64,000 bases of DNA from Amyelois transitella. Taxonomy: Eukaryota > Arthropoda > Insecta > Lepidoptera > Pyralidae. Below are positions 1 through 64,000 of this stretch, one piece after another (position 1 is the first letter of the stretch; each line of letters begins with the position of its first letter). The notes under the pieces were generated by a model. It ran no database searches. It was given only the letters and a program-made list of their open reading frames with translations, and was not told the DNA's origin. A program made the position numbers and the translations under genes. The DNA is taken from NCBI RefSeq assembly GCF_032362555.1, contig NC_083516.1, positions 583,001 to 647,000 of the forward strand, written 5' to 3'.

Positions 1-130
1 TTGCTACTTTGATAGCAAATAACATAAAAGAATGGACGAGTTTACATTGTGGTAAACTACATTGTTTACAAAATCTGACAAAATCGACAGAATCATCAAA
101 TTTTTGTAATGATGATTCTGTGGACGCTAC

Positions 131-1381
131 ATGTGGTTTAAACTAAACCACAGGACAAAAGGAAGGACAAATGAATTAAAAATTGTACACCAAAATATAC
201 AGGGCCTTCCTGGCAAAGAACTTATTATAGATCTATTTAATGAAAAAATGGATGTTAATATGGTGTGTTTGACTGAGCATTGGATCTTGGAGGGTGAGCT
301 GATGCCCAGTCTTAACAATTTTAATGCGGTAAGCTGCTTCAGGAGAGGGTCTGCAATCAGAGGCGGTTCAGTAATATATGTTAAAAATGGTCATCGCTGT
401 AAGGAGCGCCATGACATAGTCAGACTTTCTCTTGAGCGCTGTGTTGAGGTATCTTGTGCCGAGCTTGAGGAACACATTGTTATTTGTATTTATAGTCCAC
501 CCAACAGTAGTATTATGGATTTCCTGAATGTAATGGAGGAAGTTCTAATAGTAGCGACAAAAAGTAATAAGAAAGTAATTGTTTGCGGTGATTTTAACAT
601 TGACATATTAGTTAGCTCCACAGTGACAATACAGTTTCTTAACCTATTTAAATGTTTTAACTTAGATAATGCCTTCTTGGAACCAACCCGCTTCACTGCC
701 ACATCTGCTAAATGTATTGATAATGTTTTTAGTGAACAAAAACCAAATAATAAAAATGTATTTAGTAAATTACCCTCTGATCACTGCGGTCAATTAGTTA
801 CCTTTTCCACTAAACGTAGTACACGTGATGGATTAATTATGTGCAGACCTATCACAGCCCATAAAATCAATAAATTTACAAGTTCTTTAGAGAATAAAAT
901 TTGCGCAGTAACTTACACGGGCAGCGATCCTAATGGTCATTATAATAAGTTATTTACTACCATTTCAGACGCGTACTCTAAAACATTTATACAAAAGAAA
1001 CGGAAATGCAATAATAACTTTAAATTCAATGAATGGGCTACTGTTGGCATCTACAAAAGTAGAAAGACTTTGTACGATTTATATGCCCAAAAACAGTATC
1101 GATTTGAAAGCGGCTTCGTAGACCATGTTAGGAATTATTCAAAAATTTTCAAAAAAGTATGTCTACATGCAAAATCTTTGTTCATTAAAAACAAAATAAG
1201 TAATGCTCCTAACAAAACAAAGGAAACCTGGAGTGTTATAAACAAGGAAACTGGTAGAAGTAATTTTAAAGACAATATTAATGAAATTAAATTTAATGAT
1301 AGGAAAATTACCTCTACAACAGAAATAGTAAATTTATTTGAACATTTTTTTTACAAATATACCGTTGGAATTAACTTCTAA
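131..1381 (+). pseudogene. LINE ORF2 part 1: apurinic-type endonuclease and linker
   Basis: The frame shows an exonuclease-endonuclease-phosphatase fold: the HQNIQG start, the LTEHW glutamate motif near residue 48, the CGDFNID motif near residue 150 and the SDH histidine motif near residue 217. In LINEs this enzyme nicks the target DNA. The frame runs out just after a run of T at about 1346-1354 and continues in another frame as the reverse transcriptase, so one or two bases were gained or lost in the homopolymer. The ATG at 131 is the first in the visible frame but may not be the original start, because sequence to its left is cut off. Confidence 0.8.
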
Positions 1382-3023
1382 TATTGACTCATGCCCTAAT
1401 GAAGCTGAAATTCTACTTAAAAATAATGTCAGCATTTGCAGTTCCAAATTTAAATTCTTAAATATTGACCCTACTGACATTATTAATACCTTTAAAGAAC
1501 TTAATCTGAAAAAGTCTGAGGATTATTGGGGTATGTCGGTTGTTGTGATATGTCATATTATAAATATTATAGCTGGGGACTTAGCTTATATATTCAATAA
1601 TTGTGTTGACCAAGGGATATTTCCAAATTTAATGAAGTATAGTAAACTAATTCCATTATTCAAGAAAGGTGAAAAATCAGATCCTGGTAATTATAGACCA
1701 ATCTCAATTTTACCAATTTTGAGCAAGGTGTTCGAGAGAATCATGCTTAATCAAATGCAGCGTTACTTTAAGTCTAATAAATTATTTCATAGTCAGCAAT
1801 ACGGCTTTACTGAGGGGAAATGTACAACAGATGCAGGTGTGGCTCTTGTCACTCATATTCTCAATGCATGGGAAGACTCACAGGATGCCATCGGAGTGTT
1901 TTGCGATCTGACCAAAGCATTTGATTGCGTAGATCATAGAACTCTTCTGCTCAAGCTCGCTCATTACGGGTTCGATACTGCTGCCGTTGAACTAATTAAA
2001 TCATATCTTAGTGATAGATTACAGACGGTAGATTTAAATAATACAAAATCGAAAGGAGCGACGGTAAAAATTGGGGTACCGCAAGGTTCTATTTTGGGAC
2101 CTTTTCTCTTTCTGATATATATCAACGACCTGCCTTGCATGATTGAGAAACAGAGTGGCATCGTGTTGTTTGCAGATGATACGTCACTAATTTTTAAAAT
2201 GAACCGCCGTAGCGAAATCTGTGATGATGTGAATAGCACTTTAGCCGCCATCTCTAACTGGTTTACAATCAACAACTTACTGTTAAATGCAAATAAGACC
2301 CAATGTATTAAGTTTACACTTCCCAATGTGCGGCAGGCAAATGTGGATATTAGTATAAATAGTAAAAGATTAGATTTTGTTGATAGTACTACTTTCTTAG
2401 GAATAACATTAGATTCAAATTTGAAATGGCATGCTCACATTTTAAAACTTTCTAAAAGGCTTAGTTCTGCAGCATACGCTATTCGTCGTATTAGGCATTT
2501 GACGGATGTGGCAACTGCTAAGCTAGTATATTTTAGTTATTTTCATAGTTTAATGTCATATGGTCTACTGCTTTGGGGATCAGCAGCAGACATACAAACT
2601 ATTTTCATTTTACAAAAAAGGGCAATTCGATATATCTACGGTCTTAAACAAAGAGATTCCCTTAGAGATTTTTTCAAAAACCTAAATATTTTAACTTTGC
2701 CCTCCCAATACATATTCGATAACATCATGCATGTTAGGAAAAACTTAGACTCTTTCAAAAAAGTAGGTGAATGTACTAGTAGATCACTGCGGAACAATTA
2801 CAAGTTGTCGATCCCAGCACATCGGCTGGCTAAGGTAGGGAAATCATTTCTTATTAATTGTATAAGATTTTATAATAAATTACCAAAAAGTGTTCTTGAA
2901 ATGAATGATAGAAAATTCAAACAGTATATTAAAGTTGAGCTTTGTAGCAAAGCCTATTACAGCACGGATGATTATATTAATGATAAACATGTGTGGCCCG
3001 AGCTGGACATAATGGCCTCTTAA
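1338..3023 (+). pseudogene. LINE ORF2 part 2: reverse transcriptase
   Basis: This frame holds a complete set of non-LTR reverse transcriptase blocks in order: NYRPISILP, the first catalytic Asp in DLTKAFDCVDH, GVPQGSILGP, the catalytic pair in LFADDTSLIF, and the thumb region with FLGITLDSNLKWH. A C-terminal domain follows with LLLWGSA. It overlaps the endonuclease frame by 44 bases. The apparent ATG at 1338 is an accident of the frameshift and not a real start. Within this frame no stop interrupts the polymerase, so the copy may be fairly young despite the frameshift. Confidence 0.82.
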
Positions 3024-3381
3024 ATGCTTGTGTATTTTTGACATGATCTGGACATAATTTGTACAGTATGTACATATTTTATTTTATATTTATTTTATTT
3101 GACGAAATATTCGTATTGACATGATCAGTTCTACATTCATACATGTTTTTTAATGTAGACAATGTGCATTCGTCCACGATTTAGATTTAAGAGATCTATA
3201 TTTGTAAATTGACGTCCTGTGAAAATGCTGCAGTGTAGTTTGTTCCGCCGCTTCTTCTACACATGCGCTTTGGAAGCGGTAGTAGTTATAATTAGATTTA
3301 AGTTATGTGACGTCAATAAGTGATACCTTGTATCCAATTTTGAAAATAAATCTATTCTATTCTATTCTATTCTATTCTATT

Positions 3382-4116
3382 GTCATTAAATAATTTACAG
3401 TAGACTATCAAAATCCTATCGATCGCTCAAAGTGAGGTGAGTATTACAAGTGAACTACAACATCACTGTTTTTTTGGATGCAATGTAAGTGCGTAGGACA
3501 GTGGGAATCTAGTGTTCAGCCCAAAATTCAAAAGGAATCCCTTTGTCTTAAAGTCGCTGTTTAGTTTACTCAACATGTATTCCCATATAATGGTGATGAA
3601 TTGTTAAGATAGCATGTAAAACTGGCAATCTTCAAAACTGATATTAAATTTAGAATCAAAATGCTAAGTGAGGGAGAGTGGAGCAAGAAAAAGATAAACA
3701 ATTCTTAAAATAAATAAATTTATTTGGTATTATCTAATTCACATTCAAGTTCACAATACTAATATTATCTAAGTTATTACAAAACTCTTTGTCTTTTACC
3801 GTGAAATATTTAGTAATTAAAACAAATTAGTGAAATTATTTTGTCATAAAATGACGAGTTATTGCAACAAATAAATTAATCTCTTAAAAATAACACACAA
3901 TATTTGTCAAACATTTTTATAGCGCCATCGTCTAACACATAAGGCACAGACATATCACAGTTTAATGTCTAACGATAGTTAAATTTTTAAGAATACTAAA
4001 TACACATAATAGAATATTATTTACAAGATAAAAAGTGAATTTAAATGCAAAAATATCAACAAATCTGTGCACTAGATGGCGCTGATCGTAATTGAGCTAT
4101 TCGCCGCTAGATGTCG
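3382..4116. other. 3' UTR of the phospholipase gene and A+T-rich spacer
   Basis: There is no coding sequence here. The minus-strand AATAAA at 3719-3724 is a reasonable poly(A) signal for the phospholipase A2 gene, giving a 3' UTR of about 0.4 kb. Nothing else is recognised. Confidence 0.5.
3719..3724 (-). terminator. Candidate poly(A) signal of phospholipase A2
   Basis: AATAAA on the minus strand, about 393 bases beyond the stop codon at 4117, in A+T-rich sequence. It is the nearest canonical hexamer noticed downstream; use is inferred. Confidence 0.45.
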
Positions 4117-7100
4117 CTAGAAGCCTTGTTTCGCGTCTCTGAATTTTCTGCCGTCGGGCAGGTCTTCGAGACAGGGTACTTGGACCAGGTTGAAGTAGAT
4201 GTGGCCCATGAGGTGGGAGGCCGACGTGTTGGTGCTCTTCAGGCAGTCGAAGAGCATGTCGTCGCAGGTGCAATGGGACTTGCTGTATAACGAGTTGTTG
4301 GTCAAGTTGTACCGTTGGGAGAACGCACGCACCTGGAATAAAACGTATGGTCAAATTGAGACCTTGTCTTATTTTTTTAGTGACCTTTATCTCTTACGGG
4401 GTAAACGGAACCAATGTCGCAAAACTCGAAGGCCACAATCAATGATGGAACTGAGATTCAGAGATCGGTTGACAGTTTGCTAGCCTATCACCTAAATTAA
4501 GTGGACTACATCAGCTAATTGAGACTTTTATAATGAATCGTGTAGACGATACACTGCATTAATTCTTCACAAAAAAAATATATGTCAATTCTAGGGGACA
4601 TAATATGTACGAAAAATACAAATCTCATAACATGATATCAATATTTTGACATACATACATATAGTCACGTCTTTATCCCTTGCGAGGTAGACAGAGCCAC
4701 TAATCTTGAAAAGACCGATAGGCCACGTTCAGATTCAAATAGTGACAGGTTGCTAGCCCATCGCCTAAATTAAGAATCCCAAGTTTATAAGCCTATCCAT
4801 TAGTCGCCTTTTACGACATCCATGGGAAAGAGATGGAGTGGTCCTATTCTTTATTTTTTTGTGCCGGGAACCACACGGCATATTTTGACACGATAGAAAA
4901 GCCTGGGTGATTATATCTACCTTGGTGGGGCAAAGGTCGTGGGTCCGACAACACCGGTCTAGTCGGCGATCAGCGCCGAGGTCGTGGTAGTCGGCTGCTA
5001 TGTCTCCCGTCCCGCACCATTTCGTACCTGCGACAGAGACAAAAATATATACTCATTTAGTGCCTTCTACTTGTAAATTTACTTGATTCACAAAAAAACA
5101 AATCTAGAGCTTCAGCCCGCGCCAAAACCCATAAAAATAAAGGGATAGCTAGGTATTTCACTGCAAAAAAAAGAACTGAAAATCAGGCCAACTCTATACG
5201 AGTTGACTCTATGAAATTCTCAGGGTGGGTCGTCAGTCAAACTGAAGATCATAAAATCTAAGCCCAATAAAGCAAACAGTTAAAAATACAATTGGAAATA
5301 CTCCACAGAGGAAAATCTTCTTCTTCCTCCTGGCTTTAGTCCCGGTTGCATCCTCACCACTCTGGAGAGGAGCCCAGGGTATTTGTTTGACCATGGATCC
5401 TGGATCGTCTGAGTCAGGTTTTTACACGAAGCGATCCCCTTCTGACCTCCGCAGCCTTTGCAGGTAAACCTAACTCATATTGGATCCATGGTGGACATGG
5501 TCCATTAAGGAAAATGTATGGAGAGAATAATGAGCGCGTAGAAAGCAAGGAAAATATATACATGTGGAACTTAGGAACCCTATTCCCTTGGTAAACTGCC
5601 TTCATGATAATATGTATTATTAAGGCTTACCAGGTATGATCCCCTGCAGCAAAGTAAGCGGGCTGCCTCCCAGAAGACCTGCGTGTGCGCCACCCGCGTC
5701 GAGCCGGGCGCGCGCCCGCGCCGCGCCCTCGCCCCCGCCCTCGGGCTTCCACGTGGGGTCTGCGCCCTCGCCGTCAGCGCGCCGGTGGCTGTCGTCAGTC
5801 TCTATGCCTTCAACCTGGAATCAATATTGTACTTTATGGTACAAATATAATGTAGGGCACAATGGGAGGACTCGATGCTAAAAAACCAAGAGCAGAACAC
5901 CTTAAGTGGGGGGATATTAAAATGATACATAAAATCATCTTTCCTTCCTTCTGAAAAAGTAAATATTCCTTTAGGAAAAAACTACATCTTTTCACTTGTC
6001 ACGATCCTTGCATTATTACTTTCGCTTCATCTATGCTCATAATCGTTGGGGTCGGGTACTCTTGACCTGACCTTTTGCCAAAAGTCCTCAAGTTAATCAA
6101 GATACGTTAATAGAATGAATAAGGAAAAATTTTAAGAAATGCTTCAAATCAAGGTAACATTAGTCATGTAATGATTTTAAAATGTATCAAAGTTGACGTC
6201 AGCACACAGAAAAATTTGACCTCGAGGTTAGCTTACGACCACGGTCTTGGAGTGGGTTAGGAAGGTACCACAAAGTTTATTTTGTAAGACAAGGACAAAT
6301 TACGGATTATGTTGCAAAGACGCAACCTGGACTCCTCTTCAGAAGTATATGGATAGAAGGGAGATTAACTTAAGTAGGTACATAGATATATATTATTTAA
6401 ATGTATAATTAGTTTCGTTTACAATAGGTAGTTAGTCACATTTTGTCAAAACCAATGGTCAAAACACAAAAAAAATATGTCATTTATTTAAATTTCTATG
6501 AGAATATACCCTACTGAAAAAAGCAGTGTAATGTAACCAGAAGATGCTACTTCAAAATATTCGTGACTGAAACTGGCCACTTAGAAAAAAAGAAAAACAA
6601 AAATAGAATGTTATGTCAGATGTTGTTTAAAAAGGCGTATCATTATGAAATTATCAGTTCATTTTAGTTCATAGCCTAATTATTGATCTTAATTGTATTG
6701 TCAAACTACCTTAATCAGTTATTACAGTTCAGTGTTATATTTAAGCAAGTGCAGTTTTACTTTTACCATCATAAATTCCAATCAATTTCTGAAAATCAAA
6801 CCAAAATCATCTATAACAGCTGGTCTGTTTAAGAACATGGTTGTTGGTATTTATAGCGGATAATAGAGGTATATGAATGTGGTAGCAGTTGTTTCCTCGT
6901 AGCGGTTGTATGCGTAAAGCATCCATTGTTCTTTGGCTCGTTTTTAAGAAAACAGATCGATCGTGTCCGGTGGCTTTGATTAATAAGATTTGTTCGTGGA
7001 CTCGTACAATACTTCCCAAATTTAATTACTAATATCTTCCCCTGGTACTCAGCAACTGGTAATCAACATCCTTACCTTTCTGGATGGGAGCCCGGGGTGC

Positions 7101-10100
7101 GCCTTTTTGTCCACGATCCGGGATAACTAGTCTAATAAGTCCATTTTATTTCAAGACCTACAGAATAGACAAAGCTGCGAGAGCTGCTCAGAAATTAGAA
7201 ATTCTGACAATGACTGCATAGGCATTCTTAAACAATGATCTAAGTTTCTTGTTTCGTGCATATAAATTTTGTGATATAAATTTACAAGAATACGCCCGCG
7301 ACTTCACCTACGTAAAACGATCCAGCTACTTTTTTTACCGTAAGAATTTTGGGAAATCCTCTGCTGGTGCACCCAATTTCAAATTACTCTAGACACTGCG
7401 GTTTGGGCTGTGGACACTGCGGTTTGGGCTGTGCGATGAGTCAGTCAGTCCATTCAATGTCCTCTTTTATATAATTAGATGATTAAATATGTGTGCCTTT
7501 TCAATAGTAAATTAAATCTTTTACTCAGCTAATCTATTGTAATGTATGTATTTTGCAGTATGCATGTGCACTTTATCGCACCACCAACTTAAAGTTTTTC
7601 TGTTTAGTCAGCTCATAGACTGGAAGAGAATGCCAAACGGCATTAAGTCCGCCCTATGTACATTTTTTTGTGCAATAAAGTTTTATATAAAATTGAGCTG
7701 ATTGGCTTTGCGTGGCCTATTTTGATGACTGTTGGCTCTGTCTACCCCGCAAGGGTTAGTGTCGTGATTATCTATACTAATTTAATAAAGCTGAAGAGTT
7801 TGTGTGTTTGAACGCGCTAATCTCAGGAATTACTGGTTCGAATTGAAAAATTATTTTTGCGTTGAATAGACCATTTATTGAGGAAGGCTTTAGGCTATAT
7901 AACATCACGCTGCGACTATAAGGAGCAAAGAAATAATGGAATATGCTAAAAAAACGGGAAAAATTATTCATCCTGATAGAGCTTCAATGATGCCCAAAAT
8001 AACTATACCACACGGACGAAGTCGCGGGCACAGCTAGTATGTTATATTTTGTTTAGGAATCAGCATACATGCTCGTGGAAACATAACAATAGAAATGATA
8101 TCTCGTCCTTCAATAGCGAGATGACAGAAAAGGATTGAGGTCTCTAGAAGGAGGAATGATGTGTTACTATGACGGACGAGGTATCCATATAAATCAGGCG
8201 GTCGGTAAGTTTATCTGTCCAATAAAATTAGTAAATAGGTTTCTATTGTGTGGTTACAAGAGTATACTTTTGTTTAAAACTTTACTACAATTCTATACTA
8301 GATTCTAGACTAAATTTAGGTAGGTATTTCCGAAGACATTAAGTGGTGTGATGACAAAATTTTAATTCAATATTATGGGACATATTTAACGTGTGAAAAA
8401 CTAAAAGATATGACAATTATTTAGTGATTAATAATTGTCATATTTATTGGATTTTCACACGTGAAATAAATAAATAAAAACTAGATTTACTGCCGCTTCC
8501 AAAGCGTCAGTGCAGAAGAAGCGGTAACTAACTGTACTGCAGCATTTCCTTCAATAACGTCAACTACACAATTAATATATATATATATATACATACGGGA
8601 CAAATTACACTGATTGAGTAAGCCTCGAAGTAAGTTCGAAACTTGTGTTACGAGATACTAACTCAACGATACTATGTTTTATAACAAATACTTATATGGA
8701 TATATCCAAGACCCAGGCCAATCAGAAAAAGGTCTTTTCTCATCATGCCCTGGCCGGGATTCGAACCCGGGACTTCCGGTGTCACAGACAAGCGTACTAC
8801 CGCTGCGTCACAGAGGCCGTCAAAATATTAATAGTTATTCGATATTTATACAAATATAAGCAATATTGTCCACCTACAAGTACTTATATAGCTTCACTAC
8901 ATAGTATAAAACAAAGTCGCTATTTTAGTCTGTTTGTCTGTATGCTTAAATCTTTAAAATTACGCAACGGATTTTGATGCGGTTTTTTGTAACAGGTAGA
9001 GTGATTCAAGAGGAAGGTTTTTATGTATAATAACATTTATAATTTTGCACCCGTGCGAAGCCGGGGCGGGTCTCTAGTTATAAATATAACAGAGAACTAT
9101 ACATGCGTATAAAAAGTCCAAGTGTTAGTAAATACCTGGTGCCGAAGCCGTGGCGTTACCTGCTGACACTGGGACATCAGCTTGATCATCTGGCCGAACG
9201 TGACTCCGTAAGGTCTGTTGATCCTGCTGAGCTGGCGGAGAAGGCGGCTGGTGTCTTCCTCATCACTGAAACGGAGAGAGAAATCGGTAAGTTAGGTTGA
9301 TTATAGTTTTAGTAACGCGTGTTTCTCGCGACATGTCTATTAGTCCTAGTTCTTAGATGTAGCGTGAGGCGACTGAAGGAATAAATTTAATAAATAAATA
9401 TATACGGAACAAATTACACAGATTAATTTAGCCTCGAAGTAAGTTCGAGGCTTGTGTTACGTGACACTGTTTTCTATAATAACCTACTTAAATAGTCAAA
9501 CATCCAAGACCCTAGGCAAATAGCCGATTGGTCTTTTCGAGACTGTTGGCTCTGTCTACCCCGCAAGGGATATAGACGTGATTAGATATATGTCTCTTTC
9601 AAAATGACTACTACTAATATTTCAATTTCGGTCGGATTACGTCGGATTATCCGACCAATTGAAAAGTCACACTCGCATAGGAGAATACTCTTGAAGTAGA
9701 CTGAAGAAGGTCACTCGGACGACAAGATTACGTTACGAGCGTTCGTCCCAGTCCCAGAGGCCTACTCGCGGAGAAAGTGGTGGCGCCGGCGCGTGCGCAT
9801 CGCGGGTCATTGCCCGGATATTGCGTAACTGACCTCTAGGATCGGGACTAATCGCACGCGATTTGTTTTGTGCTATTTTCCTTTATCTTAAACGGTTTAG
9901 GTTTAACGACTTAGCGACACGTGTTCTGTAAGGCGTTGAGGTTGTGCACCAATGGATGCTTTTACAAAGAATGAATGAATGAATGATTTCTTTACCCAAA
10001 TTGGGAATAACTGAAGACCAAGTGGCGACTTCGGGGGGGAAACCAGGACAGGTCAAGTTAGGTAGATTAGATACTTCTGCAAGGTGAGCCAATTGGGATT

Positions 10101-13100
10101 TCTTCCAGTCAACCAAAATAAAATAGGGATATCCCTAATAATAAAGGCAGCGCAGAAAAAAAAAACCATCGAGTATGCTATATAAAATAATTAATTATTT
10201 CATAAAATATATAAATAAATAATTATGTTAACTCAATTGTCAGATGCATCACAAAACATTTGTCTTTTAATTGGCATGTTTTTCTTTTGAATAGTGCGTT
10301 GCCCAAGACTATCAGATAAGTTTTATGTAGGTAGGCACAATTTGTACCTACTCGATCCTTAAAACTATAATATACTTATACCAGTTGCGTAATTAACTTA
10401 ACATTGATTTTTGACTTCTGAACTAGTCATTGCCACACAAAAGTAGGTAGGCATATTGCGCCATGACTATTAAGGTTAATTTAACTTTAAATAGCTATAA
10501 TTGTTTAATTAATTTTTTTTTATTTTAATTCAGTGTTAGTAATAAAAGTCCTAGTAGATAAACGTTGTCGATCAGAGTTTTCGAGACTGTTTGCTCTGTC
10601 TGCCAAATAGCTGAACGTGGCCTATCAGTCTTTTCTTTTCTCTTCTGGCTCTGTCTACCCGCAAGGGATATAGACGTGATTATATGTATGTATGTATGAT
10701 ACATATTATTTAAATTAACTGAAAATTTATGTGTGAATATATAAATTTAAAACAGATATTAGCATACACTTGTCTCGCATTTAGCAACAATGGCTGCATT
10801 ATGCATAAGTCGTGGAAATCTAGATATTATGCCTTACGGGTAGGTTATCTGAGTACATTAATTACATATGTAGGTATTATTCACTTTGAACTGATTTTAA
10901 ACTGAGTTACATTTATCTATACATACTTAATATTATAAAGCTGAAGAGTTTGTTTGTTTTTTAACGTGCTAATCTCAGGAACTACTAGTTCGAATTGAAA
11001 AATTATTTTTTTGTTGAATAGACCATTTATCGAAGAAGGCTTTAGGCTACACTAATTACCCGCTGCAACTATTAGGAGCGAAGAAATAATGGAAAATGTG
11101 AAAAAAACTCATCATCAGGGGAAAATTATTTTCCTTTAGGGCTTCAATGATACCCAAAATAACTATTTCACGCGGACTAAGTCGCGGGCACAGCTAGTAT
11201 AAAATACAGGTGTATTAAACACGCACGTAACGTACCTTTATTTTATTTCAGACGACGAATCTTGTAACAATGATCCCTGGTTATCGAGCGACTGAATTTA
11301 TTCGATTATCCCAGACCTGATCCTAGATTGGGTAAGTAATGTTGCGACTCCCGTCTAACCTTTGAAGGGGAACCTAACCCATATTGGATCATGGTAAAAA
11401 CTGCACTAAATGAAAATTGCTTTTTCCTTTAGACGCTTCATAAGATATACCTACATAAGAAAAAATGGGGTGGTCCTGTAGCGGGCGCGATGATTCAGCT
11501 CGACCGCCACCAAAGGGAAGATCTCCCCCCAGGCTAGGTGTTATGCCTGGGGAACCGCGCGACAGACGATGTTGTGTCGGAGGTTGTATGTATAGCAATC
11601 CAATCCAATCCGTGAAATCTTTGCTTGCGCGATTTAGGTTTTTCGCTATTTTTGTCTGATAGCGTCACGTGATTTTATTTTTTATTTTTGTGACTTGTGG
11701 CGTATAAATTTCGCCACAGTCCCATAAACTGACGGGAACCGCACGGCACAATATCTTACATTTTTATTAGTGATTACATTTCGTTAAATTATTACAATTG
11801 TACGTTACGCAATTTGTAAAGGATCTTCGTAATTGTGTACTTCAACATCAGCCAGTTTTTCAGCTAATTTGTGATTCGCATCCCGCATTTAACGAATATG
11901 AAATTCTTACTAGCTGTGCCCGCGACTTCGTCCGCGTGGAATAGTTATTTTGAGCATCATTGAAGCCCACAAAGATGAATCATTTTCCCCGTTTTTCTTT
12001 ACATTTTCCAATATTTCTTCGCTCCTAAAAGTTGCAGCATGATGTTATATAACCTAAAGCCTTCCTCAATAAAGGCCTATTCAACTCATAAATAATTTTT
12101 CAATTAGAACCAGTAGTTTTTGGAATTAGCGCGTTCAAACAATCGAACTCTTCAACTTTAAAATATTTGTATCTATAGATTACAGACAAAAAGTAATTAA
12201 TTAAAATAATCGTATGCCATACAGGTTTATAAACTTGGGTTTCTTCTTTTAGGCGATGGGCTAGCAACCTGTCACTATTTGTATCTCAATTCTATCATCA
12301 AGCCAAACAGCTGAACGTGGCCTATCAGTCTTTTCAAGACTTGTCTCTGTCTACCCCGCAATGGATATAATAGACGTGACTACAAGTATGTATGTATGTA
12401 TTAACAATATTATTTTTCAAGAAAACAGAGACAACTACCAAATAATTTCCTAAAATTACTTTTTATAATTTATCAGCATCGGTAATATTTTTTTGTTTCT
12501 TGAAATAAAAAAAATCTTAATTGTGTTAAGAGTAACAATTCTATTTATGTAGATAAAGATATTCACGTGATTTTTGAGATTTTGCATTCATAAAGTAAAG
12601 TGTAATTTACTCGTATCTTGAATGGCGTCAAAATATACCTACTTCAGGCAGGTCAATGCGTTTTGCGGTATGTTGTTCTGAGACCAAGCAAACTTATTGA
12701 CTTGTCAATAAAGATGTCAATAAATCAAGTCTTTATTGACTTAATATTTTGGTTTGTATATTAAACATGCATACATATATATGGTCACGTCTATATCCCT
12801 TGTGGGGTAGACAGAGCCAACAGTCTTGAAAAGACTGATAGGCCACGCTCAGCTATTGGGCTCAATGATAGAATTAAGATTCAAATAGTGACATCCTATT
12901 CTTTTTTCTATTGGTGCCGGGAACCACACAGCACTTACTTATTTTGTATATACATATACTTTGTTTTTTGTACAGTAAACAAAAATGGTATTGCTGAAAA
13001 TCTACCAAGAACTTCTAAACGTTATTTTTGTGTAACGTTTAGAAGTTCTTGGTAGATTTTCAGCAAGTCGTTATTATAAATGCATTGAGTTATTATTTTT

Positions 13101-16100
13101 GGAGGTATACCTATGTTATTTACTGTACCTACATGAAAAAACTGTATAAATAGGCTTATTAACTTAGGATTCTTTTTTTAGGCGATGGGTTAGCAACCTG
13201 TCACTATTCGAATCTCAATTCTATCAAGCCGAAAACCTGAGCGTGGTCAATCAGTCTTTTCAATACTGTTACGAGTAGCTGTAGCCCGTAAGGGATATAG
13301 ACGTGACTATATGTATGAAAATACTGAAAGGCCACTTTCAGCTGTATATCGTTGTAATGGAATTGAGATTGGCTGTAGACAGGTTGCTAGCCTATCACCT
13401 ACAAGAAGAATCGCAAGTATATTAGCATATCCCTCAGTCGCCTTTTACGACATCCATGGGGAAGATATGGAGTGGTCCTATTCTTTAGTGCCGGGTACCA
13501 CACGGCATTTTTATATACACTATGTATACTATAAAGGTAAAGGGTCAGGTCAAGAGTACCCGAAACCGCCGAGCTTGCATGAAGAGAGTTATGAATGTGG
13601 ATGAAGCGAAGGAAGTATGCAGAGATCGTGGCAAGTGGAAAGAGGTAGTATCTGCCTCAGGTAGGCGTGATTTTATGTATGTACTTAACTAGTTTGAACA
13701 TGAAAACTATTAACATGTCTTCCGGAACTCATTTATAAGGAAACAATAACCGAATACCGATTAATATTAACGATCCGAATATAAATTGGCATAAACTATA
13801 TAATTGCGTGGACATCACAATACGAAATGTGAAATAAATGGTCGCTCAATAATTAGGGGCATGGTCGTGTCGCTCTGGTTGTCAGGAAGACAGTTCAATG
13901 GATATTCATTACATCATTATTATTTTTTATATGTATAAGTATCTAATATATTTTCAATTTGTAATGGCAATGCTGCCTCTAGGGCGCACTCCTGCAAGTT
14001 GATGCTATGCAAGGACTGTACAATTTGTAAATTTAATTTTAGTTTGTAATCATCTTTTTTTAATAAGTAAATAACTTGGTACTTACCTACCTAGTTTAAG
14101 TTTGAAAAAAAGATTCTCATGTTTATAATTTAAGAAATCATTAGATATGAAATAATAATTATTTCTGAAATGGGAAACAGGTGTAAGGTTTACACAATAA
14201 ATTGAGAAATTCTTGAATATTCATTACATTACTATGTTTTCATGGATGCTTAGACGAGGGGGAGGGGATGATCTCAAACCACGAAGAGAGATGGAGAAGA
14301 AAAAGATTATAATCATTTTCGTTTTTTCTATAATAAAAATTGACGATTACCACATCTTTAACGGTCTGGGTAAAAAAATTAATCAATGACGTTTAACCAA
14401 AGCCAATTTTCTTAAACCTACCTTTTTGGGTCAAACTGTTTATGAGTTATGACATGAAATGTCATGTCCTTATCCTTATGAACTGTGTTGTCTGAGTTCA
14501 CTATATTTACATACATTACATAATAAAGTAATAAACTTTGATTTACATTAGATCATTAAAAAAAGAACTATATTATTTCTTATATATTTGGTAATTTCTA
14601 GGTAATGTAATAAGCGTACTACGGAGCTGCGCAGCCTGTTACCATCCAGCAATTACCATTTTGAAATTAGTAATTTTTAAAGTTGTTGCCCAAATATTTT
14701 TTTTTGCTTTGTTAAATTCACGCATTCACACTCATACGGACGAACAAATTTTATTTATTTTTGGTCTATGTGAACATAGTTTGCCTGATAATTTCATCAA
14801 ATTAAAAACTATAACGATGGCGGGCGATAATGTTTATCAGATGCATGCGATGTCACGTGAGGAAACTTAATTGTTGACATTTTATAGAAATCGTTTCATA
14901 AAATTTCTCTTCTGTGTGTGCGGTTAAATAAATCTAAATATTTATTTTGTAAAGTTAAAATTTGAGTTGACCTCCTTAAATTTAAATATAAATAAGTATA
15001 AGTAGGTACAGCGGAGGTACTGAAAAAAAAATGGTGATCAAATAGATCAAAACTACATCTACTACACTACATCGATACAAAACGGCATAAAAAACGGAAA
15101 AGAATACAAAACATAAAAATAATAATTTAAAAAAATACCTAAGTACATATACCTACCAATTATGCACTTGAAACTAATTTATCTACTTATTTATCTTATT
15201 TCGTGGATCCGTCCAAACAGGGCCAGTTGAAAAAAAAAAAAATACAGCACACTAGATTTTGCGCGTTAATTCCCAGAAAAAAAGTGACCCATGGGACTTT
15301 CGGAAGGTCTATTATACCTATCGTTGTGCCAAATTTCGTCAATACGGTCCAATATTCATTTAATTTTTCGTTTTAAAAAAAATGTTTTAAAATCTTTTCT
15401 CAATATAAGTAATATTTGTATGGATATGGATGAGTAAAAGATATAGAACACTAAGTATGTATATTTTGTCTGTCTAAGTCTATAGAGACACAGAGAGACC
15501 ATTTCTCCTCTGGCCTGGTATAAGCGCGGCCGATCCCATCAACAAAGGCTTTCTAGATTTCACCTCGCACGATCTTACTTGTTGCTAGTGAGAACTATAT
15601 TATTAAGTGGCAACACTGTTTGCACCAATTCTCTGTGCGCAAATTTCATAGTGAAAAAAAAAGAGAAATATCTTCCCGCCTTTTTTCGAACGTTGACCGA
15701 ATATACATTTTTTTATGGTGTCCAGAGCTTTATTTCGTCAAAAATTATAAATCATAGGTCATTAAACATTTTGGGGATTTCTCTACAAGTTAACTGATCA
15801 ACGTGACTTCTGATGCTCATGAAGGGAAATTGGAAACGTGGAAAGAAAACAAACCATTCACCGAATATGTTACAATCGGACTTTGTCAATTTAATTACAA
15901 GCCATCTAGCTGAACGTGGCCTTTGAGAATAAAGATAAAGATAAAAGTAACTAGCGACCCGCCCCGGTTTCGCACAGGTACCATTTTTAGATATAAACCA
16001 GCCTCAGAAAAACCTTTTCTCAACTTTTCAAAAAGGAACAATATCTGTCCTACTTTTTTCGGGAATTTTTCAAAGAAGCAGAGCCCCGCGCAATAGCTAG

Positions 16101-19100
16101 AACGTACGATAAATCACATGTCTTTCCCGGAGCGGTAGGCAGCAGCAGTAACGTATAATTTCTCGTGTCGCAAATTGCAGACCCAACGCTCTATCATCAT
16201 ATACGTTTGGTGACAAATTAACATTCACCTAGGAGTAGGTACATCACGTCGGGCGGCTAGCCTTGGGCTAGATTTAGTTTCGCAACCAGAGTCACCACAA
16301 TCCTAGATTGAACAGCATTGCTGAATAACTAAAATACATACATATAATCACGTTTATATTCCTTGCGGGGTAGACAGAGCCAACAATCTTTAAAATACTG
16401 AGAGGCCACGTTCAGCTGTTTGGCTTAATGATAGAATTGAGATTCAAATAGTGACAGGTTGCTAGCCCTTTGCCTAAAAGAGTAATCCCAAGTTTATAAG
16501 CCTATCCCTCAGTCGCCTTTTACGACGTCCATGGGAAAGAGGTGGAGGAGTCCTATTCTATTGATGTCGAGAACCATACGGCTCAGCAATAACTAAAATA
16601 CATAAAATTACGTCTATATCTCTCGCAGGGTAGAACAAGTCTTGAAGAGACTGAAAGGCCACGTTCAGCGACAATTTGCTAGACAATCACTAATATTCCT
16701 AAAGAATATCTTTTGTTTAAATTTTTTCAACTACAAACAAAATTCGTGTAAATCGAATGATAACACAAGCTATTTCGATAGTAATTACATTGGCAATGAC
16801 AAGGGTATCTGATCAGTTTATTAACAAAAATTGCTTGTATAGTAGCGATAGAACGTAAAATAATAGTCTAAATGGTGAAATTAATTCCTGACATAATTCA
16901 TCTATACGAATATTATAAAGCTGAACAGTTTGTTTGTTTGTTTGAACGCGCAAATCTCAGGAACTACTGGTTCGAATTGAAATATTCTTTTTGTGTTGAT
17001 ATATAGACCATTTATCGAGAAAGGCTTTAGGTTAAATAACATCACGCTGCAACCATAAGGAGCAAAGAAATAATGGAAAATATGGAAAAACGGAGGAAAT
17101 TATTCATCCTTGAGGGTTTCAATGATGCCCATAAAAACTATTCCACGCGGACGAATTCGCGGGCACAGCTAGTAGATAGACGATTGTGTTGCTGGTCAGC
17201 AGTACCACAGCAACACGAACTCACGTGTTGGATCCCGGCAATGATGTTCGTCGCATCGCGAGACCAATTTGTGGACGACTTCATACGAGAGGGAACCAAA
17301 CCAACATTTTTACATAGATATAATGTTTATTTTAATGTGACGCTGGTTGTTTTTATGTTATTTACTGTTTGTTTGTATTTATATGGATTACTTTACATTT
17401 CATTTTTATATTTATATGGGTCAGATTACATGCATTAAGTTAGCAAGAAAGAAGTAAATGCGAGAAGTGTGTTACGAGATACTACCTCAACGATACTATA
17501 AAATATAGTATCGTTGAGGTAGTAATACATACTTACACGGATTACTTATTTTTTATCATGATATTAATTTAGAATTAAGTGCTTCTTTACCTTCAAATTA
17601 CCCTATCCTACTCGTATGAGATGCAATCATGTTACACAGAAGACAGTATTACAAGTTAAAAAAACAGTATAAAAAATATCATACGTCACGCTTACGACTT
17701 TAAAAAATTCTACATACATAAAATTGTATGAGTACATTTGTATAAATTAGCAATTCTTGACACATTAACATAATTATATTACAATAAAAATATATAAAAC
17801 TGCATTAAAATGATGGCCTACATCAGTAATCTAGATACTCATATCTGATTTTAAACTTTCGCGTTGCATTATACTATTTATAAATGTTATAGATTCCCGG
17901 CACCAATAGAAAAAGAATAGGACCACTCCATCTCTTTCCCATGGATGTCGTAAAAGGCGACTAAGGGATAGGCTTATGAACTTGGGATTCTTCTTTTAGG
18001 CGATGGGCTAGCAACCTGTCAGAATTTGAATCTCAATTCTATTTTAAAGGCCAAATAGCAGAACGTGGCCTGTCAGACTTTTCAAGACTGTTAGTCTATC
18101 CCTCATGGGATATAGACGTGATTATATGTATGTGTGTATGTAAGGACGATATTGAAACAAATTACATAAAGCGGTCCACTATGGCAATTTGTCCAATGAT
18201 TCAATCAGGGACGGCGCGCCCCTCGCGCCGACCCATCTCATCTCGGACTTCTAGAATTGTCACCAGCTGTAGCTGTAATGTTTCTGTTCAATCCATTTCT
18301 TAACACCATTTACTCAATATTAGCTTCTGCGCGCGGGGCTTCGCTCCCGTAAGAAATTTCAGAAAAAGTAACCCCCTCGAGTTTATTTTATACTAGCTGT
18401 GCCCGCAACTTCGTAAGCGTGGAATAGTTATTTTGGGCATCATTGAAGCCCTCAAAGATGATTAATTATCCCCGTTTTTTTTTCACATATTACATTATTT
18501 CTTTGCTTCTTATAGTTGCAGCTGATGTTATATAGCCTAAAGTCTTCCTCGATAAATGGTCTTTTTAACGCAAAAAGAATTTTTCAAATAGAACCAGTAG
18601 TTCCTGAAACTGTTCAGCTTTATAATTTAGTATAGATGTCATCTTTGTATAATACTAGACTTGTATTTTCTTTGACACACTGACAAACAATAACGTGGGT
18701 TATAATGTAGGTTAGAAGTCGCCTAGCAACGACGTGTGAAATATTGTAGCCCTGCCTCGTAAGCCGTTACAACACATATATACATACATATATATGAGAA
18801 AGTCCAGTCGTAAAATCATTTAAGTCAACATATCTTAGTTGTCCGCCACTAACTAGCCGTCGCGAACATCAATTTTTTTTAACAAAATTGTGAACATATC
18901 CGGTTTTATGCCCAATGTACTTAAAAATTCTAATAAAAAGTCCTACATACATTTTAAATTTCGAAATTTTCATAAGTTATCGCTTTACAAACATATATAC
19001 ATACACACAGAAAATGCATTCTTCCTCAAGTTCATTTAAGTATGTGAAAAATTTATCTTAATAGTACCTTTTATAAATATTATTATCTATCGTACCTGGT

Positions 19101-22100
19101 ACTTTTGAAAAGGACCACTCCTACTTTTAATTTGCACTGAATTTCTAATTTGTGTACATACATTACGCCTCTTTCCCGGTGGGGTAGGCAGATCTCTCCA
19201 CTTGCCACGATCCCTGCATAGTTTTTTCGATATAAAAAAGATATACTTACAAATATTTGTGTACCAAATAAACTATTTCATTTTTCTTTCTTTCAATTAT
19301 GTAATTAGGTGCAGCATAATCGTACAATATGTCACTCCTAAAAGTCTATTCTTTCAAAATTTAATCTCAATTATTCGTGTAAATCTTTATCTTACTCGTC
19401 ACAAACGGAAATACAAAAAAAAAATGCAAAAATTCCTGTCTTTTCATGACTGTTCGCTCTGTCTTCCCCGCAAGAGATACAGACGTGATTATATGTATGT
19501 ATGTTTACCCTGAGCGATTTCGTCAACACCTTTAGCGGATAACACGCTCGTCCATTTCACAACAACGTCAATATGCAAACCAGTTAACGAAATTTCCTTA
19601 CATAACCTTTTATTTGGCCGTTCGTATCGCGTTTCATCACATAACAATGTGGTTTTCCACTGGAATCTTCCAAAAAGGAGCCTTTTCTAATTGAAATAGT
19701 ACTATTTCATTGTTATTTGGCTACATCGTGATATTGTCAGATCTTCGTTTGCAATTGAAATTGTCGCATGTTCGAACGGAATATTGTTTACGACCTATAT
19801 TTACAAAGTCAACAATAAGTTTAAATACAGGTACTTACTATATGTCATCCTGAAATACGTGAAGTAGTCCGTCAACTTTAAAATAAAATTAACATATACC
19901 TACTCAAATTATGTTAATAATAGTCAACGTACATACATAGGTACAACAAATTTAATTTCAAAAACTTTACTCATTACTAGAGGCCGCCCGCGAGTTCGTC
20001 CGCGTGGAATCTTTCCCGCGGGGACTCCGGGATAAAAAGTAGCCTATATGTTATTCTGGGTCTTCAGCTACCTACATACCAAATTTCGTCGTGATCGGTT
20101 CAGTAGTTTTTGCGTGAAAGAGTAACAAACATCCATACTGACATCCTCACAAACTTTCGCATTTATAATATTAGTAGGATTATGGGATACTTCATATCAC
20201 TTAATCATATCTTTTGGTTTCACAACATTGGTTGACGTTAAATATATTACTCAAAACTATGTTTACTGCCGCTCCCAAAGGGTCAAAGCAGAAGAAGCGG
20301 TAACAAAACACTGCAGCATTTTCTTCAACAACGTCAACTTCACAACATTTCAAACTTAGAATAGAGTTGAACACTTAAAATGTTTTCTTGAATTGACTGT
20401 ACTTTTACTATTAAACTTTTTTTTCTATTCTCTTTTTTTCTAAGCGTTCCCAGTCGCTTAATTAACCTGAATAATTTGTTTTAACCCTTTTTTGAATCCT
20501 TTCCTCTCTAGGAAAGTAGCCATGGTGCTTCTGTCCATGAACCTGGATTGGGTGAGTCAGGCTTCTACTTGCCTGAATGTGAATCACAATGTTCCCTATC
20601 GTAAGAGCATCCGGTTAGCAATCAAACTAATGTACAAAACTCAATTTCTTCTTCAACTGTTTAAAGTAATATAAACATTATTAATTTCCATTCCCGCGTA
20701 GCAAAGTCCTAAACCTACAAATCATACATACATAAAATCACGCGTCTTTCCCGGAGGGGTAGACAGAGACTACATCTTTCCACTTGCCACGATCTCTGCA
20801 TACTTCCTTCGCTTCATCCACATTCATTACTCTCTTCATGCAAGCTCAGCGGTTTCTTTTTTGTTTTGTTTTCGTTAATTGTTTTTTACAATACAGTATT
20901 AATCATATTATCATCTCAAAAATGTATTATGTATTGGTGCCGTGTGGTTCCCGGCACCAATATAAAAAAGAATAGGACCACTCCATTTCTTTCCCATGGA
21001 TGTCGTAAAAGGCGACTAAGGGTTAGGCTTATAAATTTGGGATTCTTCTTTTAGGCGATGGGCTAGCAACCTGTCACAATTTGAATCTCAATCCTTTCTT
21101 AAAGCCAAACAGCTGAACGTGGCCTATCAGTCTTTACAAGACTGAAGGCTTTGTCTACCTCGCAAGGGATATAGACGTGATTATATGTATGTATGTATCT
21201 CAAAAACAATACAGCTCCTATCCTTTAAAAGTTTACCACACCTAAGTTCAGAAACCTAACGCGTTGCAGACAGAATCTTAAACTCAAGAGAGTCAGATAT
21301 CAATCCCTCAAGGTAGCGTGTGTTGCCATTATCTGCTCAGTTGACCAATCAGACCACACAATGGGTGTTGCTAGCCCAATTGTGTACCCATCAAGTGCCG
21401 GACAAGTCTGGTCTGGATATCTAGATTGAATTCTCTGCCTGTGGTAGAAATTTCTTTATAAATAAATATATCTTATATTAAGGGACAAATTACACAGGTT
21501 TAGTTAGCGTCGAAGTAAGCACGAAACTTGTGTTACGAGATACATACATACATATGGTCACGTCTATATCCCTTGCGGGGTAGACAGAGCCAACAGTCTT
21601 GAAAAGACTGATAGGCCACGTTCAGCTTTTTGGTTTGATGATAGAATTGATATTCAAATAGTGACGGGTTGCTAGCCCATCGCCTAAAAGAAGAATTTCA
21701 AGTTTGTAAGCCTACCCCTTAGTCGCCTTTTACGATATCCATGGGAGAGTGATGGAGTGGTCCTATTCTTTTTTTTCTATTTGGTGCCGGGAAGCACACG
21801 GCACTATATATATATATATAATAGTAATAGTCATGGTACATGGCCGAGGTTGGATTTGAACCTGTGCCTTTATGCACCGGGTACCTTACCAATTCGACCA
21901 CTGACGCTCCAATCATGATTCGCTGCGTTCTTACAATCAAACGATTAACTACAATGATAGTGATCTGCATTGAATAGTCAATAAGTGAAGATTTAGATCT
22001 CACGCAATTTTAATGGCGGGCATTCACCGAATTCAAAGTACAATGTAAAACGTGGCAAGTGGAAAGATGTAGTCTCTGCCTACCCTCCGGGAAAGAGGCG

Positions 22101-25100
22101 TGATTTTATGTATATGTATGTAAATGTACTAAATACATTAAATGTGCCTGTATATAATTTACCAGCTGTGCCCGCAAATTCGTCCGCGTGGAATAGTTAT
22201 TTGAGGCATCATTGAAGCCCTCAAGGATGAATAATTTTCCCCGTTTTTTTTTTCACTTTTTCCATTATTTCTTTGCTCCTTATAGTTGCAGCGTGATGTT
22301 ATACAGCCTTCCTCGATAAATGGTCTATTCAACGCAAAAATAATTTTTCAATTCGAACCAATAGTTCCTGAGATTAGAGCGTTCAAACAAACAAACAAAC
22401 TCTAAAGCTTTATAATATTAGTATAGATTTATTCTATAATTAAGCAAAACAGCTGAACGTGGCCCATCAGTCTTTTCAAGACTGTTGGCTCTGTCTACCC
22501 CGCAAGGGATACAGACGTGTTTATATGTATGTATATAGCTAGAGAAGTAACTGACTAGCTAAGAGCAGCTGTCGACTTCCTTGCGGAAACTTATTTTTTA
22601 TTCATTCAAAATCGATAGTTCGATCGAGTCGGCCGTGACCAACAGAAGCAATCATTGGGCCAATTCTAATGAGTTTTGTTTGTTTGTTTGTTTGTACTTT
22701 TATTTCGCTTCACTAAATATTTTACACATGGGTAACCACAATAACTACCCGGGTGACGTTAAAAGGGAAAGGTCGGAGTGGGAAGACCTAGGCGAACGTA
22801 TTTTGATCAAATTAAGGACGTCCTGGCAAAGGGTCGGGTCAAGAGTGCCCGAAACCGCCGCAGAGACTACATGTTTCCACATGCCACGATCTCTGCATAC
22901 TTCCTTCGCTTCATAAATACATACATATCATCACGTCTATATCACTTACGGGGTAGACATAGCCAATAGTCCCGAAAAGACTGATTGGCCACGTTCAGCT
23001 GCTCGGCTTAATGATGTAATTGAGATCGAAATAGTGACAGGTTGCTAGCCTATCGCCTAAAAGAACAATCTCAAGTTTATAAGCCTATCCCTTAGTCGCC
23101 TTTTACGACATCCATGGGAAAGAGATGGAGTGGTCCTATTCTTTTTTGTATTGGTGCCGGGAACCACACGGCACAAAGACAAGAGTACCTACCTATTATC
23201 CCGAAAAAAATTGCTGTTCTCTTGAGATTTGCGTTTCACAGCCATGCGCAATGGTACACATAGAAAAGTATACAATAACATTGATAAGTACCGTCGGTGG
23301 TCTACTTTACCCTGTGGCCCACTGTACGTGGTCCTGTTACCTGATTAAATAAGCAAAGCATGTTAATTGATAACTTTTACTATCGTAATTAGGATACAGG
23401 CAGTGTGTGATTACATCAACTCAATTTCTAAGGATGCCATGTTATTAATATTCATATGATAACAGTAAGTATTTACTATAATTTAAAGGCACATTTTCTG
23501 CTGGTGAACAACCATGATCCCAGGGTTAGCATGATCGTTAAGGGCAGACCGGACCCTTGGTCCCCGTCGGGAGCACATAACCGGGATGGGACCAAGGGAC
23601 CAAATGCTGGGAGGGACTGACAAGAAGACATGAATGACTTGTAAATCGTTAATAATTTTGTTTTTTTATATTTTTTATTGATATTGGGAAAAGAAATACA
23701 TATATACAGTTTATCACGTCTTAATCCCTTACGGGGTAGACACGGTCAAGAGCATTGATAAGACTGTAAAGCCACGTTATTGGATGTTATACAAAAACTA
23801 GAAAGGTACATAGATAATGTTGTTTCGATTTTAAATACACAAAATTATAACTTACCTTAAAAAAGTTTACAAAAGGCGGTCTTAACGCATACCTACTTAA
23901 AAACATTCAATTTTATCAATCTTTACATACATACATACATACATAAAATCACGCCTCTTTCCCGGAGGGGTAGGCAGAGACTACCTCTTTCCACTTGCCA
24001 CGATCTCTGCATACTTCTTTCGCTTCGTCCACATTCATAACTCTCTTCATACAAGCTCGGCGGTTTCGGGTACTTTTGACCTGACCCTTTACCAGGACGT
24101 CCTTAATTTGATCAAGATACGTTCGTCTAGGTCTTCCCACTCCGACCTTTCCCTCCACACTCTCCTTGTATATCTGCTTAGTCAACCTGCTTTCATTCAT
24201 CCTCTCCACATGACCGAACCATCTTAACATACCCTTTTCTATTCCTGTAACTACATCTTCTTTCACATCACAACATTCCCTTATCACGCTGTTCCTTATC
24301 CTGTCACTCAATTTCACACCCATCATACTCCTTAACGCTCTCATTTCCACTGCATTTATTCTGCTTTCATGCTTCTTTTGCCATACCCAACTTTCACTCC
24401 CATACATTAATGTCGGGACCAACACGCCCCTGTGCACAGCCAGTCGAGCCTTTTTGGATAGTTTCTGACTGCTCATAAAGGCATGCAAAGCTCCATTCAC
24501 CATGTTCCCCGCGTTCACTCTCCTTTCAATATCACTATCATACTTGCCATCTGATGTAAACTTTGATCCTAGATATACAAACTCTTTCACTTGCTCCACT
24601 TTTTCTCCTCCAATCAAAATATTACATGCTGTCATTTCTTTCTCCATTTCAAAAACCAGTGTTTTAGTTTTACTTACGTTCACTTTCATTCCTTTCTCTT
24701 TTAAAGCTTCATGCATACAGTTTACCATCTCCTGTAACTCCTCCGCTGATGACGCCAGTATAACCTGATCGTCGGCATAGAGCAGACATTTGACGAGTAA
24801 CTCATTCATCCTTAATCCACTTTTAGACTCTTTCAAATCTGTCAAACAGCTATCCATAAATAGGTTGAACAGCCACGGTGACGCAACACATCCTTGCCTA
24901 ACGCCTTTCTCAATCTTAAACCACTCAGTGTGCGCTCCGTTTATCCTGACACAAGCACTCGAATCCTCATATAAGGATTTCAGTGCTCGTATTAAGAGAC
25001 TGCTCACCCCATGCATAGAAAGTGCTGACCACAATTCATTCCTCTCAACTCTGTCATAGGCCTTTTCCAGATCTACGAATGTGCAATAGACTTTTTGACT

Positions 25101-28100
25101 CTTGGCCAAAAACTTTTCGGCTATGCACCGCAAGGAAAAGACCTGATCAGTACATCCCATTCCCTTTCGAAATCCCGCTTGAGCATCCCATATTTTGTCA
25201 TCAGTTTCATTCCTGACTCTATTAATCAATACCTTAGCATACAATTTGCCGACGACGCTAAGCAGGCTTATACCACGATAATTTTTGCAGTCCAGCTGTG
25301 ACCCTTTTCCTTTGTAAAGTGGCACGATAACAGCCTTACACCAATCTTTTGGTACTCGGCCGCTTCTCCAACACAAATTGAAAAGGCAGTACAACTGACT
25401 AGCTACTACGCCTTTTCCTGCTTTAAGCATCTCGACCGACACTCTATCACACCCAGCAGCCTTTCCCGCTTTCATACTCTTAAGTGCTTCCACAATTTCG
25501 AACATTTCAATTTCGCCTTCCATCTCATTCTCTTTTTCTTCGCTATAGCAGAAATCTTTCTTATTTCCTTCCTTTTTTTCAAATAAACTTTCAAAATAGT
25601 CCTTCCATATCTTTAGTACACATTCTTCTCCTTTCACAACGCTACCATCCTGGCATCTGATCCTAGTCAGCTCTCTGGTTATAGTATTTCCTCGGGCTGA
25701 CCTTACGGATTTCCAGAATACTTTCAGATTTGACTGAAAGTCTTCTGATAGCCTTTTATCAAAATCCTCTTTATACTCTTCTTTCTTTCTAATCACAGCT
25801 TTCTTAACCAAATCTTTCATTTTCTTATATTCCTTACGTGCTTCATTCACATCTTCATCTATAACCTCTTGCATTCTTAAGTTAGCTTTTGCTGCTAACA
25901 AATCCAGCCATGCTTTCTTCTTTAATCGCACAAGTTCTTGCACATCTTTACTCATCCACGCATTTTTGTGATTTTTTCCTTTCCTTCTTCTACTTACACC
26001 ACACACTTCAACAGCTACTTTCACAATTCTTTCTTTAAATTCCTTCCATCCATCTTCAATATCGCTCATTTCCTCTAAATCTTCAAATTCATCCTTCAGT
26101 CTATTAATATACTTCTTACCTACATCCATATCTTGCAAATTTTCTACTTTTACTCTTTCCAAAGCGCTGGTTTGCTCCCTTACCCTGTGCCGCCAGCGAT
26201 TGAAGATACCCCTTATCCGGGATATCACCAGTAAATGGTCCGAGTCAATGCCAGCACCGCGATATGCACGGGTATCCAGCACTTTGTTCTTCAATCTTTC
26301 ATCTACAATCACAAAGTCTATCATACTTTTTAAAATACCTTCCACTCTTGTGTAGGTGTGGATCTCTTTATGTTGAAACATTGAGTTCGACACAAAAAGA
26401 TCCCACTCTAGACAAATTTCTAATACACTTCTTCCATTATCATTCACCTTTTCGTCACCAAACGCACCAAGCACCTTTTCATATCCATCACGCTTTACAC
26501 CCACCCATCCATTAAAATCACCTAACATAATAATCTTCTCATTTGGCTTGGTAACTTTCAATACTTCTCTTACACTATTCCAGAACTCCTCGTTTTCGCT
26601 TTTTGCTGATGTTGTACCCCTCGAACCCACATCCCAAGGTGCATAAACACCTAGAACGAAGATCCGAGTGATTCCAACTTTCAGCCTAATCCATAGAAGA
26701 CGAGGGCTGACACACTCATACTCATTCACGCACTCAGCCATTCGTGCAGAAAGAATTAGACCGACCCCTTGACAGCCTCGGCTGGTACTGGAAATTCCAG
26801 ACCAATACGCCGTGTAAGGGCCGTGCTGCGTCGCGTCGCATCCTTTCCGCTTCGTTTCATTCACGCACAACACATCCAAACGTCTTTCATCCATCATCTG
26901 GCATACTTCCTCAATCTTATCCTTCATTCCTCCTCTTACATTCATCGTCGCAAAGCGGCTTTCAGCAGACCGCATACCGCTCCCGCCGGGAACGAGACGT
27001 GATGGGGTGCGGACACCATCGCCGCCATCTAGGTGCTCTTTAAAAAAAAATTTGCATCCATGCGATCTTTAGTTGTAAAAAGTAAAAGTATATTCGTTAC
27101 TGTAAAATCAAAAGCTCTAAATCTTAAGCTGAAAGCTTTCATCTATCTCTGAACTTGCTTCTGGCAACATCGCGTGATGGAGCCGATTCTCACTCGTAAC
27201 GATTTGATAGCTAGATATTTTACAAGTCTTACCGTGGCAAATTTGCATGTATTCAATTGTTATGTAAAGAACTGTTATTTAAAAACGAGTTTTGACTATT
27301 TACATATTTTGTTTTTGATTACGATACAGGTATAACAATCACTTTTACATTCGGGCGGTGTAGTGTTGTCATTGCTGTGTGCATAAAAAATTATGTTCAT
27401 TATAGCAAATATATATATATATATACATATTCATTTATATATTTATTTAAATAAATATAAATTAGAGCATGATGAGAAATGAACTCCCTCTGATTGGCTT
27501 GGGTGTTTATCTATAATTAGTAGGTATTTATCTATAATATAATCTATAATAATACAAATTTTGGAAAAATATTACAGCACAAATAAAATGACTCCTAAGT
27601 AATAGTTTCTGTATGTGTTTCTTATTTTTGCTATACGATTTTTTAAAAAGACACATTATATGCAAATTGGGCAATTGCGGTAATAAAGACAGATATTTCA
27701 TACCATCGTTTACATATTCTTTAATTTTGTATTTAAATTTATGTCATGACATTGACATACAAATATTTAAAAATGGTAAAGTTATAGTTATTATGTATAA
27801 CGAATAGAACATTTATCGATGAAGGCTATATAACATCACGCTGCAATTATAAAGAGCAAAGAAATATTGGAAAATGTGAAAAAAATACGGGGAAAATTAT
27901 TCATTCTTGAGGGCTGCAATGATGCCCATAATAACTATTCCACGGGGACGAACTCGCGGGCACAGTTAGTTAAGATATAGTATATATCTTGTCAACGTTC
28001 GTGAATAAGGGGGGAATGTAAGTGGAAGCAAACAGATTGTTACTCGTACAATTAGGAGCTGCGCAGTCAAGGTAACACCACTACAGAGTGATATAAACGC

Positions 28101-31100
28101 ATGATTCCTACTGCAGTTTTTAGTTTGTGGCATTGCATTTACCGGACTAAGGATGTTTTTTTTACATTTGCCAACAATATGATAGAAGGCCTTTTCGTAA
28201 TTATCAATAGGTTGATTGCATTTACAATACTAGCTGTGCCCGCGACATCGTCCGCGTGGAATAGTTATTTTGGGCATCATTGAAGCCCTCAAGGATGAAT
28301 CATTTACCCCGTTTTTTTTTTCACATTTTCAATTATTTCTTGCTCTTAAAAGTTGCAGTTTGTGATGTTATATAGCCTAAAGCCTTCCTCTATTCGACGC
28401 AAAAAGAAAATTTTAATTCGAACCAGTAGTTCCTGAGATTAGCGCGTTCAAACAAACAAAAAAGCTATATGGTTTTGTTTAGAAATGTATTGTTTAATTA
28501 ACGCACTGGCCGCTAACAAAAAAAGTAACAATTTTAAGACGCGAAAAGTTACGATGGTCTATTGTTAATTTTTGGTCACCAATGATTTAAGACGCAATTG
28601 AAGTGAGGATTTTTTATGTTTTAACTTTTTTTATTATAATTTTTTTTTTATTTTTACTTATACAGTATTTTATTTTTATTGGCTTAATTATCTTAATAGG
28701 GTTAAAGATGGAATTGAGATTCAAATAGTGAAAATTTTGAATTTTGAACCATTGTTTACGGAACCCTAAAAAGGTCACGTATCCATTTTGTACTAATGTC
28801 ACAATCATGACTTAGTGTCATCGACAGGTACCTACTGCAGTGAATAATTAATATCGGATTTTATCGACGGCGCTGCCATGGCTTTTGCCGCCATGATATT
28901 TACGTACATCAATATACAAAAATACAATCATGTATTTATCCCTTGCGAGGTAGACAGAGCCAACAGTCTTGAAAAGACTGAATGGCCACGTTCAGCTATT
29001 TGGCTTAATGTTAGAATTGAGATTCAAATAGTGACAAGTTGCTAGCCCGTCGCCTAAAAAAGAATCCCAAGTTTTTAAGCCCATCCCTTAGTCGCCTTTT
29101 ACAACATCCATGAGAAAGAGATGGAGTGGTCCTATTCTTTTTTAAATTGGTGCCAGGCCCACACGGCACTTACATCAATATATACAAAAATACTATCATG
29201 TATTTAAAACCCTTACGGGGTGGACAAAGCCAACAGTCGCGAAAAGACTGAAAGGCCGCGATCTTTAAAATATAAAAACCGTTTTCATACATACATACAT
29301 GTATATTTATGTACATATAATCAGGACTTTATCCCATACAGCCAACAGTCTCAAAAAGTCTGAAAAACCACGTTCAGATGTATAGCCCAATGTTAAAATT
29401 GAAATTTTAATAATAATTTAGCAAATAAATTTAGTAGTTATCAGTACTTTTCAGACGCAAATAAATAAGTCACTCAATCGGTCAATTATATACCTATCTC
29501 GCTACGCTGATGGGGTAGACAGAGCTAATAGGCACAAAACTTCACTATAAATTTTACCATTTTATAATTTTGATTCGTTATCATAGTAAGAGTAACCATG
29601 GCATGCATGCATATTACAGCACAAAAACCAGTCTAAATCCGGTCTAGATTTAGCATTTAACATCCTGGGCTTAATTCAAAAAGTACACTTTTTCTTTAAA
29701 AAAATTAAATTTTCCTATTACTTATCTTATAAAAGAAAACTGTCAACATAGTTACATAAAATCAGGTTTCAAACACATTCTTCACTCTTCACGCAAGGTC
29801 GTAGGTAATCGGCGGTAACTTTTGACCTAGACCTTCTGCCAGGACGTTCCCGATTTGATCAAGGTACGCTCGTCCAGGTTTTCCCATTCACTTCTCGTTC
29901 ATTCCCATGATTTACCTTCCCATTGGGTACCTGATAACTTTTTAATTGTAAGACGTATTAACTTTTGGTAATTGGGCAGCTCTAGTGTGAATATTGTTGA
30001 TGTTGAGATGTTTTTCGTGCTACAGGTGGAATGTAATGGGTAGAAGTGGCAAAAACTAAATTTCAATTGAATGAAACTTAAAAAAAATAAGTTTATGAAG
30101 AAGTTTAATGGAAAACGAAAAAAAGGTCGTATATAAGTACTTAAATAATTAAGGTACAATGATCATATATACAGAGCGCTCGGTGACTACGATTTGCAAA
30201 AAGAAGCAAAGATACCTAAATAAAGGTTACGATACGAGCATGTTTAATACCTATATTATTTATAATTACTGAAATAAAATGCGAAAGTTTAATATTTTTA
30301 AGTAGACATTTTTTCAACACAGAATAAGTAGTAATGTAAAAGATCGAATACAAAAAGTGAACTTAGCCAATTGTTATTCAATTTAAACTTACAGGCGAGC
30401 AATGATTTATTTCGGAAAGCGAATGTTGAGAATTGCGGACATCCTGAATGGGTTTATTCCGTAATAAGCTTTTGTCAGTGGCTTCTCTTCCTTGGGAATT
30501 TCCTAAATTAATCTTGAAGTATGCTGAAGTCATTATACCTATACCTGTATTCTTCCTTTTTTGTATACTTTCCTAGAATGGTAGGAAGAGATTACATCTT
30601 TCAACTTTCCACAATCACTGTGTCGTATCATGCTCAGGAGTATCTTTCGCCAAATCGTACACTAGGTATTATAAATTTCTGCGAAAACCGTTCAATGGTT
30701 TACAAAGAATTGTGCGTTGAATATGTCAACAACTTCTTCTATCAAACGAGTGAAGACATTTCAGGCAAAATACGTGCTTTTGGAACATTACTGAATGCAT
30801 TCGCCCCGGCCAGGCGATGACTTCATTACCAGCTTTGAGGTCTACTGAGAGATCAAGTCATATGAAAAGATTTGGCTCTAAAGATAATAACAAGTGATCT
30901 AGTTTTTTTTTCCTAAATTATACTTACAATGTCATTATTATTATTAAAATGCAAGTGTCAAACATTGTCTCCGTTAAATAATGCTCAAACGATTTCTTTT
31001 GCGATCATAAATTAATAACATGATCATTATGACGTTCGTTAATATTAATTGAGCGTTGAAAGCAATTTTCTGATAAGTGATTAAGTATGATTTTAAATGA

Positions 31101-31739
31101 TTGTATCGGGTTTTTTTTTTTAACTAACTTACATGCAAGTGATAATTTCTTATTCCTCTTTTTGTTGTTGCAACAAATACATTTTATCGGCTCCGTATAA
31201 CCACTTAGACTGCATTAAGTCTAGCCTGAAGTTTCTGACTAACGTATTCCTAGGTCCACATTGAGGGTATATAAACAATTGGGCATCGTCAAGTCATCTC
31301 AAGTTCAACTACGAAATCAATCGCTTTCAAATTAATTAATTAAAGACGGTACTCACTAAGTCTCGATGAGTTCGCAGTTGAGAAGTAACTTCCCAGGACC
31401 CAGCTCCACCACCGCCACTGTCTGGTCGTGATAGTACACCATCCTCAGTGTGTCATTCCCCACTCTCCTGCCCGTGTACGGCTTGACACCTGCCGCTGGT
31501 TCTCTCCTCTCATCATCAGACCTCGCCACCGCTCCACCGACCAACCCAGCTAACGACCACCCCGCGGGGAAACTAAACGCAAAAGGCTTCGCACTAGCCG
31601 AGGGTGGTGACGACAATGCGATGCAGAAAATCACCATTAATGATAACAAAGATTTGATAAGTCCGTCCGCCATCGGGGCGGTTCTGGTCAGGGCTTCGCG
31701 CGCGGACCGCACGGCGATCAACAACCTTCGGATGGACAT
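4117..31739 (-). CDS. Secreted group III (bee-venom-type fold) phospholipase A2
   Basis: The five coding exons are 31739-31357, 9265-9160, 5814-5631, 5027-4921 and 4332-4117. Every join has GT-AG borders and matching phase, giving 331 residues. The enzyme family hydrolyses the sn-2 ester of phospholipids, calcium-dependently and outside the cell. Visible: a signal peptide (about residues 23-50 from the 31739 ATG), an N-terminal domain rich in hydrophobic strands (about 95-128), the calcium loop WCGTGD (228-233), the active-site CCRTHDLC with His254, and HCTCDD followed by FDCL in the last exon. The ATG at 31739 is the first in frame. The ATG at 31673 puts the hydrophobic segment right at the N terminus and is the more natural signal-peptide start. 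Exon 3 encodes a G/A/R-rich linker. The first intron is 22 kb. The protein appears intact; family assignment is firm, physiological role unknown. Confidence 0.93.
4360..4495 (-). mobile_element. SINE family A, old diverged fragment
   Basis: Keeps the tail-side block (ttacggggtaaac), the aggccac block and the gttgctagcctatc block of family A, with many changes. It lies in the last phospholipase intron. Confidence 0.55.
4651..4880 (-). mobile_element. SINE family A, near full length
   Basis: Runs from the (TATG)n tail at the left to the GTGCCG hairpin head at the right. It is flanked by an 11-base target-site duplication, atattttgaca (left copy ends about 4651, right copy starts about 4880). 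It sits about 40 bases inside the last phospholipase intron. Confidence 0.85.
5028..5630 (-). other. Phospholipase A2 intron 3
   Basis: GT-AG intron of about 600 bases. It contains a family V SINE fragment at 5325-5490 and otherwise A+T-rich sequence with nothing recognised. Confidence 0.75.
5325..5490 (-). mobile_element. SINE family V fragment
   Basis: Reverse copy of the 3' body of the tRNA-headed family seen in full at 42598-42962: shares the aggagagg/cccaggg block, the lysine-like ggttttta block and the cctccgcagcctttgcagg block. Confidence 0.65.
5984..6110 (-). mobile_element. RTE LINE 3' fragment, diverged
   Basis: Matches, in reverse, the last coding part of the RTE element at 23949-26975 (cacttgtcacgatcc, ctttcgcttcatc and the tcaagatacg block) with several indels. 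The 3' tail itself is poor. Confidence 0.6.
7392..7433 (+). repeat. Perfect two-copy tandem repeat, 21 bases
   Basis: Two identical copies of gacactgcggtttgggctgtg lie end to end. There is no link to a gene. Confidence 0.9.
7725..7770 (+). mobile_element. SINE family A tail fragment
   Basis: Carries gactgttggctctgtc, the taccccgcaaggg block and the cgtgatta end of family A. The Helitron at 7771 has inserted into its end. Confidence 0.7.
7771..8037 (+). mobile_element. Non-autonomous Helitron, lepidopteran type
   Basis: Begins TCTATACTAAT and ends in a hairpin (CACGGACGAAGTCGCG-like) followed by CTAG. Host A at 7770 and host T at 8038 give the expected A|T insertion. There is no coding capacity. 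The element landed inside a family A tail. Confidence 0.85.
8389..8462. repeat. Imperfect inverted repeat at a LINE 3' end
   Basis: The acgtgtgaaaa at 8389 pairs with ttttcacacgt at 8452-8462, and tgacaattatt pairs with aataattgtca inside it. The related copy at 41330-41480 lacks the left arm, so this copy has folded back on itself. Confidence 0.8.
8461..8575 (-). mobile_element. LINE 3' UTR fragment (second hairpin-tail family)
   Basis: Reverse copy with the stem ccgcttc...gaagcgg and the ctgcagcat block seen at 20225-20345 and 41330-41480. Related to, but distinct from, the 3' end of the LINE at 1-3381. Confidence 0.7.
8592..8822 (-). mobile_element. tRNA-derived SINE family T, near full length
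   Basis: In reverse it shows a tRNA-like head with A box (tgacgcagcggtagtacg) and B box (gggttcgaatcccgg), then the family body and a tail next to a TA-rich stretch. A polymerase III promoter is implied by the boxes. Confidence 0.85.
8905..9077 (+). mobile_element. Helitron 3' part, second subfamily
   Basis: Ends gtgcgaagccggggcgggtc followed by CTCTAG and host T. The hairpin and CTAG end mark a Helitron. The body contains the block about 'acgcaacggattttgatgcgg'-type wording (8963-8983) common to lepidopteran copies. The 5' end is unclear. Confidence 0.65.
9400..9530 (-). mobile_element. SINE family T, 5'-truncated
   Basis: Reverse copy of the body and tail (acggaacaaattacacag, the gcctcgaagtaagttcgag block and catccaagaccc); the tRNA head is missing. 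Confidence 0.7.
9538..9592 (+). mobile_element. SINE family A tail fragment
   Basis: About 55 bases matching the last part of family A: the ttggctctgtctacc block and the tagacgtgatta block. Confidence 0.7.
10578..10698 (+). mobile_element. SINE family A fragment with internal duplication
   Basis: Two pieces of the family A 3' half lie in the same direction, ending gacgtgattatatg and four tatg units. Confidence 0.7.
10916..11197 (+). mobile_element. Non-autonomous Helitron
   Basis: TC start at 10916 after host A, hairpin and CTAG end at 11197 before host T, same family as 7771-8037. Confidence 0.85.
11290..11400 (-). mobile_element. SINE family V fragment, diverged
   Basis: Reverse copy of the family V 3' body: cctagattgggtaag, then ggggaacctaaccc and atattggatc. 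Confidence 0.55.
11910..12179 (-). mobile_element. Non-autonomous Helitron
   Basis: Reverse copy: ctagctgtgcccgcgacttc at its left end (host A before it) and tatctataga at its right end (host T after it). Confidence 0.82.
12224..12400 (+). mobile_element. SINE family A, 5'-truncated
   Basis: Starts in the middle of the family (tataaacttggg) and runs through the gcgatgggctagcaacctg block to a tatg tail. Confidence 0.8.
12768..12934 (-). mobile_element. SINE family A with internal deletion
   Basis: Has both the tail (atatggtcacgtctatatcc) and the head (ggtgccgggaaccacacagc), but about 90 bases of the middle are missing. Confidence 0.8.
12991..13066. repeat. Perfect 34-base inverted repeat with 8-base loop
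   Basis: Arms 12991-13024 and 13033-13066 are exact reverse complements; the loop is tttttgtg. It is not part of any repeat family recognised in the window. An RNA across it would form a very stable hairpin. Confidence 0.95.
13149..13317 (+). mobile_element. SINE family A, 5'-truncated
   Basis: Forward 3' half (cgatgggttagcaacctg to gacgtgactatatgtatg), joined directly to a reversed family A copy at 13318. Confidence 0.75.
13318..13508 (-). mobile_element. SINE family A, reversed partner
   Basis: Reverse copy from the aggccac block to the ggtaccacacggca head. Its tail abuts the tail of the forward copy to the left, so the two lie tail to tail. Confidence 0.72.
13536..13684 (+). mobile_element. 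RTE LINE 3' end fragment
   Basis: Forward copy of the last about 45 codons and tail of the RTE element at 23949-26975 (cccgaaaccgccgagcttg, then the cgtggcaagtggaaagagg block), ending gcgtgattttatgtatg. Internal indels break the frame. Confidence 0.85.
15951..16100 (-). mobile_element. Helitron 3' part, second subfamily
   Basis: Reverse copy of the subfamily at 8905-9077: ctagcgacccgccccggttt followed by cgcac. The far boundary is uncertain. Confidence 0.55.
16336..16583 (-). mobile_element. SINE family A, near full length
   Basis: Reverse copy from acatacatataatcacg to gagaaccatacggct. The head hairpin is partly decayed. Confidence 0.82.
16600..16692 (-). mobile_element. SINE family A, tail half
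   Basis: Shares the ataaaattacgtctatatc start and the aggccacgttcagc block; a short deletion removes part of the gccaacag block. Confidence 0.65.
16901..17172 (+). mobile_element. Non-autonomous Helitron
   Basis: TCTATACGAATATTATAAAG start after host A, CTAG end before host T at 17173, with a changed hairpin loop (gacgaattcgcgg). Confidence 0.85.
17480..17524. repeat. Perfect 21-base inverted repeat with 3-base loop
   Basis: Arms 17480-17500 and 17504-17524. The left arm with the bases before it (gtgttacgagatact) belongs to the tail region of SINE family T, so this is a folded-back SINE remnant. Confidence 0.93.
17893..18142 (+). mobile_element. SINE family A, near full length
   Basis: Forward copy from ttcccggcaccaatag to gattatatgtatg. 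It lacks only the first bases of the head hairpin. Confidence 0.83.
18393..18635 (-). mobile_element. Non-autonomous Helitron
   Basis: Reverse copy, ctagctgtgcccgcaacttc to tagtataga, with host A before and host T after. Confidence 0.8.
19155..19222 (-). mobile_element. RTE LINE tail fragment
   Basis: Reverse copy: cctctttcccgg, ggggtaggcaga and ccacttgccacgatccctgc. Confidence 0.75.
19441..19504 (+). mobile_element. SINE family A tail fragment
   Basis: Forward 64 bases: gactgttcgctctgtcttcc, gatacagacgtgattatatg and tatg repeats. Confidence 0.72.
19977..20179 (-). mobile_element. Non-autonomous Helitron, third subfamily
   Basis: Reverse copy with ctagaggccgcccgcgag at one end and tataatattagtagga at the other, so forward it starts TCCTACTAATATTATAAA. 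Host A precedes and host T follows. The body is different from the main subfamily. Confidence 0.8.
20225..20345 (-). mobile_element. LINE 3' UTR fragment (second hairpin-tail family)
   Basis: Contains the tgccgctcccaaaggg stem side, gaagaagcgg and ctgcagcattttc; matches 41330-41480. Confidence 0.68.
20727..20852 (-). mobile_element. RTE LINE 3' end fragment
   Basis: Reverse copy from catacatacataaaatcacg to the agctcagcggtttc block, i.e. tail plus about 35 codons. Confidence 0.82.
20937..21198 (+). mobile_element. SINE family A, full length reference copy
   Basis: Starts with the head hairpin GTGCCG...CGGCAC (20937-20957), then the ccactcc block, the gtcgtaaaaggcgac block, the cgatgggctagcaacctg block, aacgtggcctatcag, and the gacgtgattatatgtatg tail. 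About 260 bases. No clear tRNA, 7SL or 5S head is seen. A weak B-box-like ttgaatctcaa occurs in the middle. Confidence 0.88.
21478..21540 (-). mobile_element. SINE family T tail fragment
   Basis: Reverse 60 bases: gggacaaattacacagg, gtcgaagtaagc and gtgttacgagata. Confidence 0.65.
21541..21804 (-). mobile_element. SINE family A, full length
   Basis: Reverse copy from the tatg tail to gaagcacacggcac, inserted into a family T SINE and next to a TA run. Confidence 0.87.
21835..21912 (-). mobile_element. SINE family V, tRNA-like head only
   Basis: Reverse copy of the head seen at 42598: acatggccgaggttgg, a B box in tttgaacctgtgcc and the cgctcc end. Confidence 0.7.
22051..22122 (+). mobile_element. 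RTE LINE tail fragment
   Basis: Forward: cgtggcaagtggaaagatg, then cctccgggaaagagg and cgtgattttatgtatatg. Confidence 0.8.
22162..22427 (-). mobile_element. Non-autonomous Helitron with CCAG end
   Basis: Reverse copy; its terminus has ccag where others have ctag (forward CTGG). The other end, tattagtataga, is normal. Confidence 0.78.
22443..22535 (+). mobile_element. SINE family A, 3' third
   Basis: Forward: aacagctgaacgtggccc through gacgtgtttatatgtatg. Confidence 0.78.
22764..22861 (+). mobile_element. RTE LINE fragment, forward arm
   Basis: Matches codons near the RTE C-terminus: the tcggagtgggaagacctagg block, attaaggacgtcctgg and gtgcccgaaaccgcc. It ends abruptly and is followed by an inverted piece. 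Confidence 0.8.
22862..22914 (-). mobile_element. RTE LINE fragment, inverted arm
   Basis: Reverse copy of the adjacent downstream part (gagactacatg, ccacgatctctgcatac), joined head-on to the forward arm, as left by 5' inversion during insertion. Confidence 0.75.
22917..23174 (-). mobile_element. SINE family A, full length
   Basis: Reverse copy, atcatcacgtctatatcac to gggaaccacacggcac. Confidence 0.87.
23698..23779 (-). mobile_element. SINE family A tail fragment
   Basis: Reverse, about 80 bases, diverged (ccttacggggtagacacgg and gactgtaaagccacg). Confidence 0.65.
23925..27035 (-). mobile_element. RTE-type LINE, near full length, open reading frame
   Basis: A 3.1 kb element whose single ORF (23949-26975) ends right before a (TATG)n tail at about 23928-23948. 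Only about 60 bases precede the ORF before recognisable element sequence ends. One ORF, a short 5' UTR, a compact size and a short-repeat tail fit the RTE clade. A clean target-site duplication was not found. It lies in phospholipase intron 1 on the same strand as that gene. Confidence 0.82.
23949..26975 (-). CDS. RTE-type endonuclease-reverse transcriptase, 1008 residues
   Basis: The protein carries out target-primed reverse transcription for the element. From the N terminus: an APE-like endonuclease (about residues 5-245) with NETKRKG, GDFNGWVG and SDHLLVISR; a charged linker (about 260-450); reverse transcriptase with NYRGISLL, the first Asp in DLEKAYDRVER, GVRQGCVASPWLF and the YADDQVILA pair; then a C-terminal domain with WFGHVERM, GVGRPRRTY and DRGKWKEVV. 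All catalytic motifs are present and no stop or frameshift is visible, so the copy may be or recently have been active. The stop codon TGA lies inside the conserved tail GCGTGATTTTATG. The ATG at 26975 is ten codons before the endonuclease fold starts. Confidence 0.9.
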   Translation of the reverse strand: MRSAESRFATMNVRGGMKDKIEEVCQMMDERRLDVLCVNETKRKGCDATQHGPYTAYWSGISSTSRGCQGVGLILSARMAECVNEYECVSPRLLWIRLKVGITRIFVLGVYAPWDVGSRGTTSAKSENEEFWNSVREVLKVTKPNEKIIMLGDFNGWVGVKRDGYEKVLGAFGDEKVNDNGRSVLEICLEWDLFVSNSMFQHKEIHTYTRVEGILKSMIDFVIVDERLKNKVLDTRAYRGAGIDSDHLLVISRIRGIFNRWRHRVREQTSALERVKVENLQDMDVGKKYINRLKDEFEDLEEMSDIEDGWKEFKERIVKVAVEVCGVSRRRKGKNHKNAWMSKDVQELVRLKKKAWLDLLAAKANLRMQEVIDEDVNEARKEYKKMKDLVKKAVIRKKEEYKEDFDKRLSEDFQSNLKVFWKSVRSARGNTITRELTRIRCQDGSVVKGEECVLKIWKDYFESLFEKKEGNKKDFCYSEEKENEMEGEIEMFEIVEALKSMKAGKAAGCDRVSVEMLKAGKGVVASQLYCLFNLCWRSGRVPKDWCKAVIVPLYKGKGSQLDCKNYRGISLLSVVGKLYAKVLINRVRNETDDKIWDAQAGFRKGMGCTDQVFSLRCIAEKFLAKSQKVYCTFVDLEKAYDRVERNELWSALSMHGVSSLLIRALKSLYEDSSACVRINGAHTEWFKIEKGVRQGCVASPWLFNLFMDSCLTDLKESKSGLRMNELLVKCLLYADDQVILASSAEELQEMVNCMHEALKEKGMKVNVSKTKTLVFEMEKEMTACNILIGGEKVEQVKEFVYLGSKFTSDGKYDSDIERRVNAGNMVNGALHAFMSSQKLSKKARLAVHRGVLVPTLMYGSESWVWQKKHESRINAVEMRALRSMMGVKLSDRIRNSVIRECCDVKEDVVTGIEKGMLRWFGHVERMNESRLTKQIYKESVEGKVGVGRPRRTYLDQIKDVLVKGQVKSTRNRRACMKRVMNVDEAKEVCRDRGKWKEVVSAYPSGKEA
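27797..27968 (+). mobile_element. Helitron, 5'-truncated
   Basis: The 3' two thirds of the main subfamily, ending gggcacagttag (ctag changed to ttag). Confidence 0.72.
28231..28470 (-). mobile_element. Non-autonomous Helitron, 5' end decayed
   Basis: Reverse copy from ctagctgtgcccgcgac to the gttcaaacaaac block. The TCTATAC terminus is lost. Confidence 0.78.
28926..29169 (-). mobile_element. SINE family A, near full length
   Basis: Reverse copy, cccttgcgaggtagac to caggcccacacggcac. A related partial tail follows at 29205-29256. Confidence 0.8.
29290..29420 (-). mobile_element. SINE family A, old tail half
   Basis: Diverged reverse copy: tacatacatgtat tail, cagccaacagtctc and ccacgttcagat. 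Confidence 0.55.
29757..29900 (-). mobile_element. RTE LINE 3' fragment, diverged
   Basis: Reverse copy of the C-terminal codons (cttttgacctagacc, ccaggacgttcc and gatcaaggtacgctcgtcc). Confidence 0.65.
30575..30625 (-). mobile_element. RTE LINE tail relic
   Basis: About 50 bases like the reversed RTE tail (gattacatctttc, ccacaatcactg), with many changes. The surrounding 99-codon frame has no other support. Confidence 0.45.
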
Positions 31740-32351
31740 TGTCGATTTATTGTTTCTTGTCGTCCATGACGCGTGCTCGCGACTCGGTAGTTCGACGCGG
31801 ACTGAGGGAGGTGTCTCGTCTTCGCAGACCGCCGTGTCGGCTACGGTGGGCACTTTCTTCGCGTGACGTCATTTGGCGGTCAGTGTCGCGTTTTCACCAG
31901 CGGCTGGTCCCGGAAGTAACACCGTAATATTTGTAGATGCACCAGGTGGCGTAAGGAGCGTGCATAACTTGATATAAATGCAGTTGTTGTCAGTTTTTGA
32001 AGTTGCACGCTTAACTTTTATAGTGCGGGGTTGAATACTGTCAAATTGGTTGGAATAGGTATTTAGTTGTTTTAGTTTATAGTTGTACCGGCTGAGGGGG
32101 TTGGCATTAAGTTGATATCAGCCAATAAGTTGGTACTTGTTTCCATATCCGTCATTGTAAACTTAGAGCAACACGGCCTTTCGAGTCGGAAGCCTGTGTT
32201 GTTATATTAATTTTATATATTTATGTATATAAGGAAAAGAAGTACCTAATAGAACTTAAAGAGAAATTCAGTACAGTATTTCTAGAGAAATTGCTTCCAG
32301 TAGGCCCACGACAGGAAAATGTAAAGAAAGGCATTGGCTTGTGTACCTCCA

Positions 32352-32616
32352 TCTACATATACTAATATTATAAAGCTGAAGAGTTTGTTTGTCTAAAAGC
32401 GCTTATCTCATGAACTACTGGTTCGAATTGAAAAATTCTGTTTAATAGACCATTTATCGAAGAAGGCTTTAGGCTATTTATTATCACGGTGCAACTATAA
32501 GGAGCGAAAAAATAATGGAAAATGTGAAAAAAAACGGGAAAAATTATTCATCCTTGAGGGCTTCAATGATGCCCAAAATAACTATTCCATGCGGACGAAG
32601 TCGCGGGCACAGCTAG
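32352..32616 (+). mobile_element. Non-autonomous Helitron
   Basis: TCTACATATACTAATATTA start after host A at 32351, CTAG end before host T at 32617. Confidence 0.85.
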
Positions 32617-33059
32617 TAATTAATAAGATATAAACTTACTGATATTAATAAAGCTAAAACACCTACCTATAAAATATTTACTTAATTTTACTTAATATTT
32701 AGATTCAAATAGTGAGTGGCTGCTAGCCTATCACCTAAAAGTAGAATCTCATTTCCTTCGAACTAAAAAAAACATTACACAATAATGCTGCAAGTAAACA
32801 AAAAACAGTCATATAATGTAAGACCTACTTACATGTAATATTCGTTGCATCATAATACCTAGGTACAGAATGAGCCTGTCAGCGTAACCGGATTATAATG
32901 TGTGTAGGTCAGTAGGTCCTTGTAAAATGGATTTATTGGTTACAGAGTTTGTTAAGTTAGTTATAAATATAAATAAATAAAAATAAATATCTATGTATGG
33001 GGCAAATTACACAGATTGAGTTAGCCTCGAAGTAAGTGCCAATATAGTTATATCTTACA

Positions 33060-33292
33060 GAATTTAAAGTTTTAGTGCCAGGGCAGACAGAGTCTTGAAA
33101 AAAATGATAGGCCACGTACAGCTATTCGGCTAATCATGTAATTGAGATTCAAATAGTGACAGATTCCTAGCCCATCGCCTTCAAGAAGAATTCTAAGTTT
33201 ACTAGCCTTTCCCTTAGTCGCTTTATACGATAACCATGGAAAAAAGAAGGAGTGGTCCTATTTTTCTCTATTGGTGCCGGGAACCACACGCC
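33060..33292 (-). mobile_element. SINE family A, first of a tandem pair
   Basis: Reverse copy whose right part (gctttatacgataaccatgg and ttttctctattgg) shares private changes with the next copy. Confidence 0.82.
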
Positions 33293-33314
33293 AAACATTG
33301 ATTTTGTTTATTTA

Positions 33315-33592
33315 CATACAATACATACATACATACATATGGTTACGTCTATATCCCTTGCGGGGTAGATAGAGCCAACAGTCTTGAAAAGACTGAATGG
33401 CCACGTTCAGCTACTTGGCTTAATGATAGAATTAAGATTCAAATAGTGATAGGTTGCTAGCCCATCGCCTAAAAGAGGAATCCCAAGTTAATAAGCCTAT
33501 CCCTCAATCGCTTTATACGATAACCATGGAAAAGCGAAGGAGTGGTCCTATTTTTCTCTATTGGTGCCGGGAACCACACGCCAAACATTGAT
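33315..33592 (-). mobile_element. SINE family A, second of a tandem pair
   Basis: Reverse full-length copy. Its right end and the caaacattgattttgtt flank are repeated from 33292-33310. Confidence 0.84.
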
Positions 33593-33991
33593 TTTGTTCA
33601 TTTAATTCGTCGATTTAATAGATACCTACTACCCCGCGTTCATATCTTGTCTTACGTGGACATTCAGAACGGACGTACCTAAGGCGTAATCAACATTTTG
33701 AAGACCAAAATTTCCGCTCGGCCGCTCCATTGTGGCCGCACCTTTCTCGTATTATTCAAAAGACAGGTGATAAATAACAATGGTTCTGATAATCACAAAT
33801 TTTTGCAAAACATTATTCACGAGGAGACAATTGCATAAGGCACGGTATTGTTTTAAAGTGAAATGGCATCATGTATCAATCACAATTTGTTTTGTTTTGT
33901 TTTCACGTGTGTATGTATAGGTAGGTACGCACGAAAGGAATAATACGCATTTACAATAATGGTTATCGTAGTCATATTACTCAGATATCTA

Positions 33992-34345
33992 CATACATAC
34001 ATACGGTCACGTCTATATCCCTAGCGGGATAGACAGAGTCAACAGTCTAGAAAAGACTGAATGGCCACGTTCAGCTATTTGGCTTAACGATAGAATCGAG
34101 ATTCAACTAGTGACAGGTTGCTAGCCCATCGCCTAAAAAATAATCCCAAGTTTGTAAGCCTATCCCTTAGTCGCCTTTTATGACATCCATGGGAGAGAGA
34201 TGGAGAGATGGAGTTACAGAAATTAGAAAATAAAATAGATTTGTGATAGGTTGCTAGCCTATCGCCTAAAAAAGAATCCCAAGTTGGTAAGCCTATCCCT
34301 TAGTCGCCTTTCTTTTTTGTATTGGTGCCGGGAACCACACGGCAC
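33992..34345 (-). mobile_element. SINE family A with internal duplication
   Basis: Reverse copy in which the block gttgctagcc...agtcgccttt occurs twice, separated by about 50 bases of unrelated A-rich sequence at 34205-34250. Confidence 0.8.
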
Positions 34346-34399
34346 TACTCGGATATCTATCTGTAACATAATGGACATTGGGGTTTCATAACTAGCAGA

Positions 34400-34510
34400 C
34401 AGTTTGCTGACTGATACTCTTACGGCGAGGGAAAACATTATGAATAAACCTGCACATCATCTATTATGGGTTGGATTCCTCTGCGAAGATTGCGGAGGCC
34501 AGACGGTGAG
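34400..34510 (+). mobile_element. SINE family V middle fragment
   Basis: Forward: gatactcttacggcgaggg, aaaacattatgaataaacc, then ggttggattcctctgcg and gattgcggaggcc. Confidence 0.68.
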
Positions 34511-34932
34511 TCTCTTCGTAAAGAAAAAAATAATTACTGTAACCTACATAAAATCAGGTGTAATTTTTTGCAGTTTCCACATGACGACGTACCGTAGTTG
34601 TGAAAGAAAGCAATCTACAACATGTGTATGTAGCGGCATCTAGCGTCGGATAGCTTTAACTTTAAAATCGTCTACTTGACGATAGATGGCGTTAGTAGTC
34701 TTGCAACTTTTTGTATTTTATTGACGTCGGGAATCTTATGAACCCACAGACAGAAATAAGTCTGCCCCATACTTCTCTAATCGTCTTGATTCAGAGCAAA
34801 TTTTGATCACAGATGTGAATTCTTTTTTTTTAAACAAAACATTTATTAAAAAACAAGGGTAACGTAAACGTTCGCGGATATTGTACCTATCACATTTGTT
34901 GTATGGTATCCTAGCTTATATACATTTCTTAG

Positions 34933-35136
34933 GTACATACATGCATATAATCACATCTATATCCCTGGCGGGGTACACAGAGCCTGCAGTCTTGAAAAGA
35001 ACCCAAAGCCAGGTTCAAGCTAGCCCATCGCCTAAAAGAATCTCAAGTCAAGCCTATCCCTTAGTCGCTGTTTACGACATCTATGGAAAAGAGATGAAGT
35101 GGTCCTTTTATTTTGATGCCGAGAACCACACGGCTT
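34933..35136 (-). mobile_element. SINE family A, internally deleted
   Basis: Reverse copy, ataatcacatctatatccc to gagaaccacacggct, with two deletions. Confidence 0.75.
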
Positions 35137-36411
35137 ATTACATCCATTTATAATATGTATTAAAAAAAGTCGTTTGTTGCATGAAATTCCCTGAATATTC
35201 ATTATATATATTATATATATTCTGTTTTGGTATTTGTTGTTATAGCGGCAATATAAAAACATCTGAACTATCTAGCTATCAAGGTTCATGAGATACAGCC
35301 TGTAGACAAACAGACAGATGGACAGCGAAGTCTTTGTAATAGAGATTTTTACCTTTGCGTACTGAACCCTAAAAAGCAAAGCCCTGGGTAAACTATTTCA
35401 ATACTGTTGACATCCATTTTAATATTATAAATTTAATAGTTTGTTTATGTATCTGAACTACATTTTGCAGTACGATTTACCAAATTAAAAAAAAACGATT
35501 GTTTCAAATATTTTATTAAAAATACCAGTCATAACTTGATTTACAGATTAAATTTATATATAAGTACAAAAATGATTAGACAATGTTTTTAAATCTGTGG
35601 CCTTCATCTACAACTAGTGAATATTTATATAAAGAACAATTTAACACAGTTATGAATTTTTTAGTAGGTACATTCAAATGAATGAATGATTTATTATGCA
35701 ATGAATGAATCATATTACAGTTGTTACATATATTTTAAGCACTAAACATTCAGCCGCAGTTGGCATTCAAAAATATAGTCTTACGAATATATACATTATA
35801 AACATTATCAATGAAATTAATGAATACAATAAATTATTATATTAATCAGACAATTACACGATATACTCACTTATAGAAAAGTCTTGTACGCAGAAATAAC
35901 ACGAAGATTTTCTGTGGAAATCCATAGTCTCTGCCTACCCCAATAGGAGACAGACAGTCATTGTATGTATGTGTGTATTTTCTGTTATACCTACAAAATG
36001 TTTTTTAATGGATATTCTACAATTTTGAATGTAATAAGAGAAAGGGACAGCTATTTTAGCTGAATGTTTATAATTTAGTTTAGCTTATCAACATACAGAC
36101 GAAATTAACATATATTACATCATATTTCTAGAAGCAGACTAGTGATTAAAAAAGCACATTATTATCACATCAAAATAAACAATTTACATAATTATAAACG
36201 AAATTAAAATATGTCTATGATCCGTGTCCGAAATTATTATTATGACTCAAAAAATATTAACGGTATTTTTTAACTCTCTATTGTAAAATAAAACAGGCTA
36301 CTTTATGATTCCCACGAGAGCAATGTCATAGGAAACAACTAACTAGTTTAATGTAATTATTTACAAAACTTTATACAGATATGTTTTTTACCGGCTGTAC
36401 TCAAAAACTGC

Positions 36412-36560
36412 CTAATTGACGTCCGGTGAAAATGCTGCAGTGTAGATTAATCCGCATCTTCTACACCTGCGCTTTATATGCGGTAGTATATATAACTATA
36501 ATTAAGTTATGTTGACGTTAATAAGGAATACTTTGTATCCTATTTTGAAAATAAATCTAT
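36412..36560 (+). mobile_element. LINE 3' UTR fragment, same family as 1-3381
   Basis: Forward copy: attgacgtccggtg, aaatgctgcagtgtag, the stem at about 36446-36483 and aataaatctatt at the end. Confidence 0.75.
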
Positions 36561-37077
36561 TATTATTTCACTTAAAATCTGAAATCTCACTGACAACCGA
36601 CATATACATATATGTACATAGATGACACAAATATGATAATATTAAAGTATATATATTAAAAAAAATATCTAATAATTTCTGACTGTTATGTGACCTAAAT
36701 AATTGTTATTATTACAGATAAATTTATTTTTATACAGAGTGTAACAAAAAGGGATTGGGCCTCTTTTGAGACTCAATGTGGGAATGAAATAAATATTTTT
36801 ACAAAGACCATTTAAAATTTGTACAATCTATATTTATGGAGATCTGTGCACTATAATAATCTTCCCCCGCTGGCTTTCAAAACAAATTGTACCTTATTTA
36901 CAATGTATCAGGTGACCAATATTTTCGAATTTTCACAAGGCATATCTTCCCTCCCCCTCTATCATTTCGTTTAACTTTAAAAATAAAAAGAGTAGTAAGA
37001 CAAAATACCGTATAGAGGAAGAAAAAAATATTAAAAAACTGATTTCGAACTTCGGTAAATTCAAAGCTCTTTTTTTT

Positions 37078-37225
37078 CTGTAGCTGCAGTGTAGTTTGTT
37101 CCGCGGCTTCTTCTACACATGCGCTTTGGAAGCGGCAGTAGTTATAATTCGATTTCAGTGATGTGACGTCAATAAGTGATACCTTGTATCCAATTTTGAA
37201 AATATATCCATTCTATTCTACATTC
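37078..37225 (+). mobile_element. LINE 3' UTR fragment, same family as 1-3381
   Basis: Forward copy close to the 3' UTR at 3225-3370 (ctgcagtgtagtttgttcc, gcgctttggaagcgg) and ending in ttctattcta. Confidence 0.8.
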
Positions 37226-37411
37226 TCATGTTATGGTAAGTGATGTTGATGATGAAGATGTTACATAACTATCCGAGAGATACCTACCCATTTATTCTAC
37301 TATAGAATGTTAGTCAGTACTTGTCTGGGAATATAGACGCAGGCAGTTCACTCCACACCTCAGCCAATCGGAACAAAAAGGAGCTACCGAACCTTTCAGC
37401 TCGACTATTTG

Positions 37412-37677
37412 GTAATACATACACATATATAATCACGTCTATATCCCTTGCGGGGTAGACAGAGCCAACAGTCTCGAAAAGACTGATAGGTCACGTTCTA
37501 GCTGTTTGGTTTTAAGATAGAATTGAGATTCAAATAGTGACAGGTTGCTAGCCCATCGCCTAAAAGAAGAATCCCAAGTTTATAAGCCTACCCCTTAGTC
37601 GCCTTTTACGGCATCCATGGGAGAGAGATGGAGTGGTCCTATTCTTTTTTCTATTGGTGCTGGGAACCACACAGCAC
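37412..37677 (-). mobile_element. SINE family A, full length
   Basis: Reverse copy from ataatcacgtctatatccc to tgggaaccacacagcac, about 200 bases beyond the ICMT stop codon. Confidence 0.86.
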
Positions 37678-37877
37678 TATTTGGTAAACAACATTGGTAT
37701 TAGATTATTTTCAAAAGTGGCCCAAAGGCTAACAGTACAATAACAACCAAAAGTATAAGTACCTAAAAGCCTTTAAATTACACCCTGCATAGAATTTACA
37801 TATTCATCGTTATAACTTACAACCCATTTATATTTATGTATTTTACAAAAAAATATTTTGTGACCAGACGAAATGGT

Positions 37878-40800
37878 TTAATAACTCCAATGTTCCACTT
37901 TAATCTCTTGTTCCGTATTTTCAGGTACATTACCCTTGATGAAAGGCAATCCTGCATCAAAAATATAAATGATTTATCAACTATAAAACACTCTATACAT
38001 TGACGGCCCCTGTGGCGCAGCGGTAGTACGCTTGTCTGTGACATCGGAGGTCCCAGGTTCGTATCCCGGTCAGGGCACGATGAGAAAAGATTTTTTTCTG
38101 ATTGGCCTGGGTCTTGATATGTTTTACATTTTTATATAAGTATTTATTATAAAATATAGTATCGTTGTGTTAGTAGTATAGAAGTTGATTCACTTGGTAA
38201 GCACTGGGAGAGAATTTCCCGTATTTCCCGCGGGAAGTTAACGGAGTTTTAATATTTACGCGGGCGGAGCCGAGCATGTACTACGACATATAATTCCATT
38301 TAATTTTTTTAGCACAGGACGGGACCGCTCCATCTCTTCCCCATGGACGTTCTAAAAGTCGACTATGGGAATAATAGGTACATTCATCGAGTGCAGTTTT
38401 TTTTACCATGATCCAACATGGGTAGATTCCCCTGCAAAGGTTGCGGAGGTCAGGCAGGAGTAGCAGTCGTGGTGAAATGCCATGCGATCCCATGATGTCC
38501 TCAAAATGGCGACAAATTACACAGATTGAGTTAGCCTCAAAGTGAGTTCGAGACTTGTGTTACGAGATACTAACTCAACGATACTATATTTTATTATACC
38601 TATATAGAAAAACATCCAAGACCCAGGCCAATCAGAGAAAGTTCGTTTCTCATCATGCCCTGGCCGGGATTCGAACCCGGGACCTCCAGTGACACAGACG
38701 AGCGCACTACCGCTGCGCCACAGAGGCCGTTAAACATTAGATGCCAGGAGTCCCACACTCTCCCGGGTGAAGACACGGGAGGCAGTCCTTAAAAAGGATT
38801 TCCCCTTCGGAGAAAAAAAAGGGCACGTGTCGCTGCGTATAAAAACCTGACTCACCCAATCATGGATCAAGGTCGAGCGCACCCAGCTCTCGTCTCCAGA
38901 GACGTGAGGGCGTGACGTGACCTGGACTAAGAACCATCAGTGACAATGAAACCTGGAATAAGAACATCCTTTTTCCACCTGGACCAGCCAGGTTCAGTAA
39001 AGTATTACCTGTAGGCACTTTCTTCTGGTACTCCCTGTACTGGTTTCCGAAGAAAGTCAGCAAGGTCAGCTCCTCGGCGAAGACGCGCTCCCTGAAGAAC
39101 ACCCACGACACCAGCGCGTAGAACACCACGCAGACCGGGTTCAACATCACAACCTGATTGGTCAAGATTCAGGTCAAGAGTAGGTACCCGAAACCGCCGA
39201 GCTTGCATGAAGAGAGTTATGAATGTGGATGAAGCTAAGGAAGTATGCAGAGATCGTGGCAAGTGGAAAGATGTAGTCTCTGTCTCTCTCCCTCCGGGAA
39301 AGAGGCGTGGTTTTATGTATATATGTATGTACCTGATTGGTGGAAAAAAACAAAAGTGACAAGTTGTCAAAAAAAAATGTTTTTTATTCCTTAAAAAAGT
39401 AAGGGATAGGCTTATAAACTTGGGATTCTTCTTTAAGGCGATGGGCCAGCAACCTGTCACTATTTGAATCTCAATTCTATCATTGAATCAAACATGAACG
39501 TGGCCTTTCAGTCTTTTCAAGATTTTAGACTGTCTACCCCGCAAGAGTTAAAGATGTGATTACAAGTACGTATGTATGTTATTCCTTTTTTATTTGAGTT
39601 TGCATGTAGCACCATAAGCCTAATCTTGCTTACCACAAGGCAGGATATATTAAAAAAAAACATTTAATTAAGATAATTTTAAAAACCTGTACAGACAAAT
39701 TTTACAACCCGCTAAAATATATTCGTTGCTGATTACGATCTATGTCGCTAGATGGCGCTTTTTTTATCAGAATAAAACCTTAATTTAAAACTCCAAGACA
39801 TATTATCTGATATTTTCGTCTAGATGTTACAGTCAAAACATGTTATTGTGGAAGTCTATATATCTACATATATACATAGATATGCCTTTGTTTACGTCAA
39901 ATGTGAATTTATCAAAAGATTTGACCTCTATATGAAAACAGGGTAGCAAAAGCTTAACAAAACAGGTACAGGGACAGGTCAGGGGGTCAACTACGTGTTG
40001 ACCTATGCTATGTTAAAAGTTGTCAATCGATAAGTAATTTTTTATGAGTTTATACGATACGATAGGTACATACACATACATACGTATATGATTTCCGGTA
40101 TGTAATTGGGAATTTGAATGCGTCCTACCCCAATTTTGCCCAATAAAAACAGATGAATGTGCCTATCCTCTTAGTCGCCTTTTACGACATCCGAGATAAA
40201 GAGATTAAGTGGTCCTATTCTTTTTTCTATTGGTCTCGGGTACCACACGGCACACTATTCAGTCTACCCGATATAGACGTAATATTATTGTATACTAGCT
40301 GTGCCAGCGACTTCGTCCGCGTGGAATAGTTGTTTTGGGCATCATTGAAGCCCTCAAGCATGAATAATTTTTCCCGTTTTATTCACATATTTTCCATTAT
40401 TTCTTCGCTCCTAATAGTTGCAGCGTGATGTTATATATAGCCTAAAGCCTTCCTCGATAAATGGTCTATTCAACGCAAAAACAATTTTTCAATTCGAACC
40501 AGTAATACCTGAGATTAGCGCTTTCAAACAAACAATCAAACTCTTCAGCTTTATAATATTAGTATAGATAACGTAGTTTTAATTTCTATTTACCTGGGTG
40601 CCGACAGACCAGTAGAACCAGCCGACATAGCTCGGGTGTCTGAAGAAGGAATAAATCCCACGGGTCACCAGTACGTGGTCGGGACTCTTCTTGAACTGCA
40701 CCTGTGCGGGTAATAATATACATACATACATACATATGGTCACGTCTATATCCCTTGCGGGGTAGACAGAGCCAATAGTCTTGAAAAGACTGAATGGCCA

Positions 40801-43800
40801 CGTTCAGCTATTTGGCTTAATGATAGAATTGAGATTCAAATAGTGACAGGTTGCTAGCCCATCGCCTAAAAAGAATCCCAAGTTTGTAAGCCTATTCCTT
40901 AGTCGCCTTTTACGACATCCATGGGAAAGAGATGGAGTGGTCCTATCCTTTTTTGCATTGGTGCCGGGAACCACACGGCACTATAATATATAAGTAATAA
41001 TATATAAGTTAATTACCATCGACAATTTGTTTTTTTCTTAAATGACTTACAAAACAGAGCACGTTCTCATTTCAAGTTTTTCTTTTTTTTTTATTTATGT
41101 TACGGCATAATTCCGGTATTTACAATCTACATACATACATATAATTACGTCTATATCCCTTGCGGGGTAGACAGAGCCAACAGTCTTGAAAATACAAAGT
41201 TAATTGCTTTCATTGGTTTGAAGAAGATAATAAATCTTTAATTTTTTTCATTAATCCAATTAAATTAATTTTATTTAGACTAACTCAACCCCAAATTTAA
41301 AAATTTTTATTCATTATTATGGGACTTTTCACATCACTTAATAATTGTCATATCTTTTGGTTTCACAACATTGGTTGTCGTCAAATAAATTACTTAAAAC
41401 TAACTAACTTTACTGCCGCTTCACAAGCGTCAGTGCAGAAGAAGCGGTGACAAACTGCACTGCAGCATTAGCTTCAACAAATACAACGTATATATATTAT
41501 GTACGGGACATTTATATTCATTAAAATACTGGTCGAATAACATAGATTGAGTAAGCCTAAATAAAAATAATTGTATTCAATTAAGTAACTGCCTACGCGC
41601 ATATAATCCGTCAGAATTGTGCCGTGTGGTTCCCGGCACCAATACAAAAAAAAATTGGACCACTCCATCTCTTTCCCATGGATGTCGTAAAAGGCGACTA
41701 AGGTATAGGCTTACAAACTTGTGATTCTTTTTTAGGCGATGGGCTAGCAACCTATCACTATTTAAATCTCAATTCTACCATTAAGCCAAATAGCTGAACG
41801 TGGCCTATCAGTCTTTTCAAGACTGTTGGCTTTGTCTACCCCGCAAGGGACATAGACTTGACCATATGTATAAGTAGAATTGACACGCCGAAAAGAAAGC
41901 CGATTAGTAACCAATGATAACCGATCCGGTATGCATCAGTTATGTTTTTTTCTTAACGCAGACAAGCGGAGATAACAGTATTAATTATGACCCTGCTTGT
42001 CGCCTGGCCGTTCAAGTTACATCAACCTAGGTTGTTTAGGAAAGGTGCTATCTTAAAAAACAAACCTTGTTTTTAAACTTTATTATCAAGTCGGTTGCTA
42101 GCTTACATATTTATTACGAGGTCAAAGTTTTTTGTGGGACTTGGATAACTTTATTTCTATACTAGCGGACCCGACCGACTTCGTTCTGACAAAAATATTT
42201 GTAATGTCGCTGTATTTTGTTCTTGCCTATTTTATAATCGGGCAAAAAATTAAATTTGAAATTTAAATATGATTAAATTTGAATTTCGTACAGCGATAAT
42301 AAAGTGCAAATTAAATATGACGTTTTGAACACACCTACGTTGTAAGACAACAGTGAACTTTGTACAAAAGCAATAAAGCTCAAATAGACTCTACGTTTTA
42401 GTTAGAAAACGTTTGTATAGTAAAAAGAAAAGGGCTGTTTTTAGGGTTTTCCGGCAATAATTCTATTTTATCTCCCCGTAAAAACCATCCTCGAACTTAC
42501 ACGAACATTTTAAAAAAAATTGGCCAAATTGGTCCAGGCTTTGTTGAGTTATGCGCTAACCAACACATCTAGCGATTCATTTTTATATAATAGGTAGTTG
42601 GAGCGTCCGTGGTCGAATCGGTAAGGTGCCCGGTTAAAATGCGTGATACACAGAAAGGCACAGGTTCAAATCCCACCTCGGCCATGTACCAATGACTATT
42701 TTCAAAGTAATTTACATTAGTTTGAACACTAACCGATGCTCTTACGGTGAAGGAAAACATCGTGAGGAAACCAGCACACTCAGACAACTGGATGTGTAAC
42801 CATGGATCCAATACGGGTTAGGTTCACCTGCAAAGGTTGCGGAGGTCAGAGGGGAGTTGCTTCGTGTAAAAACCTTACTCACCCAATCTAGGATCCATTG
42901 TAGGATACCCCGGGCTCCTCTCCAGAAAAGGTGAGGATGTAACCAGGACTTAAGCCAGGAGAAAGATGGATAACTTTATTTCTAGATTCTGAACGCGACG
43001 TTTCGACTAATTCAATTTTCCTACTAAAATATTCTGAAAAATTTCGGTGAATGTCTGTCTGTTACGCTTTCACTCCAGAACCACCCACTGAACCGAATTT
43101 GATAAAATTTGGTACAGAGGTAGTGATGATGGTAATTTGACCCTGCGGATGAACATAAGCAAAAAAGGGAGGAAAAGGGTAAAAAAGGGGGAAATGGTAA
43201 AAGAAGGGACGAATGTCTGTATGGACACCAGAAGTAAGTTAGAAACTTGTGTTACAAGATACTAACTCAACGACACTATATTTTGTAATAAATACTTATG
43301 TAGATAAACAATCGATACCCAGGTCAATAGAGAAAAAGTTCATTTCTCGTCATGTCCTGGCCAGGAATGCGAACCTGGGACCTCCGTTGTCTCAGACAAG
43401 CACACTACCGCCGCGCTTCGGAGGCCGTCAAATACATAAATAAGTTGACGTCAATACGAGACACATTGTATCTTATTTTGATAACTAGCGTGCCCCTTCG
43501 TCCGCGTGGAATAGTTATTTTAGGCATCATTGAAGTCCTCAATGATGAATAATTTTTCCCGTTTTTTTCACATTTCCATTATTTCTTTGCTCCTTATATG
43601 TGGTTGCAGCGTGATGTTCTAAAGCCTAAAGCCTTCCCCGATAAATGGTCTATTCAACGCAAAAATAATTTTTCAATTCGAACCAGTAGTGCCTGAGATT
43701 AGCGCGTTCAAACAAACAAACAAACTTCAGCTTTATAATATTAGTATAGATAAATCTATTTCTTTATATATATGTGTACCTATATGCAACTTACGGACAA

Positions 43801-46359
43801 ATTAAGGACGTCCTGGTAAAGGGTCAGGTCAAAAGTACCCGAAACCGCCGAGCTTGCATGAAGAGAGTTATGAATGTGGATGAAGCGAAGGAAGTATGCA
43901 GAGATCGTGGCAAGTGGAAAGAGGTAGTCTCTGCTACCCCTCCGGGAAAGAGGCGTGATTTTATGTATGTATGTATGTATGCAACTTACCGTGTGGTTGA
44001 AGTTTGTGCTGGCCGTGAACATGGCGAGCTTGCGGAGAAACTCGCCGCACACACAAACACACACGCCGATGTTCGACAGCCAGAACAGCGTCTTTATGCC
44101 TGATGGAAATATGAGAAATTCACGAAATTACAATTGATGCCTCGATGATGATCGATGTCTTTATCTGTTACGACGCAGTCAGAGCCGATAATCTCGAAAA
44201 GACTAGAAGGTCGCGTTCAGCTGCATAGCTTAATGACTCCGATCAACTATTTCTCAACTATGCCTAGACTATGCTTCGACTATACCTCGACTATGTCTCA
44301 ACTATATCTGATTTCAGATTCAGATAGTGACGGAGTTGTACATTTTACGTGCGTGTAAGTGCCTCGAAGTAAGTTCGAGACTTCTTACTCAACGATACTA
44401 TATTTTATAATAAATATTTATAGTATAATTGAACATCCAAGACCCAGGCCAATCAGAGAAAGTTCGTTTTTCATCATGCCCTGTACGGGATTCGAACCTG
44501 GGACCACCGGTGTCACAGACAAGCGTACTACCGCTGCGCCACAGAAGCCGTCTATAAACATAGTTTTGCACTTTGGCCAAAGATTTAAGTCTACATCAAT
44601 CAATCAATCAATTTATTGTCAAACATAGGGACAAAGATACAGTTGTTGAATAATAATACATATCATACTTACCTACCCCTCCGGGAAAGAGGCGTGATTT
44701 TATGTATGTACGTATGTATCATACTTACCAGGACACAAGTAATATTCAACACCAAACTCGATCCAACTGGCCACAGCAGCAATCCAGTACTGCACGCTAT
44801 GATTCAGTATGAATGAATCCACAGACAAGGTCCGCGGGTTCGTCAGAGCCACGGTCATGAACTCTGAGAAGTGGAACCCCGAGAAGACCATGAGGTAGCG
44901 GCCGAAGATCCGCCAGCCGTCTTCGAATGTCGCCAGGTGGATCCCGGTAGCGAAGATAGTGCCGAGAAAGGTGGAACGGACTGATACCTGCAATGGAATT
45001 TGGAATTCTTATTTCTATCTCTCTCTAACTTGGGATTGTAGACAATGGGCTAGCAACCTGTCACTATTTGAATCTCAATTCTATCTGGAAGCCATACAGC
45101 TAAATTTGCCTGTCAGTCTTTTCAAAACTGCTGGCTCTGTCCACCCCACAAGGGATATAGACGTGATTATATGAATGAATGAAAATGAGACCTAGCTGAG
45201 AAAATAAAATATAATTGATTTGAATATAAGTTTTTGTGGAGTTCAACACAATATCCATTTTTTGGGGTTAACAAATATTCATACTTTTCCTACATAATCC
45301 AAACAAGGAGTAAAATCATCTAAAGAATTACTAAATTCAATCGAGATTTTAATTTTTTAATTTATTTATAAGGTTTATAATGGGAAATGTTTTGTGAAAG
45401 AGTATGTATTTTTTTTACTATATTAGAAACAAAAATTAAATTTCATATCTAAGGAAAAGTAAAAAAAAAAATACATATATACATACATAAAATCACACCC
45501 CTTTCCTGGAGGGGTAGGCAGAGACTACATCTTTCCACTTGCCACAAAAAAAATGTGCAAGTGAAATCATACAAGATTTAGAGAGTCCCAAGTCATACAA
45601 GTACAAAATATTTTTTTTATTAAATGTATGTTGAGTTAAAGAATTGTGTTATTTTCTACTCAACAATACTATATTAAAAAAAAGGTTGCAAACACTTGAT
45701 TTTCCTCATGATATGACTAGGTATCAAACTGGAACTGGTGGTTTAGAGGCAGGATCACTATCCTGCTCCAAACATGCCATTAAAAAAACCCAAGTTCCAA
45801 CTAAAATCTTAGTTCAGTTATGATTCAGCCAACTATTTTTTATGTTGTTGATTTTGGAAAAGTTTTATGATAAATAATATGAAAAACTGAATTTTATATA
45901 AAAAAAAATTGGAATAATTATATAATATGTATGGAAAGACCGTATAAAGTGGAAAGTTTAAATCTCTACCCACTCCTCTGGGTAAAGGGTGTGATTTCAT
46001 GTTTGTTTCCATGTTAAAAAATTCTTTAAAATCTGTTAATATTTGCTGGTTTATGGCATCGTGCCTAATAGCCCAAATAACAGATTTTTCGGAATAGTAA
46101 CTTGAAATTCTAATGAAAGAAAACAATAAAAACAGGTGTTTACCTCATACAAGAACCCTTTGAAGCAATACCGTAAAATGAAATTAAATAAACAGAAATA
46201 AAGGGCTGGACCCCAGTATTTCAATGCCCAGAGCTCTGCAGAGAAGCCCAACGCATTGCCGGAGAAGAATGAGGCGGAAAATATGGAAACTGATAGAAGA
46301 AAACACACTAGTGCTTGCCTCCCAGCAGGGCACACATTTCTCAGTGACGGCGTATCCAT
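37878..46359 (-). CDS. ste14: Protein-S-isoprenylcysteine O-methyltransferase (ICMT/ste14)
   Basis: The six coding exons are 46359-46144, 44987-44729, 44099-43990, 40701-40594, 39153-39009 and 37951-37878. All have GT-AG borders and the phases match; total 303 residues. The enzyme uses S-adenosylmethionine to methylate the prenylated C-terminal cysteine of CAAX proteins in the ER membrane. The sequence is strongly hydrophobic throughout, as expected for a multi-pass protein. Family motifs: LSVDSFILNHS in exon 2, GEFLRKLAMFTASTNFNH in exon 3, RHPSYVGWFYWSVGTQ (216-231) in exon 4, and FFRERVFAEE plus YREYQKKVPTG in exon 5. The last exon adds LPFIKG and a short polar tail. The start is the ATG at 46359; the longer frame to 46413 begins with TTG. 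Three introns carry RTE insertions at their edges (see 39163, 43795, 44675). Exon 3 encodes an odd CVCVC from a GT-rich stretch. Confidence 0.95.
38001..38176 (+). mobile_element. tRNA-derived SINE family T, forward copy
   Basis: Head with A box tggcgcagcggtagtacg and B box ggttcgtatcccgg, then the tggcctgggtctt body. It stops before the usual tail. It starts 50 bases before the last ICMT exon on the opposite strand. Confidence 0.85.
38401..38475 (+). mobile_element. SINE family V fragment
   Basis: Forward: accatgatccaacatggg, cccctgcaaaggttgcgg and aggtcaggcagg. Confidence 0.62.
38510..38732 (-). mobile_element. tRNA-derived SINE family T, near full length
   Basis: Reverse copy with intact boxes (cgggattcgaacccggg, ctaccgctgcgccacag). 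Confidence 0.86.
38838..38935 (+). mobile_element. SINE family V 3' fragment
   Basis: Forward: aaaaacctgactcaccc, aatcatggatc and tctccagagacgtgagg. Confidence 0.58.
39163..39330 (+). mobile_element. RTE LINE 3' fragment at the ICMT exon 5 acceptor
   Basis: Opposite to the gene. Contains cccgaaaccgccgagcttg to aagaggcgtggttttatg and a tatg tail. It is flanked by an 11-base duplication, acctgattggt, at 39152-39162 and 39331-39341. The left copy includes the last two exon bases and the AG acceptor of ICMT exon 5, so the 3' splice site occurs twice, 178 bases apart. Confidence 0.88.
39397..39579 (+). mobile_element. SINE family A, 5'-truncated
   Basis: Forward, taagggataggcttataaac to gattacaagtacgtatg, in ICMT intron 4. 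Confidence 0.8.
40142..40252 (-). mobile_element. SINE family A, head half, diverged
   Basis: Reverse: agtcgccttttacgacatcc, agtggtcctattc and ggtaccacacggcac. Confidence 0.7.
40295..40568 (-). mobile_element. Non-autonomous Helitron
   Basis: Reverse copy between host A (40294) and host T (40569); it ends 25 bases from ICMT exon 4. Confidence 0.85.
40720..40981 (-). mobile_element. SINE family A, full length
   Basis: Reverse copy with four tatg units. It lies 18 bases from the acceptor side of ICMT exon 4 (ends 40701). Similar A+T-rich flanks (taataatata) suggest a target duplication. Confidence 0.86.
41130..41196 (-). mobile_element. SINE family A tail fragment
   Basis: Reverse: acatacatataattacgtc, cttgcggggtagacagagcc and cagtcttgaaaa. 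Confidence 0.78.
41330..41480 (-). mobile_element. LINE 3' UTR fragment (second hairpin-tail family)
   Basis: Reverse copy: cacttaataattgtcatatc, ctgccgcttcacaagcg, gaagaagcgg and ctgcagcatt. Confidence 0.72.
41619..41871 (+). mobile_element. SINE family A, full length
   Basis: Forward copy with the intact head hairpin at 41619-41639 and a decayed tail (gacttgaccatatg). Confidence 0.86.
42598..42962 (+). mobile_element. tRNA-headed SINE family V, longest copy
   Basis: Head with A box (cgtggtcgaatcggtaagg) and B box (ggttcaaatccc), a middle part with gatgctcttacggtgaagg, and a 3' body with ctgcaaaggttgcggagg and ccagaaaaggtgagg. The ends of the head do not pair as an acceptor stem, so it is not a working tRNA gene. 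Confidence 0.78.
43229..43430 (-). mobile_element. tRNA-derived SINE family T, mutated boxes
   Basis: Reverse copy; the B box is changed (ggaatgcgaacctgg) and the A box carries cgcgcttcgg, so it is probably silent. Confidence 0.78.
43495..43750 (-). mobile_element. Non-autonomous Helitron
   Basis: Reverse copy with host A before and host T after; the hairpin end is shortened (ctagcgtgccccttcgtcc). Confidence 0.8.
43795..43977 (+). mobile_element. RTE LINE 3' fragment at the ICMT exon 3 donor
   Basis: Opposite to the gene. It includes about 45 C-terminal codons and ends gcgtgattttatg with five tatg units. A 12-base duplication, tatgcaacttac, lies at 43783-43794 and 43978-43989. The right copy is exactly the first 12 intron bases next to ICMT exon 3, so a second GTAAGT donor stands at the far side of the insert. 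Confidence 0.92.
44145..44337 (-). mobile_element. SINE family A, old copy with internal repeat expansion
   Basis: Reverse, diverged (gacgcagtcagagccg, ggtcgcgttcagctgc, attcagatagtgac), interrupted by short repeats at 44248-44310. Confidence 0.62.
44248..44310 (+). repeat. Degenerate tandem repeat, about 12-base unit
   Basis: Five or so units of the type tcaactatgcct / tcgactatgtct inside an old SINE. Confidence 0.75.
44360..44552 (-). mobile_element. tRNA-derived SINE family T
   Basis: Reverse copy with a usable B box (gggattcgaacctgg) and A box (ctaccgctgcgccac), tail truncated. Confidence 0.82.
44675..44716 (+). mobile_element. Very short RTE LINE tail at the ICMT exon 2 donor
   Basis: Only about 42 bases of the RTE end (tacccctccgggaaagagg, cgtgattttatg and tatg units), opposite to the gene. 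It is flanked by a 13-base duplication, tatcatacttacc, at 44662-44674 and 44717-44729. The right copy is the first 12 intron bases plus one base of ICMT exon 2, so the GTAAGT donor is duplicated. Confidence 0.9.
45027..45180 (+). mobile_element. SINE family A, 5'-truncated
   Basis: Forward: gggctagcaacctgtcac to gacgtgattatatgaatg, in ICMT intron 1. Confidence 0.75.
45469..45546 (-). mobile_element. RTE LINE tail fragment
   Basis: Reverse: acatacataaaatcacacc, ggaggggtaggcagagac and ccacttgccac. Confidence 0.78.
45930..46004 (+). mobile_element. RTE LINE tail relic
   Basis: Forward, diverged: aagtggaaagtttaaatctc, actcctctgggtaaagg and gtgatttcatg. Confidence 0.55.
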
Positions 46360-47711
46360 TTTAAATTTTAGATATGTATTTTTTTGCTCAAAAGCGCGTC
46401 TGCTATCCGCCAAGAGTAAAATACATTCTGGGATTGTGAATTAAAGTAAAATAGGATAAAATCACAACAAAAACATTTAGATTCTCATTTACATTAGTCA
46501 GTCATATTTTGATGACATTGACATCACAACTGACACTAGTGATATTAACAATGACATTTCATTCACTGTCAATTTTTTTACAAAAGTGCGACATTGTTAT
46601 TTATTTATTGTATGGGTAATACTGTATTTTCTAATTGGTAAGTAAGTAAGTAAGAAAGTAAATGCTTTATTGTTCACAAAAGGAGTACATTACAAATAAA
46701 AACAGTACAGTACAAAGGCGGGCTTATCCCTAAGTGGGATCTCTTCCAGCCAACCTGACAGTAAGAGGATCATAAACAAAATTGAGGCAAGGGTGAACAA
46801 CAGTTCTTTTACTAGAGTTATCCTTAAGACACAACAATTATATACGTAAAATACAAATAAATAAATAAAGAAATTGGTATTATTTGTTGTTATAACGTAA
46901 CACATAATTTACAGATACAACCTGCCAGCGGAAGTTTAGTAATACCTTTAGCACCTTTTAAGTACAGAACCCTAAAAATTTGCATGATTTTGACAATTCT
47001 TTTGGTGACAATGACAACCGTCAGACGGACAATGACTCAGGTAACTGATAGCCAAAAACGTGTTGACAGCAAATTGACAGCTAAAAAGGAAAAAAAAGTG
47101 GCAGTGCAGTGTGTTTTTGTTGTTTACTTTGGTTTGATAAATTAAACAATATATTTTGGAAGGAAAATAGTATGTAACTGTTCTCAATTTATTCGATCTT
47201 TCACATTGTTATTCACATTTTAAAAGTTGTATTTAGCATAAACACGCACTAAATACTATGCTTGGCAACTGCTTTGTTTATTGTTTGATCAATTTTTAAA
47301 GAGGAGTTCGTAAACGAAAACAATCCAAGTAATTTCAAATTCAAGTTTTCACGGTCCGCTGCATTTTTCTCAATATCTAAACAAAACTTTGAATAAACGT
47401 TTTCTTTTCTACTGTTACTTTCGTACAATCAAAAATAACGAGAAAAGTGTTTCTTTCACCGCGGTCAGCATAGAAACCGGCAAAATTTTTATTAACTGAC
47501 GTAATCAGGCCGTGACTACGCTTGATTATCATGCAAGTTGCTTTCAACATTATTAAATTCTGCATTGAATAAGGTTGAGAATCGAAGGTGGTGGCTCTAG
47601 GGTACTTTCATAAGTGCAGTGTAATTTCCTATGTGATGGAAGTGGGTGGTAATTAAGTATTGAGTATCCATCCAGTTAACATTTGGGCGGCGGGTTCGTC
47701 GGTGCTATGAA
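46360..47711. promoter_or_regulatory. Shared upstream region of ICMT and Cp110
   Basis: 1.35 kb between divergent start codons. It has no SINE copies of the common families, in contrast with its surroundings, and the A+T-rich stretches hold no obvious TATA box at a fixed distance. Promoter activity is inferred from position only. Confidence 0.45.
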
Positions 47712-50700
47712 ATGAACGACCCGTGGGACGTGAAGTCAGTGCGACAATCGGGACAGTACATGTCCTGTATGAAGATTAACGGAGTGCCCTTGCTCCCACC
47801 AGTTGTGAGTTCCTGTATTTTATTTCTTTTTAACTAGGTGAAGTCATGCCTGTCTTAATATTGTTAATGCTAAGTTTCTTTACTGGGCATAAACAGCATA
47901 CTTAAGCTTTTCATTATCTTTTTACCCTTATGAGATTTTCCATACATTAAAAATTTTAGTATTACTATTTCAAAACCAGTGAATTTCTAATTTAAACTCT
48001 CATTTTCTATAACTTTGCAGAAAGATGAAGCAAATAAATAACAATGTTGAATAGTCTGAAATTCATTGAAGAATGTATAAAAAATATTGTTTTTATATTT
48101 TTGATTTGTATGCATCAAATTATTGTGAAGTTACCAACAAAGGTGATCTGTTTTCCATAATTATACACTTATCAATTCATTAACAATATACTAAACTCTT
48201 TCCTGTTTCAGTTATCAAAGGAATGCCGAAAAGAGATGCAGTATTATAAACTTCTAGCGAGGGAAGTGGAGAAACGTATTGCTCTGCTACAACCTTTTAC
48301 CCTGGACAGTGACTCGGAAAACAGCGAGGATATGACTGATGCTCCTGATCTTCCAGAGTCTGAATTAGTCTCCCAAGGACCTGTCTGTGAGAAATCGCAA
48401 GAAAAATCAATTAAATCTCCTAGAGATGTATTAGCAACAGTTCAAACAACTATGGTAGAATACAACAATTCAAAAATTGCTCATGGGGAATGTCCAAATC
48501 CCAACTTGATAATGGATTTGACATTTGATCTCATTGGTGCCAATAAAAGCTGTTTGGAGACCAAAGACGGACATCCCTCTGAAACGGAAGTGCCAGAGCG
48601 TGATTACGAATCCCCTAAAAAAATTAAAGAAAAAGAAATGATAACTGATGTAGAGTCGGCACAGAGCAATGTTAAAAATCAACCAACCCTAGAGGCAGTG
48701 AACAGCTTTGTTGATAGTATACTCTGTGATCCATTCCAGCATCACGAAGGACCATCCTCACTCAGTTCCAAAAGCTTCACTGGCTCCCTAAATGACTTAC
48801 ACACAGAAAGCTTGAAGGAGTCTCAAAAAAGTTCAAAGCTTATAAGACAGAGTTCATACACATTGCTTCAACCAAGTCCACAACTTCTTGCCCATCTTGA
48901 GGTGCAATCCTTGAATACGGGAGTTGAGATGACAAGTATATCAATGAGTGAGTCTCTTTCTAATCTCAGCTCACCAAACAAGAAACGAAGGAGTTGGGAT
49001 CTGGAGTCAGCCAAGGTCAAATGGTCATCTATGGCCATGGAACTGAACAAAAAGAATGTGCCCAAACCAAATGGCATTAACAAGAATTTAGGTCCAAAAA
49101 GTGCAGCTTCACCTGCATCTGCCAAAAAGGCTCCATCTCCCCCTAATGCATCTAGGTCTAAATCTGTTGCCCAGGAGAAGCCACGCCGCACTTGTACTCC
49201 TTCAAAAACGATGACTAAATCCGAATCAGCTCAAAAAGTTGGAAAAAGACCATCCAGCCCAATCAGGAATACCACATCTGTCATATTAAACCGCACAAAC
49301 ATCAAAGAACAGAGTTCACCTAAAAATACCTTACAAAAGAAAGATGCCTCATCAAAACCTTCGGAATCCGAGGACCCAGCTACCCGAGTGCGGGAGCTGT
49401 ATGAGAAGATACAGAAGCAACAACAAGCGCAGATGTTAAGTCTAGTTGAAAAGCAGAAACGGGAACAACTGCTCTTACAGCAAGTTTTTGAGGAACAAAA
49501 CAACTTGCTCTTCAAACAACTGAAGACTATTTGCCCCAAATCTCCTATAGAAGCTAAGGAGGCGTGGGTAGACAAGGTCTCAGACAAGGGCCCAGTCAGT
49601 TTAAGCCAGCTGATCAATCAGAATTCTCCAGATGTGTCTTTGAATAGTCCAGTATCATCAACTTTGACCGAAACACGCAATTACATCAACCATTGTGATG
49701 ATGTTCTCAAGAAAAGTAGGGATATAACTGGTAGTTTAAAGAAGCAAGTCTCTAGAAGTCATGGTGCGAAGACCCAATCTCCTCGTAATGGAGATGGGTC
49801 ACAGACAAGGACTCATTCTCCTTCGTTCAGAAATGCATCACGTAAATTAAACTATGATACCAGTGCCACGGATCGAGAGTGCGAACCGCTTCTGACAGAT
49901 CGAACAAGCGATACCTTAGCTGATTTGAATGTCACTTTTCCTTCGGATTACAGTGATGAGGCTATTCCTCACCATGGCAGCATGCATTCTTCTAGTAGAG
50001 AGCCGATGGCTCGTGCGAGCCCGGTACCTAATTCTCATGGTTTGAGCAATCAGCATATTGATGCTGCTATCCGAAGTATGGAGGAGTCGCTTTACAAATC
50101 GTTGAACACCAGTCGGCAGATGAGAGCGCAAATGTCCAGTAATCCGCCTACAGCCAAAGAGGTTAGTGAAAAAATTTAATTTCTTTTATAATTAATGTTA
50201 TAACTAACTAATGGTTACATTAGTGTGGTGTACGCGTAATTTGTGGTACTGAAAAAAATGTTTAAAACATGTAATACCAAAACAAAGTAGGTAATAAAAT
50301 TATCTAAATAAAGCTCAGTTAGAACATGTGCAACTGTCCTTAAAATAATGTTATGTTATTATATATAAATATATATGTATATTCAGGTTTGTGTTGTGTT
50401 AATAATCTGTTTCTTCTGTATAATGTAACCTTTCAAAGCACAGGATTCTTTCTTCTTGGCTTGTACTTTTCTCTCTCTACTGTTTCTCTTGTTCCTACCT
50501 TCCTTTCCTCTCCCTTTACCTTATTCCTACCTGCCTTTTCAATTGTTTCTGCCTGCCTCTCACCTCATTCCCGCCATCCCATTGTTCCTTGCTCTTCCAT
50601 CTCAATGCATACTTCTCACCAATTTTCAAGCTTTCACAAAACCATGTGGGTTCTAGCGGGAGGCGGCGTCAAAAATCGTGGCGTACGCCAAAGGCTACCT

Positions 50701-53324
50701 CGTCCGTCGTCTGATGCGCACAGAGCGCGTTCAGGCCACAGTGCAGACTATCAGAGATGCGCTGTTGTGCGCGCTACAACTGCATCAAGATCGGGCCGGC
50801 ATCCGTGGAGCGGACGTTGACCTGCATAGGCGGCTTATACAGCAGGTTTGGCTGCTTTGCTTTGTGCATGCGCTATGTTCGGTGGTTCGGTCTTCTAGAT
50901 TTGTGTTTGTGACCCATTTTTTATTGTGTTAAAAACTTTTTCAATGATATTTTAGTTTTTTACGATTATTTGTCTATATGTGTTGAAAATATTGTGATTT
51001 TCATGAATTTGTAATTAATTACAATCACTATGGGCTTTTCTTTACCTTCTTTTAAGTACTATTAATAGATTAAGTAGATAGATAGTAAGTAGATTGTGGG
51101 TTTCTTTTTCTGTCTTGCTCTCACTTCATGAAATCCTAATAATTATATATATGGATATTATTATAATTAAATATAATTATATGCGGAACAAATTACACAG
51201 ATTGTGTAAGGCTATTAACAAATTGTTAGGGACAAATTGCTACTGTTAGTTATATCCTAAATCCCGTAACATTGTAAGTAAACCCTGATTAAATAAATAA
51301 ATATATACACGGGGCAAATTACATAGATCGAGTTAGCCTCGTAGTAAGTTCGAGATATGTCGCACGTGATACTAACTCAACGATACTATATTGAATAACA
51401 GTTTGTAATAACATTTAAAATTGCAGATAACAGCCGCATGTTACTCCCTACACGACACCTTCATCACGAGCTCTCCAGAGGACCGCTGTGCCATGATCGC
51501 GGCGGACAGGGGACGGAAGAAGTCTCTGGCGTCTCGTCAGACTCCAGTACAGAGACCTAGGTCGCATCGCAATTCGTGAGTAGTTCAATTTGTTACCGGC
51601 TCACCAGCTCTCCCGAGGACCGGACCAATGCACCATGATCTCGGCGAGACAGGGGACGGAAAGAGACTCTGGCATCTTGCAACTCATGAGCAGTTCAGTT
51701 AAATAAGTTGCTCAACATAATACTGTTGAAACCCAATATTCAACACTTTTTCTTCTCCACAAGCGAATTTTCGAAGGTTTCACTCCTGAGTTACAATACC
51801 TACCTACTAAAATAATTAACATGTTGTTCATGATCCTATTAATACTGGTCCAATCGCAAAATTAACACTGGCGTTGTATGACAGGGACATAATGGCGCAA
51901 AGCCACACCGGTTCGTTCCCGGCGCGCGTCAAGCGTCCGCCGTCCTCGCCAATGACCCAGTCTAATTACGGTAATAGCATTTTAAGTAGGCGAGCTTTTT
52001 TATTATTTTACAGAACGGATTGATTTATTTTTATCGCATCGTATAGATTCATATAAGGATCAGTTCATAACGAGACGAGACGCGGAAATTTTGTGAAACT
52101 ACTAGCTGTGCCCGCGATTTCGTCCGCGTGGAATAGTTATTTGGGCATCATTGAAGCCCTCAAGGATGAATAAATTTTCCCCGTTTTTTTTTCACATTTT
52201 TTCCATTATTTCTTTGCTCCTTATAGTTGCAGCGTGATGTTTTGTAGCCTAAAACTTTCCTCTATAATGGGTTATTCAACGCAAAAAGAATTAATCAATT
52301 CGAACCAGTAGTTCCTGAGATTAGCGCGTTCAAACAAACAAACAAACTCTTCAGCTTTATAATATTTGTATAGATTACATGCAACGATACACATTTCCTT
52401 TCGGTGTGAACTGAACCTTACCTTACACTAAGTTTAGTCTGGGTTATGTACGCTGGCGAATATCATCGTGAGAAAAACTTTAAAACACAAAGGATCATTT
52501 TATATTGTTTTAACGAAGAAATTCGAATACCTAAGCTCGCCTACATTACTATAATTTTGTATGTTGCATCAAGAACAGTGTTGCCTTGCCGCATATAAAT
52601 TGAGGCATGCTCACACAAGTCTTGCCATATTGTTATGTTGCCATATTTGAATTTAGATACTGCTAATGACATTGCTATTTTAGTATATTTGTTGCGATGT
52701 AGTACTCGAATGAAATGATTATTTTTATGTTTTAGTTTAATTATACTCACATTCATGGAATAACTAACACCTAGTATTTTTATGATAATGTTGATAGGTC
52801 GATGTTGTGTTGTATGGTCATGTAGCATGGTTCTATGTAGTAAATCAAACTAACTATAGTAAATCCTAACAGCTAAACGTGGCCATTCATCTTAAAGTCT
52901 TTCAAGACAGAGCCAGCTGTCTTGAAAGACAGCTGGCTCTGTCTCCCCCAAAAGGGATATAGACGTGATAATGTGAATAAATTAACTAACTGACGCTAAG
53001 ACAAAAATGAATGACATAAGTATACAAAGGCACTGTTAGATTTTTTTGCAATAAAATAATATTTGTTATGCGCCTATTCAATAAGGGAATAGTGCATGAC
53101 TTATTGCACTTACATATCTCTTGGATAACGTTATGTTTCTCAAAATCACTACATTATAACACACTTTTATTATGAAGAACTTTGCTGGGAAGGTAAGACT
53201 TTAAAAACAATGTTTTCCTAGTAACAATTATCAATTGCATTCTTTTTTTCTTCCAGAGACGTTTAGCACCGAAAGCATAAACACCACATACATGCCGAGC
53301 CCGCGGCGTCGTCCGTGGCGCTGA
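47712..53324 (+). CDS. Cp110: Centriolar coiled-coil protein of 110 kDa (CP110)
   Basis: The six coding exons are 47712-47804, 48212-50161, 50657-50845, 51427-51575, 51885-51970 and 53257-53324; all borders are GT-AG and phases match, total 844 residues. CP110 caps the distal end of centrioles and restrains their growth and ciliation. Visible: a short N-terminal segment continuing into KECRKEMQYYKLLAREVEKR; a long Ser-rich, poorly structured middle (about 60-410) with many SP sites; a coiled coil (about 421-476, from VRELYEKIQ); and the conserved C-terminal domain in exons 3-5, starting AAYAKG-like VAYAKGYLVRRLMRTERVQ and going on to YSLHDTF. The identification rests on this C-terminal part. 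The large exon 2 alone looks like a 647-codon gene from its own ATG at 48236, but the frame continues upstream to the acceptor at 48212 and joins exon 1 cleanly. Confidence 0.9.
51182..51250 (-). mobile_element. SINE family T tail relic
   Basis: Reverse: gcggaacaaattacacag and gggacaaattgc. Intron 3 of Cp110. Confidence 0.5.
51304..51400 (-). mobile_element. SINE family T tail fragment
   Basis: Reverse: ggggcaaattacatagatcg, gcctcgtagtaagttcgag and ctcaacgatactata. It lies 27 bases from Cp110 exon 4. Confidence 0.7.
52102..52374 (-). mobile_element. Non-autonomous Helitron in Cp110 intron 5
   Basis: Reverse copy, ctagctgtgcccgcgatttc to tttgtataga, between host A (52101) and host T (52375). 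Confidence 0.85.
52864..52975 (+). mobile_element. SINE family A 3' third with fold-back
   Basis: Forward: cagctaaacgtggcc to gggatatagacgtgataatg, with an inverted 18-base segment inserted in the middle (52906-52945). Confidence 0.78.
52906..52945. repeat. Perfect 18-base inverted repeat with 4-base loop
   Basis: Arms 52906-52923 and 52928-52945; the right arm is the normal SINE sequence (ctggctctgtct) and the left arm its inverted copy. Confidence 0.95.
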
Positions 53325-55059
53325 CGATCCCCGCAAACCTGCTTCCCGCGCTTTTTCCAATGTTGGCGCCAATCGCCGCTATGATAACGCTCCGCAAATA
53401 ATTTATACCTATTTCTTAAATTAGTGTTCGCTTTATTTAATTAGTGTTATTTGATTTAGTTAAAAAAAATATGAAAAATGCCGACGTAAATTTTAAATTT
53501 TGTTTTCTTTTACAATTTTCCAGCCAAGACAAACCAGTGTTTTACCTGGTAAAAAATATTTTATTATAAAAAAGATGTAGGTAATATTTATGTTAAAAAA
53601 ATGCAGCTTTCGTAAATGGAATTGTTTTGATAGGATTTTTACTAAATAATATTTGCAAATTTATTTTTTTATAATAATCCCTTTGCTTCTGAAGCATATG
53701 TGCCTTTTTGATAATAATCTTGTGACCCTAGGTCAGAAAAGCATTGTCACAAAATTTAAAGACTAAAAAAAATTAAAAGGCATTTTACTGCCGTCACTTG
53801 GCCTAATCATGGAAGAATAATCTTGACTTGTTTTTTAGTTAAGAAAATTGGTGGACGCAAGACTACCATTAAAAAAAAATTGTACAGATAAACAAATATT
53901 TGCTTAAAAAATTGCCGCGAAAATTGCATTGATTTACAATTGTTTTACAAAAGCAAATAAGTACATAATAAAAATAGAATAACTTAGTGTATGTAAACTA
54001 AATATTAACTTTGCATTATTCTAACTATTGCCAATATTTTGTTAAATTATTAAAATATTTCTTTAATATAACGGAATTGCGTTTCAGCGGTCATATGAAA
54101 CAAATATTTTTACGAAATACGACATGCGAGGATTTTTCGCAAACGTTGACAACACTTATCTTCTGTATCTTTTTAATTCTAAATAAAGTTAAACAAAAAA
54201 TAAGAGAATATGCCTTGTGAAAGTTTGTAAATGAACCTTGACTAAAACATCAACAAGATAGATATTTCGGTGTTATAATCTGTGTAACTATATAAAAATA
54301 AGTTGAAAAATTAACCTACTTAAAAACCTAACCTTATGTTAATGGTTGTATTTGATTCCATGATTGAAAAGACATTAGTTTTAGCTGTATGCTGTATTGC
54401 ACTGAAATTCTCATTCCAAAATATCGTTCAATAAATCTCTTTATAGCAATTTTCTGAGTGCATTCTCAGCTGTAAGTTTCATGAAATAACATGTTTATTT
54501 GTTGCACGCGTCCTTCCTCTTCTATGATGAATGAAAAGGTCGAGAAAGCAAGTGTAAATAAAGTCTCTGTCTACCCCTATACAGCCCCGAATAAGTGTGT
54601 TTGTATGATTGAGTATATAAAATATTTTCGCTTTAAAACTAGTCACGCGTTTTATGATCTCCATTTTACTAAGTTCTTATAGGTTTTTGAGTGTTTCCGT
54701 GACCTAATGCAATATCATGTTTTTGGTCTTGTGGCGTTTAGGAAATTTTACTTTCTGATTTGGTATAACGTACGGTAAAACGTAAATATATTATGAAGAT
54801 ATTCAACACCCGAATGGTATATGCTTAAATTTATAAAATATTTTTATGTAGACGTAACTTTCTTGCCTTTCATAAGGTGTCACATTTATATGTTTCGTGG
54901 ATAATGATAAAAATTGTAATGCCAAATATTAATCCCAATTTACGCTTACTTTTTTGTATATTTACACTTGTCATCCTGTTTTTAAATTATATTCTTCTCC
55001 AAATTTAACCCAACAATTAGTGAGATTAATCTTAAATTGTACACGAAATATGAAATAAA
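53325..55059 (+). other. Probable Cp110 3' UTR
   Basis: A+T-rich sequence without exons. Forward AATAAA hexamers occur at 54430-54435, 54557-54562 and 55054-55059; which is used cannot be told. No SINE of the common families is present. Confidence 0.5.
55054..55059 (+). terminator. Distal candidate poly(A) signal of Cp110
   Basis: AATAAA in tgaaataaac. Reading to here would give a 1.7 kb 3' UTR that ends about 30 bases short of the Uba1 signals on the other strand. Confidence 0.4.
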
Positions 55060-55091
55060 CAGGTAATAATTGAAACAACAATATGCTCATT

Positions 55092-55101
55092 TTTATTTAT
55101 T
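55092..55101 (-). terminator. Candidate poly(A) signals of Uba1
   Basis: Two overlapping minus-strand AATAAA hexamers (55092-55097 and 55096-55101), about 410 bases beyond the Uba1 stop codon. Confidence 0.55.
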
Positions 55102-55507
55102 ACTTTCAATATACAGACCCATCTGATTTGAACATTAAAAATATCCGATAATTTTGTGTAAAATCATTTCAGTATCACGAAAACAATCTAGCGCGTTTTG
55201 TTTCAACACACACGTGAGCAAATTAAGACTACTATAAATATATATGGATATTAGACGAAAGCGTGTTCTAAGCACAAAACATAAGTAGAACTCCACACAA
55301 TTCTATCACTGTACAGTCCGCCGGCCGCTCGATTACAAAACTCCTTAATAATATCGCTGAATCATTAAAAAATACCCTTCTATGAAATTCGTGTCGAGCC
55401 GCAGGGGGCAGCGTGTAAATGCTTCAAATGCACCCGAAGTCGCCACGCCGAGAGGAATACTTTGAAAATTTGGGCTCTATTCGGTGTGGTCTAAACACTT
55501 GGCTTTG

Positions 55508-58500
55508 TTAAGGCAGAGTGTATTTGACGTAGGGGACTTCCACGTCGTTGCCGTCCTCATCGTTGCAGCACAGCTCGAACACCAGGGCCTTCACGTGGGG
55601 CTCCAGCTTCTTCTTGGACACTTTAGCGACCACTTCGGACATGGGCAGGTTGAGTCGCTCCTGACGTTTAGCTTTGGGCATGAAGAACGAGTACAGCATA
55701 CAGACTCCTTGCGAGAGCATGGTAATTTCTAGTTTATGTTCGTTCTTGAAATAATCCAGGAACTCCTGTAACGTGATTTCTCCTTTGACCTCGAATCGGT
55801 CCCAGAGGGTCCATTTCTTATCGTAATACGTGTTTTTGGGTGCAGCTATTGGTTCAGAGAATCCGAAGAAGGGTAAAGCAAGGTTGACGAATCCGTTCTT
55901 GAATACTTCGAGGGTGTTGAACCCTTGGGCGAGTTTATAGAGTTCGAGGCAGACAAGGCCGGCGACTACTGACGTGGTGGTGGCGATGGCCGGTATGATC
56001 TTCCCAGCGATGAGTTTGGAGCGGTGGCGGTCAGCCGGGGGGATGCTGTAGTTAGCGGCGCGGAGATTTGAAGCTGCTACGATGAAATCCATGTGGAAGT
56101 TGGTGTCGTCATCTTTCTCGAAGTCGAGCGGCGTGATCTTGAGGTTGGCGAGCTTGCTCGACGGCGGGAGCTCTGCGATGATGTTCTTGACCCTGTCCTG
56201 GTCCATTTCGTCGTTGCCCTGCTGCAGCTGGGCGTCGGTCACGGCGATCTTTATGCCCGATTTGGGGCTAAATTCGGGTACCTGGAATAGCATTAATATT
56301 GTGATGATAAGCGCAATGAATATAAGGCTTCCATTGATAAGACTTATGTCGCATCCCCTCCCTTTAAAATATGCCTTCACAATACATACATATAGTCATG
56401 TCTATATCCCTTGCGGGGTAGACGGAGCCAACAGTCTTGAAAAGATTAACAGGCCGCCCCGCTGTTTGGCTCAACAGTAGAATTGAGATTCAAATAGCGA
56501 CGGGTTACTAGCCCATCGCTTAAAATAAGAATCGCAGGTTTATCAGCTTATCCCTTAGTCGCCTTTTACGACATCCATGGGGAATAGTTGGAGTGGTCCT
56601 ATTCTTTTTTTTTCCCACAAACAAACTCTTCAGCTTTATAATATTAGCAAAGATATTTTGTTTACAATGTAAACTCGTTCAAAAATCTATTACCTAGATA
56701 TATATATATATAAAAATAGATTACCTCAACACTGGCAGCGATCTTAGCAATACACTCCCTGTTGACGCACTTTGGTATCCCATACACGGCGGCCCTCAAA
56801 TTGGCAGCAGCCACGACGTAATCCAGGTGCAATTCATCATTGGGGTCGAACTCCAGCGGGGCCGGACATCTCTTGGGGCCGGACCAGAACGGTGCCCCGG
56901 ACGTGGTGAGCTGGTTCGGGGGGAAGTTGTAGAGGAGCTGCTTGATCTGGTTGGAGTACTGCGCCTCCCAGTGGAGACGGGCCCATCGCACGCAGTCGTC
57001 GAAGCTTAGGGGGCGTTCGTTGATAGCGTGCTGGATAATAATAAGAGTGATGAGCAAAAATTGACTGAACATGGCCGTTCAGTTTTTTAAGACTGTTCGC
57101 TCTGTCTACCCCGCAAAGTATATAGACGTGACAACATGTATTTGTGTTAAAATTTTGAGCAATAGTAGTACGCTTCATCAATACATAGTACACAAACTGC
57201 CACTTCACGCCTTTATTCCTTATGGAGTGGACACAGTCAACAGTCTTGAAAAATCTGTACGGGCACTTCGAGATTAATGCGGTAATGATGGAAGTCAAAT
57301 TCAAATAGTAAGGTTGCAAACTCATCGCTCAAAAGAAAAATGCCAAGTATCGTAATACAAAGCCCCACTTATACTAAAAACGGTTTTACACATTAGTTAT
57401 CTAGATCCTTACAGAACTGAAAGGCACTGTAATGATTTTGTACGGAACTTATAGTCTTTGTCACATATACTCTTTGACTTTAAAAAAAGATCCCTGTAAG
57501 AGTCCCAAAGGAACCCATAATTCGTCCCATAAAACATCAGAGAAACTTACCCGGACACTCTCCAAGGCATCCAGCGGCTGGGAACCAGGCATCTTCATGG
57601 TCCTCTCAAGGAACAGAGGATCGGTCAGATATCTGGCTGCGTGTTCCGCCGCCTGCCTGAATAGACCTTCAAACTCGTCCCGGGCCCATTGCAAAGTGTG
57701 TTCAATCGCGTTGGGGAAGTTCTTCAGGGTGCAAATAGGGATGCTCTTCTCTGGGGGGTCCTGGGATGAGCTGTATGACTCGGTCAGGAATGGGACCACG
57801 ACCTGGAAAGTGAGAAAATAAGGTTAGAAGAAGAACTTGAGATACAATAATGTTTATTTATTTATTCTTTATGAAATGAATCGTAATTTTAATTTTGTTA
57901 GTTGTTTGGAAATTTTAGTGCTTTGGTTGATACGAATATAATTTTATTAGCATTAAGTCCGCCCTATTGTTGCTTTGAGGCTCAATAATAACATATGGGA
58001 CAAATTACACAGATTGAGTTAGCCTCGAAGTAATTTCGAAACTTGTGTTACGAGTTACTCAACTTATATAATAAATACCTGTATAGATAAACATCCAAGC
58101 CCCAGGCCGATCACAGAAAGTTCATTTCCCATCATGCCGATGCCAGGATTCGAACACGGGACCTCCGCTGTCACAGAGACAGCACCGCAGAGGTATGACA
58201 AAACAACTGTATATCTAAACTCATTACCTGCGTGTTCCCCTTGGTGCCCAGGGTGCCGCTCTCCAGCAGCGGCTTCCTGTAGTACACGCAGCGGCGGTCC
58301 ATGTAGATCCGCGCGTCCACGTTGTCCAAAGCGTTGGCGACGCCGTCCAGGGCCTCGAAGAACTGGTCGTCGTACACCGCCTCCGTCTCGGGGCACACGC
58401 GGTTCTCTTGAGCGAGCACGTTCATTAACGGGTTCATTTCTTTGATCGCCTGGAATTATATTAAAAAAAAAAACATATAATGTCCTGAATAGAATAGATT

Positions 58501-61500
58501 TTTTTCAAAATTGGATACAAGGTGTCACTTATTGACGTCACATCACTTAAATCTAATTATAACTACTACCGCTTCCAAAGCGCATGTGTAGAATGAAAGA
58601 AGTATGAACTTAAGGTCATACTTACTTTTGAGTGCCGTGTGGTTCCCGGTACCAATAGAAAAAAAGAATAGGATTACTCCATCTTTTTTTCTATGGGTGT
58701 CGTAAAAGGCGACTAAGGGATAGACTTTGTAAACTTGGGATTCTTCTTCTGGGCGATTGGCTAGCAACTTGTCACTAGTTGAATGTCAATTCTACCATTT
58801 ATTCAAACAGCTGAACGTGGCCAATCAGACTTTTCAAGACTGTTGGATCTGTCTACCCCGCAAGGTTGTAGACGTGAATATGTGTATTACTTATTTTTAT
58901 GGTTCTGTACCTGAAGAGTAAAAACGGGACCCTAGTACTAAGCCTGTTGCTGTCTGTCTACCCCGTAAGGGATTAAAGAAGTGATTGTGTGTATGAATGT
59001 AAGTGATCTCACCTTGGCAGTAGCAATGAATTATAGTATTTTGCTTAACATCAAAAAAAATTGATCATCCATCACCTTCTAAAGATAAACAGTTATCACT
59101 AACCTTGGCAGCGGTACTGGACTTGGGTTTCTGCACGTCGTGCGGGCGGAACAGGAACTGCCTGTTGAGGTTGGACTTCTCGATGAGGTCCATATCGGTG
59201 ACTGTGACGCAGCCGCCGGCCGCGCCCACGCCGATCATCGCGAAGTTCTTCATCAGCTCGCAGCCGATTGCGCCGGCGCCTGGTGAAGGTAGTTTAATAA
59301 ACATTACACACATATATAATCATTCTAGTACATACATATAGTCAAGTCTATATCCCTTGCGGGGTAGACTGAGCCAACAGTCTTGAAAAGACTGACAGGC
59401 CACATTCAGCTGTTTGGCTTTATCATATGATTGAGTTTCAAATAGTGACAGGTCGTAAGCCCGTCGCCTAAAAGAAGACACCCAAGTTTATAAGCCTTAG
59501 TCACCTTTTACAACATCCATGGTAGAGAGACAGAGTGGTCCAATTCTATTTTCTATCGGTGCCGGGGACCACACGGCACAAATTACGAACACTGCTTTTA
59601 GGACTAGAGACCAAAAACTTACCAACAATGAAATATTTGAGCTCTCCAAGTCTCTTCTGGAACTCCTTTCCGAACACAGCGACCTGACCATCATATCTTG
59701 ACCCCACCGGCTTGCAAGAATCCTCGGTCAAGAGCGATCTGTCTTTGGGTAGGCACTCAACGGCGTCCAGGTACAGCCATTGGACGATCGGGTGGAACTT
59801 TCCGGAGCATGCCTTCATCACCTCCTGGGCAACGACGCCGCCTATAGCGGCGTTCATTGGGTTCAGATCTCCGGCACTGACCTGGAAATTTAAATATTAT
59901 TTTAAGTACTCCAACATAGTTTAATAAAACTTCACTTAAAATAAATCCTTTGATTTGGAAATAAAAGCTGTTTTTTTTCTATTTAATCCCTTTTTTTTTA
60001 AATGAAATTTCTGTAATTAGTCCTGTTGTCCCTTTTAAGTAAGTTATTTTTTTCTGAGGGAGAGCACTGTGTGTTTTAATAATCAAATATTCCCTTCGAA
60101 ATGTTCATACAAATTTAGCATTTCGTTTATGTATTATTTTTGTTAAGAAGTTTTTTATAGAAAGAGGAAAGAAAGAAAGAAAGAGAAAGAGGCGTGATTT
60201 TATGTATGTATGTATGTAAGTTTTTTATACTTTTGGATACAAAAATGTCAGTCATATTCTCACTAACTATCATTCTTTTCACGACTGTTGGCTCTGCTTA
60301 CGCCGCAAGGAATGTAGACGTGATTGTATGTATGTAGTATAAAATACTAACCTTGCTGAAAGTGTCAAACAACTCAACATTGAGTTCTATTTCCCCATTC
60401 TTAAACTGCTCTTGGTCCTTCACAAAGTCCTTAGCATATTCCAGGAATTTCGTAGAGTCCGATTCACACCATGGCCTCGGGAGGTGCCCTTCTGCCTCTT
60501 GGAACTTATCCAGAACAGCGAATGCGATATGCAACTGCTGTGGATAATCAAACTTGCCAAAATCCGTGATAACAAACTCTGGATTTTTGTAAGCTTCTTT
60601 CAGCGGTTTGAATGCAATTTTTTTGGGCATTTTGACTTGTGTTACGATGCCTCCGCGGTTGTATTTGCTGAAAGAGGTTGTGTCTCCGATGCTGAAAGTG
60701 TACGGCCCGAGGACTTTGATCTTTCTGGGCTCGCAGCCGTTGAGTTCCGTCATGCCTTGGACCTGGAGAGTAAAGTGATTTTGTTATTAATATTTTTTGT
60801 CATTTAAAATTTATAACAGGAGAATAATATTGACAAAATTTCAGTTTGTTATTAAGAGTTTATTATAATATAAATAAAAAAATTAATTTAAATATAATAT
60901 ATATAAATATAAATTTAATAAATAGAAAAGAAATTTAAGATAATGTATTAAAATAAAAAAAAAAAGAATTTGAAACTGATTGTGTTTTATAAAATGTATG
61001 GTTATAAATACTTGTCAGTTTGTGTACATACATACTATCATTGGTTTACTTGACAAATATAGTATACTCATTGAAAGAAAGATAATCAAAGGCAATTATT
61101 AATGTTAGCAGTTATATGAATTACTAGAAATAAATTATATCTTACTCAACTCTTATGTGAAGATAACTAATAACTATGTTCTTTGTGTTGCAAAAATATA
61201 TTTATTCAAAAGTAAATTAGCATTATCCATCATTATAAAATTACAAAGAGAAATTTGTGTGTTTGTTTGGAAATGAATAAATTCAGAAACTACTAGACCG
61301 ATTTTGATGGCATTTGACACTAAAGACAAAAGATGATATTTAATACTCCTGAAGGTTTTATAAACCTTAAGGCAATTTTTTCCCCCAAAAATTCCCATTT
61401 AAGAAAAACTCATAAACAACAGCTAGTAAGTAGTGTAAAATATTTATTTGTAGTTTGGTTTAAAAACACCCAAGAAGCAGAATCCAGGATACCAATATTG

Positions 61501-62945
61501 CTAGTTATTCCTAATCAGAAAATTGGAAAACTATAAATGTCATATTGTGTTAGTCATAGCTGTAATATAAATAAATATACCTTTATGGGTGAAATTACAG
61601 ATTAAGTTAGCCTTGAATTAAGGTAACTTTCACAGCAATTAGTGAACAATCTTTAGTTTCTTGAGGCGATCCTCTAAATAAGTATTTTTGCGAAAGAAAG
61701 AAAGAAAGATTAATAAGTAATGAGCACAAATCAGCAGTTTTTCAATAATTTTAAATTCATTTATCAATCCATATATTGCAGGTGGGAAATAATAATAAAT
61801 ACTTTGGTTATTTTTTTACATATTATTATTACCCACATATTAATATTAAGTTAATATTAATTTAACCCAGTGTTTGATTTGATTCAACAACTGATTGTAT
61901 ATTATTTTGTCATATTTTGATATCATTGTTTGTTTGTAATATCTTTATTGCACAGAAATTAACACAGATACAAGAATTTTGTACTATAACTCAGTTATAA
62001 AAGAAATATATCACTTGCAATGGCGGACTTATCCCATGAAGGGATCCAGCTTCCAGCCAAGGGCAATCATGATAGACATTATTTAATTATTGCATTATAT
62101 TGTGAAATATTTTTCATTTGCTTAGCCTTCTTCTAATAAAGATGTTGATTAGCAATAATTTTTTTTTTATTTTTATAAACAATACTGTTGGTTTCTATTG
62201 ACATACTAACCTCACTAAATGTGACATAGTCACCATCTTCTAAGCCATGACGAGTGTCATCCAAGCAAGTGACCACTGCTTCATACTCATGGGTGATGTC
62301 TGCCACCATAGCAGACACGGGGTTCTCACCCGTCACATCCACCACTGTGAATTCTGGCCCGAAGTCACAGAACACCATTGAGAACAGCCCTCTGGTGTCA
62401 GCAATGATCAACGCTATGTTGTGGGCATGAGTTATCGCTGCCACTCGCTCCTGCTCCGCCGCGGAAGCACTAGTCAGCACAACTACGCTAAATTTACTCA
62501 AAAATTCCTCTGTCAAAGCACCAGTATAAGCTGTCGTAGGCACGTAGTGGTTCAACTCTGCCAACTGTTCGCACGACGCCACCGCACGGTTCTGGCCAAC
62601 TGTTTTCTCCGACAAATAAAACTGAGAAGACAAGTCAGACACTGTGCAAGTCCGCTCGTCATGCAGAGTGACAGACTTCACGCCACCCAAGATCACATTT
62701 TTTGCAACCTCCACCCCGAGACCTCCGAGACCTGAGATCAGCACATCCGAGTTGGCCATCCGCCGCATAGCATCATGACCAAGAACGTACAATTGCCGCG
62801 AGTATAAACTCTCGTCAATTTCATCTTCCACACGCGTTCCATTGTTCGCCATTGCTGAGGAATTGGAACGGGATTCTCCTGTATTTAGCTTCCGCTTTTT
62901 CGCCGGGGGGTCAACGGAATTATCGGCGACTTCAGCACTAGACAT
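55508..62945 (-). CDS. Uba1: Ubiquitin-activating enzyme E1 (UBA1)
   Basis: The eight coding exons are 62945-62211, 60762-60352, 59881-59623, 59279-59104, 58449-58228, 57802-57551, 57030-56725 and 56281-55508. Borders are GT-AG and phases match; 1044 residues, the usual E1 length. The enzyme adenylates ubiquitin with ATP and takes it onto a cysteine as a thioester before passing it to E2s. Visible: the inactive adenylation half with [10 protein letters not shown] and SGLGGLG (71-77); the active adenylation site GAGAIG (469-474) and the [17 protein letters not shown] motif; DNVDAR; the catalytic Cys625 in [10 protein letters not shown]; and the C-terminal ubiquitin-fold domain ending [15 protein letters not shown] near residue 16 may be a nuclear signal. 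The start is the first ATG at 62945; the frame upstream to 63020 begins with TTG. Confidence 0.97.
56383..56611 (-). mobile_element. SINE family A, head truncated
   Basis: Reverse copy, atagtcatgtctatatccc to gagtggtcctattc, then a T run; in Uba1 intron 7. Confidence 0.82.
56617..56654 (-). mobile_element. Helitron terminal fragment
   Basis: Reverse: caaacaaactcttcagc and tttataatattag, the 5' end of the main Helitron subfamily, joined to a SINE. Confidence 0.65.
57067..57141 (+). mobile_element. SINE family A tail fragment
   Basis: Forward: gaacatggccgttcag, gactgttcgctctgtctacc and tatagacgtgac; in Uba1 intron 6. Confidence 0.75.
57203..57346 (-). mobile_element. SINE family A, old copy
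   Basis: Reverse, diverged: cacagtcaacagtcttg and ggttgcaaactcatcgc. Confidence 0.62.
57993..58193 (-). mobile_element. tRNA-derived SINE family T
   Basis: Reverse copy with a degraded B box (aggattcgaacacgg); A box mostly lost. It ends about 35 bases from Uba1 exon 5. Confidence 0.78.
58485..58598 (-). mobile_element. LINE 3' UTR fragment, same family as 1-3381
   Basis: Reverse: gaatagaatag tail, ggatacaaggtgtcac and ttattgacgtcacatcac, with the ccgcttccaaagcgc stem side. Confidence 0.8.
58632..58887 (+). mobile_element. SINE family A, full length
   Basis: Forward copy with head gtgccgtgtggttcccgg and end gtagacgtgaatatgtg; in Uba1 intron 4. A second tail piece lies at 58948-58996. Confidence 0.85.
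59331..59579 (-). mobile_element. SINE family A, full length
   Basis: Reverse copy that fills most of Uba1 intron 3 (59280-59622). Confidence 0.86.
60187..60218 (+). mobile_element. Very short RTE LINE tail
   Basis: Forward: agaggcgtgattttatg and tatg units. It is flanked by aagttttttata on both sides (left about 60150, right about 60218), a target-site duplication; the short gaaa repeats before it are part of the inserted stretch. Confidence 0.75.
60270..60336 (+). mobile_element. SINE family A tail fragment near the Uba1 exon 2 donor
   Basis: Forward: ttttcacgactgttggctc to gtagacgtgattgtatg. It ends 15 bases before exon 2 starts at 60352. Confidence 0.75.
60763..62210 (-). other. Uba1 intron 1
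   Basis: 1.45 kb, A+T-rich, GT-AG. None of the common SINEs, Helitrons or RTE pieces was recognised apart from a weak family T tail trace near 61585; 61930-62070 resembles other unnamed spacer (ggcggacttatccc, also near 46720). Confidence 0.6.
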
Positions 62946-63695
62946 CGGGCACGAACGCGCACAATTTTGCCAGAATTTTGCTTGGGATTTCAACGAGACA
63001 ATGAAGAAATGAGTCTTCAAATGATGGAAAGCGACATTCGCGCTTCGTCAAGGCTCGCTTACTCACTGTTTTGAAGTTAGCCACAAGCAACGTGGATGGA
63101 AAATAAAAAAAATACGAAAGACACAGACGTTAAAAACCGAAAACTAAGTTTTTGTTATTTTCATGATTTCAAATTGGGTTAATAGTAAGCTAAATGTGAC
63201 GTGTTCTTATCCAGAGGTACATTTAATGATATGAAATGTATTAAGTATTTCTATTATCAATTCCTCTAGAAATAAGCTATAATAATACAATTAACAGAAA
63301 ACGCTTATAACCGTTTTTAAAAGTTTTTCTAATTATATAAATCGTTTTCGTACTATGTATTAGTACCATTATAATTTTTGCACATGGCAACATTAATTAA
63401 TTTGTCATTTTGACATATGTCCTGTAGCTAACTTCAGTTTTTCAGAAACAGTCCATTTTGTTTCGTTTCAGTGATCCACTTCGATACGACTTCATTCCCA
63501 TTTCAAGTTCACGACGACGTCGTCCCAAACATTTTATGTTTTGGCATAACTACCATATTTCAGTGTTGTGTTGACGCGAGTGAAAGTTCTTCAAATTCAA
63601 ACATTATGACTGTTGTTTGAAATCTGTGAAACAGTGAACGGGAAGGATTGTTATCCTTTTTATTTACTTTGCAATCGTGAGTGAGAATCATCAAT
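62946..63695. promoter_or_regulatory. Shared upstream region of Uba1 and the SEC14L1-like gene
   Basis: 750 bases between divergent start codons, free of mobile elements. It must hold both 5' UTRs and both promoters unless further exons lie elsewhere. No TATA box stands out. Confidence 0.55.
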
Positions 63696-63758
63696 ATGGT
63701 CCAGGAGTACGTGTCCCCCGTTCGGGTACATAAGTTTCCCTTCGAAATGGTGATGGCT
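63696..63758 (+). CDS. retm: SEC14-like protein 1 / real-time, first coding exon (partial gene)
   Basis: ATG at 63696 opens 21 codons, starting MVQEYVSPVRVHKFPFE, followed by a GTAAGT donor at 63759. This matches the start of the PRELI/MSF1 domain of SEC14L1/5 and Drosophila real-time, proteins that combine PRELI, CRAL-TRIO/SEC14 lipid-binding and GOLD domains. The rest lies beyond the window. With only 21 residues the identification is by N-terminal pattern; a shorter PRELI-domain protein is the alternative. Confidence 0.75.
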
Positions 63759-64000
63759 GTAAGTAAACATTGCTATTGAAACATTATCAAATACATTCCA
63801 AAATTTCATGGTTTTTTTGATCCAAAACATCGTCAGGGTCACAAGTTTTCTTTCACCCGCAGTTCAAAGTCGGTGTTAACCCGACATATCTTACTTCTAC
63901 ATTCATTTCATTTACAAAACAAGCATAATATTTGTTTTTGTTATTTGTTTGTTGAAGGTTTTGTTATTTGTTTTGATTCACGACATGTTGAATCGTATTT
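63759..64000 (+). other. Intron 1 of the SEC14L1-like gene
   Basis: A+T-rich and T-rich sequence after the donor; no further exon before the window ends. Confidence 0.6.

Follow-up and report, generated by a model that had tools for sequence, protein, structure and literature searches.

Three 5'-truncated RTE 3' ends, all of one family and all antisense to the gene, were found in ICMT, each with a target duplication of 11-13 bp that reaches an exon edge. They are probably ordinary target-primed RTE insertions, subject to a 1.7-1.9-fold bias towards the intron just past 5' splice sites and made survivable by the duplicated site. The genome-wide over-representation near donors was mild, and nothing pointed to a special element that seeks out splice sites.

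ICMT gene and its insertions

The analysed window is a stretch of 64,000 nucleotides (C12:583001-647000), and the genome-wide counts cover the 327-Mb, 33-contig assembly to which it belongs. ICMT was rebuilt as a single open frame with GT-AG introns, which gave six exons on the minus strand and a protein of 303 aa. Residues 53-287 matched the solved ICMT structure 5v7p with an E value of 6e-87, and the exon edges are taken as firm. A heuristic splice-edge finder was dropped, as the 137 edges that it reported in the window were judged far more than real.

37878..46359, minus strand: ICMT coding span, six exons, 303 aa
46359-46144, 44987-44729, 44099-43990, 40701-40594, 39153-39009 and 37951 to stop, minus strand: ICMT exons

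The three RTE insertions and a fourth, SINE A, insertion were delimited as follows.

43783..43794, plus strand: left copy of duplication TATGCAACTTAC, on the intron 3 side; exact repeat, flank score 12
43798..43978, plus strand: 5'-truncated RTE 3' end, antisense to ICMT, 97.8% identical to a near-full RTE copy
43978..43989, plus strand: right copy of TATGCAACTTAC, which includes the donor of exon 3 (minus-strand GTAAGT)
44661..44672, plus strand: left copy of duplication TATCATACTTAC; exact repeat, flank score 13
44672..44717, plus strand: 46-bp RTE 3' tail, antisense to ICMT, 97.8% identical to the near-full copy
44717..44728, plus strand: right copy of TATCATACTTAC with the exon 2 donor; exact repeat
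39152..39162, plus strand: left copy of duplication ACCTGATTGGT, which includes the acceptor of exon 5 and two bases of that exon; flank score 11
39159..39330, plus strand: 5'-truncated RTE 3' end, antisense to ICMT, an older copy (88.4% identity)
39331..39341, plus strand: right copy of ACCTGATTGGT, a further copy of the acceptor, adjoined by the original T-rich tract; exact repeat
40710..41004, minus strand: SINE A insertion (element 40720-40995); flank score 11

The first-pass annotation had described three RTE duplications within 0-2 bases of an ICMT exon edge, at two donors and one acceptor, and this was confirmed. The TATGCAACTTAC duplication ends 0 bp from the exon 3 edge at base 43990, and TATCATACTTAC ends 0 bp from the exon 2 edge at 44729, or at +1 when the next C, which is shared, is included. 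The first base of exon 5 is 39153, so that two exon bases lie inside the ACCTGATTGGT duplication. All three duplications contain a splice site, which is also the arrangement of the canine merle insertion discussed below. Flank scores were obtained for the 49 RTE and SINE copies with tails in the window, fragments such as 38316-38373 and 40161-40254 being omitted, and were compared with a null made from mismatched flank pairs (mean 6.9, 95% point 10, 99% point 12). The score of 11 at the exon 5 acceptor falls between the two upper points, so this case also relies on the exact position of the match at the ends of the element.

The SINE A element, whose tail is shared with the RTE, is flanked by TATATTATTAC (gtaataatata on the plus strand, 40710-40720 and 40994-41004) and lies 8 bp away from the acceptor of exon 4. 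Four of the 13 RTE and SINE A copies in ICMT introns are thus within 20 bp of an exon, where 0.45 would be expected under random placement (P 0.0002). The 13 copies include the fragments 38316-38373 and 40161-40254, and the P value is post hoc, as the gene and the 20-bp limit were picked after the pattern had been noticed. Pure coincidence, noticed after the fact in a repeat-dense window, is an unlikely explanation of the cluster. The window is indeed rich in RTE and SINE elements, as the 49 copies analysed attest, and many windows and pattern kinds had been scanned beforehand; against this stand the local P value and an excess of the same sign, genome-wide, in two families.

A further case had been proposed at Uba1 exon 2, where a SINE A tail was thought to be bounded by a duplication. 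The flanks share only actaac, a 6-bp match that is at chance level, and the best match found by scanning was tail sequence with a score of 8; the case was therefore set aside.

60267..60340, plus strand: SINE A tail next to the donor of Uba1 exon 2; duplication not supported

RTE family and its partner SINE

A near-full-length copy in the window served as family reference.

23929..27110, minus strand: RTE copy of nearly full length, with a 1039-aa frame free of interruptions (stop to stop)

This frame gave Pfam matches to RVT_1 (3.9e-41) and Exo_endo_phos_2 (3.1e-06), so that an APE-type endonuclease and a reverse transcriptase share a single frame, as is proper to the RTE clade. The short simple-repeat 3' end ((ATGT)n), the 5' truncation and the variable duplications, which measured 11-17 bp at the 47 sites passing the score filter, agree with the same clade. 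RTE is therefore used as the probable clade name of the family, also on account of its resemblance to the elements of PMC2887409, as far as these are described there.

The 29-base RTE end occurs exactly 7,580 times in the genome. When the tail patterns were searched in collections of viral contigs and of genome contigs, no matches were found. The lepidopteran RTE elements described in the part of PMC2887409 consulted have a single endonuclease-reverse transcriptase frame, a very short simple-repeat 3' end and target duplications, and Metulj is described as a SINE suspected of being moved by an RTE (PMC6685494, in the part consulted). Both resemble the RTE and SINE A pair, and in those descriptions no relation to splice sites is mentioned.

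Several other repeats were observed. Two consecutive SINE A copies at 33091-33583 have a 35-bp near-identical flank and are apparently a tandem or nested duplication. On the plus strand, 116-3023 holds two overlapping long frames which, by eye, resemble another LINE (endonuclease-like and reverse-transcriptase-like). Stretches resembling tRNA-His with anticodon gtg were reported by ARAGORN at 8746-8817, 38656-38727 and 44477-44547 (minus strand), one of them also by Rfam. These stretches overlap copies of another repeat, which is probably a SINE of tRNA origin. On contig C1, two RTE loci about 40 kb apart (L031, C1:189282; L033, C1:229730) have flanks that are identical over the length retrieved, which suggests a segmental or assembly duplication.

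Genome-wide counts near splice sites

The RTE census consisted of pattern counts, in which the 19-base tail GCGTGATTTTATGTATGTA is followed at a set gap by the antisense donor word ACTTACC. The word was found 44 times at gaps of 2-30, 27 times at 31-60 and 27 times at 61-90. At gaps of 2-30 the scrambled word ACATTCC was counted 14 times (44 vs 14, P 5e-5) and the donor word of the other strand, GGTAAGT, 16 times. The SINE tail gave 42 donor words at 2-30 and 23 at 31-60, with 24 for the scramble at 2-30. The near counts exceeded the far ones in both families (RTE P 0.020, SINE P 0.009; pooled 86 vs 50, P 6.6e-4), and for RTE also when 44 was set against the 54 found across 60 farther positions (P 0.007). 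The raw enrichment was 1.69-fold for RTE and 1.89-fold for SINE, and the RTE factor rose to about 2.5-2.8 once background words were subtracted. Further tail repeats occupy the short gaps (the smallest RTE gap was 6), so the near counts should, if anything, be lowered.

The outcome depended on where the gaps were divided. With the split at 18 instead of 30, the SINE excess was kept (29 vs 14.6 expected, P 0.005) and no RTE excess was detected (23 vs 19.4 expected, P 0.29). For acceptors in sense orientation (RTE tail with TTTNCAGG) there was no excess, with 30 near and 33 far.

The nature of the flanks was evaluated in all 44 rows of the RTE set at gaps 2-30, for each of which sequence was available, and in the 20 of the 27 rows at gaps 31-60 with sequence. 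The near set includes the two ICMT copies, and one of its loci is counted twice (L084 and L085). Of the 44 near rows, 21 had an exon-like flank (open frame, GC at least 0.45), compared with 5 of the 20 far rows (Fisher P 0.11). When the GC limit was placed at 0.40, 0.43 and 0.48, the near and far numbers were 26 and 10 (P 0.59), 24 and 7 (P 0.18), and 15 and 4 (P 0.38), respectively; the proportions did not differ significantly at any of the four limits (Fisher P 0.11-0.59). A literature search covering titles and abstract openings returned no report of a donor-side RTE insertion bias, which is not proof of its absence.

Exact edge and neighbourhood

The distances from the tail to the donor word were binned for the 44 near strings and 24 of the 27 far rows. 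In bins of five bases the counts were 14, 6, 9, 8 and 10, followed by 4, 4, 5 and 5. The exact-edge bin thus held 14 against a mean of 8.25 in the four neighbouring bins (P 0.042), and when both ICMT cases and a duplicated locus were left out it held 11 (P 0.21). The bin is somewhat raised, so the insertion bias may include a sharp, edge-specific component. The rise is weak and not compelling; the excess is modest and broad, extends over about 25 bp past donors and concerns antisense elements. The prediction that insertion edges would be in excess within 3 bp of splice sites across the genome was consequently borne out by the pattern counts in part, as a modest and broad donor-side excess, the exact edge itself being only weakly raised.

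In 10 of the 44 rows, corresponding to nine distinct loci, a duplication with a score of at least 11 ends 0 to +4 bp from a putative exon edge. These loci are L064, L067, L074, L079, L080, L084 with L085, L086, L096 and L103. Five of the nine are protein-supported, namely ICMT twice (L079 and L080), Tubulin_C (L064), FERM_M (L084; E 2.2e-4, just under the curated cut-off) and Ank (L103). The flanks of L086 and L096 gave no Pfam match, that of L067 is ambiguous, and that of L074 does not look like an exon. At L084 (C14:498317) and L085 (C14:523668), 25 kb apart, an identical RTE insertion sits at the donor of a FERM-domain exon, either a duplicated locus or an assembly duplicate. Two of the five to nine exact donor-edge loci fall in ICMT, which has a rough probability of 0.1-0.8% if 13,000 genes are assumed; ICMT may therefore be a local hot spot.

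Target sequence of the duplications

Target duplications were collected from the loci L001-L060, in which 66 distinct tails were present and 29 sites passed the filter; the two ICMT donor copies (both L001) were set aside, leaving 27. The sample is not strictly random, as L001-L030 are the best matches and L031-L060 the first places on contig C1. A separate set, taken from 60 loci with a threshold of 10, comprises 28 sites and includes one ICMT copy.

None of the 27 duplications outside the window ends in CTTAC; the word is internal in one, and GTAAG stands at the start of another. They are A/T-rich, with A as the last base in 16 and C as the first base in none, and they have no shared motif of the kind expected for the common target consensus of a site-specific LINE. 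A strong splice-like target, which the first-pass annotation had listed among its explanations, is hence not supported, and a weak one could hide at a sample size of 27. One duplication, at L049 (C1:560920), starts with GTAAGAGG and is a possible donor-edge case in sense orientation. No clear T stretch was seen about 10 nt upstream of the duplications in 29 sites, which very probably include two ICMT copies. In this the family differs from Bov-B, for which the part of PMC13295347 consulted reports a Tn-TA insertion signature, a weak and separable target signal in the RTE clade.

These data bear on the idea that the sequence preference of the RTE endonuclease overlaps the 5' splice site, so that donors, with GTAAGT on the nicked strand, are favoured. 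The strand-specific excess of ACTTACC over both control words near RTE tails would fit, and so would the two young ICMT donor inserts, both of the form TAT...ACTTAC. The A/T-rich duplications without a terminal CTTAC argue against it, as does the spread of the donor-word matches across 0-25 bp with no single offset, and we regard it as rather improbable.

Origin of the donor-side bias

Target-primed reverse transcription is established and explains the anatomy of the insertions. The RTE would nick one strand and copy its own RNA tail, (ATGT)n, at the nick; the copy would usually be 5'-truncated and leave a duplication of about 11-17 bp, and in ICMT three such duplications would have happened to span a splice site. 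Within the first 25-30 bp of intron after the 5' splice site, antisense insertions appear to be over-represented, about 1.7-fold for RTE and 1.9-fold for SINE, which would raise the chance of edge insertions without any splice-specific targeting. Since the duplication keeps the splice site, such an insertion would be survivable.

The insertions, the duplications and the counts were observed directly; the bias may stem from the DNA around the exon-intron step or from its chromatin, and selection would have removed inserts that destroyed the site. A selection filter, another of the explanations proposed beforehand, is in keeping with the inserts that survive, but alone it cannot raise the count near donors above that of the farther intron. 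This suggests that the sequence past donors, or its chromatin, is a somewhat better target.

A more particular proposal is that transcription, R-loops or a nucleosome-poor linker beside exons guides insertion, the 5' splice sites being open spots. The donor-side excess in two families and the clustering of four ICMT inserts within 20 bp of exons point that way; the sense-orientation acceptors, which had no RTE excess (30 vs 33), speak against guidance of this kind, and it seems as doubtful as the endonuclease preference.

Predicted consequences for ICMT splicing

At all three insertions the exon-adjoining copy of the splice site is undamaged, so ICMT presumably still splices, by way of the proximal copy. 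Judged from the sequence, the gene probably stays readable because its splice signals were duplicated. The T-rich tract of the exon 5 acceptor now adjoins the far copy, and element sequence precedes the near one. If the far exon 2 donor were used, 56 nt would be added, the frame would shift and a product of 167 aa is computed; the far exon 5 acceptor would add 179 nt, again with a frame shift, and give 283 aa.

Duplication of a splice site by a retroposon has a precedent in merle, and insertion at a splice site has one in the MET LINE-1 cases (PMC7349775 and PMC12934576, in the parts consulted). The merle SINE, which underlies a coat-colour allele, is described as a reverse-orientation retroposon at an intron-exon border of PMEL, with a 15-bp target duplication that carries the original splice acceptor, still used if the tail is short (PMC7349775, in the same part). 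The likeness to ICMT lies in the antisense retroposon and in the splice site inside the target duplication; merle is one allele with a known effect on splicing, and ICMT has three RTE copies in one gene. At MET exon 14, LINE-1 is reported to have inserted repeatedly and independently at one exon border; in three of the nine cases the site was a nick motif close to canonical, which overlaps the acceptor (PMC12934576, in that part of the source). Those insertions were found in cancers and apparently cause exon skipping, while the ICMT copies are germline and their splicing is presumably intact.

Introners, according to the part of PMC9860276 consulted, enter exons and make a new intron, and their target duplications can supply the splice sites; some families leave duplications of 3-9 bp, and most are argued to move as DNA. 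At ICMT, a LINE entered existing introns. The introner-like mode put forward earlier, in which the element would make introns by supplying duplicated splice sites, accords with the splice site within each ICMT duplication but is extremely improbable, and introner identity is refuted for these three inserts by their anatomy, as the far flank is intron in all three, they lie inside larger introns (629, 3,288 and 1,440 bp, holding other repeats) and do not run from exon to exon, and use of the far copy would shift the frame at exons 2 and 5.

A further reading is possible, though tentative. RTE and its partner SINE may have a real strand-specific bias towards roughly the first 25 bp past donors, arising from DNA or chromatin structure or from splicing-linked R-loops, and donor duplication may make otherwise harmful insertions survivable and leave tandem donors that feed new exon ends. 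If a full genome-wide count upholds the mild donor-side bias, tandem donors and alternative exon ends would have a simple source in it, and it could serve to test whether exon-intron structure is sensed during LINE insertion. Splice-site insertions have become known mainly through single alleles whose effects are visible; a high-copy LINE and SINE pair in one genome is a natural set that can be counted, in which duplication of the splice site would be an escape route. ICMT exon 3 would be an example of such tandem donors: use of its far donor (43783-43990) is computed to add 195 nt of antisense RTE sequence, in frame and without a stop, giving an ICMT of 368 aa.
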